DNA of 64,000 bases, from NCBI GenBank assembly GCA_024998625.1, contig JACOEL010000004.1:62001-126000 (forward strand). Reading direction: 5' to 3'. Source of the DNA: Nitrospira sp. (GTDB lineage: Bacteria; Nitrospirota; Nitrospiria; Nitrospirales; Nitrospiraceae). Positions 1 through 64,000 of this stretch are shown here, piece by piece. Both the position numbers and the translations under genes were made by a program. The notes under the pieces are model-generated. The model saw only the letters and a list, made by a program, of their open reading frames with translations, did not search any database and was not told the origin of the DNA. Each line of letters begins with the position of its first letter. Position 1 is the first letter of the stretch.

Positions 1-621
1 GTCTCCGATCCCGAACAGGCGGTGGCACTGCTTGGATTCGATACGATTAAGTCCTTGGTGCTCTCCAGCCAGGTCTTCGCGCAGTTCGACCAGGCGCAGC
101 TCCCGTCATTTTCCCTAGATGAGTTGTGGCGGCATGCGATGTTCGCCGGCAGCTGCGCGCGACGAATTGCGAAGGAGGCCGGTGCAAGTCAGCAGGTCAC
201 GGATGAAGCCTTTACCGCTGCCTTGCTCCACGACGTTGGGGTGTTGGTGCTGGCGGCCAACAAGCCCGATGACTACGCGCGTGTCCTGGAGCTGATGCAG
301 ACGAAACAGCGGCCTGATTGGGAAGCCGAGCGGGAGGTGTTCGGGGCCGATCATGCCCATGTCGGGGCCTATCTACTCGGAATCTGGGGCCTCGGCGACG
401 GCATTGTGGAAGCGGTGGCCTATCATCACCATCCTGACGATTACAAGGGATCCGGGTTCTGTGCCGTGACCGCCGTTCATGTGGCGAATGCCGTGGCTGA
501 GGTCCAGGCTCGTCCCGGTGAGAGCCCGACCGAAGTCCCCGGCCTGGATCAGCACTACCTGATGCGTGAAAATTGCCTGCCACAACTTTCCCGTTGGCGC
601 GATCTCTGTCTCGCGGCTTGA
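1..621 (+). CDS. HDOD-domain signalling protein, 5' end outside window
   Basis: The frame is open from base 1, so the start lies upstream; about 206 codons are visible, ending in TGA. The residues read as an HDOD domain, an HD-related fold used as an output module in bacterial signalling proteins. The central LLHDVGVLVLA helix keeps an His-Asp pair and is followed by a histidine-rich YHHHPDD segment. The missing N-terminal part could carry a receiver or other domain, as many HDOD proteins do. Direct function cannot be read from the fragment. Confidence 0.85.
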   Translation, partial: VSDPEQAVALLGFDTIKSLVLSSQVFAQFDQAQLPSFSLDELWRHAMFAGSCARRIAKEAGASQQVTDEAFTAALLHDVGVLVLAANKPDDYARVLELMQTKQRPDWEAEREVFGADHAHVGAYLLGIWGLGDGIVEAVAYHHHPDDYKGSGFCAVTAVHVANAVAEVQARPGESPTEVPGLDQHYLMRENCLPQLSRWRDLCLAA

Positions 622-706
622 TTCTGTTCGCGCCTTCTTGACCCCTGGTCTTTTCTGGCAGTACAACCAACCACATATTCTCGGCATTTTCTGATTGGAG
701 CGGACC

Positions 707-2044
707 ATGGGAGGATTCCTATCCGTGCGACCTGCCTCGATCATCAGCTTGCTGACATGCGGACTCATGCTCCTGTGCGCGCCCTGGAGTCTGGCCGGCA
801 CCGTCAGGGTCGATCTGGGGGGCGAGCAGGGCCCGATGAATCATCGAGCCAACGGGTATCTGGTCAGCATCGAGCCGACAGACCCGCCGATGGAGCTGAT
901 TCTTCCCTTGAAGCCCACCAGTTTTCGCGGAAACACCGGATATGTGTTGAGTAACTATGACCGGCTCAAACAGGCCGGGGTGAGGGAGTTTCAGCTCACG
1001 CTCGGACTGGTCTTCGAGCATCGTGCCCTGCAGATTTTCGATATCAACCAGATCGGTCTCGACGGGAACTATGAGCCCTGGTTGGCGCATGTGGATCATG
1101 TGATCGATCAGGTGCTGCAGCGACAACTGTCGGTCATCTGGGATATCTATAATGAACCTGATCTTGCGGCGGTTCCTCTCAATGACAGCGAACGACTCAA
1201 AGAAGGCTGGCGGCTGGCCTATCAGCGCATCAAGCAGCGGGTTCCTGGCGCACAGGTCGTCGGGCCGAGCGTAAGTCGATACCGGTTGCTCAAGCCCTTT
1301 CTGGAGTGGAGTGATTCACAGGGGGTCTTTCCCGATGTCGTGGCCTATCATGAATATGCGGATCCATCGGATGCCATCAGGTACGTGACTGATTTGCGCG
1401 ATTACTTGAAAGCCCGCGGCCTGGCGCGGCCGATTTCAGTGAACGAGATCCTGGGGCAGGAGTCCTGGACGATTGCCGGTTATACAGCGGGGGTGATTGC
1501 CGCCTATGAGCGGGCGGACATCCTGAGTGCGATGCGCTCCTGTTGGCCTGATCCTCAGGACACGAGCCGGAGCTACGTGGAAAATACCTGTGATAACCCT
1601 ACGCTGGACGGATTGTTGTATGTCGATCGAAAGCAGAAACGGCCAGGGTGGCACGTCTATAAGACCTATGCGGGGATGGAGGGTGTCCGGCTGTACACCA
1701 TGACGGATAGTCCCAAACTCCATGCCCTCGCCGCGCTGGATAAGACCACCGGCACGTTACGGCTCTTGTTGGGCAAATACGAGGACGATTCGCCTGGTGA
1801 CACGCAAGTCGTGCTGAAGAATATCGGGCGTCTGTTTCCGTCGCAGCACAGCGGGACGGTGCATCTCTGCGCCGAGCAAATACCAGATGTGGGGTCCGGT
1901 CCTCTCGAAGCGCCTGTTGTCACACTCGATCGTGCGCTTTCAGTGGAACATGATGAGCTCTCGTTCACCCTGCCTCAGTTCTATCATTCCGATGCTTATC
2001 GGGTCGTCCTGAGCCTCTCCGAACCGTGCCGCGCTTCACATTGA
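707..2044 (+). CDS. Secreted glycoside hydrolase-like protein, clan A fold
   Basis: A 445-residue protein with a hydrophobic signal peptide (about residues 5-31, ending near SLAG). The middle looks like a TIM-barrel glycosidase: an IYNEPD segment puts a likely acid/base Glu near residue 150, and SVNEILG puts a likely nucleophile Glu near 247. The C-terminal 110 residues look like a beta-sandwich. This resembles GH39/GH5-type enzymes, but the family assignment is inferred. ATG at 707 is preferred because GGAG lies six bases upstream; a TTG at 695 is also in frame. It would act in the periplasm or outside the cell. No sugar-transport genes adjoin it. Confidence 0.75.
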   Translation: MGGFLSVRPASIISLLTCGLMLLCAPWSLAGTVRVDLGGEQGPMNHRANGYLVSIEPTDPPMELILPLKPTSFRGNTGYVLSNYDRLKQAGVREFQLTLGLVFEHRALQIFDINQIGLDGNYEPWLAHVDHVIDQVLQRQLSVIWDIYNEPDLAAVPLNDSERLKEGWRLAYQRIKQRVPGAQVVGPSVSRYRLLKPFLEWSDSQGVFPDVVAYHEYADPSDAIRYVTDLRDYLKARGLARPISVNEILGQESWTIAGYTAGVIAAYERADILSAMRSCWPDPQDTSRSYVENTCDNPTLDGLLYVDRKQKRPGWHVYKTYAGMEGVRLYTMTDSPKLHALAALDKTTGTLRLLLGKYEDDSPGDTQVVLKNIGRLFPSQHSGTVHLCAEQIPDVGSGPLEAPVVTLDRALSVEHDELSFTLPQFYHSDAYRVVLSLSEPCRASH

Positions 2045-2264
2045 GCGGAACAGTCGACCGACTCACCGGCTGTTGGCTCTGGATTTCTGTAGGGCTCGTT
2101 CACAACGGATGCAACGTATTCGAAAGCGCTTGCCTGTCGTCAGATGGGAATAATTCCTTCCTGAATATACAGCCTCAGACGGCATGTGTCGTTGTATCTG
2201 TTCCCGTGAATGGCTCAAGGCACGGACGTGTGTTGCGTGCGGCGAAACTCGCTGGCTGCAGGCA

Positions 2265-2699
2265 CTACACGAACCGTCTGCGCTGGTCCGGGGAGGGGAC
2301 CCGGCATGCATCGGTTTTGCCCATCCATCGGTACCGATGGCGCGCAACATAATCGTACAGCGCATCACGCAGGGGGCGTGGAATCAGAATGCCGAGATAG
2401 AAGAGGGGCCAGAAGCCGGGGAGGTGCCGCACAATTCTCAGCGCGGCCGTGGATTTGGTGTAGACCCGGGCCTGCTCCAGCAGGAGGAAAGTTGAAAAGT
2501 CTTCGGTCGAAAGCTGCAGTGTATGCAGAATCTGTTGTCCCCGCTCGGATTGCAGGGCACCGAACTTGAACGTCTCGTGGGGATCGTGATCGATCAAAAA
2601 GCTCACCCAGGCATGGCACCAATTGCACACACCATCGAACACAATGACGTGCTCATGTCTGGCCCACTGATAGGATTCCGGATCATACCTGCCTGTCAT
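2265..2699 (-). CDS. DCC-family thiol-disulfide oxidoreductase (DUF393)
   Basis: A 144-residue protein with the family signature near the N-terminus, VFDGVCNWCHAWV, a CxxC-type redox pair in the position typical of DUF393. The C-terminal half carries the usual PLFYLGILIPRPLRDALYDY segment. The start at 2699 gives the normal family length and follows a GGGAGAGG-like SD; a longer frame extends upstream without support. The family is predicted to catalyse thiol-disulfide exchange, with unknown partners. A second, decayed copy lies at 27.5-27.9 kb and helps to read that pseudogene. Confidence 0.88.
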   Translation of the reverse strand: MTGRYDPESYQWARHEHVIVFDGVCNWCHAWVSFLIDHDPHETFKFGALQSERGQQILHTLQLSTEDFSTFLLLEQARVYTKSTAALRIVRHLPGFWPLFYLGILIPRPLRDALYDYVARHRYRWMGKTDACRVPSPDQRRRFV

Positions 2700-2942
2700 C
2701 TGCTGCCTCTCCCGCTGAAGCAACTGCTGAGTCTTCTCTCTACGGAGTGGAATCACGTTTTTTAGACGACACCACCATCGGCATTGTACCGGTTCATAAA
2801 CAGGCCGGTCCATAATCTCGATTTCTCTGCTGTGTCGGCGTATGCTTTTGCGTCAGGCGACCTGCAAGTTCTGGCCGGGCGGGTGTATGGCGGCGGTCGG
2901 GGATCGAGGCAACCACGCGCGGACAAGAAAGGTGGGTGCAGC

Positions 2943-3539
2943 ATGAAAGGTACAGGAGTTTTCACCGGCCTCGTCGTCGGCATCGTCGCAACCGTTCTGT
3001 TGAGTCAGTGGACGATGAGTGCCGCGAGCAAGGCGGCGGGGAGGGCACCCTGCCTACCTGCCGATATGGTCGCGGATTATGTGCATAGTGTAATCCAGGC
3101 CGATCGGGAGTTCTACACCACCGACATCGTGGAGCGGATGCAGTTGCGGGGAATCGTCTTTGCCGCAGAAAACTGGAGAGAGACATCCAGGCTTCCCCTT
3201 CCTGCTCAGTTCTTGCTCGAATCGGGTCGGCTCGTTGCGCAGCAACGTAATGGCATTCGATTCCGGCTCATCAGCAATTGGCCGATCAACAAGACGAATC
3301 GTCCGGCCACCGACTTCGAGCGAGCCGGTCTGACCGAGATCCTGATCAATCCCGACCGTCCCCATACCGGTGTGACGACCGAGGGAGGCAGACCAGTCTT
3401 TCAGGCTCTCTACCCGGACAGGGCCCTGTCCCAGACCTGTGTGAGTTGCCACAACGCGCACCCCAACAGCCCAAAGAAAGATTTCAAGCCACATGACGTG
3501 ATGGGGGGAGTGCTGCTGACCCTACCGCTTCCCCACTAG
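2943..3539 (+). CDS. Periplasmic Tll0287-like / DUF3365 haem protein
   Basis: A 198-residue protein with an N-terminal membrane anchor or signal segment (residues 8-22) and a single c-type haem motif CVSCH at residues 166-170. The region before it, with AENWRETSRLPLPAQFL and an INKTNRPATDFE segment, matches the DUF3365 (Tll0287-like) sensor fold, whose members bind haem in the periplasm and often act as redox or ligand sensors. The start is set by AAAGGTGGG upstream of ATG. It stands alone, with no kinase or cyclase fused. Confidence 0.82.
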   Translation: MKGTGVFTGLVVGIVATVLLSQWTMSAASKAAGRAPCLPADMVADYVHSVIQADREFYTTDIVERMQLRGIVFAAENWRETSRLPLPAQFLLESGRLVAQQRNGIRFRLISNWPINKTNRPATDFERAGLTEILINPDRPHTGVTTEGGRPVFQALYPDRALSQTCVSCHNAHPNSPKKDFKPHDVMGGVLLTLPLPH

Positions 3540-3651
3540 GCTTCGCACCAGGAGCGGGCCGCCTCTCGGGTCGTGCGAACGGGGAGGAGTGGGCCGGCTG
3601 TGCCTCGCAACGAGTCGGCAGCCTGCTGAGGGCATATTAAGGAGAGGCTCT

Positions 3652-4425
3652 ATGCCGGACATCGTCCACGCGCAATTTGCGCACACGAATGCGTACCTCA
3701 CGCAACTCATCGAGCACTTTGCCCGGATCGACCAGCACATCGAGAATGGGGAAACGGTCACCATCAATATGCGCGACGGCGACAGATCGATCTCCCTCAC
3801 GGTCAGTCGTGACAAGGTCGTCAAGCGTGCCGCGCCAACTCAGCGGCCCGCGACGGGCAAGGCTCCGGCGTTGGCCGACAACGATAGTCTGGTGGCGGCT
3901 CTCACCAAATCGTTCAGCTTCGACATCGGCGAAGCGAATCAGACGATTTCGATCGGTGAGATTCAGTTTCATCTCACGAACGTGGCTGCGTCGAAACCGG
4001 CCGTCGGTTCCGGGGCGAATCTGCGCCGGACGTTGGGGTTGCCCGAACCGGCTGTGACGTACAACAACGCCGAATGGGTCTTGCTCGACGATTGTCGGTA
4101 TGCGGCATTGGATGGGTTCATGGTGACGGCCAAGCGCGGCTTCAAGACCGACTTGGCGAGTATTCCACGTTTGTTATGGGGCTTCATCGCGTCATTTGAA
4201 CTTTCGCTGGTCGCCCCTATCGTGCACGATTTGATTTACGGCTCCGCCGGATCTGTGGCCTTGCCTGACGGCGAAGTCACGCCCGCCGACAAATGCTTTG
4301 ATCGAAGAGAGGCCGATGATCTCTTTCTCGAATTGATGACTCGGAGCAAGGTTGCCTATTGGAAGCGTAACGTGGCCTACCTGGCCGTCCGCGCGTTCGG
4401 CGGGTCATCCTGGCGACGAAGGTGA
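3652..4425 (+). CDS. DUF1353 family protein
   Basis: A 257-residue protein. Residues about 145-257 form a DUF1353 domain: FKTDLASIPRLLWG, then APIVHDLIYG, then an R-EADDLFLELM stretch and a C-terminal YLAVRAFGGSSW. These His and Asp residues are the family's conserved core and suggest a metal-binding, peptidase-like fold, as in phage-associated relatives. The N-terminal 100 residues are unique and helical. ATG at 3652 follows AAGGAGAG by eight bases, which excludes the longer GTG start at 3589. Function is unknown. Confidence 0.8.
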   Translation: MPDIVHAQFAHTNAYLTQLIEHFARIDQHIENGETVTINMRDGDRSISLTVSRDKVVKRAAPTQRPATGKAPALADNDSLVAALTKSFSFDIGEANQTISIGEIQFHLTNVAASKPAVGSGANLRRTLGLPEPAVTYNNAEWVLLDDCRYAALDGFMVTAKRGFKTDLASIPRLLWGFIASFELSLVAPIVHDLIYGSAGSVALPDGEVTPADKCFDRREADDLFLELMTRSKVAYWKRNVAYLAVRAFGGSSWRRR

Positions 4426-4540
4426 GCGCGAGAATCGTGTGATCGCAAGATGCGCCGTCAGAAGAATTCTTCGGCCTTCCCGCTGCCTCGTGCTGCCGAA
4501 CAAGCTGAACAGGTGCGTGCCTGCAAGGAGAGGTATTGCC

Positions 4541-5095
4541 ATGACCACCCAGTACTACACGGCCTCAAGTCTCGATGGATTCATCGCGACTCTCGACGAT
4601 TCTCTCGACTGGCTCTTTCCACTCGGTGATATTAACGAGACGGGGTATCCGTCGTTCATCAAGGAGGTCGGCGTTTTGGCGATGGGTTCCGCCACCTATG
4701 AGTGGATGCTGCGCCATGTCATCAAGGCGGAAGGGAGCGAACCGGTCGCCTGGCCCTATTCTCAGCCCGCCTGGGTGTTCTCAAGTCGTCGCCTTCCCAA
4801 GGTGGAAGGTGCGGACGTCCGATTTGTACGCGGGGACGTTCGCCCGGTTCATGCTGACATGCAGAAAGCGGCACATGGCAAGAACATCTGGTTGGTCGGG
4901 GGAGGTGAATTGGTCGGGCAGTTTTATGACGCCGGACTCCTTGACGAACTGATCGTGCAGGTTGGTTCGGTTACCCTCGGATCAGGCAAGCCGCTCCTGC
5001 CTCGCAGAATCACGTCGCCTTCCTTCATCCTGGAGTCGGCTCGCGCGATCGGGCCAGGCTTTGCTGAGTTGCGATACCGCGTGCCGCGTGGGTAG
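4541..5095 (+). CDS. RibD C-terminal / dihydrofolate-reductase-like oxidoreductase
   Basis: A 184-residue protein starting MTTQYYTASSLDGFIA, the usual opening of small NADPH-dependent DHFR-like (RibD C-terminal) proteins. The later KNIWLVGGGELVGQFYDAGL carries the glycine-rich nucleotide-binding loop, followed by LLDELIVQV. These proteins are widespread YyaP/YwjB-type reductases with unknown substrates. CAAGGAGAGG lies upstream of the ATG. An in-frame extension to 4352 has no ribosome-binding site and is not used. Confidence 0.88.
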   Translation: MTTQYYTASSLDGFIATLDDSLDWLFPLGDINETGYPSFIKEVGVLAMGSATYEWMLRHVIKAEGSEPVAWPYSQPAWVFSSRRLPKVEGADVRFVRGDVRPVHADMQKAAHGKNIWLVGGGELVGQFYDAGLLDELIVQVGSVTLGSGKPLLPRRITSPSFILESARAIGPGFAELRYRVPRG

Positions 5096-5221
5096 GGTTT
5101 CGTAGCGGTTCGAATGTGTGCGTCTGGGGGAAGGGCGAGGCGTGCATCCTTTTTGAACGAGCTCCGTCTCTAAGGGTGAAGGCAATAACGTCTTCGGCAA
5201 ACCTGAAGAAAGGAGTTCATC

Positions 5222-5713
5222 ATGAGACCTCACCTGGTCCTCGATGTGCGCAACGTGCCAGCATCCGTGGAATTCTATCAGAAGGTGTTCGGCGTCGCGC
5301 CGCAGAAGTATACGAGCGACTATGCCAAGTTCGATCTGGCGGAGCCCGCCTTGAATTTCTCTTTTCTGTCTTCGACCGGCCGAGTTAGTGCGGTGGATCA
5401 TCTCGGGATCGAGGTGGAATCTATCGAGGAGGTCGCAGTTTGGAAAACGCGCCTCCAGAGCGCCGGCATCCTCGCCCGGGTGGAGGAAAATGTCTCGTGT
5501 TGCTATGCCCGGCAGGATAAGGTGTGGTTTTCCGATCCGGACGGCAACGCCTGGGAAGTGTTCACCGTGCATGAGCAGCTGCCCGTTGAAGGGTCGCTGG
5601 TGAATACCGGATGCTGTGTTCCGGCTCACGGCGGCGCAGGGGCCAAAACCTGCGGGGCTTCGATCGTACCGGAATCAGACCGTGGAGGAGAGAATGGAGA
5701 ATCAGGCCGCTGA
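5222..5713 (+). CDS. arsI: ArsI/CadI-type VOC dioxygenase (C-As lyase candidate)
   Basis: A 163-residue protein. The first 120 residues are a single VOC/glyoxalase-fold unit opening HLVLDVRNVPASVEFYQKV. The vicinal pair Cys93-Cys94 in SCCYARQDKVW, together with His60 and Glu112 in the usual metal-ligand positions, matches the ArsI/CadI group, in which the cysteine pair binds trivalent organoarsenicals and an Fe(II) centre cleaves the C-As bond. That activity is inferred. AAAGGAG precedes the ATG. The last 20 bases overlap the sigZ start, so the two genes are probably co-translated. No other ars genes are nearby. Confidence 0.82.
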   Translation: MRPHLVLDVRNVPASVEFYQKVFGVAPQKYTSDYAKFDLAEPALNFSFLSSTGRVSAVDHLGIEVESIEEVAVWKTRLQSAGILARVEENVSCCYARQDKVWFSDPDGNAWEVFTVHEQLPVEGSLVNTGCCVPAHGGAGAKTCGASIVPESDRGGENGESGR

Positions 5714-6269
5714 GATGTGGCAGCAAGTCCACGAGAGGCTGCGGGCCTTCATCGTCAAACGTGTCGGCAACGAATCGGAGGCGGATGACCTCCTGCAGGA
5801 CGTGCTCATGCGTGTACATCGGCATATTGATGAACTTCGGGAACCTGATCGGCTCGTGTCCTGGGTCTTTCAAATCACCCGGCACGTTTTGATCGACTAC
5901 TACCGGACGCCTGGACGTCGCCGGGAGTTGCCGAGCGGGTCGGCGGAGGAATTGGAGGCGATGTATTCGGGGCCGCATGAGGATCCGGAGGCGGCGGCAG
6001 GGCTGGAACTGTCCGGTTGCCTCCGGCCGATGATTGAACGGCTGCCGCCGGAGTATCGTCAGGCAATGACGTTGGTTGAACTGGAGGGACTCACGCAGAA
6101 ACAAGCAGCCGACCTGGTGGGGCTATCCGTGCCAGGCATGAAGTCGCGTGTCCAGCGCGGCCGGAAGCAACTGAAGATGCTGCTCGAGGAGTGTTGTGTC
6201 ATCGAGCTGGACGGCCGCAATGGTGTCATCGATTTTGAGCATCGCCGTCCGGACTCACCGTCCTGTTAG
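5694..6269 (+). CDS. sigZ: ECF-type RNA polymerase sigma factor SigZ
   Basis: A 191-residue sigma factor. Region 2 is visible in EADDLLQDVLMRVHRHIDEL followed by SWVFQITRHVLIDYYR (core binding and -10 recognition). Region 4 is LPPEYRQAMTLVELEGLTQ then QAADLVGLSVPGMKSRVQRG, a helix-turn-helix for the -35 element. The C-terminal CC-rich tail (ECCVIELDGRNGVIDF) is characteristic of the SigZ group. ATG at 5694 follows GGAGGAG, inside the end of arsI. No anti-sigma gene adjoins. The overlap suggests that SigZ is made together with the dioxygenase. Confidence 0.9.
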   Translation: MENQAAEMWQQVHERLRAFIVKRVGNESEADDLLQDVLMRVHRHIDELREPDRLVSWVFQITRHVLIDYYRTPGRRRELPSGSAEELEAMYSGPHEDPEAAAGLELSGCLRPMIERLPPEYRQAMTLVELEGLTQKQAADLVGLSVPGMKSRVQRGRKQLKMLLEECCVIELDGRNGVIDFEHRRPDSPSC

Positions 6270-6306
6270 CCCCGGCAAGGAGAAAGATCGACCACGGGCA
6301 ATTCGT

Positions 6307-7749
6307 TCACTCGGTCACCCCGAATGCGTCCGGTGGGACGAGGTCGTCCGCGGGGACGTCGCGAATCTGAATCGAGTCGACGCGTTGTTGGGCGAGAACG
6401 TCCGAAATGATGACGACCTTGTCCCCGGCCTTGAATGCCTCGCGATCTTTCAGAATCCTGAACGCCGTCTGCAACGTCTTTTCCGGGTCCGAGCTGAAAT
6501 CGATCTTAAAAGGAAGAACGCCGCGGTTGAGCATCATGGTCCGTCGCGGCTGGCTCATGTTGGTGAAGGCATAGATGTTGGTGGCGAACGGGCGGCAGTT
6601 GGCGACGAGATCGGCCATGAGGCCTCGTCTGGTGATCACGACGATGCCTTTGGCCTTGACCCCCTCGGCGAGCTGGACAGCTGCTGCGGCAAGTTGTTGC
6701 TTGTTCTCCGCGTTGCGCAAATGTTTGGCAAACTGCAATCCGGGGATGGTTTCCGATTTCAGCGCAATTCTGCGGAGGAATTCGACGCACTTCACCGGAT
6801 ACTTGCCCACCGTGGTTTCGCCGGACAGCATGACGGCATCGGCTTCCTCATAGATCGCATTGGCGACGTCGGTGACTTCGGCCCGGGTCGGATGCGGGTT
6901 GTGGATCATGGATTCCAGGAGATGGGTCGCCACGATCACGCGTTTGCCGTACTCGGCACAGAGCCGCACGATCGTGCGCTGGACATTCGGCAGATCCTCC
7001 AGGTTGATCTCCACGCCGAGATCCCCGCGCGCGACCATAATGCCGTCCGATTCCTTGATGATCGCTTCCAGGTTCCGGACTCCTTCCTGGTCCTCGATTT
7101 TGGCAATGATCTTTACCCTCCCGGCCTTGTCGCCCATCAATTCCTTGAGCTGTTGAATATCTCCGGCCTCGCGCACGAACGACAGGGCGATGAAGTCCAC
7201 ATCCCGCTCTAATCCAAAGAGGATATCCTTGATATCTTTTTGCGTGATCGACGGGAGATTGACGCGGACGCCGGGGAGATTCACGTGGCGTTTGCTTTTC
7301 AGAAGCCCGCCGTCTAAGACACGGCACCGCATGTGGCGTTCGTGTTTCTCCAATACCTCAAAATTGATCAGCCCGTTGTCCACGGTGATCCGGTCCCCAA
7401 CGTTGACCGCCTCAAGCAGGTCCGCATAGTTGATGTGGATGGAGCTTTCCTCGACGTTCATCGGACCGCGTGTGGTCACGGAGACAATATCGCCTTGTTT
7501 CAGATCGAGCTCGTTGGAAAGGTCGCCGGTACGGATTTCAGGACCTTGTGTGTCCAGAAGGATGGGAATGGGAAACTTCACCTTGCGGTTGAGAGACTTG
7601 ATGTGCTGGATGACCCTGGCGTGCGATGCATGGTCGCCGTGGGACATGTTTAGCCGGGCGATACTCATGCCTGCCTCGTAGAGCTTCTGCAGCATCTCGT
7701 AGGACTCCGTGGCGGGACCGATCGTGCAGATGATACGAGTCTTTTGCAT
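6307..7749 (-). CDS. pyk: Pyruvate kinase
   Basis: A 480-residue enzyme converting phosphoenolpyruvate and ADP to pyruvate and ATP, the last step of glycolysis, in the cytoplasm. Family signatures are clear: TRIICTIGPAT at the start, ARLNMSHGDHASH, the catalytic KIEDQEGVRNLEAII lysine-glutamate segment, GIMVARGDLGVEI, and VMLSGETTVGKYP. The C-terminal domain is full length. ATG at 7749 follows GGGAG; the longer in-frame start lacks homology. It is a single gene, convergent with sigZ. Confidence 0.97.
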   Translation of the reverse strand: MQKTRIICTIGPATESYEMLQKLYEAGMSIARLNMSHGDHASHARVIQHIKSLNRKVKFPIPILLDTQGPEIRTGDLSNELDLKQGDIVSVTTRGPMNVEESSIHINYADLLEAVNVGDRITVDNGLINFEVLEKHERHMRCRVLDGGLLKSKRHVNLPGVRVNLPSITQKDIKDILFGLERDVDFIALSFVREAGDIQQLKELMGDKAGRVKIIAKIEDQEGVRNLEAIIKESDGIMVARGDLGVEINLEDLPNVQRTIVRLCAEYGKRVIVATHLLESMIHNPHPTRAEVTDVANAIYEEADAVMLSGETTVGKYPVKCVEFLRRIALKSETIPGLQFAKHLRNAENKQQLAAAAVQLAEGVKAKGIVVITRRGLMADLVANCRPFATNIYAFTNMSQPRRTMMLNRGVLPFKIDFSSDPEKTLQTAFRILKDREAFKAGDKVVIISDVLAQQRVDSIQIRDVPADDLVPPDAFGVTE

Positions 7750-8037
7750 TCGTGCTCCCTGGGTTGGCAGCCGAGCCCTGCAGCTGAGGTGCAACCGGCG
7801 AATGACTGACGATGTTGCGCGGGGAAGACGAGAAGAACGGGAGTTATTCTACTTGGTATCGCCGGTCGAGTCTATCGCGGCGCCAGGGGGCAAAATCCAT
7901 GTCTCGTGGAAAACGGTTCGCGACCCGGGCGATCGCCGCTTGCGGACGATGAGCGACAAATGCCGATTCCCGAAACCTTCAGATCCGTACCTCCCGCTTG
8001 TGCTTCCCGTCGTCCGCTCACGAAGCGCTCGAACACC

Positions 8038-8675
8038 TCAGAGTTTTTGGGGCCGCCACACATGTTCGATCGCCGCACATTTTTCCTTGAGTCCACCGGG
8101 CACATCTGCGCTGCTGAAGAGCCGTAACTGGTACCGATGGGCATAGTGTCGACGGACTTCCTCGTGGCTGATTGAGAACGGAGGACCTTCCGTCGCGCGT
8201 TGGTCGTATTCATAACAAATGAGCAACTGCGACGCCTGTTCCGTGATGTCTGTGACGTGCGCGGTGTAGCGACTCCGCATGTTCTCCGGAAGAGCGACCA
8301 GCGCAGCCCGGTCGTAGATCGCATCGACCGGACCCAGCATCGTTTTCGTCACAGTGAAGATATCGCCGATAAAAATGTCGATGTTGTTCGCATGGTAGCG
8401 ATCTATGCCGTTATTCCTCGTGATCGTCGGTTTTACCCCGAGCTCCACGAACAATTGCTCGATGGCGATGAGCTCAATTCGGCTCCGGCAACGCGATAGC
8501 CTTCGGACAGCAGCCACGGAATATCCAGCGTCCTCCCGCACAAGGGCACAAAAACCCGGCTGCCTTTCGGCAGAGCGAGCTCGGCGAAATACTTCACCAG
8601 CAGCGGGTTGGCGTCACTTTTGTGAAACTCGATCTCACTTTTTGTCCACCTGTCAAGCCAAAATTGTGGTTCCAT
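8038..8675 (-). pseudogene. tpm: Thiopurine S-methyltransferase (TPMT) family gene, frameshifted
   Basis: Two overlapping reading frames together give one complete TPMT. The first, from ATG at 8675, encodes MEPQFWLDRW...VFVPLCGRTLDIPWLLSEGYRVAGAELS. The second resumes as IAIEQLFVELGVKPT and runs to HVWRPQKL at 8038. The family reads GxELSxIAxxxF at the join, so one base appears to be missing near 8470. Intact members methylate thiopurines, selenite or tellurite using SAM. It could be a true inactivating deletion or an assembly indel; the protein is otherwise well preserved, so decay would be recent. Confidence 0.85.
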
Positions 8676-8834
8676 ACTCAGTGACCTTTCTGTGAGTTGC
8701 CTCGCACGCGCTTGTTGTTTGGGCGGATTCATCATCGAACTGTCGGAAGTATAGCTTGCCAAACGACATGGCGGAAGGCGCATCATCTGGCCTGTATTCG
8801 TGCGTAAAACGCCACATCACGGTCAAGCTATGGT

Positions 8835-9065
8835 ATGGTCGGCGGATTGGCGACGGCGATTGCTCTAACACGGGTCTCAGACCTGATTGCTACAGTCCCC
8901 GACGCCATACGGGCATTCTGCGCGCTGGAATGCATAGGGGTTTCGCTCCCGCTCTCCACGCCGGAGTTCACAGTGTCGCTACTCTGGCATCCGCGGCTCG
9001 ATGTCGATCTCGCGCATCGCTGGCTGCGGGGCCATGTCCGGCAGATCTGTGCGACGACTACCTGA
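8835..9065 (+). pseudogene. LysR-type regulator remnant (effector-domain C-terminus)
   Basis: About 76 codons read as the last part of a LysR-family substrate-binding domain: TRVSDLIATVPDAIRAF, then PLSTPEFTVSLLWHPRLDVD and AHRWLRGHVRQI, the phrase typical of this family's C-terminus. No helix-turn-helix half remains upstream; the preceding 150 bases encode nothing recognisable before the TPMT gene. It is therefore a fragment left by deletion. The parent gene may have controlled one of the neighbouring oxidoreductases, but that is speculation. Confidence 0.65.
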
Positions 9066-9131
9066 CGCTGATAGCCTGCTGTCGTCGATCAACACCGAAC
9101 GAGCGGTTGGCAGCGCGTCCATCGGCCGCGA

Positions 9132-9820
9132 TCACGCGTTGTCCTTCTCTATGGACGCAATGAAGGAATCCGCTTCCTGAATGGACGCGTTCAAATCCTT
9201 GACCAGTGAGTCGATGTTCCCTTCGACCGTCACCAGTTCGCTCTTGAGCGAAGCGATGGCCTGCGCGTTGAGGTTGTGCTTCAAAAGAGGACATGGTCTT
9301 TCAGCTTTCCCAGAACCGGATCCATTTTCGCTTCCGCCCGTTTCATGGCCTTGATCAATTGGGCGTACTGGCTGCGCGTCTGGGTGAGCTGCTTGTGGCT
9401 TGTCTGGCGTAACGTGGCGTTGGAATGCTGCTTGAGTTCAGCGGTCCATTCCTCGAACAGGGCTTCAGAGACATTTTCCACCGACGCGATGCGATCCCGG
9501 ACAGATTGGGCTCTCTTTTCGCTCTGTTGATACTCCTCGTTCAACACATCGTACTTGTCCTGTCATTCGCCGGCCGGGATATTCAAGGTCTTGGTGAAGC
9601 GATCGAGAGCCGATTTGAATTGTTCTTTCACGTCCTGCTGGGCGGCACAGGCCTTTTTCACGTCGTTCACCATCAGGTCACGCTTGTGATAACCCAGCTT
9701 CTCCATCGTTTCGGAATAGGCGGTTTGGCAGCCGGGCCCGATCAGGCCGAAGATGACCAGCGCACAAGCCAGCGAGAAGGAGATCAGTCTGCGGGAGCCG
9801 AAGGGATCCAGACAGTGCAT
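9132..9820 (-). pseudogene. DUF2959 family gene with a stop codon and a frameshift
   Basis: Three pieces form one DUF2959 protein. From ATG at 9820 a signal-peptide-like N-terminus leads to CQTAYSETMEKLGYHKRDLM and FTKTLNIPAGE. An in-frame TGA (9563-9565) interrupts it. The same frame continues as KYDVLNEEYQQSEKRAQSV to KLKDHVLF, where a one-base loss in a T run near 9285 shifts the frame. The end, LKHNLNAQAIASLKSEL to FIASIEKDNA, stops at 9132. The family is coiled-coil rich and of unknown function. Two independent lesions argue for real decay. Confidence 0.85.
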
Positions 9821-10079
9821 GGTCCATCCTTATCTATGCGGTTGATGCAGCCGGGCAGTGGACCCGGGCAGTGAGTGCCACCGACAGTGTATGTGATCAT
9901 CCTGAAAGAGTCGGTCGAGTGAAGCCGACGCGCGTTCGTTACTCTAGCAGACCGATCAGGCTTCTGCCGTTCGTCCGGAGCCTAGACATGGACGGATGAA
10001 TCCGTCATCCTTGAACAATATTTGCTCTGCGATCTCGCGTCCGGATTGCATCAGCGTTCAGAGGAAAGGAGGGTGAGAG

Positions 10080-10526
10080 ATGCCGAACAATACCGTTCGC
10101 CTGCACCGCGTGGTTCGAACCACACCGGAACGTATTTACCGCGCATTCCTCGATGCGGATGCCATGGCGAAGTGGCTGCCGCCGAACGGATTCACCGGAA
10201 AAGTCCACCAGATGGACGCCAGGGTGGGCGGCACCTACAAAATGTCGTTTACCAATTTCACCACCGGCCAGAGCCATTCATTCGGCGGAAAATACGTCGA
10301 ACTAGTGCCGTACGAACGGTTGCGCTACACGGATATGTTCGACGATCCGAATCTTCCGGGAGAGATCCAGGTGACGGTCACGTTGAGGAAGGTATCGTGC
10401 GGCACCGAGATGACGGTGGTGCAGGAAGGTCTCCCCGACGTATTCCCTCTGGAATCCTGTTACCTGGGCTGGCAGGAATCGTTGATCCTTCTCGCGAAAC
10501 TCGTCGAAGCGGAGATTCCTGGATAG
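10080..10526 (+). CDS. SRPBCC / AHSA1-domain protein
   Basis: A 148-residue single-domain protein with the START-like AHSA1 pattern: VVRTTPERIYRAFLDADAMAKWLPP, a GGTYKMSFTNF strand, GGKYVELVPYERLRYTDMFDD, and a C-terminal helix beginning YLGWQESLILLAKLVE. Such proteins bind hydrophobic ligands in a deep cavity; no catalytic residues are defined. GAAAGGAGGG precedes the ATG. It is isolated, with the decayed DUF2959 gene on one side and a gene-poor 340 bp on the other. Confidence 0.88.
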   Translation: MPNNTVRLHRVVRTTPERIYRAFLDADAMAKWLPPNGFTGKVHQMDARVGGTYKMSFTNFTTGQSHSFGGKYVELVPYERLRYTDMFDDPNLPGEIQVTVTLRKVSCGTEMTVVQEGLPDVFPLESCYLGWQESLILLAKLVEAEIPG

Positions 10527-10870
10527 AACCGGTTCTTGCAGACGAAGCTGATGCGGCCGTGTGATAGTGCTGCGCATGTGCGTATGGAGGACCGATGGTC
10601 GAGCGAACAGCACCTAGAGTATTGCGTTATATAGAGCCCACAGCGGTGGCCATAATTGAGGATCAGGCAAAAGGCTGCAATGCTGATGCTGCCTAGGTTA
10701 TGGATCTCGGCCGGGAGCTTTGGGTGGGTTTCTCAAACCGAGGGATTCGTCCATGCGACGATTCAGGCTGTGATAGGCGAGGTCTCTAGCAGCGAGGCGC
10801 GGGCGGTGATTTTGAGCCGAGCCCGCAGGCCGGCGCGATCCCGGCCCAGAGAACGCCGGACGGTGGACTG
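10527..10870. other. Gene-poor interval
   Basis: No convincing gene. A 33-codon ORF at 10595-10696 (plus strand, opening MVERTAPRVL) follows TGGAGG by five bases and could be a small protein or a truncated remnant; nothing recognisable was seen in it. Confidence 0.35.
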
Positions 10871-11500
10871 TCAGCCTTTCGGCGTAGGAACGAGGTCGAG
10901 TTTCGCGGACATCCTAACCAGGTCGGGGAGCGAGTCGGCCTTCATCTTTTTCATCACCATGCCCCGGTGCGCCTTCACTGTGATCTCGCTGATGCCGAGT
11001 TCGCCCGCGACCTGTTTATTCAATAGGCCGGTCACCACTAACGCCATGACCTGCCGTTCGCGTGGCGTCAGTGACGCGTAACAGTCCCGGAGCGCCTGCA
11101 TCTCTGTTTCGTGATCGAGAACGAGGCGGCTGCGTTCGAGGGCTTGCCGTATGGCGCTCAATAGCGCGTCATCACTGAATGGTTTCGTTAAGAATTCAAC
11201 CGCGCCGGCCTTCATGGCTTGGACCGTCATCGGGATATCACCGTGGCCCGTGATGAAGATGATCGGCATGTCGGTTCGTTCAGCCGCTACGCGATTTTGC
11301 AGGTCGAGGCCATTCAGGCCTGGAAGAGAAACGTCCAAGACGAGACAGCTAGGAACAGGCGCTCGTGGGCAGTCCAGGAATTCCTGGGCGGACGCGAAGC
11401 TCTCTGGTTGCCAGCCCCCGCAGCGGATCAACGGTTCCAGGGACTCGCGCACGGAAATGTCGTCATCAACGACAAATACGATGGCTGTTGCAGGCGACAT
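10871..11500 (-). CDS. FixJ-type response regulator (receiver plus LuxR HTH)
   Basis: A 209-residue two-domain regulator. The receiver has VVDDD at residues 10-14, the phosphoacceptor Asp56 in CLVLDVSLPG, and the switch lysine in EFLTKPFSD. The output is a LuxR/FixJ helix-turn-helix, SLTPRERQVMALVVTGLLNK followed by ISEITVKAHRGMVMKKM. A start at 11500 (after TTGGAGG) gives the normal FixJ length; in-frame ATGs at 11545 and 11581 are also possible, the latter directly after the stop of the preceding regulator gene. It is the third gene of a kinase-receiver-FixJ operon and probably its transcriptional output. Confidence 0.9.
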   Translation of the reverse strand: MSPATAIVFVVDDDISVRESLEPLIRCGGWQPESFASAQEFLDCPRAPVPSCLVLDVSLPGLNGLDLQNRVAAERTDMPIIFITGHGDIPMTVQAMKAGAVEFLTKPFSDDALLSAIRQALERSRLVLDHETEMQALRDCYASLTPRERQVMALVVTGLLNKQVAGELGISEITVKAHRGMVMKKMKADSLPDLVRMSAKLDLVPTPKG

Positions 11501-11581
11501 GGGTGGTGCCTCCAACTCGTGGCCGCGTGCGTACGTTGAAATCATAGTATATTCTCCCAATGGATGGGAGTGGGCGGTCAT

Positions 11582-11977
11582 TCAGCTGCTTCTCAGTGCC
11601 GTGTCTAGGGCGGCAAGCAGAGCCGTATCGCTAAACGGTTTCAGCAGGAACTCCGCGGCTCCTTGTTCGAACGCTCGAACGCGAACAGCCTCGTCCTTCT
11701 GAGCGGTGATGAAGATGATCGGAATTTTGTGTTTGCGAATCTTCAATTCACGTTGGAGGGCGAGTCCTGTCATGCCCGGCATGGCAATATCGAGGATCAG
11801 ACATCTGGTTTTGCCAATGCTATCAGATGCGAGAAAATTCTCCGCAGATGAGAACGCGTGAGCTGCAAAGCCGAACTCTCTTAATAAATCTGGCAGCGAT
11901 TCGCGCACAGATTCGTCATCATCGACCACCGCCACCAGTGAACGTTCGATGGCGCTACTTTCTCGCAGGGGCTTCAT
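11582..11977 (-). CDS. Single-domain response regulator
   Basis: A 131-residue receiver with no output domain: VAVVDDDESVRESL, phosphoacceptor Asp63 in CLILDIAMPGMTG, and EFLLKPFSD. It lies between the histidine kinase gene and the FixJ-like gene on the same strand, so it may be a phosphate sink, a competing target or a feedback element for the kinase. The chosen ATG at 11977 fits the family; an in-frame ATG at 12037 would overlap the kinase end by 28 bases. Neither has a strong SD. Confidence 0.88.
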   Translation of the reverse strand: MKPLRESSAIERSLVAVVDDDESVRESLPDLLREFGFAAHAFSSAENFLASDSIGKTRCLILDIAMPGMTGLALQRELKIRKHKIPIIFITAQKDEAVRVRAFEQGAAEFLLKPFSDTALLAALDTALRSS

Positions 11978-12009
11978 AGCACAAGGATGTGCCGATCCAG
12001 GTGGAGTGT

Positions 12010-13716
12010 CTATTGGATGTTGGTATTGGTTCTGCATGGAATAGAGAATGAAAAAGTAGCCCCCGCACCATCATGGGGCACTGCCCACAGACGGCCATGA
12101 TGACTTTCGATAATGGAGCGGCTCACGGACAGCCCCATTCCCATACCGTCCTGCTTGGTCGTGTAGAATGCCTCGAAAAGCTTGTCCACGGTGTGAGGCT
12201 CGAAGCCGACTCCGGAATCTTGCACGGATACGCCCACACAATCGCCCTCCTGTCGGTGGGTTTTAACCACCAACTGCCTCGGACGATCGTTGACGCCGAT
12301 CATCGCATCCAGGGCATTCAGGAGCAGATTCAGGACGACCTGCTGGAGCTGGACACGATCACCTATGACAAGTGGAAGGTCGTCGGCAAATTCCGTTCGC
12401 ACAATCACTTGGCCTTTCTGAAGCTCACCAAGCGACAGCGCAATCACCTCTCGTGTCGTCTCATTGAGGTCCACCAATTCAGCTGTGACCTCTCTCTTGC
12501 TATAGAGGGTTCGCAATCGCAAAATCACTTCAGACGCACGGTTGGCGTCTCGCATCGTGCGCCGAATAGCTTCTCGCGCGCCGTCGAGGTTTGGGGAATC
12601 GTCCGTCAGCATTCGTAAGCCGGTACTACAGTTCGTGAGGATGCCCGTGAGTGGCTGGTTCAACTCGTGTGTAATCGACGCGGATAGCTGCCCGATCGTC
12701 GCGATGCGGTTGGCGTGTGCGAGTTCTAACTGAATTTCTTGGTATCGACGCTGCTCATCCTGAAGCCGCTTCGTCTCTGTCATATCGCGATAGATCACGT
12801 AACCGGTGTCCCCGCTACCAAGAGATGACACGGGCACGCAAAGCAGGGAGACGGGAACAGGCATGCCATTCTTATGTCTGCGGACGGTCTCAACGGCGAA
12901 TACTCCTCCCGTCGGGACCATCCGATACATCACGCTTTCGACCTCCTCTTGAAGCTCGTCTGGCGCAATAAGGTCTTGGAGTCGCCGACCGATCGCTTCT
13001 TCTGCCGTGTATCCAAAGATCTTCGTGAATTCCGGGTTGACACGCACTATTCTGCAGTCGCGATCGGCCAAGACAATAGCCTCTGGAACCCGCGCGAACA
13101 ATTCGCTGAGATGTGCCTTTTGCTCCTCAAGTTCACTGCCCAAGCGGGCCAGCGTCTGCAGGTCTCCTTGCAGGACATCGCGGCAGTGCGACAGGAGCTC
13201 CTGGTACATATCGCTGTATCGATTCGTTTTATTGTCGAGAACGCAGATGGTTCCGAACACCCGTCCATCCGGCCAGAAAACAGGGAATCCCAAGTACGAG
13301 ACCATCCCCACCCGCATCTCAGGAGCTGATTTCCACTGATCGTTTTCCAAACCGTTCGCAACAAGGAGCGGTTCACGGCTTTTGATGACGGTCTCGCAAA
13401 AGGTTCCAATATCCATGGAGAAGATCTGATCAACCGGGAAAGGATTTCCAGTCGAGTTGCTCGACGATATGACGGTGTAATGGGTGTAATCCGGCGGTTC
13501 GATCTTGCACACCACCGCTGAAGGAACGTGCATGATGTTGGCCAGAAGGTCGACGATTCGTTGCCATTTCCGAAGAACGTCTGATGAAATTGCGATTTCT
13601 GGGGCATCTGAATTCACGGCGCGACCTCCGTCAGCGTCTGCGATCAGCCCATAGCCCGCGCGGGAGTGGTGCAACTCGCCAACATAGTATGCGCCGCCCA
13701 TCCTACTAAGGTCCAT
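12010..13716 (-). CDS. GAF-PAS sensor histidine kinase (FixL-like)
   Basis: A 568-residue soluble kinase without membrane segments. Domains in order: GAF (about 45-190, with FCETVIKSREPLLVANGLEND and YLGFPVFWPDG), PAS (about 205-320, AIVLADRDCRIVRVNPEF to YRDMTETKRLQ), HisKA with phospho-His350 in SASITHELNQPL, and HATPase (LNLLLNALDAM, QDSGVGF, DGMGMGLSVS). It would autophosphorylate and pass phosphate to the two response regulators downstream. No haem-ligand PAS motif is evident, so the signal is unknown. Its promoter should lie in the 290 bp divergent gap before 14005. Confidence 0.92.
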   Translation of the reverse strand: MDLSRMGGAYYVGELHHSRAGYGLIADADGGRAVNSDAPEIAISSDVLRKWQRIVDLLANIMHVPSAVVCKIEPPDYTHYTVISSSNSTGNPFPVDQIFSMDIGTFCETVIKSREPLLVANGLENDQWKSAPEMRVGMVSYLGFPVFWPDGRVFGTICVLDNKTNRYSDMYQELLSHCRDVLQGDLQTLARLGSELEEQKAHLSELFARVPEAIVLADRDCRIVRVNPEFTKIFGYTAEEAIGRRLQDLIAPDELQEEVESVMYRMVPTGGVFAVETVRRHKNGMPVPVSLLCVPVSSLGSGDTGYVIYRDMTETKRLQDEQRRYQEIQLELAHANRIATIGQLSASITHELNQPLTGILTNCSTGLRMLTDDSPNLDGAREAIRRTMRDANRASEVILRLRTLYSKREVTAELVDLNETTREVIALSLGELQKGQVIVRTEFADDLPLVIGDRVQLQQVVLNLLLNALDAMIGVNDRPRQLVVKTHRQEGDCVGVSVQDSGVGFEPHTVDKLFEAFYTTKQDGMGMGLSVSRSIIESHHGRLWAVPHDGAGATFSFSIPCRTNTNIQ

Positions 13717-13887
13717 AAGACTTTGCCATCGGTTCTCCCCTGTCGAGCAAGACGAAAGAAATCCAAGAGGTCTTGCCTATGTCCTTACGCTAAGAAGGAG
13801 CTTCGTCATGGGTAAATTAATAGAGTGCTGACCGACGCTTCGCAGGAACAGTAGTTGAGTTCGCGTCCGTCGACGCTTGTTGCGCCA

Positions 13888-13913
13888 ACCGATACCATCG
13901 TCCAATAGATTCG
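13888..13913 (+). promoter_or_regulatory. Copy A of a 26-bp exact repeat upstream of the DUF6130 gene
   Basis: A 26-base sequence beginning ACCGATACCATCG is identical to 14886-14911. It sits 92 bases before the DUF6130 start codon. A GGTTAT followed by GCAC occurs 14 bases further on, nearly as in the other copy (13 bases). The matched position upstream of two plus-strand genes suggests a shared regulator site or a duplicated promoter. Confidence 0.6.
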
Positions 13914-14004
13914 CCCGTGGGCCTGTGGTTATGTTGCACGCGTGATCAAGCGAAACAAAAGAGATTGTCTGCAACTTTAAACGTACTTTGAAAGGAGAGG
14001 TTAA

Positions 14005-14430
14005 ATGAAAAGGATTGCGCTGTTGATGCTTGCAATTGCAGTGGTATCCAATGCGGTTACGGCCTGGGCCCAAACACCTTCACCGGCCAACGAGCCTCCA
14101 GCAAAGTTGATTGTGGATTCCCCCCTTCCTGACTTGCTGGCTCAGGGCATCGTCTGGATCCCGTGGCGTGTGGAGAACGTGCACATCGGACCGGTGCTCG
14201 GCAACGACGCGCTCAACACATCTCCACGGGTTGGACATTTGCACATACACGTGGACGACCTGCCTTGGTTCTGGGCGGACTTTAGTCATAACCCGATCGA
14301 CGTCGCCTTTTTGCCGTCCGGCTCGCACAAGGTCCGGATCGAGTTGGTGAACGCGATCCATCAGGGCGTTCCCGGTCAGTCCAAGACAGTGACATTCACC
14401 ATACCTAAGGGAGCGTCTCCCTCTCACTGA
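14005..14430 (+). CDS. Secreted DUF6130-like protein
   Basis: A 141-residue protein with a clear signal peptide (residues 1-22, cleavage near AWA-QTPSP). The mature part has VHIGPVLGN, then PRVGHLHIHVDDLPWFWADF, and a C-terminal HKVRIELVNAIHQ segment, which fits DUF6130, a family of small periplasmic beta-sandwich proteins of unknown role. The histidine-rich HLHIHVDD stretch could bind a metal. AAAGGAGAGG precedes the ATG. The upstream repeat is shared with the epoxide hydrolase gene, suggesting common control. Confidence 0.75.
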   Translation: MKRIALLMLAIAVVSNAVTAWAQTPSPANEPPAKLIVDSPLPDLLAQGIVWIPWRVENVHIGPVLGNDALNTSPRVGHLHIHVDDLPWFWADFSHNPIDVAFLPSGSHKVRIELVNAIHQGVPGQSKTVTFTIPKGASPSH

Positions 14431-14465
14431 AGGTCGCGGAGGATTTGCTGTAAAACTGAAAGCGG

Positions 14466-14732
14466 GTGGGCAGCCTCCTGGCGGCGAAAGAGTGTGTGCA
14501 GAAATTAACTAACATGCATCGAACAAGGCGTGCCAACGACATCCATGGTCCCACCGACATGACCACAGGCTATGAGATGAAGAAGATCAACCCTCGGCAG
14601 GTTGCGGAAGCCGGCCTGATTGGAATTGAGGCTGGCAAAGAAGAAGTGCTTGTGGACGATTTCGCCAGAGAAGTTAAGCAAAGCGTTTTCACTGACCGGC
14701 CCCTATATTTGAATCCGCCGGAAATCGGCTGA
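14466..14732 (+). pseudogene. Short-chain dehydrogenase C-terminal remnant
   Basis: About 75 codons read as the end of an SDR enzyme: GPTDMTTGYEMKKINPRQVA, then GIEAGKEEVLVDDFAREVK and DRPLYLNP. Intact SDRs have this pattern after the catalytic YxxxK, where the chain continues ...DTDMT...SP..VA...L.G.EAG..EVL.D. The Rossmann and catalytic portions are absent, so it is a 3' fragment. It lies between the two copies of the 26-bp repeat and may be the scar of a lost gene in the same cluster. Confidence 0.65.
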
Positions 14733-14885
14733 ACGCCTTTCCGCCAGCGGAGGTACGTCCGCGGCAAGTTCCTGGAAGGAGAGCAAAGACGGTTGCTTGC
14801 CAGGCAGGATTGCACGCTTTGACTGCGCGTTCATGGAAACGAATGTGTGAATCGGCTCGTCACGCAAATTGTTGCCAAAGCATCG

Positions 14886-14911
14886 ACCGATACCATCGTC
14901 CAATAGATTCG
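14886..14911 (+). promoter_or_regulatory. Copy B of the 26-bp repeat upstream of the epoxide hydrolase gene
   Basis: Identical over 26 bases to 13888-13913 and placed 106 bases before the epoxide hydrolase ATG. GGTTAT and GCAC follow at almost the same spacing. Read as a candidate transcription-factor site or conserved promoter element; no protein assignment is possible from the sequence. Confidence 0.6.
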
Positions 14912-15016
14912 TCTGGAGAGCTGGGTTATTTCGCACATGTCACGGAAACACTTTTGGAGATATGAGTTCACATTACACGCATGTACAACTGTGAATCTTA
15001 CTAGGGAGGTGCGCTT

Positions 15017-16246
15017 ATGGCTGACACGTCTCAAATCACTGTTGAACAAGAACCCAGCGAGCAGACAGCTGTTGTGGATGCGATTCGCCCGTTTCATGTG
15101 GATGTTCCGGAAGCGGAACTGACCGAATTGCGTAGACGCATCGTTGGGAGCCGGTTGCCCGAGAGAGAAACCGTTGCTGATTTCTCGCAGGGCGTACCGC
15201 TCGCGACGGTGCAGAAACTCGTGCGTTACTGGGCCGCGGAATACGACTGGCGTAAAGTCGAAGCGCGCCTCAATGCCGTGCCGAACTTCCTCACCAAGAT
15301 CGATGGCCTCGACATCCATTTCATCCACGTGCGTTCGAAGCATGAGAATGCCTTGCCGGTCATCGTGACCCACGGTTGGCCGGGCTCCATAATCGAGCAG
15401 CTCAAACTCATTGACCCGCTGACCAATCCCACGGCGCATGGCGGCACCGCAGCCGACGCCTTTCACGTGATCATTCCGTCCATACCGGGCTATGGATTCT
15501 CGGGCAAGCCGACTACGACTGGCTGGGGTCCCGAGCGAATCGCGCGTGCCTGGGACCTGCTGATGAAGCGTCTCGGCTACACGAGGTATGTGGCGCAGGG
15601 CGGTGACTGGGGGGCGATCGTTGCGGAGCTTATGGGTGCGCAGGCACCCAAGGGGCTGCTGGCCATCCACACCAACATGCCGCAGGTGATACCGCCTGCG
15701 ATCGACGCCGCGGCCCTTGCCGGCGCTCCTGTGCCGGCCGGGCTTTCCGTGGATGAAAAGCATTGCTATGAAATGCTGGCGGCCTTTTACAAGAACGTCT
15801 ACTACGGTTTCTTCATGGCCACGCGCCCGCAAACGCTGACCGCGTTGGCGGACTCTCCCGTCGGCCTGGCCACCTTCATGCTCGACCACGACGCACGCAG
15901 CCTCGAGTTGATCGCGCGCAGCTTCGACGGAGAGCAGGAGGGGCTCACGCGAGACGATGTGCTCGACAACATCACTTTGTTCTGGCTGACGAACACGGGG
16001 GTCTCCGCGGCGCGTCTGTATTGGGAGAACAAGCTCGCCTTCTTTCAGCCGAGGGGCGTGAAGATTCCGGTGGCGGCAAGCGTCTTCCCGACCGAGATGT
16101 ATCAGGCACCGAGGAGTTGGGCGGAGCAGGCGTATGCCCAACTCATCCACTACAATAAGCTGCCCAAGGGGGGGCATTTCGCCGCCTGGGAGCAGCCGAA
16201 ATTCCTCTCCGAGGAAATGCGCGCGGGCTTCAAGGCGTTGCGTTGA
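15017..16246 (+). CDS. Epoxide hydrolase (EHN-domain alpha/beta hydrolase)
   Basis: A 409-residue enzyme. The N-terminal EHN domain (about 23-130) opens IRPFHVDVPEAELTELRRRI. The alpha/beta hydrolase part has the oxyanion HGWPGS (119-124), nucleophile Asp197 in QGGDWGA, and catalytic His387 in KGGHFAAWEQP; the DW nucleophile elbow is typical of epoxide hydrolases rather than esterases. It would hydrolyse epoxides to diols in the cytoplasm. TAGGGAGGTG precedes the ATG. It starts a plus-strand run of detoxification genes. Confidence 0.92.
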   Translation: MADTSQITVEQEPSEQTAVVDAIRPFHVDVPEAELTELRRRIVGSRLPERETVADFSQGVPLATVQKLVRYWAAEYDWRKVEARLNAVPNFLTKIDGLDIHFIHVRSKHENALPVIVTHGWPGSIIEQLKLIDPLTNPTAHGGTAADAFHVIIPSIPGYGFSGKPTTTGWGPERIARAWDLLMKRLGYTRYVAQGGDWGAIVAELMGAQAPKGLLAIHTNMPQVIPPAIDAAALAGAPVPAGLSVDEKHCYEMLAAFYKNVYYGFFMATRPQTLTALADSPVGLATFMLDHDARSLELIARSFDGEQEGLTRDDVLDNITLFWLTNTGVSAARLYWENKLAFFQPRGVKIPVAASVFPTEMYQAPRSWAEQAYAQLIHYNKLPKGGHFAAWEQPKFLSEEMRAGFKALR

Positions 16247-16433
16247 CTATCAGGGACTGACCTGTCCGATGAAAACCGGAATCATGTCCCGGATGAAGAC
16301 GATCGATCAAGCGGTCACCGCAAAGCGAGAGAAAAGTATGAGGCCGAATCACTCTAAAGGCCTGCTATGGCTACCGGTATTCGAACCGGCGCCACACAAA
16401 CGCAGTGAGCAATTTTTAACAAAGGAGCACAGC

Positions 16434-16793
16434 ATGAGTCTTCATGCCATCGCCAGCCAGTTTGTGGAATTGTGCAACCAGAGCAAGAACTTCGACGTGA
16501 TGCACACGATGTACGCTCCCGACATCGTTTCCGTCGAACCTAACGGCGAGGAAACGGCCGGCAAGACACCGGTCATTCAGAAGTCCGAGCGCTTTCAATC
16601 CCAAAATCCTATCGGCAGCGAAAAGGTCCGAGGTCCGTTCTTGAACAGTCCCAACCAGTTCGCGGTCCACTTCACCTTCGAAATCACCCCCAAAGCCACC
16701 GGCCAGCGGATCACGGTGGAAGAGGTGGGAGTCTACACGGTCAAGGACAACATGATCACGCGCGAGCAGTTCTTCAACGACGGCACGCGGTAA
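16434..16793 (+). CDS. SnoaL-like / NTF2-fold protein
   Basis: A 119-residue NTF2-fold protein: MSLHAIASQFVELCNQ, then MHTMYAPDIVSVEP, GKTPVIQKSERF, and a final ITVEEVGVYTVKDNMITREQFF strand. Small SnoaL-like proteins act as isomerases, dehydratases or ligand binders; no catalytic residues are certain here. AAAGGAG lies seven bases before the ATG, so the much longer frame from 16134 is not the gene. A 21-codon ORF near 20385 has a similar N-terminus and may be a truncated relative. Confidence 0.85.
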   Translation: MSLHAIASQFVELCNQSKNFDVMHTMYAPDIVSVEPNGEETAGKTPVIQKSERFQSQNPIGSEKVRGPFLNSPNQFAVHFTFEITPKATGQRITVEEVGVYTVKDNMITREQFFNDGTR

Positions 16794-16863
16794 GGAATAC
16801 GTTGTCTACTTATTACTCCAAGCCGTCACGAGCTGAATCGAGCGGCTTAGCTTAGGGGGCGTG

Positions 16864-17436
16864 ATGGGTGAAGTAATCCACATATTAGGGTTTGCCGGTA
16901 GCTTGCGGAAAGAATCCTACAACCGATCTGTCTTACGAGCGGCACTCACTCTGGTACCCCAGGGGGCCCGGCTTGACACCGTTGAGCTCGACGACATACC
17001 GCCATTTAATCAGGATCACGAACGCGAACCGCCTCCCGCCGTGCGTGCGTTCAAGGCGGCGGTTAAAGCAGCGGACGCGATTCTCATTGTGACTCCTGAA
17101 TACAACTATTCAGTTCCGGGCGTTCTAAAAAACGCAATTGACTGGGCCTCCCGGCCTTATGGAGACAACGCATGGGACGGGAAGACGGTCGGCGTGGTGG
17201 GCGCTTCAGTTGGAATGCTTGGGACAGCGCGAGCGCAATATCACCTGCGTCAAATGTTCGTCTTTCTGAACATGTTTCCGTTGAACCAGCCGGAAGTCAT
17301 GATTGCCCACGCCGAAGACAAGTTTGATAAGGAAGGGAATTTAAAGGACCAGATAACCACTCAGAAAATCCGCGAATTACTCGAGGCCCTCACGGAATGG
17401 ACGAATTCGCTCCAAAAGGCGAACACTGTGAGCTGA
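16864..17436 (+). CDS. NADPH-dependent FMN reductase
   Basis: A 190-residue flavodoxin-fold reductase. The FMN phosphate loop is GFAGSLRKESYNRSVLRAA; the flavin-contact segment is TPEYNYSVPGVLKNAIDW; and KTVGVVGASVGMLGTARAQ follows. Members (ChrR/Azr-type) reduce quinones, chromate or azo compounds by two electrons with NAD(P)H. AGGGGG precedes the ATG; a GTG one codon upstream is possible. It clusters with the quinone reductase gene downstream, fitting quinone or electrophile defence. Confidence 0.92.
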   Translation: MGEVIHILGFAGSLRKESYNRSVLRAALTLVPQGARLDTVELDDIPPFNQDHEREPPPAVRAFKAAVKAADAILIVTPEYNYSVPGVLKNAIDWASRPYGDNAWDGKTVGVVGASVGMLGTARAQYHLRQMFVFLNMFPLNQPEVMIAHAEDKFDKEGNLKDQITTQKIRELLEALTEWTNSLQKANTVS

Positions 17437-17572
17437 AAACGGTCTCGATGTACCGCATCCGGATGAAAGTGGGATGGCGAAGGGTATGCGGACGAAACTG
17501 GTGATGGACCGCCGCATCAGACAGTTCCGATAAAAGGCCCTGAGATGTAAGGCCACGTGACGAGTGTTTTAT

Positions 17573-18496
17573 ATGAAAGCGATACGATTGGATCAAGTCG
17601 GCGGCCCAGAATCGCTACTCTATGGGGATATGCTGAAACCGGTTGCCAGGGACAATCAGGTACTCGTTCAGGTCTATGCCACAGCGATCACTCGAACGGA
17701 GTTCGAATGGTATCCAACGTTCCATACTCCTGAAGGTGGAATAAGACCTTTCCCGATTATTCTGGGGCATGAATTCTCGGGTGTTGTCGAAGCGGTTGGG
17801 CCGGATTGCATGGGTGTGCAAGTGGGTGATCGTATCTATGGACTGAGCGATTGGTTCATAAACGGTGCCCAGGCGGAATATTGTTTGACTGTTCCCGCCA
17901 ACATTGCACCGAAGCCTGTCACGCTTGACCATACTGAGGCGGCGGCGGTACCGATCTCTGCACTTACCGCCTGGCAGGCGCTCATAGATCACGCACACCT
18001 CCAGGCAGGACAACGGGTGCTGATCCATGGTGCCGCCGGTAGTGTCGGCAGCTTTGCAGTACAGTTGGCCCGGCATCAGAACGCACAGGTTATCGCAACG
18101 GCTTCGGTGGCGAATATCGACTTTGTCAAGGCGCTCGGCGCCGATGAAGTCGTAGATTACCAGGTCACGCCATTTGAAACAGTGGTGGGAGATGTGGATG
18201 TGGTGCTTGATACTGTCGGAGGAGACACGAGAGGCCGTTCGTGGGGAGCGCTCAGAACGGGCGGTCGCTTGGTGACCGTTGCCGCAGATGCCGAAGGAGC
18301 GAAGGAGCAGCGGGTGCGCGATGCCTTCTTCATCGTTGAACCCAATCGCAATCAACTCATGGACCTGGCGCGTCTGATCGATACCGACGTCATCCGACCC
18401 GTGGTGGGCGCCGTCTTTTCGATGGAGAACGTTCGGCAGGCCCATGAACAGAAACCTGTGCGCGGCAAGAATGTTCTCCGCATCACTGAGGAGTGA
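17573..18496 (+). CDS. Zinc-free NADP quinone oxidoreductase (MDR family)
   Basis: A 307-residue medium-chain reductase. The N-terminal GroES-like part ends with FPIILGHEFSGVVEAVG; the Rossmann part has VLIHGAAGSVGSFAVQLARH and a GADEVVDYQ segment. No structural zinc cysteines are present, matching the quinone-oxidoreductase subgroup. It would reduce quinones or enones with NADPH. ATG at 17573 is chosen to match the family start MKAIRLDQVGGPE; a GTG at 17564 is also in frame. It is followed after 35 bases by a cupin gene. Confidence 0.9.
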   Translation: MKAIRLDQVGGPESLLYGDMLKPVARDNQVLVQVYATAITRTEFEWYPTFHTPEGGIRPFPIILGHEFSGVVEAVGPDCMGVQVGDRIYGLSDWFINGAQAEYCLTVPANIAPKPVTLDHTEAAAVPISALTAWQALIDHAHLQAGQRVLIHGAAGSVGSFAVQLARHQNAQVIATASVANIDFVKALGADEVVDYQVTPFETVVGDVDVVLDTVGGDTRGRSWGALRTGGRLVTVAADAEGAKEQRVRDAFFIVEPNRNQLMDLARLIDTDVIRPVVGAVFSMENVRQAHEQKPVRGKNVLRITEE

Positions 18497-18531
18497 TCGA
18501 CGCGCAAGATACACGAGAAAGGGACAAGCCA

Positions 18532-18978
18532 ATGATAACCATCGCATTATTTATCCGCACAGTAGGGAGACAGACAGTGCAGTGGACGGCTCTGGTCGGG
18601 ACGATCTTGATCCTGGGACAGACCGCGCTAGCCGAAGACGCCGTGTCGGTGCTCATGAAGCAGCGGCTGGCCGACATGACCGGCAAAGAAGGCACTGTCA
18701 TTACCGTGGACTATGCACCGGACGCCGCATCTGACCAGCATTTTCATCCAGGCTCAGTGTTTGCCTACGTCTTAGAGGGAGCCGTGGTCTCTCAATTAGG
18801 GGGAGAGGAGCCGGTGACCTATACCAAAGGTCAGAGCTGGTATGAGTCTCCCAAGAGACCACATGTTGTATCCAAGAACGCGAGCAAGACCGAACCGGCC
18901 AAGCTGCTGGTGTTTCTGTTGTCACAGGAGAGCGAGTCGCTCGTAGTGCCGATGAAATCACCCGGCAGGGTGAAGTGA
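18532..18978 (+). CDS. Exported cupin-domain protein
   Basis: A 148-residue protein with a hydrophobic N-terminal export segment (about residues 16-35, ending near ALAED) and one cupin barrel. The metal-site motif is visible as DQHFHPGSVFAYVLEGAVVSQ, with a second motif near WYESPKRPHVV. Single-domain cupins of this type bind a divalent metal and may be dioxygenases or isomerases, or just sensors. GAAAGGG lies upstream of the ATG. It probably forms an operon with the preceding quinone reductase. Confidence 0.85.
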   Translation: MITIALFIRTVGRQTVQWTALVGTILILGQTALAEDAVSVLMKQRLADMTGKEGTVITVDYAPDAASDQHFHPGSVFAYVLEGAVVSQLGGEEPVTYTKGQSWYESPKRPHVVSKNASKTEPAKLLVFLLSQESESLVVPMKSPGRVK

Positions 18979-19142
18979 TTCTCTTGGAAGGGATTCGTGT
19001 GGAGGCGAATTGAGTTTGAGGTAACGGACGACCTCAAGGCCCGACAGACGTCATCATGTGCGACGGGTTATGGAGGTCTGCCATGTCTACCATCGTGTGG
19101 CCCTGAAGCACGTACCCCATCTGGCCGCTGAACGGAGGATCG

Positions 19143-19655
19143 ATGATGCAGTATGAGGACCACTCCAACACAGCCGATCGCGCGGTGGGCGATTCCTCTT
19201 CAGCGGAGACGTTGACATGGGATGATGTGGTCGGTTTGGCTCGCCACGGCAATCCTCCTCCGCCGCGCCGAGTAGAGAAGGCGGATGCGCAGTGGCGTGC
19301 GCTCCTCACCGACGAGCAATTCCGCATTACACGCCTGAAGGGGACTGAGCGGGCCCACAGCTCGGACATGTGTCGGCTGTTCGAGCCAGGACTCTATCAG
19401 TGTCTCTGCTGTGAAACAGTGCTGTTCGATGCGGCAGGCAAGTATCAAAGCCACTCCGGCTGGCCGAGTTTTACCCACCCCGTGGCGCCGGGCGTGATCG
19501 CCTATCACCAAGACGACAGCCATGGCACGCATCAGATCGAGACGACGTGTAATGTATGCGATGCTCATCTCGGCCATGTATTTCCCGATGGGCCTGAAGC
19601 GGGCGGGTTACGGTTCTGTATCAATGCCCTCTCGTTGCGGAGGGCTATGGGTTGA
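19143..19655 (+). CDS. msrB: Peptide-methionine (R)-S-oxide reductase MsrB
   Basis: A 170-residue MsrB. The two zinc CxxC motifs are CLCC and CNVC; the substrate segment SHSGWPSFTHPV and the catalytic RFCINALSL are present. Cys in RFCIN is the active-site residue reducing methionine-R-sulfoxide. The N-terminal 50 residues are longer than the minimal enzyme but have no export signal, so it is cytoplasmic. GGAGG precedes the ATG. It is followed at 60 bases by msrA, giving repair of both sulfoxide epimers. Confidence 0.96.
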   Translation: MMQYEDHSNTADRAVGDSSSAETLTWDDVVGLARHGNPPPPRRVEKADAQWRALLTDEQFRITRLKGTERAHSSDMCRLFEPGLYQCLCCETVLFDAAGKYQSHSGWPSFTHPVAPGVIAYHQDDSHGTHQIETTCNVCDAHLGHVFPDGPEAGGLRFCINALSLRRAMG

Positions 19656-19715
19656 TCTGCCTGAAACAGAGGATTTCCGATGCAGGGACAGGCGCGCGAC
19701 GAAAGGAGTATTTCG

Positions 19716-20219
19716 ATGAGCCGGACTGAAACGGCGATATTGGCTGGAGGGTGTTTCTGGGGCATGCAGGATCTCATCCGCAAGCTCCCCGGCGTACTTT
19801 CTACACGCGTGGGCTACAGCGGTGGTGATGTGCCGAATGCCACCTATCGTAACCATGGGACGCATGCGGAAGCCATCGAGGTCCGCTTTGATCCGGACAC
19901 GATGGCATTCCGTAGCTTACTGGAAGTGTTTTTTCAAATCCACGATCCAACGACGGTGAACCGCCAGGGTAACGATCGAGGAACATCATACCGCTCGGGG
20001 ATCTACTACACCTCGGAGGCCCAACGCATGGTGGCAGAAGAGACGATTGCGGATGTGAATGCGTCGGGGCTGTGGCCGGGCAAAGTGGTCACAGAGGTCC
20101 GCCCCGCCGGGCCGTTCTGGCAGGCGGAACCAGAGCATCAGGATTATCTTGAACGATATCCCAGCGGATACACCTGTCACTACGCGAGACCCAACTGGAG
20201 GTTACCACGGCGAGCCTAA
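19716..20219 (+). CDS. msrA: Peptide-methionine (S)-S-oxide reductase MsrA
   Basis: A 167-residue MsrA with the catalytic [19 protein letters not shown], then [17 protein letters not shown], the [20 protein letters not shown] core, and a C-terminal [20 protein letters not shown]. The Cys of GCFWG attacks methionine-S-sulfoxide. AAAGGAG sets the start at 19716. It probably shares a transcript with msrB. Confidence 0.96.
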
Positions 20220-20576
20220 GGTGCGACGTCCTTGCTGCCCGCGCTGTCCCACGAGCTTGCATGTCGGGGGAATGATCTGTCCACGCCCCGATGATGGCCG
20301 TGTTGGTATCTCATGGTGGCCACGAATGAGTCCGCGGACAAAGTCTAGAGGTAGCAGTAATACACTTCAGAAAAAGAGGTTGGCATGAGCATTCGGACTG
20401 TGGCCGAACAATTTGTGGCCATTCATCTGAAGCCAGCCGGTTATGTGTGAGTCGAATGACGCCTATGGGAAAGAAGTACGTATCGTCCAAAACTGCTCTG
20501 ATTGTCATCAGCCTTCTGAGATTTACGATTCAGTCGTCACCCGTCACGCGCTGCAATCGATGGAAAGGGATCCGAT
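20220..20576. other. Intergenic region with a possible truncated SnoaL start
   Basis: A 21-codon ORF near 20385 opens MSIRTVAEQFVAIHL, like the start of SnoaL/NTF2 proteins such as the one at 16434, then stops. The rest shows no recognisable gene. It probably contains the nitrilase promoter and a gene remnant. Confidence 0.4.
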
Positions 20577-21605
20577 ATGAGAGTCGTCAAAGCCGCCGCG
20601 GTCCAAATGAGTCCCGTGCTTTATAGCCGGGAGGGCACGATCGAAAAGGTTGTGCGGAAGATTCACCAGCTTGGTAAGCAGGGTGTGCAGTTCGCCACGT
20701 TCCCGGAGACCATCGTGCCGTACTACCCGTATTTTTCATTCGTGCAGACCCCATGGCAGAACATTACCGGATCCGAGCAGCAGAAGCTGCTCGACCAGGC
20801 AGTGACGGTGCCATCGCCTGCCACGGATGCCATCAGAGAAGCTGCCAAGCTGGCTGGCGTCGTCGTGTCGATCGGTGTGAACGAGCGTGACGGAGGATCA
20901 CTGTATAACGCCCAATTACTTTTCGATGCCGACGGAACCTTGATCCAGCGTCGCCGTAAGATCTCGCCCACCTATCACGAACGTATGATCTGGGGCCAGG
21001 GCGACGGTTCAGGCCTGCGTGCCGTTGACAGCAAGGTCGGCCGCATCGGTCAGCTCGCGTGCTGGGAGCATTACAACCCTCTGGCGCGGTACGCGATGAT
21101 GGCTGACGGAGAGCAGATCCACTCAGCCATGTATCCGGGCTCCATCTTCGGCGACCTGTTTGCCCAGCAGATGGAAGTCAACATTCGGCAGCATGCGCTG
21201 GAGTCTGCCTGCTTCGTGGTCAACGCGACGGCTTGGTTGGCTCCCGATCAGCAGGCCCAAATCATGACAGACACCGGATGTAGTATCGGGCCAATCTCAG
21301 GCGGTTGCTTCACCGCAATCGTGGCACCCGATGGAACTCTGCTGGGTGAGCCCCTTTGGTCGAGCGAAGGGGTCGTGGTCGCGGATCTGGATTTCACGCT
21401 GATCGATAAGCGCAAGCAGCTCATGGATTCCCGCGGCCACTACAGCCGGCCTGAATTGCTCAGTCTCCTGATCGACCGCACGCCCGCCTCGCACGTCCAT
21501 GAGCGCTCTGTTCAATCCAGATCATTCGCTGACCAAGGCTCTGAGGATCTCCTCACGACGGCTACCTACCCAGAAAAGTTGGAACGAGAGAAATGCCAAC
21601 GATAG
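20577..21605 (+). CDS. Nitrilase
   Basis: A 342-residue carbon-nitrogen hydrolase with the full triad: Glu44 in [13 protein letters not shown], Lys128 in [11 protein letters not shown], and Cys162 in [15 protein letters not shown]. The wording around Cys and the length match aliphatic or aryl nitrilases that convert nitriles to carboxylic acids and ammonia. ATG at 20577 follows GAAAGGGATCC. Its last 13 bases overlap the DUF302 gene, so the two are probably translationally coupled. Confidence 0.93.
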
Positions 21606-22087
21606 AGGTCCGAGTCCGAAGATTCAGCGTTGTCTCGTCCAGGCCATTCGACGAGATTGTTAAGAGACTCACGTCGACTATCGGCCGTCCAGACCTGAAC
21701 GCGTTCCATAAAGCTGTTGTTGCGGCGACGACCATAGCCGATCTGGAAGAAGTGGTCCAAGGAGCTGTCGGATCGTCGGATCTGATGGAGTTCGCCCGCT
21801 TTGACGTCGGTGAAGTCCTGCGTAAGGAACAAGGCGGACAGGGGGCTAAGATACTCCGACTCGTCGTCGGGAATCCGCTCATCATGAAAGGGATGGTCAA
21901 GGCGGTTCCAGACGCAGCCGCATATGCGCCGGTCACGATTCTCATCGACGAGCGCGCTGATGGAGTGCACCTGTCCTACGATTCGATGGCGAGCGTCATC
22001 GCTCCATACGGGAGTAGGTCGGCTCTCGGGATGGCCGGAGATCTCGACGCGAAGATCGAGTCTCTTCTCCAGACGGCAGCGCGATGA
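21593..22087 (+). CDS. DUF302 domain protein
   Basis: A 164-residue soluble protein. The C-terminal 70 residues fit DUF302: [21 protein letters not shown], then [20 protein letters not shown]. The N-terminal part has a [13 protein letters not shown] helix. The family is an alpha/beta fold of unknown function. It overlaps the end of the nitrilase gene and has a weak GAGAGA SD, fitting translational coupling. Whether it binds the nitrilase or a metabolite is unknown. Confidence 0.8.
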
Positions 22088-22219
22088 CAGATCAGGAATG
22101 AAGCCGCTCCAGAACGTCTTCGGATACCTACGGTGAGTGTGCTGTTATTTATGCTGAGATGACGGAACCAGTGAGAGTAGTGAGGTCGTTAACATCAAAC
22201 ATTCCTTAGGAGGGTCGCC

Positions 22220-22369
22220 ATGTATACCAAAATCTTGCTCACAATATTGATGATCGGTAGCATATGGGTCAGCAGCAGTTATGCCTCAGAGGGAACGATT
22301 CTCTCGCCGGAAGTTGCCAACAAGATGGCTCAGCCTCTATTCCCTATGCTTCATGAGCTTTCGGCTTAG
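22220..22369 (+). CDS. Small 49-residue exported peptide
   Basis: A short gene with an excellent TTAGGAGGG SD. It encodes a hydrophobic signal sequence (KILLTILMIGSIWVSSSYA) followed by a mature stretch of about 25 residues, GTILSPEVANKMAQPLFPML. No homology was recognised. The strong translation signal and the signal peptide argue that it is real, but it could be the first part of a truncated gene, because the next 90 bases carry no continuation before the alcohol dehydrogenase. Confidence 0.55.
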   Translation: MYTKILLTILMIGSIWVSSSYASEGTILSPEVANKMAQPLFPMLHELSA

Positions 22370-22459
22370 ATAGCAGTGAGACGACAACCACTCGTTTTGT
22401 TCCCCATTAAGGGCAGGTTGCCTGACAGCATCCTGCCCCCATAGCTGAAGGAGACCGAC

Positions 22460-23476
22460 ATGCCGCAGATGATCGCTGTTCAAGTTCACTCCCCGGGTGG
22501 ACCATTCGAAGTGGTTAAGCGAGACATTCCGGCGCCGGGGGCCAACCAGGTCCGTCTCAGAGTGCAAGCCTGTGGGGTTTGTCATAGCGACGTGTTCGTG
22601 AAGGAGGGGTATTGGCCAGGGCTGCAATACCCGCGCGTCACGGGGCACGAGGTGGCCGGAGTGGTCGACGAGGTCGGTGCGGGAGTGACCGTGTGGAAAA
22701 TTGGGCAGCGGGTGGGCGTGGGTTGGCATGGTGGCCATTGTGGTCAATGCGGGTCCTGTCGGCGCGGCGACTTCATGGGTTGTCAGTACTTCCAAGTGAC
22801 CGGATTTCAGGAAGACGGCGGATACGCCCAGTACATGATCGTGCGGAGCGAAGCCGTGGCGGCGATTCCGGACGCGCTTTCGCCGGTCGAGGCGGCCCCT
22901 CTTTTATGCGCGGGCGTGACGACGTTTAACAGTCTGCGGCACAGTGGGGCGGTTGCGGGAGATCTCGTGGCCGTGCAAGGCCTCGGCGGACTCGGTCATC
23001 TCGGCATTCAGTTCGCAAACAGGATGGGATTCCATACGGTGGCCATTGGTCGTGGCAAAGACAAGGAGCCACTCGCCCTCAAGCTCGGAGCCGCCCGATA
23101 CCTCGATTCAGATGCCGTAGACGCCGCGAAAGAACTGACGAACCTCGGCGGGGCTGCGGTCATTCTTGCGACCGCTCCGGACAGCAAGGCCATGTCAACG
23201 CTCATTGACGGCCTTGGGGTCGGAGGGCAATTGCTGGTGGTCGGGGCATCGGCCGATCCCATTACCGTCACTCCCATTCAACTCATCGGCAGCCGTCGGT
23301 CCGTTCACGGATGGCCATCAGGGACGGCGCGAGATTCGGAAGACACGTTGAACTTTTGCGCCCTCACAGGGATTCGACCCATGGTGGAGGCGTTGCCGCT
23401 CGAACAGGCCTCCGCCGCCTACGATCGCATGTTGAGCGGCAAAGCGCGGTTTCGTGTGGTGCTCACGATGAAGTGA
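22460..23476 (+). CDS. Zinc-dependent alcohol dehydrogenase
   Basis: A 338-residue medium-chain dehydrogenase. Catalytic zinc ligands are in ACGVCHSDVFVKEG and TGHEVAGVVDEVG; structural zinc cysteines are in CGQCGSCRRGDFMGC. The cofactor site is VAVQGLGGLGHLGIQFANRMG. It would oxidise alcohols or reduce aldehydes with NAD(P). GAAGGAGACC precedes the ATG. It stands after the small exported peptide gene and before a cytochrome gene. Confidence 0.94.
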   Translation: MPQMIAVQVHSPGGPFEVVKRDIPAPGANQVRLRVQACGVCHSDVFVKEGYWPGLQYPRVTGHEVAGVVDEVGAGVTVWKIGQRVGVGWHGGHCGQCGSCRRGDFMGCQYFQVTGFQEDGGYAQYMIVRSEAVAAIPDALSPVEAAPLLCAGVTTFNSLRHSGAVAGDLVAVQGLGGLGHLGIQFANRMGFHTVAIGRGKDKEPLALKLGAARYLDSDAVDAAKELTNLGGAAVILATAPDSKAMSTLIDGLGVGGQLLVVGASADPITVTPIQLIGSRRSVHGWPSGTARDSEDTLNFCALTGIRPMVEALPLEQASAAYDRMLSGKARFRVVLTMK

Positions 23477-23559
23477 CCCGAACGCTGTCTCTCCACGACT
23501 AGCCGGTTAGGCACTGACGCAGAGCGTGCGACGTAAACAAATAAGAGAGGAAAAAAGAG

Positions 23560-24114
23560 ATGCGTACATTCATCAACGTGTGCAGACACCTGTGTCTGTC
23601 GACAGGTAGTTTGATGCTGCTCATTGCCGGGCTGGGTTTTTGTCTGCCGTCCGGTGCGTCGGCCCAAGAGCTCATGGTATCGGAGCAGACATTCGGGTGC
23701 ATCCTGGGTTGGCCGAAGGTCCGGAATACGCGTTTCAAGCATTCCGATCCGGAGAAGTTGAAGGAGGCCATGCGGATCTTCCGAGACAGCGTGCCGGACA
23801 AGGAGTATCCGGTCGGCACCATCCTCCAACTGATTCCGTTTGAAGCCATGGTGAAACATCCCCGCGAAAAGTTTCCAAACACGAACGGCTGGGAGTTTTT
23901 CTTTCTGGATGTCTCCAAGGAAGGGACCAGGATCACCGAGCGAGGAGAGCAGGTGGTGAATCGTTCCCAAGGGGTGACGTGCCTAAGTTGTCATCAACCG
24001 GCGGCGAGATTTGACTTCGTCTGCGAAAAGGGGCACGGCTGTGCGCCTATCCCGTTCGATGATCAGAAGATCGCAGAGATTCAGAGGTCGGACCTTCGTT
24101 GCATGAAGAAGTAA
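23560..24114 (+). CDS. Periplasmic mono-haem protein, cytochrome P460-like
   Basis: A 184-residue protein with a signal peptide (about 1-36, ending ASAQE) and one c-type haem site, CLSCH at residues 141-145. The region NTNGWEFFFLDVSKEGTRI before the haem site and ARFDFVCEKGHGC after it are reminiscent of cytochrome P460-type proteins, which oxidise hydroxylamine or bind NO; the assignment is tentative. Extra Cys residues near the C-terminus could form disulfides. GAGAGGAAAA precedes the ATG. Confidence 0.7.
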   Translation: MRTFINVCRHLCLSTGSLMLLIAGLGFCLPSGASAQELMVSEQTFGCILGWPKVRNTRFKHSDPEKLKEAMRIFRDSVPDKEYPVGTILQLIPFEAMVKHPREKFPNTNGWEFFFLDVSKEGTRITERGEQVVNRSQGVTCLSCHQPAARFDFVCEKGHGCAPIPFDDQKIAEIQRSDLRCMKK

Positions 24115-24147
24115 GTCGATCTGTCTCGCGCTCAACTCACGAGGAAG

Positions 24148-24260
24148 TCAGCCTTCCCCGCATCCGATATCGAACACAGACTTGGGTGATCGGCTCAGCA
24201 CGGCTTCCGCGACGGCCTGATCGATGACCTGTCTGCGACTGTCAACCTGCTCGCGGACCG
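24148..24260 (-). pseudogene. Class I methyltransferase N-terminal remnant
   Basis: On the minus strand about 37 codons read EQVDSRRQVIDQAVAEAVLS, then PKSVFDIGCGEG and a TGA, after which LPRELSARQIDL continues in frame. This matches the opening of SAM methyltransferases (...VLDIGCGEGWLTRELA...), with a TGG to TGA change at the Trp after GEG. The gene is cut off at the junction with the haem protein gene. No start codon or downstream domain survives. Confidence 0.5.
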
Positions 24261-24362
24261 CTCTTGTCCAAGGGCCCGCATTCTTGCTTCACGATTCATT
24301 GATTCCCCTATCGCATAATGAATTATTGCTCCTGCGTCACGAAGAGTGATGATACCTACGGG

Positions 24363-25388
24363 TCATATGGACCGGATGATTGTCAGCGGAGCGGCCGAGG
24401 AGTCAGGACTGACTGACGGCTGTTTGGGCGATTTGGCCTGGGTGCGGAAGCGGGCAGGCGGAAGCCCGAACTCGCGTTTGAAGGCGCGGTTGAAGGAGGG
24501 TTCGGACTCATAGCCGATATCGCCGGCGACTTCGGCCACGCTCTTGGACGTGGAGGTGAGGAGTTGCGCGGCGAGATGCAACCGCCAACGGGTGAGGTAG
24601 CCGATCGGTGTGTCCGTGAGGAAATGCTGGAACCGTTCGGCGAGTACGGAGCGGGAGACTCCGACCTCGGCGGCGAGCGTGGCAATGGTCCATGGTTGGG
24701 CCGGCCGTTGATGCAGGAGCGCCAGCGCTTTGCCCACATCCGGATCGCGCACACCGGCCAGCCATCCGGTCTGGGTGTGCGGCAACTGCGCAATGTAGCG
24801 TCGCAACGTTTCTACGAACAACGCTTCGGATAACTTGGCGATGACCGCGGCGCCTCCGGGACCGGAGGCCTCCGCATGATCGACGGAATAGCGGAGCGTA
24901 TTTTCCAGCCACTCTCCAGACGGGGTATCCCGGATATTGACCTTGAGCATCGCGGGCAGCCCTGCCAGGACGACCCGGCAGAGCTGCGCGTCGCAGGTCA
25001 GGTACCCGCAGATCAGCTTCGTGACTTCACCACCCCCGGCGAGTTGGGACAGCATGCGTCCCTCCGAGAGGATCTGTCGGATTTGCAGTGAGGTGTCCAC
25101 CGGTGGCACGGGCGGGCCGTTTCCCATACAGTGCGCATCCCCATGCGTGAGAACGATAATGTCGCCCGCCGTCAGCGGCACGGCGCGGTTTTCCTGCTCG
25201 AGGCGGACATAGCCCCGTCCTTCGAGCAGCAGATGGAAAATGATGATGTGGCCGGCTTGAGTGGGAAGATACGCCGCCATGGTGCTGGCGTCCGGCTCCC
25301 GAGCGCACCAGGGTGCGGCAAACTCACCGTGGAAGAACACCGCGCCGTCGAGTTTCACGGCCTTGAGCACTTCGGACAGCACGTCCAT
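24363..25388 (-). CDS. AraC-family transcriptional regulator with cupin sensor domain
   Basis: A 341-residue regulator. The N-terminal half is an AraC-type cupin ligand domain (GRGYVRLEQENRAVPLTAGD, then VLTHGDAHCMG). The C-terminal half holds two helix-turn-helix motifs, TIATLAAEVGVSRSVLAERF and SVAEVAGDIGYESEPSFNRA, followed by FKREFGLPPARFR. ATG at 25388 follows GAGGG. It is divergent from the two methyltransferase genes, which it probably controls through the direct repeats in the 200 bp between them. The inducer is unknown. Confidence 0.92.
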   Translation of the reverse strand: MDVLSEVLKAVKLDGAVFFHGEFAAPWCAREPDASTMAAYLPTQAGHIIIFHLLLEGRGYVRLEQENRAVPLTAGDIIVLTHGDAHCMGNGPPVPPVDTSLQIRQILSEGRMLSQLAGGGEVTKLICGYLTCDAQLCRVVLAGLPAMLKVNIRDTPSGEWLENTLRYSVDHAEASGPGGAAVIAKLSEALFVETLRRYIAQLPHTQTGWLAGVRDPDVGKALALLHQRPAQPWTIATLAAEVGVSRSVLAERFQHFLTDTPIGYLTRWRLHLAAQLLTSTSKSVAEVAGDIGYESEPSFNRAFKREFGLPPARFRTQAKSPKQPSVSPDSSAAPLTIIRSI

Positions 25389-25466
25389 AGGAGTTCCCTC
25401 GGCGAGGCCGGAGGCTAAGCAAAGCAATCCGGACGCCCGGATAAACGACCTGCAGCTTAGCATGCT

Positions 25467-25497
25467 CCTGATAAGAGAGCCAGACGCCCTGATAAGA
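25467..25497. promoter_or_regulatory. Two direct repeats between divergent araC and methyltransferase genes
   Basis: CCTGATAAGA occurs exactly at 25467-25476 and 25488-25497, 21 bases apart, so on the same DNA face. A weaker relative, CCGGATAAAC, lies about 30 bases upstream. AraC regulators usually bind such tandem half-sites next to the -35 box. A TATAGT at about 25517 could be part of the rightward promoter. Confidence 0.55.
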
Positions 25498-25585
25498 CAC
25501 GAAACGGCCTCTGTCCTATAGTGCGACCAGACAGGACGCAGCGACGGAAGCCAGGACAGAGAACACACACAGGGAGGAGGACGCC

Positions 25586-26407
25586 ATGACGACGAACACG
25601 GTGGTACCGGAAATGGACGGTCTGAAAACCCGTCTCAATACCATTTGGACGGCAGGGGATTACGATCGATTCTCGCGCTACATGGAAGGCGGCGCCCGGG
25701 AATTTTATGAGCGTCTCCAGCTTGCGCCGGGATGCCGGCTGTTGGATGTGGGGTGCGGATCCGGCCAACTCGCGTTGTTGGCCGCCAAGGATGGGGTGGA
25801 GGTGACGGGGGTGGACATCGCCGCCAATTGGGTGGAGCGGGCGCAAGCCAGGGCTCGTGCCGAAAGGGTGAGCGCCCGATTCAAAGTCGCCGATGCCGAA
25901 GCGCTGCCGTTCGAGGCGGCCAGTTTCGACGTCGTCGCGAGCCTGATCGGCGCGATGTTTGCTCCGCGGCCTGATCTGGTGGCGAAGGAGCTGTTGCGGG
26001 TCTGCGTCCCGGGAGGGACCATTGCGATGGCCAATTGGACGGCGGAGGGCTTCGTGGGGCAGATGTTCAAGAACGTCGCGAAATTCATCGGGCCCTCGGG
26101 CATGCCGTCGCCGGTGCTGTGGGGCAACGAGGCCACGGTTCAAGAACGCCTTGGTCACGAATTATCCACGCTCAGCCTGATCAGGCGGCAGTATCTGTTC
26201 AGCTATCCGTTTCCTCCCTCGGAGGTCGTGGAATTCTTCCGTCTCTACTATGGACCGACCAACCGGGCTTTTGCCTCCCTCGACGCCGAGGGGCAAGCGC
26301 ACTTGCGCCGAGATCTGGAAGCGCTCTGGACAGCGCACAATCAAGCGGGGCCGGATTGCACGACGGTGTACGGCGAATATTTGGAAGTCGTCGGCATTCG
26401 GGCGTAA
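25586..26407 (+). CDS. SAM-dependent methyltransferase (UbiE/MenG type)
   Basis: A 273-residue class I methyltransferase. Motif I is LLDVGCGSGQLALLAAKDGV, motif II follows with VTGVDIAANWVERAQARAR, and the substrate-side DAEALPFEAASFDVV is the usual post-I region. It methylates a small molecule that cannot be named. A strong GGGAGGAGG precedes the ATG. It is the first of two methyltransferase genes in an operon divergent from the AraC regulator. Confidence 0.9.
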   Translation: MTTNTVVPEMDGLKTRLNTIWTAGDYDRFSRYMEGGAREFYERLQLAPGCRLLDVGCGSGQLALLAAKDGVEVTGVDIAANWVERAQARARAERVSARFKVADAEALPFEAASFDVVASLIGAMFAPRPDLVAKELLRVCVPGGTIAMANWTAEGFVGQMFKNVAKFIGPSGMPSPVLWGNEATVQERLGHELSTLSLIRRQYLFSYPFPPSEVVEFFRLYYGPTNRAFASLDAEGQAHLRRDLEALWTAHNQAGPDCTTVYGEYLEVVGIRA

Positions 26408-26438
26408 CACCCGATTACTCACACAAAGGAGACACATC

Positions 26439-27491
26439 ATGACCATCGATCAAGACAAGCTGAATGAGTTCTTGGGCAAGGCCGTGGCGGACATCGGTGC
26501 GGCATGGAGCGCCAACATGGTGCTGCTTGGCGACAAGCTGGGGTTGTACAAGGCGATGGCCGGTGCGGGGCCTGTCACTCCAGCGGAATTGGCCAGGCTC
26601 ACGAAGACTGCCGAGCGGTACATCCGCGAGTGGTTGGGCAATCAAGCCGCGGGTGGCTACGTCACCTACGATCCGGCCTCCGGTCGGTACGAACTCCCGG
26701 CCGAGCAAGCCGCCGCATTGGCTGATGAGACGAGCCCCTGTTTTCTCCCAGGCGCGTTCCAAGGCATTGCCGCAGGCTTCGCGGCAAATCCAAAAATTGA
26801 AGAACGTTTCCGGACGGGCCATGGCATGGGATGGCACGAACACGAGCCGGAATTGTTTGTGGGCACCGAACGGTTCTTCCGGGCCGGTTACGTGGGGAAC
26901 CTGCTCAGCAGCTGGATCCCGTCGCTGGACGGGGTGGAAACCAAGTTAAAGACAGGCGCGCGGGTTGCGGACGTGGGCTGCGGGTTCGGCGCCTCCACCA
27001 TTCTGATGGCCCAGGCCTTCCCACACTCGATTTTCCACGGCTTCGATTATCACGAAGCGTCCATCCTGGCGGCGAAAGAGCGCGCCGAGAAGGCAGGGGT
27101 GAAGAACATTCGGTTCCAGGTCGCCTCTTCGACCGATTATCCAGGAGGGGACTATGCGTTGGTCACCCACTTCGACTGCCTCCATGATATGGGCGATCCC
27201 GTCGGGGCGGCGAAGCAGGTGCGAAAGACCTTGGCGCCGGGCGGCACGTGGATGATCGTCGAGCCCTTTGCCGGAGATCGGGTGGAGGACAACCTGAATC
27301 CCGTCGGTCGAGTCTTCTACGCCGCCTCCACTATGGTGTGTGTGCCGGCTTCGTTACACCAGCATGGCCCGGCGTTGGGTGCGCAGGCCGGTGAAGCGCG
27401 CTTGCGTGAAGTCATCCAGCAGGGGGGATTCTCCAAAGTACGTCGCGCGACGCAGACGCCGTTTAATCTGGTGCTTGAAGCCAGGGTTTAG
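26439..27491 (+). CDS. SAM-dependent methyltransferase with winged-helix N-terminus (Rv2258c-like)
   Basis: A 350-residue protein. The N-terminal 90 residues form a dimerising winged helix (GLYKAMAGAGPVTPAELARL and YIREWLGNQAAGGYV). The catalytic domain has RVADVGCGFGASTILMAQAF and YALVTHFDCLHDMGDPVGAA. This layout matches the Rv2258c group of O- or S-methyltransferases. ACAAAGGAGAC sets the start at 26439, 31 bases after the previous gene. Together the pair may modify the same substrate. Confidence 0.9.
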   Translation: MTIDQDKLNEFLGKAVADIGAAWSANMVLLGDKLGLYKAMAGAGPVTPAELARLTKTAERYIREWLGNQAAGGYVTYDPASGRYELPAEQAAALADETSPCFLPGAFQGIAAGFAANPKIEERFRTGHGMGWHEHEPELFVGTERFFRAGYVGNLLSSWIPSLDGVETKLKTGARVADVGCGFGASTILMAQAFPHSIFHGFDYHEASILAAKERAEKAGVKNIRFQVASSTDYPGGDYALVTHFDCLHDMGDPVGAAKQVRKTLAPGGTWMIVEPFAGDRVEDNLNPVGRVFYAASTMVCVPASLHQHGPALGAQAGEARLREVIQQGGFSKVRRATQTPFNLVLEARV

Positions 27492-27498
27492 GAGTCTG

Positions 27499-27905
27499 TC
27501 AGAGGAATCGACTCGGCTTGTGGGCGGTGGGGACACGGCAGGTCTGGGCCTTGCCGATGAGGCGAGAGCGGTGGCGCGCCACGTAGTCGTACAGGCGGTC
27601 GCGCAGGGGACGAGGGACCAGGATGAGGAGGTAAAGCAAGGGCCAGCAGCCCGAGAGTTGTCTGGCGATTCTCAGGTTGCGGTGGATTTCACGAACACCC
27701 GGCCCCGCTCCAACAGGAGAAACGCCTCGAAGTCCTGCTCGGGCAATCCCAACAGATGGAGCAATCATTGCCCCTTGTCGAATCGCAGCATCGCGACGTG
27801 GAAACGTCCGCGGTCGTGGGCCATCGTCAAATCGACTCAGGCACTGCATCAATGGCAGATCCCGTCGAAGACGATGATCCGCCGGAAGCGAGCCCCCGGC
27901 CAAGC
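27499..27905 (-). pseudogene. Decayed DUF393 (DCC) gene, paralogue of 2265-2699
   Basis: On the minus strand the family can be followed through lesions: IIVFDGICH, stop, CSA, stop, VDLTMAHDRGRFHVAMLRFD, KGQ, stop, LLHLLGLPEQDFEAFLLLER, then VFVKSTA and a one-base loss, then NLRIARQLSGCWPLLYLLIL to the end at 27499. At least two of the stops replace Trp (TGG to TGA) at conserved family positions, including the CxWC motif. With three stops and a frameshift it is clearly dead. The intact copy at 2.3 kb aligns along its whole length. Confidence 0.85.
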
Positions 27906-27907
27906 CC

Positions 27908-28834
27908 TTAGACCGGAATGCGGTTCTTATTCTTCGCGAGCCATTCGTCGAATCTTTGCAGCTGCGGGTTCAGCGCCCGAGTGGTGTCAACGCTTCGCGC
28001 TCCGAGAATCTCCTTTTCGAAATCTCGATACACCTGAAACATGTTGCCCATCTCATCTGCGCCGGGAAATCCGAAGCGGCGATACACGTCGGGCTCAACA
28101 ACATGGTATTGGATCGGGCCGATGCCGAGACCTTTGCTGAGCTTGTCACCCATTTCGTTGATGGTCAGGTTTTCACTCACGATGCCTACCGTCTTGCCAA
28201 GGTACGGTTGACCGGCCTTGAAAATCCCATAAGCCGTCTTTCCAATGTCCGCTGCTGCTATGCCAGCCAGCTTGGCGTTGCCCATCGGAAAGCTCCAACT
28301 ATACAGGCCATCCCCGCCCTTTTGGGGTGCGAGCCCGAACATGTAGAGATTGTCCCAATAGAAGGACGTGACCAGATACGTGACGGGTAGCCCTGCAAAG
28401 AAAACATCGGCTTCCGCCTACTCGATAGGTGTCCTGCAGCATGGGTATTCGCTTGTCGTCGGCCCGCATCAGTTTTCGTGTGTCTTCCAATGTGGACCAG
28501 ATGACGTGTTTTACGCCGGCGGCCTTGCCGCTTCGGCGATGTTTTTAGCCTGACTTTTCTCTTTACTGGCGGAGAAGTGCTCCCAGAAGTTGGTCACGCC
28601 ATATACGGCGTAGGCATTGGCGAATGCTCTTTTCAGGCTGTTGAGGTCGTCGAGATCGGCCTTCACCACTTCAGCGCCTTTGGCGGCCAGTGCTTTCGCG
28701 GCATCTTTGTGCGGATCGCGCGTAATGGCCCGCGCCATATAGCTCCCATTCCTGTCATCCAGGACTGCGTGAACCAACCCACTGCCCTGTGAACCGGTCG
28801 AACCGACTACGGCAACTATTTTCTTGCCGGTCAT
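27908..28834 (-). pseudogene. NmrA-family NAD(P)-binding protein gene, broken twice
   Basis: The start MTGKKIVAVVGSTGSQGSG at 28834 is a good NmrA Rossmann motif. The frame is lost after NIAEAARPPA, where one A is missing in an A run (near 28525). The next frame gives VKHVIWSTLEDTRKLM to DTYRV, where about 20 bases are deleted (near 28405). The last frame, YLVTSFYWDNLYMFGLAPQK to KNKNRIPV, stops at 27908. Intact relatives are NAD(P)-sensing oxidoreductases. Loss of the segment after TYRV cannot be explained by a single sequencing indel. Confidence 0.85.
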
Positions 28835-29020
28835 GTGAATCTCCTCATCATCATGTAGTCAGTATTGTCGTGCGGGGCGTTCGTCATATCAGTGGGGCAA
28901 CGACGCGTTGATAACAAACAGGGAGACACAAAAGACAGCAGCGATGCCAGCGATCCCATCTTTTTTATGGTCTGTCTTTAATTACCCTATCTTGCCGGTT
29001 TAGGCTATACGTTCATCTCG

Positions 29021-29230
29021 TCACCGGCTTGCGAGACTGCCGTTTTTCCAATCGTCCGTCAGCAGTCCTGAGAATCCCCAGTCCGCTTCGGCGATTTGGT
29101 GAATCACGATATGGGTGTGCTCCGGTTTCTTTCCGAGTATGCGGACAAGCGAATCCGTTATTTTTCGAACGAGTTGAACCTTCTGTGCTCTCGTCGCACC
29201 TTTTGTGATCTGTACGTTGACATACGGCAG
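29021..29230 (-). CDS. 4-oxalocrotonate tautomerase-like protein with a CTG start
   Basis: A 69-residue protein read on the minus strand: after an initial CTG it gives PYVNVQITKGATRAQKVQL, then VRILGKKPEHTHIVIHQIAE and DWGFSGLLTDDW. This fits the 4-OT superfamily, whose catalytic Pro1 follows the initiator Met. Here the position of Met is CTG, and a TAA lies ten codons upstream with no ATG, GTG or TTG between them. Either CTG serves as a weak start or a start codon was lost. Tautomerases isomerise enol/keto acids. Confidence 0.65.
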   Translation of the reverse strand: MPYVNVQITKGATRAQKVQLVRKITDSLVRILGKKPEHTHIVIHQIAEADWGFSGLLTDDWKNGSLASR

Positions 29231-29321
29231 GTGGGCGCTTCTCTCTTTTCTTTAAACGGAGTGGGTGGTGCGCTGGATACCGGATGCACTGCCCCGTCCT
29301 GGACGAGGTTTCTGAGAGCCG

Positions 29322-30179
29322 TTAATACAGCACCGAAGGAAGAAATGCGCCGGCCGGCTTTTGGTACAGACCGCAGCTCATGAGTGTCATGGGCTGGACT
29401 ACGCGCAGGCCATGAGTGAGGCACCATCGCAGCAATTCCGCGTTCCTGGTCGGGAGCAAGAACCCCGGGCCGGCAAATGCCGGCGCCGCCCCGATCAGCG
29501 CCTTCAACTCTTCATTCGTCTTGCCGAGGGCATGAGAGAAGAAGCCGATATCGGTCGCGTAACCGGTGATTCGAGCGCCGTGCTCGACGATTCTGGCCGT
29601 GCCAGCGGAGATGGCGTGCGTGAGTTCGCCGTGCCGATCGTGCCCATGCACGCTGAGGCATAACTCATTGCACGCGGCCAGATCGTCGAGGGTCGCGGGG
29701 CGCACCCGATAGCCTGGCAATTCAAGATTCAGCGGTGGTCCCTGCAATGTCGAGAGGGGTTCGCGCGCCTGGAAGCCGAGCTTGGTGTACACAGACAGCG
29801 AGCGGTTGTGGTACGCGGCTTGGACGAGCCGGACCCCGACATGCTGCCGTGTGTGGGCTCGCTCCAGCACACGCTCCATCAATTGACGCCCCACGCTGCC
29901 GTTCTGTGCGCCAGGAACGACGGTAATCGGGCCCACGCCGGCGATGGTATCGCCCTCCCAGAGGAAATTGCTGCCGACTATGCGATCATCGATCTCCGCG
30001 ATCACAGAATACACATCGGGGCGTGACAGCAGCATCGACAGCAAGGCCACCGCGATGTGAGCGGAGGGGAAGTCAGGAGGAAAATTGTGCTGTTCGGCGA
30101 TCGCCTTGAAGGCTTCATAGCAGATGGTGCCGCAGGCCGTCGCATCGCTGGTTGTACCTGATCGGAATATGGTCGTCAC
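29322..30179 (-). CDS. GNAT-family N-acetyltransferase, tandem domains
   Basis: A 285-residue protein. The first GNAT domain (about 1-150) has VYSVIAEIDDRIVGSNFLWE, then GPITVVPGAQNGSVGRQLME, the acetyl-CoA loop, and VYTKLGFQAREPLS. The second (150-285), opening YRVRPATLDDLAACNELCLS, lacks a clear acetyl-CoA loop. GTG at 30179 is chosen: GGGAGG lies six bases upstream and MTTIFRSG fits. The acceptor is unknown. It sits between the tautomerase and the Asp/Glu-racemase-family gene. Confidence 0.85.
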   Translation of the reverse strand: MTTIFRSGTTSDATACGTICYEAFKAIAEQHNFPPDFPSAHIAVALLSMLLSRPDVYSVIAEIDDRIVGSNFLWEGDTIAGVGPITVVPGAQNGSVGRQLMERVLERAHTRQHVGVRLVQAAYHNRSLSVYTKLGFQAREPLSTLQGPPLNLELPGYRVRPATLDDLAACNELCLSVHGHDRHGELTHAISAGTARIVEHGARITGYATDIGFFSHALGKTNEELKALIGAAPAFAGPGFLLPTRNAELLRWCLTHGLRVVQPMTLMSCGLYQKPAGAFLPSVLY

Positions 30180-30333
30180 GGGGAACCTCCCGGCACAAAA
30201 AATAGCCTCAAGCCAGAAAGGAGTCAATGGGTCCCTTCAAGCGATGGGCTGAAGCGGCCAGTCAGGAAGAACGAAAAGGCGCCAACATCGTAAGACAAGC
30301 CAATTAGGCAGGGGCGCTTCAATTGGGCCCGAT

Positions 30334-31290
30334 TTAGAATTCCCGAAGTAGTCTTCCCGACCCGGCCAACGCCCCGGAGAATCCGTTTTCCCGTAGCGCG
30401 TACCAGAAGGTCACCGCGTTAATTCCCAAAATCGGAATGCCAAGGAGGGGCTCCAACTTTTCACTGACATCAATCAAGCTCATGTTGGTGCCGCATTGCA
30501 CCACCGCGTCCAATTGATTCCTGTCGTTCGCCAGCAATTCCAGAATGGCCTTTTCCTTCGCCCAGTCGGGGACATGAGCGATATGGAGGGCGTGCGCGCA
30601 GGAAAACCCAACCGTCGACACCACCTCAAACCCCAATTCTTCGAACATCTGCGTGGCGAACGCATTGCCTGTCTTATCGAACGGCGTCAGGATCCCGATG
30701 CGCTTCGCTCCGTATTTGTTGAGTGCGGCCTGAACGGCGTCATGCCAGGTGGCCCAGGACAGGCCGGAATAGGCCGCAATTTCAGCCATCGGCGCTCGGA
30801 TCTGTTCAATCCCTCCGATGATGTGTTCCAGGCTCATGCCCATGATCATGTATTGCGGTTCTGCCAGCAAGGCTACGTCCACAGCGGCTCGCAACCCGCC
30901 CAGAAACTGTTTCTTGTACTCCATGAGATCCGCTTCAGTGTTCAGAACCGGTTTCGGCGTCAACACATTCGTCGCGTGCAGGCCAATGCCCTGTAACCCC
31001 TCTGCTCCCTGGTTCTTGAAAATAATGCTCCACAGATCGGGCTCCATGCTGGTATTCGTAGCGGGAATCAGCAGGCCGAACTTCCTCCTAAAGCTCCGGA
31101 CATCCGGATATCCCCTGGAAGAATCAATCGCGCCGAAGTGTTCGACTGCTTCTCCATTGTGGATGACGCCAGGCGGGGCGAGAGAGGGCATGGGCGGGAC
31201 ATTTACATCGGGAATCGTGATGGATTTCCCCGACAGGGCGCCGATGAAAGTCAGGGCTCCTTGATCGTTTCTCTTCGTGTGGTGTGACAT
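30334..31290 (-). CDS. Asp/Glu racemase superfamily, maleate isomerase / arylmalonate decarboxylase-like
   Basis: A 318-residue protein. Residues 70-318 fit the superfamily: FGLLIPATNTSMEPDLW, GAKRIGILTPF, and Cys266 in LDAVVQCGTNMSL. The first catalytic Cys position of racemases and isomerases appears to read MGMSLEH (151-155), without Cys. A single second-half Cys is the arrangement of arylmalonate decarboxylase, so decarboxylation is possible; this is inference. The first 65 residues are an unusual proline-rich extension. Start at 31290. Confidence 0.8.
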   Translation of the reverse strand: MSHHTKRNDQGALTFIGALSGKSITIPDVNVPPMPSLAPPGVIHNGEAVEHFGAIDSSRGYPDVRSFRRKFGLLIPATNTSMEPDLWSIIFKNQGAEGLQGIGLHATNVLTPKPVLNTEADLMEYKKQFLGGLRAAVDVALLAEPQYMIMGMSLEHIIGGIEQIRAPMAEIAAYSGLSWATWHDAVQAALNKYGAKRIGILTPFDKTGNAFATQMFEELGFEVVSTVGFSCAHALHIAHVPDWAKEKAILELLANDRNQLDAVVQCGTNMSLIDVSEKLEPLLGIPILGINAVTFWYALRENGFSGALAGSGRLLREF

Positions 31291-32175
31291 GCTCGATAGC
31301 TCTTCGACAGGGGAGTAGACCCGTCCGGTATCTTGCCAAAGTTGGGACGAAAGTCCAAGTGGTTATTCGAGAAACAGCCTCGATGCGTAGGCCCACCGCT
31401 CCGAATGCGATGGGGGAGCGGTGATGGGATGGGGAAGCGAGGAAGACGACGGGCTGCGACGCTCCATGAAACTCAGAACGTCTCTGTTGGCTGTGTGATG
31501 AGAGCATGAGATGAGGAAGGCGCCGGACCGTCTCGCGTCGAAAAATGTGTGATTGCAAGACCCCGATCTTGACCCCGATCTTTTCGGATTCATGCGGCGT
31601 TCTCCCTCGTGGGGTCGGCGTTACCCTGGGTTGTCTGGTTGTGGCTCGCGACCATCTCGAGCTCCGGTTGGCTGAAGTCCTTAGTGTGGCCGGCTCTCCT
31701 TGTGACGGCCTTTGGGATGAGTTTGCTTGGCGCGCAACTCGAGGCTGCCAGGCGGCGTCGCAAGCAGGCCCAGGCAGACCCGACTCCGGCCTAGCCGTTC
31801 ATCGGTGGATCGCCAGCCAACGGTCTGCTGCGCGTTCTCGGGATGTCTCGTCCGGGCATCCTTCAGCACCTGCATCAACAGCACGGGCATCGTTACGACC
31901 GCAGCTCACTGGTGGGGCGTCATTTCAGCGGCGACGAACGCGTCCATCGTGAGCAATTCCTGCTCGATCAGCTTCTGATACTTCCTCACGCGCTATACAT
32001 CTGAGATCGTCAAGAGCGCCTGCATCACGTGTTTCGCCCGGGCGGCATCCCTGTCCCGTACCACGTCATTCCAGTCCGGCGAAGTGAGTGCGAGCGCGAG
32101 GTTGGTCTGCGGATCTGTGGTCGGTGCGAGTGGGGGAAATGACCGATTGTGACGTGGGATTGGACTCAGTTCAGT
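31291..32175. other. Long region without an intact gene
   Basis: About 880 bases carry only weak coding signals. A 61-codon plus-strand ORF at 31609-31794 has a single hydrophobic stretch but no clear SD. The minus strand from 31993 holds a probable gene remnant. A motif near 31551, GTGATTGCAAGACCCC, recurs with small changes near 33969. Confidence 0.5.
31993..32126 (-). pseudogene. Possible VOC/PhnB-like protein C-terminal remnant
   Basis: The minus strand reads SPDWNDVVRDRDAARAKHVM then QALLTISDV and a TAG. PhnB/3-demethylubiquinone-like VOC proteins end with D.D.ARA..VM.A(M/L)L, which this resembles. No upstream domain was found. A further phrase after the stop, KLIEQELLTMDAFVAAEMTP, is unidentified. 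Confidence 0.35.
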
Positions 32176-32694
32176 TCACTCGCGCACCCGTTCCGGCCTG
32201 AGGGCGGGACGTCCCTGCTGCAGGAGGAACCAGGCATAGAGCAGGAACAGCACGGTGAAGTTCGGGATGAGAATGGCCGACTGATTCCACTGCCACCCGT
32301 CGAATTTCCAGGCAGAGAGAGGCCAGAGAAAGGGCGTCGGAAAGAAGGCGAAGGAATGGGTGGGAATGTCGACCAATACGTGCAAGCCCCAGGCGCCGAG
32401 TTCCCAGACCGGCCGCTTCGTCCAGAGCCATAGCAAGGCAACGACGGCGAGAAACAGCACGAAACTATGGGTGACATTGTAGAGATAATGAACGTAGGGC
32501 GGGATGGTGGATTCCGGCGGCGTGCCGTGACTGAAATCGGGCGTCGGCGACAGGCCCAGCGTAGCCGCAACCCACAGGACGCCGAACGAAAACAGATCCG
32601 GCGCCATGCCAATGGCGAAGGCGAGGCAGAAGCTTGTGCGGTTCCGTCGTCCAAACGCCAACGCTCCCCAGAGACCATGCGAGACGATATCCAT
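32176..32694 (-). CDS. YdjM/YbcI-type membrane protein (predicted metal-dependent hydrolase)
   Basis: A 172-residue inner-membrane protein with four likely helices, at about 20-45, 72-92, 100-112 and 138-158. The opening MDIVSHGLWGALAFG, the MAPDLFSFGVLW segment and HVLVDIPTHSFAFFPTP carry the conserved His and Asp residues of the YdjM/YbcI family, predicted to be metal-dependent hydrolases. The substrate is unknown. It is isolated, and divergent from the small-protein pair at 32.9 kb. Confidence 0.8.
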   Translation of the reverse strand: MDIVSHGLWGALAFGRRNRTSFCLAFAIGMAPDLFSFGVLWVAATLGLSPTPDFSHGTPPESTIPPYVHYLYNVTHSFVLFLAVVALLWLWTKRPVWELGAWGLHVLVDIPTHSFAFFPTPFLWPLSAWKFDGWQWNQSAILIPNFTVLFLLYAWFLLQQGRPALRPERVRE

Positions 32695-32886
32695 GCGCTG
32701 TCTTTCCTCACGGGACTCGCCGCACCCTCAATATAGTCGGATGTATGACGACGAGGCTACTTTGCGACTTTCCCAATGCCGGAAGATCACTGGAGAGTCG
32801 GAACGATCACGTCCGACGGGAATTCGGATTCCCCTGCGCATACCCGTTCGCTATAATGCGCCCGAATTCTTAGAGGGAGGTGCTGT

Positions 32887-33189
32887 ATGGCATTCAATCA
32901 GGTCGGAGATTTCTGGCTGGCGCCCGGTCAATCCACGCGTGTTCATATCGCCCTCGGGGGCCTGGTGAACGAGGCGGAATGGGGCGGGCATGATTTCGGT
33001 GCACAATGGATTATGGCCGACGGGGTCGGGATCAATCCGGTGCGGCTCATGGTCAGCCAGCACACCAAAGAGAAGAAGCCCATTCGCTTGCATCCCGGTT
33101 CGCCAAGCCCCATCGTCTATTCGGTGACCGTGACGAACATCGGGGAGGAGATGGCCCATTTTACTATTCAAGGCGGGGGCAACGTATAG
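32887..33189 (+). CDS. Hypothetical 100-residue protein
   Basis: A soluble beta-rich protein opening MAFNQVGDFWLAPGQSTRVH, with no signal peptide, Cys or recognised domain. The end, VYSVTVTNIGEEMAHFTIQG, resembles an immunoglobulin-like strand pair. GAGGGAGGTG precedes the ATG. It lies 21 bases before the next small gene, so the two are probably one operon. Function unknown. Confidence 0.7.
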   Translation: MAFNQVGDFWLAPGQSTRVHIALGGLVNEAEWGGHDFGAQWIMADGVGINPVRLMVSQHTKEKKPIRLHPGSPSPIVYSVTVTNIGEEMAHFTIQGGGNV

Positions 33190-33210
33190 ACGTTCCGAAG
33201 GAGGTCGCAA

Positions 33211-33474
33211 GTGAAAGCCAAACGGACCATGCATGTGTTGACGGATAAAAAGGGCGCGATCGTGGGGGGAGGCGTGCTCACCCCCGGCAAGGATCACAAG
33301 GGAAAGCCGGTACATATCCAGATCGAGCCGTTGAAAGGGCAGTCGTTGAAAGAAGTCGCGATACCGGCGGACCTCGCAAGGCTGGAAGGAGTGGAGTTCT
33401 TCCGTCGGCTGCAGTGCGATTTTCGTCTGCCGCGCGGGAAGAAAGAATTGGTCCGGAAGGCCGGACGACGCTAG
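33211..33474 (+). CDS. Hypothetical 87-residue basic protein
   Basis: A small lysine-rich protein, KAKRTMHVLTDKKGAIVGGG onwards, translated from GTG at 33211 after CGAAGGAGGTCGC. It has alternating strands and the end LPRGKKELVRKAGRR. No family was recognised. It may be the partner of the 100-residue protein just upstream. Confidence 0.65.
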   Translation: MKAKRTMHVLTDKKGAIVGGGVLTPGKDHKGKPVHIQIEPLKGQSLKEVAIPADLARLEGVEFFRRLQCDFRLPRGKKELVRKAGRR

Positions 33475-33544
33475 ACGAGTGTCCACGTCGCGGAGCCAGG
33501 ATGCCGCCCCGAGGTGGTGATGCGGCCTGTCGTCTCTATACTGC

Positions 33545-33931
33545 TTGGGCCAGAAGGACTGTGGATTGCGATCAGCCTTGGGGGCTTCTCTCGTTGCGGC
33601 GAACAATCAACCCTCGACCCAAGCGGGCAACGAGTTCCTCGAAACACTCTGGCTTGTGATTCCGTTAGCCGGGATTCCCCTCACATTTCTGACGGCCTAT
33701 CTGCCGGGAGGGGGCGGCTGGTGGCTCTTGCGCGTGATAGTGGTTTCCTGCGTCGGCTTGCTGGTGGCGTCGTTCATTGCGGCCAACGGGGTCGATTATC
33801 ACGATTCTCGAAACTTCGGATTGCTCGGTGCGCCCGTGTACAGTCTCTCAATCGGGTTCTTGCTCCTAGTGCCCCTCACAGTCTTCGCTGCCGTTCTGAT
33901 CTGGCAGAGGAGCCGCTCAAGGACGAGATAA
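33545..33931 (+). CDS. Small membrane protein, unknown
   Basis: Up to 128 residues with three hydrophobic helices (about 33-52, 59-80, 95-118) and a basic tail RSRSRTR. The only upstream start is a TTG at 33545 without a good SD, so the true start is uncertain. No family was recognised. Confidence 0.5.
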   Translation: MGQKDCGLRSALGASLVAANNQPSTQAGNEFLETLWLVIPLAGIPLTFLTAYLPGGGGWWLLRVIVVSCVGLLVASFIAANGVDYHDSRNFGLLGAPVYSLSIGFLLLVPLTVFAAVLIWQRSRSRTR

Positions 33932-34027
33932 TGGTGCCTGGTGCGAGTTTCTGCGGCGGGAGGCGGAATGTGCGATTACAAGACCCCATCTGCCCCAGCA
34001 ACAACCAATAGGGAGCATTGACGCAAA

Positions 34028-35323
34028 ATGGATACGCCTCCTTCTTTTATTCGTGATGCCTCAATGTATCTGCCGAGACCGCCTGTAGACGGTCACCCGT
34101 TCCCTGCGAATCTAAAGCTGCGACAGCATGAAGTGCAGGTTGTGTCCGGGCCTGGTGGCTGTCTTGCTGCCGCCTGGACCGACGATACGAAGACGGATGG
34201 CATGCAGGGATGGATCTGCGGGTATGCCGTTAGCTTGGATGGCGGTCAGTCCTGGAGTATGCCAATGTTTCATAAGCGATCGGACTTCGCCATTAGCGGT
34301 AACCCTTCGATCGCGGTGGACACCCATGGTGTCGTCTTTGCTGTGTCGATGTCTGTCCAGGAAGATTATTCCTGTGGAATTCTCGAACTATCCAGTTCGT
34401 CCGATTCGGGTCGCTCATGGTCAGGATGGACGACGATCACGTCAAAACAGAACGGAATCCCCGATCGCCCCAAGCTTATAACCGCCACAGATGGCAACCT
34501 GCATCTGGTCTTTTCCAACGTCGAGCGCAACCAGCGCTCAGGGACATTAAAGCGGCTCAGGAGTACCATCCAGGCTATGCACTCAATGGATCACGGTGGA
34601 ACGTGGTCAGAGCCTAAGACGATTTCTAAGGGAGTGCAACGGTCTCGCTGGTTCGTGGATGGCTACCAAGGACCTGCTATCATCGAGGCACCAAACGGAA
34701 GCGTTATAGTCTCCTGGGCCGACTATTACGGAAACGGGGTAAGCTTTTCGGTCCGCCGCAACAATGAGGTTGAATTCGACTCGCCAGTTTGGGTGAGATT
34801 GAAAGCATTGCCCGGAACAACTTTACTATCGTGGCTGTTGGGGGCAACATTCGGCACTCCTGTTACAGAATTGGCGGTGGATGCTACAGGCAGGAACATT
34901 GTGATTACGGTCCATGAGGCACATGCGATGGGGCCAGTCCTTCTGGTCGGCAGTCAGGACGGCGGAAAGACCTGGTCCAGACTCTCTCAACTCACCCGAC
35001 GAGGGAGCAATGTATCCATCGCGTTCGATTCCATCGGACGACTTCATGCGATCTGGACAGAATTGCGTGGGCAGGAGGTCGATGTCATGTATGCATCTTC
35101 GAACGATTGGGGGCACAAATTCCTCCCTCCAATCTCGCTTGCTGGCACTGGCACCTCTGTAACCCTGCCCAATTCAGCGCGTGAACGGGACGAGTATGCA
35201 GAGGCACTGGGCTCCTATCAGTCGCTAGTCATTACCAGAGACGGCAACGCATCTGCGTTTTGGGTGGACCTCCGAGATGGCTTTTTGAGGCCCAAACTGT
35301 ACCAATCGACCTGGCAAATTTGA
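34028..35323 (+). CDS. Asp-box (BNR) beta-propeller protein, sialidase-like
   Basis: A 431-residue protein with four clear Asp-box repeats: SLDGGQSWS (69-77), SSDSGRSWS (124-132), SMDHGGTWS (186-194) and SQDGGKTWS (309-317), typical of six-bladed propellers such as sialidases. No signal peptide is visible. The catalytic Arg triad and Tyr/Glu pair of true sialidases cannot be confirmed, so a binding role is equally likely. Codon use is less GC-rich than in the flanks. It is convergent with the peptide/protease operon. Confidence 0.8.
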   Translation: MDTPPSFIRDASMYLPRPPVDGHPFPANLKLRQHEVQVVSGPGGCLAAAWTDDTKTDGMQGWICGYAVSLDGGQSWSMPMFHKRSDFAISGNPSIAVDTHGVVFAVSMSVQEDYSCGILELSSSSDSGRSWSGWTTITSKQNGIPDRPKLITATDGNLHLVFSNVERNQRSGTLKRLRSTIQAMHSMDHGGTWSEPKTISKGVQRSRWFVDGYQGPAIIEAPNGSVIVSWADYYGNGVSFSVRRNNEVEFDSPVWVRLKALPGTTLLSWLLGATFGTPVTELAVDATGRNIVITVHEAHAMGPVLLVGSQDGGKTWSRLSQLTRRGSNVSIAFDSIGRLHAIWTELRGQEVDVMYASSNDWGHKFLPPISLAGTGTSVTLPNSARERDEYAEALGSYQSLVITRDGNASAFWVDLRDGFLRPKLYQSTWQI

Positions 35324-35402
35324 GCAGATGTGTGGCCGTGCGGGAACAGTCTCCTGCGCGGAAAAGCACACCAATTTGCTCCGCAGCCTAAAGGGGTTTC
35401 CC

Positions 35403-35639
35403 TTATCGCCGAGGCACAAACGAAACCCATGCGTTAAGAGCCTGTGCGCGACGCCGACAGCCACCGCACGAGGGGATACCGACCACTGATGCGATGCGCG
35501 CAATCACATCACCGAGACCCACTTCGTCCGAAATAAGTCTTGGAAGGCTGATCCGGTGCCTGACACTTCTGGCACCTTCTGATTCTCCATCTGCGCTTTC
35601 ATGCACAGTCGTTTCAGCAGTGAATCCTGGTATGCTCAT
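35403..35639 (-). CDS. Peptide A: PGFTAE-leader small protein with CxxC tail
   Basis: A 78-residue peptide opening MSIPGFTAETTV, the leader shared with the next two upstream peptides. Its C-terminal half reads GLGDVIARIASVVGIPSCGG followed by CRRRAQALNAWVSF, a CGGC-type segment with a basic helix. A GAAGGAG SD lies nine bases upstream of the ATG, inside a predicted hairpin. It is the last gene of the minus-strand run protease - C - B - A. Probably a precursor or a small effector processed by the protease; function is unproven. Confidence 0.7.
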   Translation of the reverse strand: MSIPGFTAETTVHESADGESEGARSVRHRISLPRLISDEVGLGDVIARIASVVGIPSCGGCRRRAQALNAWVSFVPRR

Positions 35640-35641
35640 AA

Positions 35642-35692
35642 GGGCTTCTCCTTCGAAGAAGCCCGGACGCAGATTTTAAGCCGCGTCCGGGC
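35642..35692 (-). promoter_or_regulatory. Two mutually exclusive hairpins before peptide A
   Basis: Stem 1 pairs 35683-35692 with 35661-35670 (10 perfect GC-rich pairs, 12-base loop). Stem 2 pairs 35657-35664 with 35642-35649 and includes part of the GAAGGAG SD of peptide A. Positions 35661-35664 are needed by both, so only one can form. Stem 1 is transcribed first and would free the SD. This is an attenuator-like layout, read from sequence only. Confidence 0.45.
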
Positions 35693-35713
35693 TAAATTGA
35701 ACAACGACACCTC

Positions 35714-35956
35714 TTATGGGACACAGCGGTTGATCAATGTTCTTCCAAAGCAGCTAACACTCACACATGCCCGCGGTGGAAAGATTCTAAAATTGACACA
35801 GATACGACAGGGCCCGATACTTGTGCATGCCTGCGGCGCAACCACTGCTCCTCTAGCCGATGCATCCAGCGCTCTTGCCGTACTACACGCCGTACTATAC
35901 GTGAGTGTATGGCTGCCATACACTGCCGCTTCAGCTGTAAATCCGGGCGTATTCAT
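35714..35956 (-). CDS. Peptide B: cysteine-rich PGFTAE-leader peptide
   Basis: An 80-residue peptide opening MNTPGFTAEAAVYGS. The rest holds seven cysteines (TACST, PQACTS, GPCRIC, RACVSVSC, NRCVP), suggesting disulfides or modified residues in a secreted core. AAAGGAG lies seven bases before the ATG, so it is well translated. It sits 48 bases after the stop of peptide C and 74 bases before peptide A. The strong leader identity and divergent remainder are what one expects of a leader/core precursor. Confidence 0.72.
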   Translation of the reverse strand: MNTPGFTAEAAVYGSHTLTYSTACSTARALDASARGAVVAPQACTSIGPCRICVNFRIFPPRACVSVSCFGRTLINRCVP

Positions 35957-36004
35957 ATACTTACTCCTTTCTCTACTGTACTAGTATTAGGATTATGTGG
36001 GACC

Positions 36005-36229
36005 TCAGACTTCGTCACCTACCTCGCCCTCTTCTTCTGCCATGTCCATGGTCTCCTCTTCTAGCATGTCCATGGTCTCTCCATCATCCCCAAGGCCTTC
36101 ATCCCACTCTTCGCCGTTTGACTGCAGATGCAGGTGAACTCCCTCGGCAGTCCCATAACGATCCTGCATCCGATAAACCTGCGTCGTTGGGCCAACACTC
36201 GCTTCTGCTGTAAACCCGGGCAGCGCCAT
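36005..36229 (-). CDS. Peptide C: PGFTAE-leader peptide with acidic tail
   Basis: A 74-residue peptide opening MALPGFTAEASVGPTTQVYR. The C-terminal part is strongly acidic (GDDGETMDMLEEETMDMAEE) and carries no Cys, unlike peptide B. The SD GGAAGGAGGTG is very strong. It starts 35 bases after the protease stop. The three peptides share only PGFTAE[AT][SAT]V, which would therefore be the element recognised by a common enzyme. Confidence 0.72.
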   Translation of the reverse strand: MALPGFTAEASVGPTTQVYRMQDRYGTAEGVHLHLQSNGEEWDEGLGDDGETMDMLEEETMDMAEEEGEVGDEV

Positions 36230-36264
36230 AACGCATCACCTCCTTCCATTCGCATCGGAATTGC

Positions 36265-38115
36265 TTATACTCGCTCGTAGAATGGCGAGAGTTTCTTATC
36301 GAGGTACGGATATCTCTCGCTCACATCCACGCGCACATAATACTTGTCGATCACATCGGTCTTCCGGTTGGTGTATGAAAGAATGACATTGACTAGCTTC
36401 CGGTTGCCGGTGAGCCGCGAAGGCGTAACCTCAACAGCGGTGAAAGAGTAGTCCTGGGCGAACATCTCCGCCGTATGTACGTATATCTGTGGATAGCGTA
36501 CAAGGAGGTAGTTGAGCGCACGGTGCTCATCCGTCGCACCTACGTTGTCCCCCATCTGCTGAATGCGATCGAACAGCTCTTGGGTTGCTGACGCGAATGC
36601 CTCATTAGTCATCTGAGAAGCTTTCGGTTTCTTTATGGCACCCAATAAGTCAGTCTTGTCAAAACTGTAGACGCGGTCAACCAACACGATGGGCACAATC
36701 AGTCCATTGCACATTTCCGCGGAAGCCATTGGCCCGCGCGTCCCGATAATGACATCGGTATCAATTCCCCGCTGCGACGGCTTCACGGCTTCCACAAACT
36801 GGTCAAGCACCGCTGGTTCGCGCGGAACCAAGACGTAAGTATCGACTCCTTCCACCGAAAACAACCAGCAGACCTCGTTCGCCAAATAGCGGTTCTCCTT
36901 GAGGGCTGTGTGCAATGTCGCTTGGTCGGTCAAACTTGCGGTTGCGTTAGTGGCGATGCACTGCGAAAACTCCTTTTCGATTGCCGGGCTCGGAAAGCGC
37001 GTCTGCACCATGCCGATCGCATAAATGGGCGTTTGCGCTCCCGCATTTTCCTGCGAACCGACGGCGCACGTTGGACACGAAGCTGTCTGGCTGATAACCT
37101 GCCGTGATGGATTTGCGCCCACAACCGTACTGCAGGCCTCTGGTCGAATAGCTAAGGACGGAGTTTCGGCCAGGGGCTCCCTGTGGCTACTTTCATCTGA
37201 CATGTGAGTCTCCTTTCTGTTAAGGGGCATACGCCGATATATTCTTGCTCCTTCCACGTCAAAGAGCGGAGGGACAATTGAAGGATGCTCTCGTTTTGCA
37301 GACTGCAGGACGGCGGTCCTCATCTCAATTGCCGACATTGCTGGAGATTCGGACCACAGTAGTGCGATTCCACCTGTGACAAATGCTGCAGCAGCGCTTG
37401 TTCCTGAGATGGGCGCATAGCCCGCACCAGGGACGGCGGTCAGAACGTCCACACCTGGCGCGCACAGCCCGCCCTTTCCTATCCTAGGGCTAACATTGGA
37501 CTCAGGAGTTATCCTTCCATTCTGATCGCACGATGCGACCGGAATGACCCACGGCCGATTCAGCAGTGGCAGAAATCCGATCCGGCCCTGATTGCCAGCG
37601 GCTGCCACCAAAATGACGCCGCGGTGCGCCGCATAATCACATGCTTCATCTAGCTCTCGGTATGTGGAAGTGTCTGCTGGTACTACGCCGAGACTGAGAT
37701 TAATGATTTTCGCGCCGCCATCGACAGTTTCCACGATCGCCCGTGCTAGTTCTGCTGGTGTTGTTAAGGCCAGACCATTTGGGCCTTGCGGGTGCTCCGG
37801 GAAAATTGGGTAGAAGAGAAAGGTGCAGGATGGGCAGATCGCTGGCGCTGGAGAACCCCGCTTGGCACAAAGAATCCCTCCGATCCCTGTCCCGTGAGAG
37901 CAGGCCTCGCTCCGTACGTCCTGACAGGTAGCCAGTTGATTCGGTCTAACGGTCCGTATGGAAGAATCGACAAGAGCCGGATGGGTGAGGTCAATAGGTC
38001 CGTCTATAATGCCTACAGAAATCGAAGGATCGCCGCTACAAATCTCCATCAAGCGAGTGAGCTTGAGAAGCGCAAACATTGTGGAAATTGACTCTGAATA
38101 AAACTGCTCGGACAT
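36265..38115 (-). CDS. PatG-like subtilisin with C-terminal PatG-type domain
   Basis: A 616-residue protein. The subtilase half (about 30-290) has Asp38 (VGIIDGPIDLTHPAL), His74 (CSHGTGIGG), the oxyanion Asn175 (AAAGNQG) and Ser240 (ISGTSAAAAF). After a linker with a CPTC motif, residues about 350-500 (IYAIGMVQTRF, then EVCWLFSVEGVDTYVLVP and GLIVPIVLVDRVYSFD) resemble the C-terminal domain of cyanobactin PatG/PatA proteases, which cleave and cyclise peptides. There is no signal peptide. The three PGFTAE peptides follow on the same strand. A strong SD precedes an in-frame ATG at codon 305. Confidence 0.85.
   Translation of the reverse strand: MSEQFYSESISTMFALLKLTRLMEICSGDPSISVGIIDGPIDLTHPALVDSSIRTVRPNQLATCQDVRSEACSHGTGIGGILCAKRGSPAPAICPSCTFLFYPIFPEHPQGPNGLALTTPAELARAIVETVDGGAKIINLSLGVVPADTSTYRELDEACDYAAHRGVILVAAAGNQGRIGFLPLLNRPWVIPVASCDQNGRITPESNVSPRIGKGGLCAPGVDVLTAVPGAGYAPISGTSAAAAFVTGGIALLWSESPAMSAIEMRTAVLQSAKREHPSIVPPLFDVEGARIYRRMPLNRKETHMSDESSHREPLAETPSLAIRPEACSTVVGANPSRQVISQTASCPTCAVGSQENAGAQTPIYAIGMVQTRFPSPAIEKEFSQCIATNATASLTDQATLHTALKENRYLANEVCWLFSVEGVDTYVLVPREPAVLDQFVEAVKPSQRGIDTDVIIGTRGPMASAEMCNGLIVPIVLVDRVYSFDKTDLLGAIKKPKASQMTNEAFASATQELFDRIQQMGDNVGATDEHRALNYLLVRYPQIYVHTAEMFAQDYSFTAVEVTPSRLTGNRKLVNVILSYTNRKTDVIDKYYVRVDVSERYPYLDKKLSPFYERV
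37201..37215 (-). promoter_or_regulatory. Strong internal ribosome-binding site within the PatG-like gene
   Basis: AGAAAGGAG followed by ACTCAC and an ATG (complement of 37201-37203) lies at codon 305 of the 616-codon gene. It is the best SD in the gene, better than the one at 38115. Translation here would give a separate 312-residue PatG C-terminal domain, suggesting either a fusion of two genes or two products. Confidence 0.55.
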
Positions 38116-38567
38116 TCTTTTCGACCTTTTCTTTATAATTTACTCATGGGTCAGTAAGTTAAACAGCATCGGCCGTGTGCACGATACTCCTCTTGTAATC
38201 ACGTATGATCATTTGCTTGCTACGTAGTGTGGTCATAGAAGAGACCAAGTTCTTGTTGGGCTAAACGGCGACCGACACTCCCTACTGCCGGACAGGCAAT
38301 TACTGTGAAGATTTCAAGCAAGGTCTGTACCGGGGCGGTCAGAGAAACGTCGGCGGCGGGTTTTCGGTGGGTTGCAAATGGACGCATTCCAAAGGGAGAA
38401 AGAGCATAGAAGAAAAGCGTATCTAAAACGATCCGTATGCTTATCGAAAACGATACAGTGGTGCTGGTTCGTTTGCGTTCAAATTAAAAAAATGGGTGTG
38501 GAAGGAACGAATAAAACGGGGTCAGCAACTGTCTTCAAAATCAAGCGGGCTGAATGGCCGTCACCCG
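38116..38567. other. Non-coding, low-GC interval upstream of the PatG-like gene
   Basis: No convincing gene on either strand. The base composition is clearly lower in GC than the core flanks. It should hold the promoter for the protease/peptide operon. Confidence 0.5.
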
Positions 38568-38861
38568 CTACGGCGTGCCACTCTTCACCATCGTATTGAG
38601 AATCGTGAGAAGCTTCCGCATGCAGACCGTCAACGCCAACTTTTTTATCTTCCCCGCCTGGCACAAGCGCAGATAGAAGCTCCAAGATAGAAGTTCCAAA
38701 TGACGGGATTCTTGCGCTGACACACCCGTCGCTTCGAGCACCATCAAGATCGGTTGCACGGCCTGAAGCCGCGCCACTGCCTCCGCGATCCCTCGCTCAT
38801 TGTGCGTAATCTGGAAGGCGGTCCCAGGATGGATTGTCACATCAACCCCGTCTTGCGACAC
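38568..38861 (-). mobile_element. IS110-family transposase remnant
   Basis: A 97-codon frame joins the two ends of an IS110 transposase. Its N-terminal part reads GVDVTIHPGTAFQITHNERG then QPILMVLEATGV. After a deletion of most of the protein it continues LALTVCMRKLLTILNTMVKS and stops at GTP; the family usually has Trp there, and the codon is TAG. It is non-functional. It marks the right side of the peptide locus and supports its acquisition by transfer. Confidence 0.75.
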
Positions 38862-39375
38862 AACTGTCCTGCTTGGTGAAAGGAGGAACGGGACGACTCG
38901 AGCTGACTCGCGGTCTTCAAAGCCACGGACCCGGATCTTTGCGATCTGCCCCGCTCCGAGAGCATGCGATACAGACTTGCTCGATTAAGCTTCATATGCT
39001 CGGCGAGCCCGGAAGTAGCCCACTCTCGACCTCTTCGTTTTATCCGTACTGTTGTTCATTCCGCTATAAAGGAAACTTGAAAATAAATGTGACCGCCGCC
39101 CCGCACCGGCGAATGGGCCTGCTCAGCAGCGGATCCTAATTGACGAATAACGGGAAGATTAAAGCTTAAAATCCAGGGATAGCCACTCAGCCCTTCTCCA
39201 TGTTCCCAATGCGCTCAATCAGCAGGCAAAGATAGTACTAACTTTGTCCGCAGCCAATTGGGTGATTTTACTTAAATTATCGCTGTGTATCCGCATTCAA
39301 CATCTGCCCTTCAACAGCCCGTCCAATGAAGACTTAGATTGGTGCGGCGTAGCCAGGCTTAAGGGGTTCAGCTTC
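38862..39375. other. Gene-free interval between the IS remnant and ynfA
   Basis: About 510 bases without a recognisable gene, repeat or RNA. It is AT-richer than the flanking core and may be a remnant of the mobile element. Confidence 0.45.
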
Positions 39376-39702
39376 TTACCTCGGCCAATACATCACCACC
39401 GCCACGCCCACCAGGCATACCGTTGCGCCAATCACATCAAATCGATCCGGCTCTACGTGATCGACCAGCCACCCCCAGAGGATCGACAGGATGATGAACC
39501 AGCCGCCGTAGGCGGCATAGACCCGGCTGAAGTGTGACGGCTGATAAGTCGGCACGATGCCATACAGAATCAAAATGACGGCGCCCAGGAGGCCGACGCT
39601 CCAGTGGCTGCCGTTCCGCCACCATTGCCAGACTAAATACCCGCCGCCGATTTCGAACAGACCCGCAATCACGAACAAGGCTATTGATTGTGTGATGAGC
39701 AT
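39376..39702 (-). CDS. ynfA: YnfA family (UPF0060) membrane protein
   Basis: A 108-residue protein with four transmembrane helices and the family phrases [35 protein letters not shown], and [20 protein letters not shown]. YnfA proteins are small drug/metabolite-transporter-like inner-membrane proteins. The start is placed at 39702 ([10 protein letters not shown]), in line with the family; an ATG four codons upstream exists. Confidence 0.9.
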
Positions 39703-40023
39703 GCGATTCTCCAATAGGGGATGAGCTTGTGCTCACATAGCACGGTGGAGCGAAGGAGACAAATTCAGATGAACTGCCTATCGCTTTCCTCTTATCCTTC
39801 ACGCTCCCATTCTTAGAGGGATGGCCTGGCCGGTTCCCTACGTGCGCGCGTCCAACGAGGGGAGTCTTCGACCGCGCGTTGCGCGAGCAAGAGGGCACCT
39901 GGCTGCACCATCCCTCCCGCTCTTGCATCTCATTCTTTCCCACCATTACAATGCCTCCGTAACCCGTTGGCTTTCTGATTATTTCTGTCGCTTCTCGGCC
40001 GGGAAGAAGAAGGACCAGATATT
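39703..40023. other. Intergenic region before the radical SAM block
   Basis: About 320 bases with no recognised gene. It separates the minus-strand ynfA gene from the plus-strand radical SAM genes and probably holds promoters for both. A GAAGAAGAAGG purine-rich run lies before the radical SAM start. Confidence 0.4.
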
Positions 40024-41922
40024 ATGAAAGTGGAGTATTCCAAGGGCGAGCGGGCTTCCAAAGAGCTGATCCTCCTCAATCGTCAAAGTTTCGAAGCGAC
40101 CAGCGGCCGGAAGATGAAGGTCCTGTTGATCTTCCCTCCCGACTGGTTTCCTTCCGAACCCTATCTGAGTCTCCCGTCCCTCACCGCCGTGCTTCGCCAG
40201 GCCGGTCATACGGTCATTCAAAAAGACATCAACCTCGAGATGTGGGACTGGTACTTCAGCGAGGACTTCTTGAAGAAGGTCCTGCGCAAGGTGCCGCAGC
40301 AGCTCGACCGGCTCCGTAAGCTGGCGAAGAAACGCGAACTCGAAGAATGGGAGCAGGATCTCCAGCTCACGCTCTGCGACCTGACCCGTCAGCGGATCGA
40401 CGACCTGATCAAGAAAGCGGAGAAGGCGAAGGCGATCATTCGCGGGGAAGTTTTCTACGAAATCGATCAGTTAGAGTGGGCGATTCATGTATTTCGTGAG
40501 GTCACGTCGGTGATCTCGATGGTTTATGCTCCGGCGCGGATCTGCATGCCGCCGATGGAGACGGACCTCTCCTATAAAGTCTTCGTGTCCCACGAAGTGA
40601 TGGACGCGGTGAACGACGCCCAGGTGAACATCTATCGGGACGTGTTCGAGCATCTGGTGAAGCCGGCGATCGAGGCGGAGCAACCGGATGTGGTCGGCAT
40701 CTCGATCGTCTTGCAGCAGCAGATGTTTTCCTCCATGACCTTCTGCGCCCTCATCAAGCAGCACTTCCCCCACATCCACGTGACGATCGGAGGAAACACG
40801 GTGACGCGTCTGCGCGACGTGCTCCCGCAGTCGCCCCTGTTTCAATACTTCGACAGCGCCGTGGTCTATGAAGGGGAGACGGCGTTCGTGCAGCTGGTGT
40901 CGGCGGTGGGGGCGAAGCGGAGCCTGGCCGATGTGCCGAACACTATCTATAAGGACGCGACTGGAGTGCATGTTTCGACGACGAGTTTCGCGGAGGACAT
41001 GCATGCGTTGCCGCCGCCGGATTTCGACGGGTTGCCGCTGGAGAAATATTTCGTCCCGACGAAGATTCTGCCCTATCTCGCCACGCGCGGTTGCTACTGG
41101 GGCCGCTGCGAGTTCTGCGACCATGGCGAAGGTTATACGGCGGGATACCGGAGCAAGAAGATCCAGGACATTCTCGTCGAGATCACGCATCTGCGCGATA
41201 AGTATGGCGCGAAGCATTTTCATTTCACCGACGAATCCTATCCGCCGGCGCTCTTCCGCAAGCTGACGCGCGGCCTGGTCGAGAGCAACATGGGCATTGC
41301 CTGGACCACGCATATGCGGTTCGAGAAGAGCCTGCTGGAAGATCAGGTCTGGCAGGACGCGAAGGCCTCGGGCTGTAAGTATCTCCACTTCGGTTACGAG
41401 TCGGGGAACGAACGAGTGCTGAAGCTGATGGACAAGGCGACGACCACGGAGATCATGACGAAGCATCTGCAGCTCACGGCCAACGCCGGCATTTGGAACC
41501 ACTGCATGGGCTTCTTCGGCTTTCCCGGCGAGACGCGGGAGGAAGCCTGGTCGTCGGTGGAGTTTCTGGAGCAGAACAAGGACCATGTGCATTCGCTGGG
41601 GTTCGGCACGTTCGATCTTGGCCGGCACAATCCGGTGGCGAAACATCCGGAGAAGTTCGGTGTGACCGCCTATCGGAATCCCGAGTGGGACCTGGCGCTC
41701 GACTACTACTTCACCGTGAAGCAGGGGTTGAGCATTGAGGAAGCCGAGCGGGTGTTCGAAGAATTCGAACGCCATCACAACCCCGGCTGGGATCTGCGGC
41801 TGTTCATCCGGGAATATATCTTTCTCTATATCGCGCGGTTCGGGTTGCAGAAGCTGCCGGACTTGCAGTTCCGGTCGGCGAGGGTGGCCACGGTCCCGCC
41901 GTCGCTTGCGGGGAAAATGTAG
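40024..41922 (+). CDS. B12-binding-type radical SAM protein, paralogue 1
   Basis: A 632-residue protein. The N-terminal part (about 30-290), KVLLIFPPDWFPSEPYLSLP to VVGISIVL and HVTIGGNTVTR, looks like a cobalamin-binding Rossmann domain without the DxHxxG motif. A long helical insert (75-160) is rich in Lys/Glu. The radical SAM cluster is Cys357, Cys362, Cys365 in RGCYWGRCEFCDHG, spaced CX4CX2C rather than the usual CX3CX2C. A later segment, MGFFGFPGETREEAW, is a common rSAM barrel motif. The substrate is unknown. About 130 bases separate it from paralogue 2. Confidence 0.85.
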   Translation: MKVEYSKGERASKELILLNRQSFEATSGRKMKVLLIFPPDWFPSEPYLSLPSLTAVLRQAGHTVIQKDINLEMWDWYFSEDFLKKVLRKVPQQLDRLRKLAKKRELEEWEQDLQLTLCDLTRQRIDDLIKKAEKAKAIIRGEVFYEIDQLEWAIHVFREVTSVISMVYAPARICMPPMETDLSYKVFVSHEVMDAVNDAQVNIYRDVFEHLVKPAIEAEQPDVVGISIVLQQQMFSSMTFCALIKQHFPHIHVTIGGNTVTRLRDVLPQSPLFQYFDSAVVYEGETAFVQLVSAVGAKRSLADVPNTIYKDATGVHVSTTSFAEDMHALPPPDFDGLPLEKYFVPTKILPYLATRGCYWGRCEFCDHGEGYTAGYRSKKIQDILVEITHLRDKYGAKHFHFTDESYPPALFRKLTRGLVESNMGIAWTTHMRFEKSLLEDQVWQDAKASGCKYLHFGYESGNERVLKLMDKATTTEIMTKHLQLTANAGIWNHCMGFFGFPGETREEAWSSVEFLEQNKDHVHSLGFGTFDLGRHNPVAKHPEKFGVTAYRNPEWDLALDYYFTVKQGLSIEEAERVFEEFERHHNPGWDLRLFIREYIFLYIARFGLQKLPDLQFRSARVATVPPSLAGKM

Positions 41923-41930
41923 CGAAGGCG

Positions 41931-42044
41931 TGAAACGTGGGACGTGAAAGGTCAAACGTGAAAGGTAAGATGCGAGGATTGAATGTTGAACAGCAGCCAG
42001 CTCTCTTCAGGCCCTCTCACCTTTTACGTTTTACGTTTCACGGA
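41931..42044. repeat. Imperfect inverted repeat with ACGTGAAA units
   Basis: The left arm has several copies of (A)ACGTGAAA(G); the right arm carries the complementary ACGTTTTACGTTTCACG. The arms pair imperfectly around a short centre. A related sequence lies at 48940-49008. Probably a dispersed intergenic repeat or transcription-stopping hairpin. Confidence 0.55.
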
Positions 42045-42052
42045 AGAGGATT

Positions 42053-44017
42053 ATGAGTAGCTCCGGCTTGGTCCAAATCGACGGTCTGAGTCCGATCAGG
42101 AAAGAGGATCGGAAGACTTCCAAGGTCATGTTGTTGTTCCCGCCTGAGTGGGTGCCGACGGCGCCCTATCTCGCCTTGCCTTCACTCACCTCCGTGTTGC
42201 GGGAGGCGGGGCATATCGTGGTGCAGCGCGACATCAACATCGAGATGTACGACCATTTCTTCACCATGGAGTTTTTGATCTGGGTGAAGGGTCGCCTGGG
42301 CATGCAGCTGAAGCCGCTTCAGGATAAGGAAAAGGCGGGAAGGCTGACGGAGCAGGAAGCCGCTCAGAAAGCGGTGCTGGAAGATGCCTATGCGGTAGAC
42401 GTATTCGACCTGGCGCAGCGTTCGGAGGACGCGAAGCTCATTGTGCGAGGTGAGCGGTTCTACGATGCCGAGAAGCTGGAGCGGGCGCTGAACACCTTCC
42501 GCGAAGCGATGCAGTATATTTCCGCGGCTTACTATCCCGCCTCGCTCGTGTTTTATCCGATGGAAAGTAATCTGGGCTATCGGCCCGGCGTCTCGAAGGA
42601 AGTCTTCGCCTGTCTCGACGACGAACAGGTGAATGTCTATCGCGACATCTGCAATCAACTCGTGTTGCCCAGCGTGAGCAAGGAGCAACCGGCGGTGATC
42701 GGCATCTCCATCGGCACGCAGATGCAGCTGATGGCGGGCCTCACCTTTTGCAAGATGATCAAGGAAAGTTTTCCCGACATCCACGTCGTGGTCGGCGGCA
42801 ATGTCGTGACACGGTTGCAGGAAGAATGGGCCAAGCACGAGCGGTTCTTCACCGAGGTCTTTGACGCAGCGATCTTGTACGAAGGGGAGCATGCGCTGCT
42901 TTGGTACATCGAGGCGGTGAACGGTCAGCGTCCGATGGAGTCCGTGCCGAATCTGATGTATTACGAGTCTGGTGCGGTGCAGCAGAGCAAGGAAGTCTAT
43001 ACGGAGAAGACGGCGGCGCTGCCGCTGCCGGATTTCGACGGCTTGCCGCTGGATCACTATTTCGTTCCCGAGCGGATCATTCCCTATCTCGCGACGCGCG
43101 GCTGCTACTGGGGCCGCTGCACGTTCTGCGATCACGGCCAGGGGTATTTCGATCAATACCGCGGCATGACGGCGCAGCATGTGGTGGAGCAGGTCACAGC
43201 GCTGCGGGACAAGTATCAGTGCCGGCATTTCCTCTTCTCCGACGAGTCCTATCCACCCGCGCTCTTCAAGAAGGTGTCGCAGATGCTGGTGGACCGGAAC
43301 GTCGGCATCAAGTGGACGACGTTGATTCGATTTGAAGAGACCCTGCAAGACCAGGCGGTCTGGGACCTAGCGGCCAAAGCGGGCTGCTGCACGCTCTACT
43401 ACGGGATGGAATCGGCGAACGAGCGTGTGCTGAACCTCATGGATAAACACGCGAAGAAGAGCGTGATTCAGAACAATCTCCACCAGGCGGCGAAGGCCGG
43501 CATCTGGAACCACGTGATGGCATTTTACGGGTTTCCCGGTGAGACGCGCGAAGAGGCGCTGGAGACGCGGCAGTTCGTCATCGACAACCAGCCGGTCATT
43601 CACTCCGTGGAACTATTCTATTTCGTGGCCTATCGTCATACTCCCATGGTGCGCAATCCGGACAAATTCGGCATCACGATCCACAAGCAGGAGGAGTACG
43701 ACCTGCCGCTGGATTACTATTACACGCTGAACGAGCCGGTGGGGATTTCCTGTCTCGACGCGATGCAGCTCTGCGAAGAATTTTATAAGAACGACTTCAG
43801 CCCTTGGGCGGTGCGGGTGAACAGTCGCGAACATGTGTTTCTCTATATCTCAAAATTCGGCACGAACAAGTTGCCGCAGATCTATGCCGCCACCAAGGAC
43901 GGCTCCTTGGCGAAGGAGGGCGTGTCGGGATTGGTGACCTGGCCCGTGGCGATGGGCGAAGGCGAAGACGGCAAGGAAGGTATGAGCCGGGTGATGTCAC
44001 ACGGCGTCAGCGGGTGA
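42053..44017 (+). CDS. B12-binding-type radical SAM protein, paralogue 2
   Basis: A 654-residue paralogue of the preceding protein over its whole length: KVMLLFPPEWVPTAPYLALP, VIGISIGTQMQLMAGLTFCK, and the same unusual cluster Cys351, Cys356, Cys359 in RGCYWGRCTFCDHG. FYGFPGETREEALETRQF is shared with paralogue 1. The C-terminus has an additional tail of about 40 residues. Conservation of CX4CX2C in both copies shows it is not a sequencing error. Co-transcription with paralogue 1 is likely. Its last 21 bases overlap the next gene on the other strand. Confidence 0.85.
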   Translation: MSSSGLVQIDGLSPIRKEDRKTSKVMLLFPPEWVPTAPYLALPSLTSVLREAGHIVVQRDINIEMYDHFFTMEFLIWVKGRLGMQLKPLQDKEKAGRLTEQEAAQKAVLEDAYAVDVFDLAQRSEDAKLIVRGERFYDAEKLERALNTFREAMQYISAAYYPASLVFYPMESNLGYRPGVSKEVFACLDDEQVNVYRDICNQLVLPSVSKEQPAVIGISIGTQMQLMAGLTFCKMIKESFPDIHVVVGGNVVTRLQEEWAKHERFFTEVFDAAILYEGEHALLWYIEAVNGQRPMESVPNLMYYESGAVQQSKEVYTEKTAALPLPDFDGLPLDHYFVPERIIPYLATRGCYWGRCTFCDHGQGYFDQYRGMTAQHVVEQVTALRDKYQCRHFLFSDESYPPALFKKVSQMLVDRNVGIKWTTLIRFEETLQDQAVWDLAAKAGCCTLYYGMESANERVLNLMDKHAKKSVIQNNLHQAAKAGIWNHVMAFYGFPGETREEALETRQFVIDNQPVIHSVELFYFVAYRHTPMVRNPDKFGITIHKQEEYDLPLDYYYTLNEPVGISCLDAMQLCEEFYKNDFSPWAVRVNSREHVFLYISKFGTNKLPQIYAATKDGSLAKEGVSGLVTWPVAMGEGEDGKEGMSRVMSHGVSG

Positions 44018-44263
44018 GGGCGGGGCCTCACGTTCGTCCGCGAGCGTGGCCAAGAGGACGTAGGCCGCGTGAATCTGAGAGGTCATCGCCTCGGCCTCTC
44101 GGAAAGCCTTCGTATATTGTTTGGGATGGTTGGTGAGATTCGCGTAGCGGGCAGGGTTCCAGGTGTGGAGGAGGGCGTCGCGTTTCTGGTCGAGTTGTTC
44201 GCGGGTAAAGGGTTGGGAGAGCGCAAACAGTTCCAGTGCGTCGGTGAAGCGTTTCTCGGTCAT
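43997..44263 (-). CDS. Degenerate J-domain-like small protein
   Basis: An 88-residue protein read on the minus strand: DALELFALSQPFTREQLDQK, then RDALLHTWNPARYANLTNHP and EAMTSQIHAAYVLLATL. The arrangement of helices and the position of NPA correspond to helix II - HPD - helix III of a J-domain, but HPD is replaced by NPA, so Hsp70 stimulation is unlikely. It is antisense to, and overlaps by 21 bases, the end of the second radical SAM gene. Function unknown. Confidence 0.65.
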   Translation of the reverse strand: MTEKRFTDALELFALSQPFTREQLDQKRDALLHTWNPARYANLTNHPKQYTKAFREAEAMTSQIHAAYVLLATLADEREAPPSPADAV

Positions 44264-44344
44264 GTCACGGAGTCTGGCAAGTCGACGATGACCCTGTCAA
44301 TCTCACACGGGCTGCCCGAGCGGCGATAGGCGAACCGGTTCACC

Positions 44345-45586
44345 ATGCCCACCACGCTTCCTATTTTTCAGCCCACCCCGATCTTCAAGGATCGGACCGA
44401 CTATCGCCAAGTGCTCATCCGGGAAATGGATGCGGGGAAGATTCCCTTGAGCCTCGGCCGGGATTGTCCGGTCAAATGTGAGTTCTGCTACGAACTCGAC
44501 CACTCCTACCGCGAAACTCTCGATCCGCCGAAAACCAGCGACGAAGACTGGACGTTCATCCTCAACTACATCAGCCGGAAGCCCACCGATCCGACACAGT
44601 TTTGGTGTCTCGGCGGCAACGAGTTCATGGAATGGACCGACCTGTTCCTGCACCCCAAGGCGATGGAATGGGTGGAGGACTTTCTCCGCGAAACAGACAA
44701 GAGCATCCAGTTCTTCACCGTCGGGTTCGTGCATGTACCCAAGATCCATCAGTTGGTGGCGCGATATCCCGGCCGGATCAACTTCGAATTGTCGGTCATC
44801 ACGCTGAGCGACTACCGGCAGCGGTTGATGCCTCATGCCCCCTCCGTGAAACATCTCATGAAGGTGCTGGACGGCCCTGCCGTGTCATCGGCGAATTTTT
44901 ACGCGTTCGACAAGGACACGATGTCGAAGGATGCGGCGACGATCTCCAAGGTGAATCAGCAATGTGTGTTGTGGATGGGGACGCTGACTCCGGTGCGTGG
45001 GCTCAAGGAGGAGACAGCGGCCCTCATGCGACAGGGGCGAAAATTTCTGGCGGAGGAAGCCGGTCGGGTGTATGACCTGGGGCTGCCGAATCTGCAGACC
45101 ATCCATACCGAGTCATACGCGACCGCTTTCTTGAGCCGCCGGCGCATCGTCAGCATGTTCGACCAGCTGGAATTGGAGAAGAAGGATACGGTGGTGATGG
45201 CTGGTAGTGTCCACAAAATCCTGACTATGTACCGGAAGAATCGCGCGCGTTTTTTGTACGTGCCCAACGCGTTATTGAGCGGAGACTCCGACTGCACCGT
45301 GCTCTTGACCTTCGACGACATTGCCCGCCGCTTGACCAAGGAGAAGGTGGTGCATGTGCCCAAGTGCATCATGCAGTCGGGCAGGGGGCCCTATACAGAC
45401 ATCACTGGGGTCACGCTGGAGCAGTTCAGCAAGAAGACCGGCGTGCGGGTGAAGGTGTTGCACAAGATCGATACCCGGTTCGCCAATCAGCAGCTCTACC
45501 GAAACGGCTCGCTGCAAAACTACGTCGAGCAATACCTCAAGCATCCGTTGAGGCAGGCTTATGAGGCTATGCCGCGCCCGGTTTAG
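44345..45586 (+). CDS. Radical SAM protein without B12 domain
   Basis: A 413-residue protein. The cluster motif is CPVKCEFC (Cys41, Cys45, Cys48), the standard CX3CX2C, in LSLGRDCPVKCEFCYELDHS. There is a LGGNEFMEWTDLF strand and, in the C-terminal third, VPNALLSGDSDCTVLLTFDD, which may be an extra domain. The barrel is shorter than in the two paralogues upstream and the substrate is unknown. It starts 330 bases after the second paralogue, with the J-like gene in between on the other strand. It may act with them in one pathway. Confidence 0.8.
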   Translation: MPTTLPIFQPTPIFKDRTDYRQVLIREMDAGKIPLSLGRDCPVKCEFCYELDHSYRETLDPPKTSDEDWTFILNYISRKPTDPTQFWCLGGNEFMEWTDLFLHPKAMEWVEDFLRETDKSIQFFTVGFVHVPKIHQLVARYPGRINFELSVITLSDYRQRLMPHAPSVKHLMKVLDGPAVSSANFYAFDKDTMSKDAATISKVNQQCVLWMGTLTPVRGLKEETAALMRQGRKFLAEEAGRVYDLGLPNLQTIHTESYATAFLSRRRIVSMFDQLELEKKDTVVMAGSVHKILTMYRKNRARFLYVPNALLSGDSDCTVLLTFDDIARRLTKEKVVHVPKCIMQSGRGPYTDITGVTLEQFSKKTGVRVKVLHKIDTRFANQQLYRNGSLQNYVEQYLKHPLRQAYEAMPRPV

Positions 45587-45599
45587 CAGGGGAGCCGGC

Positions 45600-45705
45600 T
45601 GGTGAAAACGCCATCTCCCGTCGTTCTCGGTCGCATGTCTCCCTGCGACGTACCGCAAGGGTACGCCTCAGTCGCCATGCTCCCTGCGGCCTAGGCACAT
45701 AGCGC
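45600..45705 (+). repeat. Dispersed palindromic repeat, copy 1
   Basis: Contains the core CGACGTACC.CAAGGGTACG...CAGTCGCC..CTCCCTGCGGCCT shared with the other copies. The left edge reads GGTGAAAACGCCAT; the right edge is degraded. Confidence 0.7.
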
Positions 45706-45814
45706 TTCGACCAGCCGTCCAAATTCCTACTCGCTCACCTGCTTCGCTCAGTCGCCCCCTTGCAAAAAATACCCGCTCCGGGCAACATGCCGCCAACATC
45801 TCTGTGAGGAATCT

Positions 45815-46744
45815 ATGCCCGGTCCCAGGCGCCTGCAGTTCTATCAAGCCGATGTGTTTACGGATCAGCCGTTCGGCGGGAATCCCGTTGCCGTCTTTCC
45901 GGATGCCGATGGCTTGACCGACATCGAACTGCAGCAGATCGCCCGCGAGATGAATCTTTCCGAGACCGTGTTCGTGTTTCCCCCGACGGATAAGGCCGCT
46001 GTCGTGAAGATGCGTATTTTTACTCCGACGCAGGAAATTCCCTTTGCCGGACACCCGGTGATCGGGACCTTTTTTGTGCTGGCCACCTTAGACCGTCTAG
46101 CGCTTCGGGAGCCGGTCACGCGGGTACTGCAGGAATGTAACCTCGGTCTGTTTCCTGTCGATATCCATACGTGTAACGGCGTGATCGAGCGCGTAGTTAT
46201 GGCGCAACCGAGCCCGCAGTTTCTGGATGTCATCAACGAGCCGGAAGCATTGTTCGCGATTGCCCGTGCCTTGGGGATTACCAAGGCTGTGATTTCAGAG
46301 ACCCGTTTCCCTGTGCAGGTTGTTTCTACGGGGTTGCCGGTCATCATCGTGCCGGTGCGTACGCTCACGGCGGTGCGGCATATCATTCCTGACGTTGCGG
46401 CTATCGCGGAACTGTCCCAACAGTATGGCGCCAACGGCATCATGGTGTTCAGCACGATGACCGTCGAACAGTCGTCGAGTGTGCATACGCGGATGTTCGC
46501 TCCCTTGATCGGCATCGTGGAAGATCCCGCAACCGGAAGCGCGAGCGGGGCGTTGGGTGCCTATTTGGTCCAACATGGCGTGGTGGACATCCGGCCATCG
46601 ACCGAGATTACGGCCGAGCAGGGGTACGAGATCGATCGCCCGTCCCGCATTCTGATCCAGGTGGACTCCGATGACGATGTGATCCAGGGCGTGACGGTCG
46701 GTGGACAGGCCATGATGGTGGTGGAGGGGACGCTCACCTTTTAG
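45815..46744 (+). CDS. PhzF-family isomerase/epimerase
   Basis: A 309-residue protein with the two-fold diaminopimelate-epimerase-like fold. YQADVFTDQPFGGNPVAVF opens it; MNLSETVFVFP holds the conserved catalytic Glu (SET) of PhzF proteins; FTPTQEIPFAGHPVIGTFFV and EDPATGSASGALGAYL are the other signatures. The substrate is not known outside phenazine synthesis, and no phenazine genes are here. The start at 45815 follows AGGAATCT, a moderate SD. Confidence 0.92.
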   Translation: MPGPRRLQFYQADVFTDQPFGGNPVAVFPDADGLTDIELQQIAREMNLSETVFVFPPTDKAAVVKMRIFTPTQEIPFAGHPVIGTFFVLATLDRLALREPVTRVLQECNLGLFPVDIHTCNGVIERVVMAQPSPQFLDVINEPEALFAIARALGITKAVISETRFPVQVVSTGLPVIIVPVRTLTAVRHIIPDVAAIAELSQQYGANGIMVFSTMTVEQSSSVHTRMFAPLIGIVEDPATGSASGALGAYLVQHGVVDIRPSTEITAEQGYEIDRPSRILIQVDSDDDVIQGVTVGGQAMMVVEGTLTF

Positions 46745-46745
46745 G

Positions 46746-46868
46746 AGGACGATGAACACGCCATCTCACTGCGTTCTCGGTCGCCCGTCTCCCTGTCGAC
46801 GTACCTCAAGGGTACGACTCAGTCGCCGCGCTCCCAGCGGCCTTGTGACATGGCGTTTTGATCATCCT
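46746..46868 (+). repeat. Dispersed palindromic repeat, copy 2
   Basis: A 123-bp element ending in inverted repeats: the left end AGGACGATGAACACGCCAT pairs imperfectly with the complement of the right end ATGGCGTTTTGATCATCCT. The inner core is shared with copies 1, 3 and 4. Confidence 0.75.
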
Positions 46869-46880
46869 GCGGGAGATGTT

Positions 46881-47074
46881 TAGCCCGCATTATTCATGAC
46901 GGTTCGTCGTGCAATCGACGAGTCACGTTGCGAGACCGGCGCGCGGAGCCGGGAGGACCCGAAGCGTACTCGTGCAGTACGTTGAGGGTCCGAGGGGCGA
47001 GCCCGCCGGCCGAAGGCCCGTCGCAGCAGTGAATCGGCGATTGCAGCAGAAGTGCTCATGAATAATGCGGGTTA
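46881..47074. repeat. 194-bp cruciform element with perfect 16-bp ends
   Basis: CCCGCATTATTCATGA at the left end is exactly repeated in inverted form at the right end; the next 40 bases on each side are also imperfectly complementary. The centre forms another hairpin (AGGACCC...GGGTCCG). It encodes nothing, so it is probably a MITE- or REP-like element, distinct from the 120-bp family beside it. Confidence 0.7.
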
Positions 47075-47145
47075 GGGACCGGTACTCTCGGAATCACAGT
47101 GTGGCGTGGAACGTCATGTAGCCATGAATTACAGGTGAGGGTGAT

Positions 47146-48177
47146 ATGAACGCAGTGGTGTTTCACGAACATGGCGGGCCGGGAAAGCTGCAGTATCAGG
47201 AGATGCCGATGCCGACGATCGGCGTCGACGAAGTGCTTGTGCGGGTCAAAGCCTGCGCGTTGAACCATCTCGACATCTGGATCCGGCAGGGCAGTCCCGC
47301 CTATCCGATGCCGCTCCCGCATATCCTCGGCTCCGATATCTCCGGCGTGGTGCACCAGATCGGTTCGCACGTGGAAGGGATTGCCGAGGGCGAGCGCGTG
47401 TATGTGTCTCCCGGAGTCGGCTGCGGGCACTGCGAGCACTGTTGGGCCGGTCGCGACAACATGTGCCGGTCCTACGGGTTGATCGGGGCGATGTGCCATG
47501 GCGGATATGCCGAGTACGTGAAGGTGCCGGCGCGGAATGTGTTCCCGATTCCAGGCGCGTTGAGTTTCGAGCAGGCGGCGGCGTTTCCGCTGGTGTCTGT
47601 CACTGCTTGGCATATGCTGTTCGGGTTGGCTGCCGTGCAACCCGGCGAAGACGTGTTGATCATGGGGGCGGGCAGCGGGGTGGGGCACATGACGATTCAA
47701 ATGGCCAAGCTGGCCGGCGCCCGTGTGCTGACCACGGTCGGAACCGACGACAAGGTTGCGAAGGCGAAGGCGCTCGGCGCCGACGAGGTCATTAATCACA
47801 CCCGCGAGCAGGTGAACCAGCGGGTGCGCGAGTTGACGCACCGCCGTGGTGTGGATGTAGTGATCGAGCACATCGGCCCGGAAGTGTGGACGCAGTGTAT
47901 CGATGCATTGGCCAAAGGCGGCCGGTTGATTACCTGCGGCGCCACGACGGGCGCGGAGGTAACGCTTGATCTGCGCTACGTCTATTCGCGACAACTGACG
48001 ATCAAGGGTTCGTATATGGGGTCGCAGAGCGAATTGCTCAAAGCCGCTCACCTGGTCGGCCAGGGCAGGTTGCAGCCCGTGATCGACCGGACGTTCCCGC
48101 TGTCCGAGGCGAAGGCGGCGCAAGAATATCTTCTGAATCGAAAATTTTTTGGTAAGATCGTGCTGAGCGTTTCATAA
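47146..48177 (+). CDS. Zinc-binding alcohol dehydrogenase / quinone reductase (MDR)
   Basis: A 343-residue MDR protein. ILGSDISGVVHQIGSHVEG lacks the usual catalytic His of ADH, while a structural zinc cluster is present (CGHCEHCWAGRDNMC). The cofactor loop is VLIMGAGSGVGHMTIQMAKL and GADEVINHTREQ follows. It resembles zinc-binding quinone- or crotonyl-CoA-reductase-like enzymes rather than classical ADH. ACAGGTGAGGGTG precedes the ATG. The CBS-domain gene follows after 50 bases. Confidence 0.9.
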   Translation: MNAVVFHEHGGPGKLQYQEMPMPTIGVDEVLVRVKACALNHLDIWIRQGSPAYPMPLPHILGSDISGVVHQIGSHVEGIAEGERVYVSPGVGCGHCEHCWAGRDNMCRSYGLIGAMCHGGYAEYVKVPARNVFPIPGALSFEQAAAFPLVSVTAWHMLFGLAAVQPGEDVLIMGAGSGVGHMTIQMAKLAGARVLTTVGTDDKVAKAKALGADEVINHTREQVNQRVRELTHRRGVDVVIEHIGPEVWTQCIDALAKGGRLITCGATTGAEVTLDLRYVYSRQLTIKGSYMGSQSELLKAAHLVGQGRLQPVIDRTFPLSEAKAAQEYLLNRKFFGKIVLSVS

Positions 48178-48227
48178 CCGGTTTTATTAGTGGCTCTCTT
48201 GTCCCAACGGGCAGAAAGGTATGTGAC

Positions 48228-48662
48228 ATGGCGAGTATTGCGCAGATCATGAACAAGAAACCCCAGAGCATTGGTCCAACGACGTCGATTCGCGGTGCGG
48301 CGAAGAAGATGCGTGATTTGCGGGTCGGTTCTCTCCTGATCAAGAAGGGGAAGAACATGGTGGGGATCGTGACCGACACGGATCTCGTCCGCAAGGGACT
48401 GGCGACCAGCCAGGACGTATCGAAACTCACAGTCGACAAGATCATGACCACTCCGCTCTGCACCATCGAGAGCAATCAGGCGGTCGATGACGCGCAAGAT
48501 ATGATGGGCGATCTCGGCGTGCGCCATCTTGCGGTCACCAAGGGCGGTTCGATCGTCGGTGTGGTGTCGGTGCGCGATCTGTTGATGCACTACAAGCGGT
48601 ACGCGCAATCGAAACTGGCGGACAAGCAGGTGTACTCGGAACCAAAGATCGGCCAGGATTAG
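48228..48662 (+). CDS. CBS-domain pair protein
   Basis: A 144-residue protein made of two CBS domains. The first spans about 6-62 (ASIAQIMNKKPQSIGPTTSI, then VGIVTDTDLVRKG); the second spans 70-128 (MTTPLCTIESNQAVDDAQ, then VGVVSVRDLLMHYK). Such pairs bind adenosine nucleotides and regulate partner enzymes. The partner is unknown. It probably shares a transcript with the dehydrogenase upstream. Confidence 0.92.
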   Translation: MASIAQIMNKKPQSIGPTTSIRGAAKKMRDLRVGSLLIKKGKNMVGIVTDTDLVRKGLATSQDVSKLTVDKIMTTPLCTIESNQAVDDAQDMMGDLGVRHLAVTKGGSIVGVVSVRDLLMHYKRYAQSKLADKQVYSEPKIGQD

Positions 48663-48664
48663 GC

Positions 48665-48785
48665 GGATGCTGAAAACGATCACCAGCTTTGTTCTCGGCT
48701 CATCAAAATCCTCAACGTACCTCTGAGGGTACGCCTCCGGTTTTGCTTCGCCTGCGGCCTTGCTGGATGGCCGTTTTGAGCATCC
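48665..48785 (+). repeat. Dispersed palindromic repeat, copy 3
   Basis: 121 bp, ends GGATGCTGAAAACG and CGTTTTGAGCATCC in inverted orientation. The core differs most from the others (TCATCAAAATCCTCAACGTA), but the GGGTACGCCTC and CTGCGGCCTTGCTGG parts are kept. It is directly followed by copy 4 in the same orientation. Confidence 0.75.
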
Positions 48786-48795
48786 TTGACGAGGC

Positions 48796-48916
48796 GGATG
48801 TTGAAAACGGCCTCCAGCAGCGTTCTCGGGCGTGAGTCTCCCTGCGACGTACCGCAAGGGTGCGCCTCAGTCGCCGCACTCCCTGCGGCCTCGTTGGATA
48901 ACCGTTTTGAACATCC
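48796..48916 (+). repeat. Dispersed palindromic repeat, copy 4
   Basis: 121 bp with ends GGATGTTGAAAACGG and CCGTTTTGAACATCC, the clearest example of the family. It lies ten bases after copy 3, so the pair forms a tandem. Confidence 0.78.
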
Positions 48917-48939
48917 TTGATTGTTCGGGGATAGAGCGT

Positions 48940-49008
48940 CAAAAGTAAAACGTCAAACGTGGGATGTGAAGAGGTGATCGTTTCACCTTTCACCGCTCAC
49001 GTTTTATT
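48940..49008. repeat. ACGTxAAA inverted repeat, second copy
   Basis: AAAAGTAAAACGTCAAACG in the left arm and complementary TTTCACC...CTCACGTTTTATTC in the right arm, just after the stop of the MogA/MoaB-like gene on the minus strand. Related to 41931-42044. It could act as a terminator. Confidence 0.5.
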
Positions 49009-49009
49009 C

Positions 49010-49522
49010 TTACTTCGTGAGTTCTTTGACGAGGTGGCCCAGTTCGGGGAGGATCAGTTTTTCCATCGCCAGGCGGACGGCGTTTTCTGATCCGGGAGTC
49101 GAAAAGAGGATACGGCCCTTGATGATGCCGGCGGTGGCCCGGCTCATGATGGCCGGTGAGCCGATGTCCTGATAGGTCAGATAGCGAAACACTTCGCCGA
49201 ATCCATCCAGCCGTTTTTCCAGCATCGCATCCACGGCCTCAAACGTCGAGTCGCGCCGGGAAATCCCTGTTCCGCCGTTGATGATAATGGCTTGAACGGA
49301 CTCATTGGTGAGGCCTTCGGTGATCCGCGCCTTGATCTCTGCCGGTTCGTCTTTGACGAGGTGGTAGGCGGCGATGTGGTGGCCCTTGTCCTTGAGCAAC
49401 TGCTGGATCAACCGTCCGCTAGCGTCGGTCTCAGGTGTGCGGGTGTCGCTGCAGGTGATGACCATGCATCCGATGGAGCGGGGTGCGTGGTGTTTATGTT
49501 CGTGGGCTGTGGGGCTACTCAC
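49010..49522 (-). CDS. moaB: MoaB/MogA-type molybdopterin adenylyltransferase
   Basis: A 170-residue protein of the MoaB/MogA fold: GCMVITCSDTRTPETDASG, IIINGGTGISRRDSTFEAVD, then FRYLTYQDIGSPAIMSRATA and LFSTPGSENAVRLAMEKLI. The GGTGIS and TPGS segments form the molybdopterin-binding site. It adenylates molybdopterin for Mo/W insertion, consistent with molybdoenzymes elsewhere in the genome. A His-rich N-terminus (HEHKHHAP) is extra. Alone on the minus strand. Confidence 0.93.
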   Translation of the reverse strand: MSSPTAHEHKHHAPRSIGCMVITCSDTRTPETDASGRLIQQLLKDKGHHIAAYHLVKDEPAEIKARITEGLTNESVQAIIINGGTGISRRDSTFEAVDAMLEKRLDGFGEVFRYLTYQDIGSPAIMSRATAGIIKGRILFSTPGSENAVRLAMEKLILPELGHLVKELTK

Positions 49523-49542
49523 ATCGATATCCGCTGAAGGTT

Positions 49543-49587
49543 AAAAAGGCCGCCAGCATCGAACTTGCTTCGCTGGGCGGCCTTTTT
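49543..49587 (-). terminator. Rho-independent terminator after the ferredoxin gene
   Basis: AAAAAGGCCGCC...GGGCGGCCTTTTT forms a strong stem flanked by A and T runs. On the minus strand it follows the ferredoxin stop at 49616 and is followed by a T run, so it ends that transcript before moaB. Confidence 0.85.
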
Positions 49588-49615
49588 GATTCATCTCCGC
49601 GCTGGCGTTCGCGCG

Positions 49616-49942
49616 CTACTTCCAGACCGAATCCGGATTCAGCTTCGCCGCCGGCTTGCCGCCCTTGATGTGCTCATCGAGAATCATAGCGACATCGGCT
49701 TCCGTGACTTTCGAATACCAGGTGTTGTCCGGGTACACCACGACGGTCGGTCCCTGCTCGCAGGGGCCGAGACAGGAAGAGCCCGTGACGAGGACTTCGC
49801 CAGGCATGATGCCGCGCTGCATGAGCCCCATGTTGAAGGACATCAGCAGTTGCGCAGAGCCCTGGCCGCCGCAGGACGGTTTCGGGTGGCCCGGCGGACG
49901 AGCGTTCGTGCAGACAAGGATATGATATTTCGGTTTTGGCAT
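49616..49942 (-). CDS. Thioredoxin-like [2Fe-2S] ferredoxin
   Basis: A 108-residue protein of the NuoE/SH-ferredoxin type: YHILVCTNARPPGHPKPSCG, then VLVTGSSCLGPCEQGPTVVV. The four Cys in C...C and C..xxC spacing bind a 2Fe-2S cluster, and WYSKVTEADV follows. ATG at 49942 gives the family start MPKPKYHILVCTN; a longer frame upstream is not used. It precedes moaB but is separated by a terminator. It carries electrons for an unidentified partner. Confidence 0.9.
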   Translation of the reverse strand: MPKPKYHILVCTNARPPGHPKPSCGGQGSAQLLMSFNMGLMQRGIMPGEVLVTGSSCLGPCEQGPTVVVYPDNTWYSKVTEADVAMILDEHIKGGKPAAKLNPDSVWK

Positions 49943-49985
49943 CGTGACCTCAATGTATGGGGTGAGCGACGACTGCGTGAGTTCG

Positions 49986-50429
49986 TCAGGCCGGTTTATA
50001 CGCTTTCCACTGCTCGGTGCATTCCTCAGGCAACTTCCACTGCTTGATGCCCTTGAGCACCCAATCGATGTAATGCTCTTTCGGCTTAAATTTGCCGATG
50101 GGATTGGCCGCATGGGTGGTGACCAATAACTTTTCGCCTTCTTCCGTGATCACGGTGACCGGCAGGTGCCGGTAAGCTCCCTGTGGTACGTCGCCTTCGA
50201 ATTCGTCGAGGATCTTGAGATCTTCATCGGTGATTTCGAAGACGGCTCCCCAGACTTTTTCCCCCGGCGACGGAATCACGCTCGCCAGACCGCATCGCCA
50301 CTGCGTCGACCAGCGACAGAACTGAATGCTATGGTCGGGGAGGTATGCCGTGAAAAGAAACTTGTGTTCCGGGGCGCGCCGCTTGAGTTGTGACGGGTTC
50401 AAATTGTCCGCGTAAAAGAAGAACTTCAT
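49986..50429 (-). CDS. Gamma-glutamylcyclotransferase-like protein (GGCT/AIG2)
   Basis: A 147-residue protein opening MKFFFYADNLNPSQLKRRAP, then YLPDHSIQFCRWSTQWRCGL and VWGAVFEITDEDLKILDEFE. The last segment, with a Glu in the usual catalytic place (DEFEG), is the GGCT/AIG2 signature. Members form 5-oxoproline from gamma-glutamyl substrates or act on related compounds. It ends 43 bases before the ferredoxin start and is probably cotranscribed. Confidence 0.85.
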   Translation of the reverse strand: MKFFFYADNLNPSQLKRRAPEHKFLFTAYLPDHSIQFCRWSTQWRCGLASVIPSPGEKVWGAVFEITDEDLKILDEFEGDVPQGAYRHLPVTVITEEGEKLLVTTHAANPIGKFKPKEHYIDWVLKGIKQWKLPEECTEQWKAYKPA

Positions 50430-50630
50430 TGAACAGTGAGACTCCGATTATGTCGCGAAGGTTGACCGGTATTTGTACCATAGCGTTGCGCGACCTTGTC
50501 AAGCACAGCGTCCCGTGTGCATCGCCGGTTTCATCGTATGCCGCTGTTGTCCGACGATTGACAGTGAATTCCCAGGCCACCTATGATAACGAGTTGATCA
50601 ACCATCCACCGCAGTTTATTGTGGCGACCT

Positions 50631-51086
50631 ATGAGTAAAGTGATCCATTACACGGTGCTCGCGCTTCTCCTGGCCGGAGGGTTGATCTATTGGTGGATGC
50701 AACCACCCGGTCTGAATCCGATGCTCGACGCTCAGGCGGCCGAGGCCCTCGCCCTGGTGCAAACCCACCGGGCCGCCGGTTATCCGACGATACTTCAGGC
50801 CTTCAACGAGCGAGCCCGTATTCAGGAAGCCCGCAAGTTGGGCTTGCGCTTGGGAGAGTGGAAGGTGATCAAGCAGGACGGTCAGCGCTATGAGGTCCGG
50901 ATTTACATGCGCGAGCAGGGGACGACCCAATGGTTCGAACGGGATTTTATCTGGCACGTGGATCTGGCGACGAAGCGCGTGAATGCCGCCTCCTTGCCGG
51001 CCGACGGGTTGATGCCGGAAGGCCCGGAGCGCGGACGCCCTCGCGCGCCGGGCGGTGAAGTCCCTCCGTTTCCGCCTACAATGTAA
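50631..51086 (+). CDS. Hypothetical protein with one N-terminal membrane helix
   Basis: A 151-residue protein with a hydrophobic helix at about 6-22 (VLALLLAGGLIYWWM) and a periplasmic domain ending in a proline-rich tail (RGRPRAPGGEVPPFPPTM). The central YEVRIYMREQGTTQWFERDF is a beta-hairpin; no family was recognised. A start at 50631 is preferred over the GTG at 50619, with no strong SD at either. It ends 11 bases into the convergent Rieske gene. Confidence 0.7.
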   Translation: MSKVIHYTVLALLLAGGLIYWWMQPPGLNPMLDAQAAEALALVQTHRAAGYPTILQAFNERARIQEARKLGLRLGEWKVIKQDGQRYEVRIYMREQGTTQWFERDFIWHVDLATKRVNAASLPADGLMPEGPERGRPRAPGGEVPPFPPTM

Positions 51087-51402
51087 AGGGCGTTTTCACC
51101 TGCACGTTCGTGCCCTGCACCCTCACTTCCACGCAGGCCACGCGGATATCCGGATTCTCAGGCCGCTCACCGGTCCGGACGTTGAATCGCCATCCGTGCC
51201 AGGGGCATTCGACCAATTCGCCCTCCATGCATCCTTCGCCCAGCGGTCCGCCTGCGTGCGGGCATGTGTTATCGACGACATGAAAGGTTCCAGCGACATT
51301 GCAGAGGGCGAGAAAAATTCCCTCGACTTCAACGGTGCGGCAGGTACCTGGGGGAACCTGCTCCACCTGGGCCACGGTGATGTAATCTGGCTTCGAATCC
51401 AT
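51076..51402 (-). CDS. Rieske [2Fe-2S] ferredoxin-like protein
   Basis: A 108-residue soluble Rieske protein with both cluster-binding boxes: CPHAGGPLGEG and CPWHGWRFN. It is the size of small ferredoxins of nitrite reductase or dioxygenase systems (NirD/BphF type). It shares 11 bases at its 3' end with the convergent gene at 50631-51086. The partner oxygenase or reductase is not in the window. Confidence 0.93.
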   Translation of the reverse strand: MDSKPDYITVAQVEQVPPGTCRTVEVEGIFLALCNVAGTFHVVDNTCPHAGGPLGEGCMEGELVECPWHGWRFNVRTGERPENPDIRVACVEVRVQGTNVQVKTPFTL

Positions 51403-51600
51403 GCGGGTCCTCTACAGGTTACGGCAGGGTACAGGTCGTCTCAATATTGCGTGACATCATGAGCGGTATTGCCTAAGCGCTTGATTTCATTGGCTGCATA
51501 TGGCATAGATTGAGCAAGCATTTTTCAGGGAAGGGTCACAACAGCGCCGTCATTTGCTATCCTTTAAATAGTGCACTCATAGGAGATCGCCGGAGCCACT

Positions 51601-52146
51601 ATGGAAATGACCTTGTTGCTCAACTCCACCTATGAACCGCTTCGTGTCCTGCATTGGCAAAAGGCCATTACTCTGCTCTGGCAGGGGAAGGTCGAAGTCC
51701 TCGAGGTCTACGATCGCCAAATCCACGGTATTTCGATCTCGATCAAGCTTCCCTCGGTGATGCGCCTCCTGAAGCTGGTGAAACTCAAGGACAGCCATCG
51801 CGCGGTGAAGTTTTCGCGTATCAACATTTTTACGCGCGACGGCTACTGTTGCCAGTACTGCAAGCACAAGTTCCGCACCGAGGAACTGACGTTCGACCAT
51901 GTTGTGCCGATCGCGAAGGGCGGTCGCAAGACCTGGGAAAACATCGTGACGGCCTGCTGGCGATGTAATAACCGGAAGAGCGGACGGACGCCGGAAGAAG
52001 CCAACATGCGTCTGATCAAGAAACCCGTGAAGCCGCGCTGGAGTCCCACCGTCACGATTACTATCGGAATCCGGAACACGCCGGAAAGCTGGCGGGACTA
52101 TCTGTATTGGAACCTTGAACTTGACACGGACCCGGCCGGAACCTAG
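51601..52146 (+). CDS. HNH endonuclease family protein
   Basis: A 181-residue protein. The HNH nuclease motif is FTRDGYCCQYCKHKFRTEEL, then TFDHVVPIAKGGRKTWENIV and CWRCNNRKSGRTPEEA: the two CxxC pairs bind zinc, and DHVVP carries the catalytic His. The N-terminal 70 residues (LLLNSTYEPLRVLHWQKAI) are the usual lead of this standalone HNH group. AGGAGATCGCC lies upstream of the ATG. No mobile element is adjacent, so a housekeeping DNA repair role is possible. Confidence 0.93.
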   Translation: MEMTLLLNSTYEPLRVLHWQKAITLLWQGKVEVLEVYDRQIHGISISIKLPSVMRLLKLVKLKDSHRAVKFSRINIFTRDGYCCQYCKHKFRTEELTFDHVVPIAKGGRKTWENIVTACWRCNNRKSGRTPEEANMRLIKKPVKPRWSPTVTITIGIRNTPESWRDYLYWNLELDTDPAGT

Positions 52147-52148
52147 TC

Positions 52149-52255
52149 GGCTGTTGAACCGGGTTCTCGCGGCGCTCAAGTCTTCGACGTACGAGAACAG
52201 TACGCCTCAGACTTTCGCTTGCTGCGGCCTTGCCGAATAACCCGTGTGAACAGCC
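52149..52255 (+). repeat. Dispersed palindromic repeat, copy 5
   Basis: 107 bp with ends GGCTGTTGAACCGGGT and ACCCGTGTGAACAGCC, diverged from copies 1-4 but retaining the TACGCCTCAG and GCTGCGGCCTTGCCG core. It lies between two convergent genes. Confidence 0.65.
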
Positions 52256-52263
52256 TGCAGCAC

Positions 52264-52716
52264 CTAGTACACCTTGTCGATAGTGATGTTTACGTCCTTC
52301 CCGCCCGGTAACGTCGGATTCTTCGGATAGCGCCCCTCCATGTCACCCGGTTGCGCCTGGCCGGCTTGGCCATCTCGATCCAGACGCGCAATCACATCCA
52401 CCATGCCCTTCAATTCGGTGCCCTGGACCATGACATCGGCACTCGTAATCTCAAACTGCACCGGAAATTTCGGCGCGTCGATCCGTTTGGCCGCAATGGG
52501 TCTCGGCGGTCCGGTTGGACGGCGCACGATGACGAACAGCACATCGGTTGGTTTGACTTGGTCGGCCAAGTTGGGCGCGATCTGTACCTGCCCGGCAATC
52601 GATCCGCCTCCCTGGTCCGGTTCCCCGATGTGGGCGATGCCGAAATAGGCCGCGACGGCCGCAATGCCGATGATCCCTCCGGCCATGGCCAGGGATCGTC
52701 CTGTATATCCAGCCAC
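52264..52716 (-). CDS. Periplasmic protein with CcmI/NrfG-type C-terminal domain
   Basis: A 150-residue protein with an N-terminal helix (MAGGIIGIAAVAAYFGIA) and a periplasmic domain: GSIAGQVQIAPNLADQVKP, then LFVIVRRPTGPPRPIAAKRI, and a GQAQPGDMEG segment. This resembles the C-terminal domain of the CcmI/CycH cytochrome c maturation proteins, but without the TPR part. The start is set at GTG 52716, which has AAGGAGACGATT upstream. A role in cytochrome c assembly is inferred from similarity only. Confidence 0.7.
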   Translation of the reverse strand: MAGYTGRSLAMAGGIIGIAAVAAYFGIAHIGEPDQGGGSIAGQVQIAPNLADQVKPTDVLFVIVRRPTGPPRPIAAKRIDAPKFPVQFEITSADVMVQGTELKGMVDVIARLDRDGQAGQAQPGDMEGRYPKNPTLPGGKDVNITIDKVY

Positions 52717-52890
52717 AATCGTCTCCTTTGTTGACTCGCGGTGAGCGCGACGGGCTCTCCCTTTGTCCAGCGGGCGCATTATACCCAGCTCATGCCACAA
52801 AGGGGAATGGCGGAGCGGGTTTACCCTGTCAAATCGGCTGTTGTATGATACGCCCTCACGTTGTTGTCGACTTGTTGGAGGATGATCTCA

Positions 52891-53544
52891 ATGGCTGCAA
52901 ATCCAGGGTTTCAAATTTCACTCGATGTGCGTGGCTGGCCGGTTCTGGTGATCGGTGGTGATGAGGAAGCGGCTGAGAAGGTGCAGCGGCTCTTAGAGGC
53001 AGGCGCGAAGGTGACGGTCATCAGTCCTACCCTGCATGAAGTGCTTCGTAAACTGGCGGCCTCGGCAAAGATCATTCATCGGGGACGGCATTTCCGCGCG
53101 AACGATCTGGAGAGCGTCATTCTGGTGTTGAACACGATGCGGGATGATCGCGAACTTTCCCATTCGCTCATGCGGTTGGCTCGTGAACAGAAATTTTTGA
53201 TCTGGTCCGTTGACCAGCCCGACGTGTCGAACGTGGTGATGCCAGCCGTCGTCAGCTCCGGTCATGTCCGTGTGGCGATCAGCTCAAGCGGGCAGGCGCC
53301 GGCGCTGTCAGGATTTATGAAGGAAGATCTCGAGCGTATTTTGGACAACGAGTTTGTGGCGTTCGTTGATTGGCTCGGACAGCTTCGCGAACAGGCCAAG
53401 GCTAACGAACCGGACGCGGAGAAACGGCGCGCGCTGTTGCGTGAGGCGCTGGATGGATTCCGACTCCTGGGAAAAGTGCAGTATCCGAAGGTGTGGCTGG
53501 ATCAACGGGCCACGGCTGCGTCAGGCGTGAAAGGTGAATCGTAA
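52891..53544 (+). CDS. Precorrin-2 dehydrogenase / sirohaem ferrochelatase N-terminal type
   Basis: A 217-residue protein with the CysG/Met8 NAD-binding fold: GWPVLVIGGDEEAAEKVQRL, LLEAGAKVTVISPT, and the substrate-site SNVVMPAVVSSGHVRVAISS. These oxidise precorrin-2 to sirohydrochlorin with NAD. The catalytic Asp region (SVDQPDVSN) is retained. ATG at 52891 follows TTGGAGGATG. It supplies sirohaem or haem d1-type precursors, in keeping with the haem and Rieske proteins nearby. Confidence 0.9.
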   Translation: MAANPGFQISLDVRGWPVLVIGGDEEAAEKVQRLLEAGAKVTVISPTLHEVLRKLAASAKIIHRGRHFRANDLESVILVLNTMRDDRELSHSLMRLAREQKFLIWSVDQPDVSNVVMPAVVSSGHVRVAISSSGQAPALSGFMKEDLERILDNEFVAFVDWLGQLREQAKANEPDAEKRRALLREALDGFRLLGKVQYPKVWLDQRATAASGVKGES

Positions 53545-53595
53545 GAGAGAGCCGCAAGCTGACCGTGGTCGGCTGACAGTCAGGAGTAATCGATT

Positions 53596-53904
53596 ATGGT
53601 GTTACTGGAATTCAGTATGTCGCCCCTAGGCAAAGGGGAGAGCGTCAGCAAGTACGTGTCACGCTCGTTGGATATTATCGACAAGAGCGGTGTGGACTAT
53701 CGGCTGAATCCGATGGGCACGGTGCTCGAAGGCGAATGGGACGAGGTCATGGCGGTGGTCAAGAAGTGCTATCTGCGCATGCGCAAAGACTGCAATCGCG
53801 TGTCTTGCAGCATCAAGATCGACTACCGGAAGGGACCGAAGGGGCGCTTGTCGAGCAAAGTGTCGAGTGTTGAATCACAGCTGAGGCGAAAGCTGAAGGT
53901 CTAA
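53596..53904 (+). CDS. MTH1187 / YkoF-like thiamine-binding protein (DUF77)
   Basis: A 102-residue ferredoxin-fold protein: LLEFSMSPLGKGESVSKYVS, then YRLNPMGTVLEGEWDEVMAV and RVSCSIKIDYRKGPKGRLS. It matches the MTH1187/DUF77 family, whose members form tetramers and bind a thiamine-like ligand. It follows the precorrin-2 dehydrogenase after 51 bases and may share its transcript. CAGGAGTAATCG precedes the ATG. Confidence 0.9.
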   Translation: MVLLEFSMSPLGKGESVSKYVSRSLDIIDKSGVDYRLNPMGTVLEGEWDEVMAVVKKCYLRMRKDCNRVSCSIKIDYRKGPKGRLSSKVSSVESQLRRKLKV

Positions 53905-53983
53905 CAGGCTGCGGAAAAATTCGATCGTTGTGCAGTACGCTACAATCAACTTATGTGCCGTGTCGGTATCACCATAATCCGCA

Positions 53984-54099
53984 GGATGTGCAAAAAGGCC
54001 GTCCAGCAAGGCCGCAGCGAGCGAAGAGGCAAATCGTGCCCGTGCGGTACGGTGAGCCGCGACGCGAGAACGCCGGTGGCGGACTTTTTTCGCATTCTG
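53984..54099 (-). repeat. Dispersed palindromic repeat, copy 6 (inverted orientation)
   Basis: GGATGTGCAAAAAGGCC followed by GTCCAGCAAGGCCGCAG is the reverse complement of the right arm of copies 3 and 4. The left arm is degraded but the GCGGACTTTTTTCGCATTCT edge is recognisable. Confidence 0.6.
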
Positions 54100-54111
54100 C
54101 TAAGGCGCGCG

Positions 54112-55533
54112 TCACGGGACTGTGATGTCCGCATGGGCGTCGTAGTGGAGTGTGCCATCGGTGTTGAATCGCACCGAGAGGCTGGCGGTCTGCACCGTCA
54201 GCGCCTCAAGAGACAACCGGCGAACCGTGCCGCGCAAGCGCCCTCCGGTCATGTTCCGGTTCAGTCCCTTCTCCAGCGCTTGTCGCATCAGGTCCAGCTC
54301 TTCTCGAATGGGGAGCACCAATCTTCCCGCCAATTCCTCCCGCAGGGGCTCGTGCAACCATTCTTCGGCCAGGTCTGTGGCCGGTGTACGTTCCTTGATC
54401 GTGTAGTCGACATCTCGAAAGAAGATCCGTCCTGCCGCTTCGTCGTACGCGGGTGTTCCCTTTAAACGGAGCGTGAGCGGGAGCAACCCCCTCAGGGTGA
54501 GTTCCACTCCCACTTGATTGCCCAGGGGGTACACTGTCGCGCCGACGATTTTGATCGTGCCGACGCCCAGCGACCATTCCTGCCCGACCACCGCTTCGCG
54601 CAGCCGTTGATTAGCTTCCTCGATGGGGACCTGGAGGGCGAAGGCGACGTGAAAGCCCTCGTCATGAAACTGAGACTGCAGGTCGGGGAGGGGAAGATGT
54701 CGTGACAAGGGCTTACTGCCTCGCACGACGGTCGGTTTGGCCGTGACGCCATACCCTGCGGCCGGTGTTCCTGACAGCGACTCGACTCCGGCCGGACCGA
54801 TGGCTTCAGGATTCAGTTGGAGCCAGAGCTCTTCCGCTTCGTCCAGCAACAGGGGTTCCTGCAGATCGTTCCAGATGTGAGTAACGGCGGGCTTCAGTGT
54901 CACGAGGGCGGCAGCCTTCCGATCTACGTTCGGCAGCATCCCTTGCAACTCACTTCGATAGACTTGGGCCATCAGAGGTGCTGTATCCACACCCTGTTCG
55001 GAAAGCAGGCAGGGTCGGTCCGATTCCACCGCAGTCACGCTGCTCGCAGGCAGCAGGGTATAGGCGCGGCCCTGGCTGAAGGTGGTTGCCAGCGTCACCG
55101 ATAACCGGCCTGTGCCGGTTGTGGCATCTTGTTGGCCGCAGTCGGCGATCTTCGTCACCGCGCCTTTGATCTGCTTCGCGTATTCCACGCCGAAGGGAAA
55201 GCTGGAGTGGGACAGCAGGCGACCTCCGGTCGTCGTCGAACTCTGCTCTCCCGGCCAGATCCGGTACTTCAGAAATCCGGTGCCTCCGCCCAGCGCCACC
55301 CAGTCTCGCTGGGTGTGTCGGTGTGCGGCGAGCGACTGGTGAATGTTCCCATACTGCTCGGCCAGGGTAGTCATCGGAATCGGGACATGCACCGTCATGC
55401 TGGAGGGTTGCATCTGCTGGTGCCGGGCTGTGTCGGCTCCTGCCGCTGCCGCGGGTGCTGTGGCGCAGAAGCTCAGAATGGCTGCAGAGATGCACATCAG
55501 GCTATTTCGATCGAACCGGCGTCGTCCGCCCAT
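54112..55533 (-). CDS. DUF4403 family exported protein
   Basis: A 473-residue protein with a signal peptide (about 12-31, ending ATAPAAAAG). It is made of tandem lipid-binding-like repeats; the visible parts include VPIPMTTLAEQYGNIHQSL near the start and GVGTIKIVGATVYPLGNQVG and YTIKERTPATDLAEEWLHEP in the second half, matching DUF4403. The function is unknown, but the fold suggests lipid binding in the periplasm. ATG at 55533 follows GAGGAT. It lies downstream of alr on the same strand. Confidence 0.85.
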   Translation of the reverse strand: MGGRRRFDRNSLMCISAAILSFCATAPAAAAGADTARHQQMQPSSMTVHVPIPMTTLAEQYGNIHQSLAAHRHTQRDWVALGGGTGFLKYRIWPGEQSSTTTGGRLLSHSSFPFGVEYAKQIKGAVTKIADCGQQDATTGTGRLSVTLATTFSQGRAYTLLPASSVTAVESDRPCLLSEQGVDTAPLMAQVYRSELQGMLPNVDRKAAALVTLKPAVTHIWNDLQEPLLLDEAEELWLQLNPEAIGPAGVESLSGTPAAGYGVTAKPTVVRGSKPLSRHLPLPDLQSQFHDEGFHVAFALQVPIEEANQRLREAVVGQEWSLGVGTIKIVGATVYPLGNQVGVELTLRGLLPLTLRLKGTPAYDEAAGRIFFRDVDYTIKERTPATDLAEEWLHEPLREELAGRLVLPIREELDLMRQALEKGLNRNMTGGRLRGTVRRLSLEALTVQTASLSVRFNTDGTLHYDAHADITVP

Positions 55534-55633
55534 CGTCTTATCCTCATGCTGGTGGCACAGTGGATGTCGATCACCGGCCTTGTTCAGTACTTCTCGCTCG
55601 ACTATGGGAGAATTAAAAACGGAAGGCAAGCGC

Positions 55634-56797
55634 TCAGGGATTTTGTGAGGATGTTTTGTTGTCTGATAGCAGCGGGAGATAGTGGCGTGACACGCGCTGG
55701 CCGATGGCGCAGAGCACTTCATAGGGAATAGTCTGTTGCCAGGTGGCAAGGTCGGCTGCGGTGATGCGCTCTTGCCCCTGCTGGCCGACGAGAATCGCTT
55801 CCTGCCCGATGTGCACGCCGGGCACGTCGGTCACATCGACCATTGTCATGTCCATGCAGACACGTCCGACCACCGGCACCCTTCGTCCGCCGATCAGCAC
55901 CATGCCACGATTCGACAGGAGACGATTGTAGCCGTCCGCATAGCCGACCGGGAGGACTGCGATCTTCGACCGCCGTGCGGCGATGAAGGTCCGGTTGTAG
56001 CTCACACTGTCGCCCGCTTGGATGTTGTGCAGGTGCGCGATCATCGCTTTCCAGCTGAGGATCGGTGTCAATTCAGGCGTGGCGGCTGCGTTCGACAAGG
56101 TATGGTAGCCATACAGCATGATGCCAGGCCGCACAAGGGAATAGAGGCTTGCGGGATATTTGATGATCCCCGCGCTGTTGGCGGCGTGCGTTAGGGGGCA
56201 AGACCGTCCGCTTTGGTGCAAGGTGTCCAGCGTCTGCTGGAACTCCGCGAGCTGTTTCTCGGTGTGCGTGGTCTCGGTATTGTCCGCATCAGCCAGGTGG
56301 GTCATGAGGCCTTCGAGCCGTAGCGTGGCACGAAAGGCCGGCATGGCGATGAGATTCGGCATCTCGTGGGGGAGGATGCCAAGGCGACCCATACCGGTCT
56401 CGATTTTGACATGCACGGAGTAGGGCGCGGCATCGGGCAGGACGGCCGCGGCAAAGGCTTGCACCATGTCGGCTCGATAGAGCACGGGGGTCAGACGATG
56501 CGCGATCAGGTCGGGAAACTGTGCCGGGGCGGTCGGACCCATAACTAAAATGGCATCATGAATGTCTGCTTGACGCAACGCGATGCCTTCGTCCACCGTG
56601 GCCACACCGAACCGGTGAACGGCCAGTCGCTGCAGCGTGCGTGTGACTTCGAGGGCACCATGGCCATAGGCATTTGCCTTGACAACGGCTAGCACCTCGG
56701 AACGCGGCGCAAGACGACGCACCTGGGCGAGATTCTGCGCGAGGGCATTCAGATCGACTGAGACGGAGGTTGGGGGGAACTGAGACGGCGTGTACAC
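55634..56797 (-). CDS. alr: Alanine racemase
   Basis: A 387-residue PLP enzyme. The PLP-lysine is Lys40 in VLAVVKANAYGHGALEV; the catalytic Tyr lies in DSVSYNRTFIA; and MDMTMVDVTDV is the C-terminal domain signature. It interconverts L- and D-alanine for peptidoglycan. It is the last gene of a minus-strand group with frr, pyrH, tsf and rpsB, 26 bases after frr. Confidence 0.96.
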   Translation of the reverse strand: MYTPSQFPPTSVSVDLNALAQNLAQVRRLAPRSEVLAVVKANAYGHGALEVTRTLQRLAVHRFGVATVDEGIALRQADIHDAILVMGPTAPAQFPDLIAHRLTPVLYRADMVQAFAAAVLPDAAPYSVHVKIETGMGRLGILPHEMPNLIAMPAFRATLRLEGLMTHLADADNTETTHTEKQLAEFQQTLDTLHQSGRSCPLTHAANSAGIIKYPASLYSLVRPGIMLYGYHTLSNAAATPELTPILSWKAMIAHLHNIQAGDSVSYNRTFIAARRSKIAVLPVGYADGYNRLLSNRGMVLIGGRRVPVVGRVCMDMTMVDVTDVPGVHIGQEAILVGQQGQERITAADLATWQQTIPYEVLCAIGQRVSRHYLPLLSDNKTSSQNP

Positions 56798-56823
56798 GCA
56801 GCTTGTGGTGGCAGAATAGGGCG

Positions 56824-57387
56824 CTAGACTTCCAGGATCTCGCCTTCTTTTTTCTTCATCACGTCGTCGATTTTCTGCACGTATTGGTCGGTCAGTTTTT
56901 GAATTTCAGCTTCCGACTTGCGTAGTTCATCTTCGGTCAGCTTTGTGTCTTTCTGCAGCTTCTTGAGTTCTTCGTTGCCATCCCGACGAAAGCCTCGAAT
57001 CTGCACCTTCACTTCCTCGCCGTGTTTCTTGCAGACCTTGATGAGTTCTTTCCGGCGCTCCTCGGTAAGTGGTGGAAGGGGAATCCGGATGAGCTTGCCG
57101 TCGTTCGACGGCGTCAAGCCGAGGTCCGAGGTTTGGATGGCTTTTTCGATTTCCCTGATGAGGTTCTGTTCCCATGGCTGAATCGTGATGAGCCGGGCTT
57201 CGGGGGTGGCGACGTTGGCGACTTGTTTGAGCGGTGTCATGGTTCCGTAATAGTCGACTTTGATGCCGTCTACTAATGCCACAGATGCGCGACCGGTACG
57301 CAGTCCGGCCAGATCTCGTTTCAAATGTTCGATCGCGTGGTCCATCTTTTCGGTTACGCGTTGTTTCACTTCTTGCGCCGTGGACAT
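56824..57387 (-). CDS. frr: Ribosome recycling factor
   Basis: A 187-residue, three-helix-bundle protein: MDHAIEHLKRDLAGLRTGRA, then YGTMTPLKQVANVATPEARL, DLGLTPSNDGKLIRIPLPPL, and the C-terminal EAEIQKLTDQYVQKIDDVMK. It splits post-termination ribosomes with EF-G. Length and spacing from pyrH (11 bases) are as usual for this operon. Confidence 0.97.
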   Translation of the reverse strand: MSTAQEVKQRVTEKMDHAIEHLKRDLAGLRTGRASVALVDGIKVDYYGTMTPLKQVANVATPEARLITIQPWEQNLIREIEKAIQTSDLGLTPSNDGKLIRIPLPPLTEERRKELIKVCKKHGEEVKVQIRGFRRDGNEELKKLQKDTKLTEDELRKSEAEIQKLTDQYVQKIDDVMKKKEGEILEV

Positions 57388-57398
57388 CAGCCTCTCCC

Positions 57399-58124
57399 TT
57401 AGCGACTTTCTACGGTGACCAGGGTCCCGATAGATTCGCCCTGGACGACACGTTTAAAGTTTCCCTTCTCTTTCAAATTGAAGACGATCAATGGCAACCG
57501 GTTGTCCATGCACAAGCTGATGGCCGTCGAGTCCATCACCTTGAGGTTCTGGGTGAGAATCGACAGGAACGGAATCTCTGCATACTTCTTGGCTTGTGGA
57601 TTCTTGACCGGATCGCTGTCGTAAATGCCGTCGACCTTGGTGCCCTTCATGATGACCTGGGCGCCGATTTCCATCGCGCGCAGTGATGCCGCGGTATCGG
57701 TGGAGAAATAGGGATTTCCCGTGCCCCCGGCGAAGATCACCACGCGCTTTTTTTCCAGGTGTCGGATGGCACGGCGGCGAATGTAGCCTTCGGCCAGCTG
57801 CCGCATCTCGATTGCCGACTGGACACGGGTGCTGACGCCTTTGCCTTCCAGCGCATTCTGGAGGGCGAGCGCATTCAACACCGTGGCCAGCATACCCATA
57901 TAGTCGGCGGATGCCCGCTCCATGCCGCGAGCACTGGCGGCCAGACCGCGGAAGATATTGCCGCCGCCGATGACAACGGCCACTTCGACGTCCATCGCGA
58001 CGACGTCGGCAATTTCTTCTGCCAGCCCTTCGAGAATCGAGGGTTGAACCCCATAGCCCTGCTCACCGGCCAGCATTTCTCCGCTGACTTTCAGCAGGAT
58101 GCGGCGGTAGTGGGCAGAAGTCAT
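57399..58124 (-). CDS. pyrH: UMP kinase
   Basis: A 241-residue amino-acid-kinase-fold enzyme phosphorylating UMP to [56 protein letters not shown], and [22 protein letters not shown] at 58124 overlaps the tsf stop by four bases, so the two are translationally coupled. Confidence 0.97.
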
Positions 58125-58717
58125 GCTTGGCCTAGTTGGAATCGTGTGAACCGGCGGATGTTCATGTTCTCGCCGATTTTGGCGATTTGTTGCGCCAGCA
58201 GATCCTTGATGACGACGGACGGATCCTTGATGAAGGCCTGCTCAAGCAAGCAATTTTCCTGGTAGAACTTCTCGAGCTTGCCTTCGATGATTTTCGGCCA
58301 GGCGGCCGGTGGCTTGCCGAGTTCCTTGGCTTGCCCTTCGTAGATGCTGCGCTCTTTCGCGACGACGTCCTCGGCAATCTCTTCGCGTCGGACATAGGAC
58401 GGACTGGCGGCCGCCACCTGCAGCGCCAGATCGTTCACAAATGCTTTGAACTGCTCATTCCGCGCCACGAAGTCGGTTTCACAATTGACTTCGATGAGCA
58501 CGCCGATTTTTCCACCGGCATGGATGTAGGCGTGAATCAGTCCTTGGTTGGTTTCGCGACCGGCCTTTTTCTGGGCCGCCGCCAACCCCTTCTGCCGAAG
58601 GTAATCGATCGCTTTGTCGATGCTGTTTCCATTCTCGGTCAGGGCCTTCTGGCAATCCAAAATGCCGGCGCCTGTTTTTTCACGTAACTCTTTGACGAGC
58701 TCACTCAAACTTGCCAT
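58121..58717 (-). CDS. tsf: Elongation factor Ts
   Basis: A 198-residue EF-Ts, shorter than the E. coli protein (about 280): the UBA-like start [20 protein letters not shown], the [20 protein letters not shown] core, and a single dimerisation region follow. It exchanges GDP on EF-Tu. Short EF-Ts forms occur in several phyla and thermophile relatives. Its 3' end overlaps pyrH by four bases; rpsB is 51 bases upstream. Confidence 0.95.
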
Positions 58718-58768
58718 GGGTTCCTCAGTTGGTCGAATAGAACAATGCCATCATGCGAGAGGCGGTAG

Positions 58769-59542
58769 TTAGGAGGCGGACACGCCGGCCAAATTTGCCG
58801 CCGGCTTGGCGCCGCCACCGGCTGGTGCCGATGCGAACTCTGTTTCTTCCTGCTGCGCCCGGAGATGCGCGCCTTCGAGACATGCATCCGCGATTCGTGA
58901 AATAATCAGCTTGATGGAACGGATCGCGTCATCGTTGCCCGGGATGGGATATTGAATGTGATCGGGATCGCAGTTCGAATCGACGATGGCAATGACCGGA
59001 ATTTCCAACCGGCTGGCCTCGAGAATCGCAATGTGTTCAATGCGGGTATCCAGGATGAACACTGCACCGGGCAGGGCGCGCATGTTACGAATGCCCGACA
59101 GGTTCTTCTGCAGCTTGACGACTTCCTTCTGCATCTGGCCGAGCTCTTTTTTGGTATGCCCCTGGTGCGTCGGATCAGCGAGGGTCGTTTCCATCTTTTT
59201 CATTTTATCGATGCTTCGACGAATGGTCTGGAAGTTGGTCAGCATGCCGCCCAACCAGCGTTGGTTGATGTAGAACTGGTTGGCCCGCTTGGCCTCTTCC
59301 TCTAAAATCTCCGCCGCTTGGCGTTTGGTTCCGACGAACAAGACGGAGTCACCGGCCGCCACGGTGTCGCGCGCGAAGGCATAGGCCTGTTCCATGCGTT
59401 CGACGGTCTGTTGAAGGTCGATAATGTAGACGCCGTTTCGTTCCCCGAACAGGAATCGCTTCATCTTGGGGTTCCAACGATTCGTCTGGTGTCCGAAGTG
59501 GACGCCCGCTTCCAGTAATTCCTTAATCGCAACTACTCCCAT
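58769..59542 (-). CDS. rpsB: 30S ribosomal protein S2
   Basis: A 257-residue S2: [40 protein letters not shown], then [19 protein letters not shown] and [20 protein letters not shown]. It is the first gene of the rpsB-tsf-pyrH-frr-alr run. The leader (59543-59700) holds a short hairpin AGGGGG/CCCCCT at 59594-59609, which might be an autoregulatory site; evidence for that is weak. The C-terminal 20 residues ([17 protein letters not shown]) are an Ala/Gly tail. Confidence 0.97.
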
Positions 59543-59771
59543 ACCTTCACCTCCCTCCGAAGCCTGCAGAGCGCCTGGCGAACGCCAACGACGAGGGGGA
59601 GATCCCCCTTATTCTCAGGCTGCGCAGCGTGCGCATCACGCTGGTGTGGATTTAAATAAGACGTCCCTGATTTTGGATGCGAAAATGTGAACGATGGGAC
59701 GGACCATTCACTGCACGAAAACGTCCGAACGCTAGCATAATCCCCGGTATTTTGCAACCGCGCGAGGCAGC

Positions 59772-60983
59772 TTATGACCGGTAACTCGCGTTGATCCGCA
59801 CGTACTCGTAGGACAAATCGGTCGTCCACATGTGCGCTCCGGCTTTGCCCTGTGCGAGGTCGACAAGAATCGTAAACTCCTTCGTCCGGAAGACCTTGGT
59901 CAGCTTCTGCTCGGCGACGCGGCCCAGTCCTTGACCGTTCCGGACCATCGGGACATCCCCGAATTGTAGGCTGACCCGGCTGGGATCGATGGGTACCCCT
60001 GCGCGTCCGAGGGCCGCCATCACACGCCCCCAGTTGGCGTCACCGCCAAAGAGCGCGGTCTTCACCAGGTTGGATGTGGCGATCGTCTGGGCGATTTGTT
60101 TGGCTGCCGTTGTGGACCGAGCGCCTGTGACTTCCACCCGAACGACCTTGGTCACGCCTTCGCCGTCCCAACAAATTTTTAACGCCAGTGTGCGGCAGAC
60201 CAGTTCGACCATGGCGCAGAACCGTCGAAAGTCTTCAGAGCCCGGCTTGAGTGTCTGATTGCCGGCCATTCCGTTCGCAAGGCAGAGGACCGTATCGTTT
60301 GTGCTTGTGTCGCCATCGACCGTAATGCAGTTGAACGATCGATCGACCGCCTGGCTCAGGGCTGCCTGGAGCGCGGTCCGGCTGATGAGCGCGTCGGTCG
60401 TGAGATAGCCCAGCATAGTGGCCATGTTGGGATGGATCATGCCGGAGCCCTTGGCCATTCCTCCGACCGTCACCATCCGTCCTCCGAGTCTGGCGCGCAC
60501 CGCCACCTGTTTGGGCTTAAGGTCTGTGGTCATAATGGCCTGGGCCGCTTCGTTTCCGCCTCTCCGCGTGACACGGGCAAGCAGGGTCGGGATGGCCTGC
60601 TTGATGCAGTCGATCGGGAGGGGTTGGCCGATCACCCCGGTTGATCCGATGAAGATAGTATGCGGTGGACAGTCGAGGGCCGTGGCTGCCAGCTGCGCCA
60701 TCTCCTTGGCCACTCGCATTCCGTCAGGTCCGGTGCAGGCATTGGCATTCCCGCTGTTGACGAGGATGGCCCGGCCGAGGCCCTTCTTCAGATGTAAACG
60801 ATCGAGCACAACCGGAGCAGCCACGACCCGATTGGTGGTGAATACGCCGGCGACAGGTCCCTCCTGTTCGGAGACCAGTAGGGCCAAGTCGAGTTGTTTC
60901 TTCTGCTTTTTCTTGATGCCGCAATACATCCCGGCGGCCCGAAAGCCGATCGGTGCAGTGACGCCTCCAGTGATGGTCTTCAT
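59772..60983 (-). CDS. argJ: Bifunctional ornithine acetyltransferase / N-acetylglutamate synthase
   Basis: A 403-residue ArgJ: GIKKKQKKQLDLALLVSEQE near the start, AILVNSGNANACTGPDGMR, and the autocleavage site ATMLGYLTTDALI in which the conserved Thr becomes the N-terminus of the beta subunit; VDGDTSTNDTVLC follows. It transfers acetyl from acetylornithine to glutamate in arginine synthesis. Start at 60983 (MKTITGGV), excluding an 18-codon upstream extension. It lies 55 bases after argC. Confidence 0.96.
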   Translation of the reverse strand: MKTITGGVTAPIGFRAAGMYCGIKKKQKKQLDLALLVSEQEGPVAGVFTTNRVVAAPVVLDRLHLKKGLGRAILVNSGNANACTGPDGMRVAKEMAQLAATALDCPPHTIFIGSTGVIGQPLPIDCIKQAIPTLLARVTRRGGNEAAQAIMTTDLKPKQVAVRARLGGRMVTVGGMAKGSGMIHPNMATMLGYLTTDALISRTALQAALSQAVDRSFNCITVDGDTSTNDTVLCLANGMAGNQTLKPGSEDFRRFCAMVELVCRTLALKICWDGEGVTKVVRVEVTGARSTTAAKQIAQTIATSNLVKTALFGGDANWGRVMAALGRAGVPIDPSRVSLQFGDVPMVRNGQGLGRVAEQKLTKVFRTKEFTILVDLAQGKAGAHMWTTDLSYEYVRINASYRS

Positions 60984-61038
60984 AGTGATCCTGTATGATG
61001 GGAAATGGTCCGTAGCGCGGAGTCGCCCGGGACTCAAA

Positions 61039-62112
61039 TTATGGATAGATACCCGGCGCTACCAGGCCCGTCTCTTCCGGATAGCCGAGCATGAGATTCA
61101 TGGCCTGAATCGCTTGCCCCGCTGCTCCCTTGATCAGGTTGTCGATGGCCGACACGGTCACGACCCAACCGGCTCGCATGTCGGTGTGGACGGCGAGATC
61201 GCAATAGTTGGCGCCTCGCACATGTCGGGGATTCGGCATCGCGCCTTCGAGCAGGCGCACGAATCGTTCTCCCTTGTAGAAGTCCCGGTAGAGCGCCCGT
61301 AGCTCGACGACATCGAGCCTGCCCTTCATCCGCGCGTAGGCAGTGCTCAAGATGCCTCGATTCATTGGGACCAGGTGCGGTGTGAAGGCAATGGTGACAC
61401 GCGAGTTGTGTCCTCCGTCAGCTTGTCCGCGCATTCCTGCCAGTTCGGTCAGTTCCTGTTCAATTTCCGGGATGTGTCGATGCTGGCCGATCTTGTAGGG
61501 CTCCAGTGACTCGTGTGCTTCGGGAAAGTGGTAGGGGAGAGCCGGGCTTCTTCCTGCGCCGGATACGCCCGACTTTGCATCAATCACGATCGTGTCCGGC
61601 ACGATGAGGCTATGAGCGATCAACGGCGCCAGTTGAAGAATCGCGGCGGTTGGATAGCAGCCGGGGGAGGCGACGAGTCGGGCCTGTGCGATGGCGGATC
61701 GATGCAGTTCCGGCAGGCCATAGACGGCATTTCCGATCAGGTCGGGATGCGCGTGTGTGGCCTGATACCAGGTTTCATAGGTACGAGGGTCTTTGAGTCT
61801 GAAGTCTGCGCTCAGGTCGATCACGCGTTTACCGGCCTTCATGCAACTCGCTACCGGGCCCATGGATTTTGTATGGGGAAGGGCAAGGAAGAGCACATCG
61901 GCGCGTTCTGCCAGGGCCTCAGGCGCCAGAGCTTCGAAGGTCAGCGACACGATGCCCTGCAAATGGGGATACACGCTGGAGACGGGGGTTCCGGCCGACT
62001 TCTCGGAAGTCACCGCAGTCAGTTGAACGTTGGGGTGTTGCGACAGCAGCCGCAGCAACTCCGCTCCGGTGTATCCACTGCCCCCTGCCACTGCTACTTG
62101 TACCGACGTCAT
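61039..62112 (-). CDS. argC: N-acetyl-gamma-glutamyl-phosphate reductase
   Basis: A 357-residue ArgC: VAVAGGSGYTGAELLRLLSQ (NAD(P) loop), DLSADFRLKDPRTYETWY, and the catalytic Cys in VASPGCYPTAAILQLAPLI, with GVSGAGRSP downstream. It reduces acetylglutamyl phosphate in arginine synthesis and is followed by argJ, forming an argCJ pair transcribed on the minus strand. The rplM-rpsI terminator separates it from those genes. Confidence 0.97.
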   Translation of the reverse strand: MTSVQVAVAGGSGYTGAELLRLLSQHPNVQLTAVTSEKSAGTPVSSVYPHLQGIVSLTFEALAPEALAERADVLFLALPHTKSMGPVASCMKAGKRVIDLSADFRLKDPRTYETWYQATHAHPDLIGNAVYGLPELHRSAIAQARLVASPGCYPTAAILQLAPLIAHSLIVPDTIVIDAKSGVSGAGRSPALPYHFPEAHESLEPYKIGQHRHIPEIEQELTELAGMRGQADGGHNSRVTIAFTPHLVPMNRGILSTAYARMKGRLDVVELRALYRDFYKGERFVRLLEGAMPNPRHVRGANYCDLAVHTDMRAGWVVTVSAIDNLIKGAAGQAIQAMNLMLGYPEETGLVAPGIYP

Positions 62113-62169
62113 GTCACGCCTCCCGGCCTATCGCGAGTTGTTGCTCAATCAGTTGATCGCACCCATAAA

Positions 62170-62199
62170 AAAAGGGAAGGCTGCGGAGCCTTCCCTTTT
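62170..62199 (-). terminator. Rho-independent terminator after rpsI
   Basis: A perfect 13-bp stem (62170-62182 with 62187-62199) and GCGG loop, flanked by an A run at 62166-62173 that becomes a U run on the minus-strand transcript. It stops rplM-rpsI before argC. Confidence 0.93.
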
Positions 62200-62224
62200 G
62201 ACACCCTGTCGCTCCAGTTTCTCT

Positions 62225-62617
62225 TTATCGCTTGGAGTATTGGAAGCGCTTTCTGGCGCCCTTCTGTCCGTACTTCTTGCGCTCTTTCACGCGGGAGTCA
62301 CGGGTCAGAAGGCCTTCCTTCTTGAGTGGGCTACGAAAGGCTGCGCTCATGATGACCAGCGCCTTCGAGATGGCATGCCGTAGTGCTCCGGCCTGGCCCG
62401 CAGGGCCGCCACCATACACGGTCGCCCGGACGGAATATTTGCCGGCTACGCCGGCCAGCTCAAACGGAAATTGAATCACGTTCCGTAGCGTCGGGCGGGG
62501 AAACGCCTTTTCCAGCGGCTTCTCATTGACGACGATGTCGCCAGCGGCGGCGGTCACCCATGCACGAGCGATCGCGCTCTTTCTCTTCCCAGTTGCATAC
62601 TGCGTAATTGCTGCCAT
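62225..62617 (-). CDS. rpsI: 30S ribosomal protein S9
   Basis: A 130-residue S9: YATGKRKSAIARAWVTA, GGGPAGQAGALRHAISKALV, and the tail LLTRDSRVKERKKYGQKGAR ending FQYSKR, which contacts P-site tRNA. It follows rplM after 42 bases and is the last gene before a strong terminator. Confidence 0.97.
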   Translation of the reverse strand: MAAITQYATGKRKSAIARAWVTAAAGDIVVNEKPLEKAFPRPTLRNVIQFPFELAGVAGKYSVRATVYGGGPAGQAGALRHAISKALVIMSAAFRSPLKKEGLLTRDSRVKERKKYGQKGARKRFQYSKR

Positions 62618-62659
62618 ATCAGGCGGCCTCCTTCACAGATCGAATTCGAACAATAATGA

Positions 62660-63100
62660 TCACAGCGAAAGTGATTCCAGTTGCTGCGCGTGATGTGGAT
62701 GGGTTGAACCTGCGTAGACGCGCAGTTTTTTAGCCATCTGATTCCCGAGGGGGTTCTTGGGCAACATGCCTTCGATGGCGCGCGTCAAGAGCTTCGTCGG
62801 GTCTTTCTTGTGGATATGTTCGGCAGTGAGGGTCTTGAGTCCGCCTGGATATCCTGTGTGATACGAATAGGTCTTGTCTTCCATCTTGTTGCCGGTCAAC
62901 CGGATCTTTTCCGCATTGACGATGACAACATGGTCGCCCGTATCCACATGGGGGGTAAACGTCGGTTTATGTTTGCCTCGAAGCAAGGTGGCCACCTTCG
63001 CCGCTAGACGACCGAGCGTCTTGCCGTCGGCATCCACCAAGAACCATTTCCGTTTCACATCAGCTGGCTTCTCAAGATACGTTTTTGTCATGGTCTCCAT
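62660..63100 (-). CDS. rplM: 50S ribosomal protein L13
   Basis: A 146-residue L13: [40 protein letters not shown], then [20 protein letters not shown] and [13 protein letters not shown]. The start at 63100 follows AGGAGTAG; an in-frame ATG three codons later is also possible. It forms the conserved rplM-rpsI pair with S9. Confidence 0.97.
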
Positions 63101-63141
63101 CTACTCCTGCACGAAAGGATTCTAATGTGAGGTATCAGGCC

Positions 63142-63630
63142 TCACGCCTGTTGGGGTTCGATATTCTTAGTGTCGAGTTTATTGATCCAAGCATCCAGGT
63201 GAACGGCCGTACGTCGGTTCAGCACATCTCGTGTGGCATAGATCGGGCAGTCCGCGCGAAGTGCGAGGGCGATCGCGTCGCTTGGTCTGGCATCCAGGGT
63301 ACGGTGCACGCCCTTCGAGGCAAAGGCCACGCTGGCGTAATAGGTGCTGCCTTTCACATCCGTGATCATAACCCGTTCAATTCGTACGCCAAGATGATCC
63401 GCAAAGCTTCGAATGAGGTCGTGGCTCATAGGGCGGGGAGTCACCACGCGTTCCATAGCAAGACGAATTGCGTTACCTTCCGCAGATCCAACCCAGATCG
63501 GCAGCGTCACGCTGGCGTCATCATTTTTCAGTACGACGATGCGGGTATCGGTGTTGCCGTCGTCCAGCACCTGCTTAACGGTCAGAGCGACGAGCTCCGA
63601 GGGTTCATTCTGCTGCTTCGCCGAGTCCAT
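63142..63630 (-). CDS. Bifunctional nuclease family protein (DUF151), copy 1
   Basis: A 162-residue DUF151 protein: VTLPIWVGSAEGNAIRLAME, PRPMSHDLIRSFADHLGVRI, and DARPSDAIALALRADCPIYA. DUF151 proteins are metal-dependent nucleases with DNase and RNase activity in plants and bacteria. Its end is 42 bases before the rplM start. A second copy lies immediately upstream at 63634. Confidence 0.92.
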   Translation of the reverse strand: MDSAKQQNEPSELVALTVKQVLDDGNTDTRIVVLKNDDASVTLPIWVGSAEGNAIRLAMERVVTPRPMSHDLIRSFADHLGVRIERVMITDVKGSTYYASVAFASKGVHRTLDARPSDAIALALRADCPIYATRDVLNRRTAVHLDAWINKLDTKNIEPQQA

Positions 63631-63633
63631 GAA

Positions 63634-64000
63634 CTAGGTATCCAGTTTCCCGAAATCTTCCGGCTTCAAATTTTCAAGCCACTGTTCAAGTTCTTCGGAT
63701 GACTGTTTCTTAATGACCTTCTCGCTGGCAAAAATCGGCGCGCTGGTTCGTAGCGCCAGCGCGATGGCGTCACTGGGACGAGAATCGACCGTATATTCAG
63801 AGTCTTCGTACATCAGGTGAATCGTGGCGAAATAGGTGTTCTCGTTCAAATCTGTTATCACCACACTGATAATCTTCGCATCGAACGTTTCCAGGAACGA
63901 CTTCATTAAGTCGTGGGTCATGGGACGTGGCGCGGTGACGCTCTCCAGCGCAAGGCCGATGGCGCTGGCTTCTGATTTTCCGACCCAGATCGGGAGCATG
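63634..64000 (-). CDS. Bifunctional nuclease family protein (DUF151), copy 2, 5' end outside window
   Basis: At least 121 residues, truncated at the window edge. LPIWVGKSEASAIGLALESV, then PRPMTHDLMKSFLETFDAKI, and DSRPSDAIALALRTSAPIFA align with copy 1 over the whole visible length. The N-terminal strand expected before LPIWVG is outside the window, so the ATG at 63999 is probably not the true start. The tandem arrangement and four-base gap suggest one transcript and possibly a heteromer. Confidence 0.9.
   Translation of the reverse strand, partial: MLPIWVGKSEASAIGLALESVTAPRPMTHDLMKSFLETFDAKIISVVITDLNENTYFATIHLMYEDSEYTVDSRPSDAIALALRTSAPIFASEKVIKKQSSEELEQWLENLKPEDFGKLDT

Follow-up and report, generated by a model that had tools for sequence, protein, structure and literature searches.

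A Nitrospira gene fusion of a subtilase and a PatG-type domain with a candidate second start at the domain junction

Does a long open reading frame (ORF) from Nitrospira encode one protein or two? This ORF lies on the minus strand of a 64,000-nucleotide stretch of genomic DNA (the window), spans 616 codons (36265..38115) and joins a subtilase (S8) to a PatG-type domain. A preliminary description had pointed to a strong start site inside the ORF and had offered two explanations: separate translation of the C-terminal domain, or a recent fusion of two adjacent genes.

The open reading frame and its internal start site

Reading of the minus strand confirmed the motif on which this proposal was built. 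The Shine–Dalgarno sequence (SD) AGAAAGGAG (37210..37218) is separated by the spacer ACTCAC from an in-frame ATG six bases on, which is codon 305 of the fused ORF (37201..37203). The SD match, AAAGGAG, comprises 7 nt with a gap of 6 nt. By comparison, the first ATG of the ORF is preceded by the weak SD AAAGG (38125..38129, minus strand), a match of 5 nt with a gap of 9 nt, so that the internal site is indeed the stronger of the two, as had been claimed. Codon 305 is also the sole ATG with an SD of at least 5 nt among the 12 that follow the first. From this codon to the end of the ORF 312 residues are encoded, in agreement with the earlier count.

With Pfam profiles we could assign three domains to the single chain, each above its cut-off: Peptidase_S8 (residues 31–275; 37291..38025, minus strand; 101.3 bits), PatG_D (residues 364–457; 36745..37026, minus strand; 82 bits, cut-off 27) and PatG_C (residues 503–610; 36286..36609, minus strand; 101 bits). 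The protease half contains the motifs IIDG, HGTG and GTS at positions 36, 74 and 238, and D38, H74 and S240 occupy the usual motif positions of the subtilase triad. Based on this profile and these motifs, the protease half can be assigned to subtilase family S8. Its closest folds are PagA (4h6w, Z 35.2), PatA (3zxy, Z 34.6) and PatG (4aks, Z 33.5), with ordinary subtilisins barely below these values (Z about 33). The 312-residue half adopts, in the predicted structure, the fold of 4uvq (Z 19.4 over 243 residues; next match Z 6.1; Foldseek E 6.1e-14). Its profiles and this modelled fold identify it as the PatG domain of unknown function.

The predicted structure of the 616-residue protein (mean pLDDT 86.6, pTM 0.60) consists of two confident parts, between which the pLDDT falls below 50 at residues 301–347 and 349–357. 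This predicted disordered linker (residues 301–357; 37045..37215, minus strand) has its counterpart in the N-terminal tail of the free protein of relatives. Codon 305 sits where the subtilase ends and the linker begins, 59 residues upstream of the PatG_D match at residue 364, and both pLDDT and Pfam bear out its earlier placement at the junction of the two domains. Since the linker begins here, translation from ATG305 would yield a complete domain.

How unusual is such a motif by itself? An SD of at least 7 nt precedes 4 of the 196 internal in-frame ATGs in the long ORFs of the window, and 8 of 2,429 in the ORFs of related loci. When the fused gene was shuffled among synonymous codons, 2,002 of 20,000 shuffles (10%) reached at least 7 nt at codon 305. 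We therefore rejected SD strength as proof of a start; the motif alone is weak, and the case has to be made by comparison with relatives. RNA folding of the two start regions gave no support for the internal start: its region folds with −11.2 kcal/mol, a value close to that of its shuffled versions (z −0.53), and the region of the first ATG is less stable (−4.6 kcal/mol). Elsewhere in the window, 7-nt SDs precede internal in-frame ATGs at codon 354 of 34028–35323 (plus strand), codon 263 of 12010–13716 (minus strand) and codon 64 of 26250–27491 (plus strand), the last of which may be the true start of its gene.

Separate and fused halves among relatives

Among 395 genomes from the phylum, 14 gave a match to the PatG_C profile, and the full protein was searched against 175 genomes of the family. 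The protein query alone returned no relatives from GTDB genome contigs; an alignment of the C-terminal half was needed, with which we found 119 relatives in GTDB genomes. The 80 of these that were taken on carry the labels Nitrosomonadaceae, Acidobacteriota, cyanobacteria, Planctomycetota, Streptomyces and others. Searching plasmids with this half yielded five records.

A census of the window and loci L058–L162, restricted to PatG-type copies longer than 120 residues and scoring above 60 bits, comprised 100 copies. The preliminary description had proposed to compare homologues to see whether the two halves occur as separate genes, and in this census they do so in 90 copies; eight more have no subtilase in reach, and only the window ORF and L082 are fused. 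In these numbers, two contigs are counted twice (L110 is the contig of L069, L111 that of L064), the subtilase match of L077 is weak (62 bits), and L082 gives two copies, the second of which was scored as split even though the subtilase closest to it belongs to the fused ORF. No copies were taken from L068, L071 and L079, which are old-type single chains, or from L073–L076. Six loci fetched after the census are all split. Further fused relatives were found neither in 235 genomes of the order, nor in 347 and 246 genomes from the phyla of two relatives (Acidobacteriota and Planctomycetota), nor among the matches listed for 230 genomes of the class of L082. One candidate of 643 residues (L178) was rejected as an old-type chain. 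Additional fragments of PatG-type genes occur in L066 (421–834 and 7221–7507) and L067 (4284–4388), as if copies decay nearby.

Split pairs share a common arrangement, with the subtilase gene upstream and the PatG-type gene downstream on the same strand at a median gap of 258.5 nt; 12 of the 90 have a gap of no more than 60 nt. In L058, L089 and L120 the protease stop (TAA in L058) lies 15 nt before the ATG of the PatG-type gene, in frame. The split PatG-type gene typically starts with an SD and ATG at the counterpart of codon 305; the tail that comes next is poorly conserved and resembles the linker. When only ATGs no more than 15 codons from the expected start were considered, an SD of at least 6 nt preceded 43 of 87 PatG-type genes and 4 of 87 subtilase genes; by a looser rule, 7 of the 90 split copies lack an SD. 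The window ORF repeats this contrast, with the stronger SD at the PatG-type half.

The second fused ORF, L082, comes from another family of the same phylum. It is an open frame of 625 codons with AGGAGG nine bases 5' of the junction ATG. This ATG, codon 303, has a 6-nt SD and is the only one with at least 5 nt among the 19 ATGs past codon 10. Hence, an in-frame SD and start at the domain border, the features by which a gene within a gene may be recognized, are kept in both known fused ORFs, at codons 305 and 303. The split state of 90 of the 100 copies, the match to the start of the free gene and the single SD-backed ATG at the junction of both fusions together make it well supported by sequence comparison that the window ORF is a head-to-tail fusion of a PatA/PatG-like subtilase gene with a free PatG-type gene. 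The same observations bear on the idea that the SD-like run is nothing but Arg-Lys-Glu codons ahead of an ordinary methionine: the frequency of 7-nt matches among synonymous shuffles would allow it, but the site coincides with the place where the free genes begin, and the feature recurs in L082, which together render it very improbable.

Both fused ORFs also contain an out-of-frame stop where the junction of split pairs usually lies. In the window this is a TAA (37220..37222, minus strand), located 16 nt 5' of the internal ATG at the position of the protease stop in split pairs, and in L082 it is a TAG. In either ORF, a change of one base would thus seem to be all that separates the joined frame from the split arrangement. 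This raises the possibility that the genes are truly separate, and that the joined ORF is the product of a sequencing error or of a one-base frameshift of recent origin where the protease gene ends. Read one frame over, the protease would end at the TAA, at a distance close to the 15 nt of L058, L089 and L120; L082 behaves likewise with its TAG, and a run of CCCC lies immediately upstream. However, the joined frame is found in two unrelated assemblies and the other long ORFs of the window appear intact, which leads us to consider this explanation distinctly unlikely.

We then asked how old the fusion may be. The window and L082 share 137 of 279 residues in the protease and 104 of 256 in the PatG-type domain (40–50% identity). 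In trees they form a group with SH-aLRT values of 97 (both halves; computed without the long branches L063, L077 and L078), 94 (protease) and 95 (a set of 42 of 86 rows, also used for the topology test), albeit on long branches. This grouping is most simply explained by a single old fusion common to both ORFs, although the sequence data do not prove it: the PatG half of L082 groups with the neighbouring copy of the same locus (support 99), the place of the window becomes unsupported once L082 is removed (55, protease tree), and the topology test does not reject a clade that unites the window with L058 and L060, which are local split pairs (p-AU 0.396). Of the preliminary claim of a recent fusion of two adjacent genes, the fusion stands, given the separate state of 90 of 100 copies with an SD and ATG at the matching place. 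"Recent" finds no support, because the only other fused relative groups with the window at 40–50% identity.

The single chain could instead be ancestral, as in PatA/PatG, with the relatives having split and the junction SD having been acquired later. Consistent with this order of events, PatA/PatG proteins are single chains, and in a tree of the PatG half alone the window sits without resolution close to the group's base, with a very long outgroup branch. Nevertheless, a fused ancestor would have had no reason to carry a start site (SD plus ATG) at its junction, nor an out-of-frame stop there, a midpoint-rooted tree of the S8 half alone nests both fused ORFs among the split ones, and a third gene stands between the halves in 71 of 90 split relatives. 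We regard this alternative as highly unlikely.

If the ORF is a fusion, the junction SD and ATG might be unused relics within a gene that makes a single-chain product. The old PatA/PatG-type proteins L068, L071 and L079 are indeed single chains, and both the shuffling result and the more stable folding of the internal start region, relative to the first start, are in line with a relic. Against it, SD and ATG are retained in both fused ORFs in otherwise poorly conserved surroundings, where only 1 of 14 residues of the tail and 14 of 53 of the linker are identical. If the fusion is shared, decay would be expected in one of two such distant lineages; should the fusions instead have arisen independently and not long ago, the junction SDs may be leftovers. 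On balance, we consider an unused relic unlikely.

Neighbouring peptides and the CGGC protein

The fused gene is adjoined in the window by three small ORFs of the PGFTAE type, all on the minus strand. The first two, beginning with MALPGFTAEASV (36005..36229) and MNTPGFTAEAAV (35714..35956), are candidate precursor peptides. The third (35403..35639) begins with MSIPGFTAET and continues into a CGGC-type domain. Related loci with split pairs (L058–L162) contain several short ORFs each, which start with MxN(M/I/L)PGFTAEASLY and end in variable, Cys-rich tails. Across 75 of 97 loci we counted 175 PGF ORFs on the same strand and 7 on the opposite strand, with the consensus PGFTAEASLY and a Cys content that rises from 0.6% in the first 35 residues to 11% thereafter. 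A strict PGFTAE-type pattern gave 113 matches and none in the reversed-sequence control. Judged by a conserved leader and a variable core, these ORFs look like an unnamed RiPP-like precursor family, and on sequence grounds they are the likely substrates of the protease and PatG-type pair. No family in Pfam or NCBIfam matches the peptides, and the main texts of open PMC papers contain no mention of PGFTAE, KPCGGC, PF18065, or PatG with Nitrospira.

The gene between the halves in 71 of 90 split copies (for example L070, L065 and L067) encodes a small protein with the pattern LPGF...GLGD...KPCGGC...R...LNRW, for which PHROGs returned a weak match to a family of unknown function. The LPGF motif is present in 38 of 42 of these small CGGC proteins. 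In the third small ORF of the window, a PGFTAE start precedes the CGGC domain and the LPGF of the domain itself has become LPRL. These sequences hint that the PGFTAE leader and the LPGF of the CGGC protein are a shared recognition motif. At both fused loci the small CGGC domain is now encoded downstream, beyond a PGFTAE ORF. Past the fused ORF of L082, the same strand carries at 9730–11256 an ORF for a PGFTAE peptide, a CGGC gene and another PatG-type gene, which stands free.

Two B12-binding radical SAM proteins (40024–41922 and 42053–44017, plus strand) and a radical SAM-like protein with a weak match (44345–45586, plus strand) are encoded divergently from the fused gene. Besides the S8/PatG group, no protein family of at least 110 residues is common to more than 10 of the clustered loci, and for this reason we dropped the radical SAM genes as members of the system.

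A putative second product and its relation to known systems

Taken as a whole, the reading that we find reasonably probable is a gene fusion in which the start at codon 305 is still used. The 312-residue protein is likely to be translated separately, as suggested by the junction SD and ATG in both fusions and by the strong SDs of the free genes. Codon 305 and its SD would then be the second gene's own translation start. Ribosomes initiating at codon 1 would make the fusion of protease and domain at a modest rate, and those initiating at codon 305 would make the free 312-residue domain at a higher rate, probably in excess; this excess is suggested by the SD contrast across the split family. The free domain and the protease would act jointly on the peptides with PGFTAEASL leaders encoded beside them. 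Use of the start, excess of the domain and joint action with the protease are what we infer from the arrangement and start sites of these genes.

The closest known system is PatA/PatG of cyanobactin (patellamide) biosynthesis (TIGR03895), which the window protein resembles in the order of subtilase and PatG-type domain and in the folds of both halves. In contrast to PatG, however, it has no oxidase part. Its score against TIGR03895 is 135.7 bits with a cut-off of 421.05, and it therefore falls outside the definition of that family. Identity to the old-type single-chain relatives of the same phylum is 21–34% (tblastn). The relatives of the window protein differ further in keeping the halves as separate genes, with PGFTAEASL peptides and the CGGC protein as neighbours. 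Similarity of the subtilase to QhpE, from quinohemoprotein amine dehydrogenase maturation (NF049966), amounts to 63.4 bits, below the cut-off of 165.

According to Mann et al. (2014), PatG-DUF (4uvq) is the end of a long chain in PatG, bound neither the unmodified nor the heterocyclised precursor, and was left with an open role (PMC4259220). The domain of the window family shares this fold and mostly occurs as a free protein, in many cases with a strong SD of its own. PatA-like enzymes are described as cleaving after G(L/V)E(A/P)S (PMC10885120). This site resembles TAEAS of the PGFTAEASLY leader, and a cut there is a guess. A more specific version of our reading is tentative: one gene would give two products, the protease with its PatG-type domain and an excess of free, leader-binding domain, which together with the CGGC protein would mature the peptides with PGFTAEASLY leaders. 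By analogy with PatA, cleavage would perhaps occur after EAS.

Production of a C-terminal part from an internal in-frame start has precedents. It was demonstrated experimentally for Cas11b inside cas8b (PMC11899642) and for RpnS inside rpn (PMC10327210). In these cases the C-terminal part is made alone and works with or on the full-length product; in the window, the corresponding start is deduced from sequence. Unlike Cas11b and RpnS, the split state is common in the window family and fusion is the exception.

For the PatG domain, a structure has been solved but no role is known (PMC4259220). Since the PatG-type domain of the window family is usually a free gene beside the protease and the peptides, its role lends itself to study independently of the protease. 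Together, the peptides and the CGGC protein have the look of a precursor and protease system that is still without a name and extends across many bacterial phyla. If codon 305 is used, the window would represent a fusion in which both products have been retained, in the manner of Cas11 and Cas8, and if the two-product reading is true, leader binding would be the missing role of the PatG domain.
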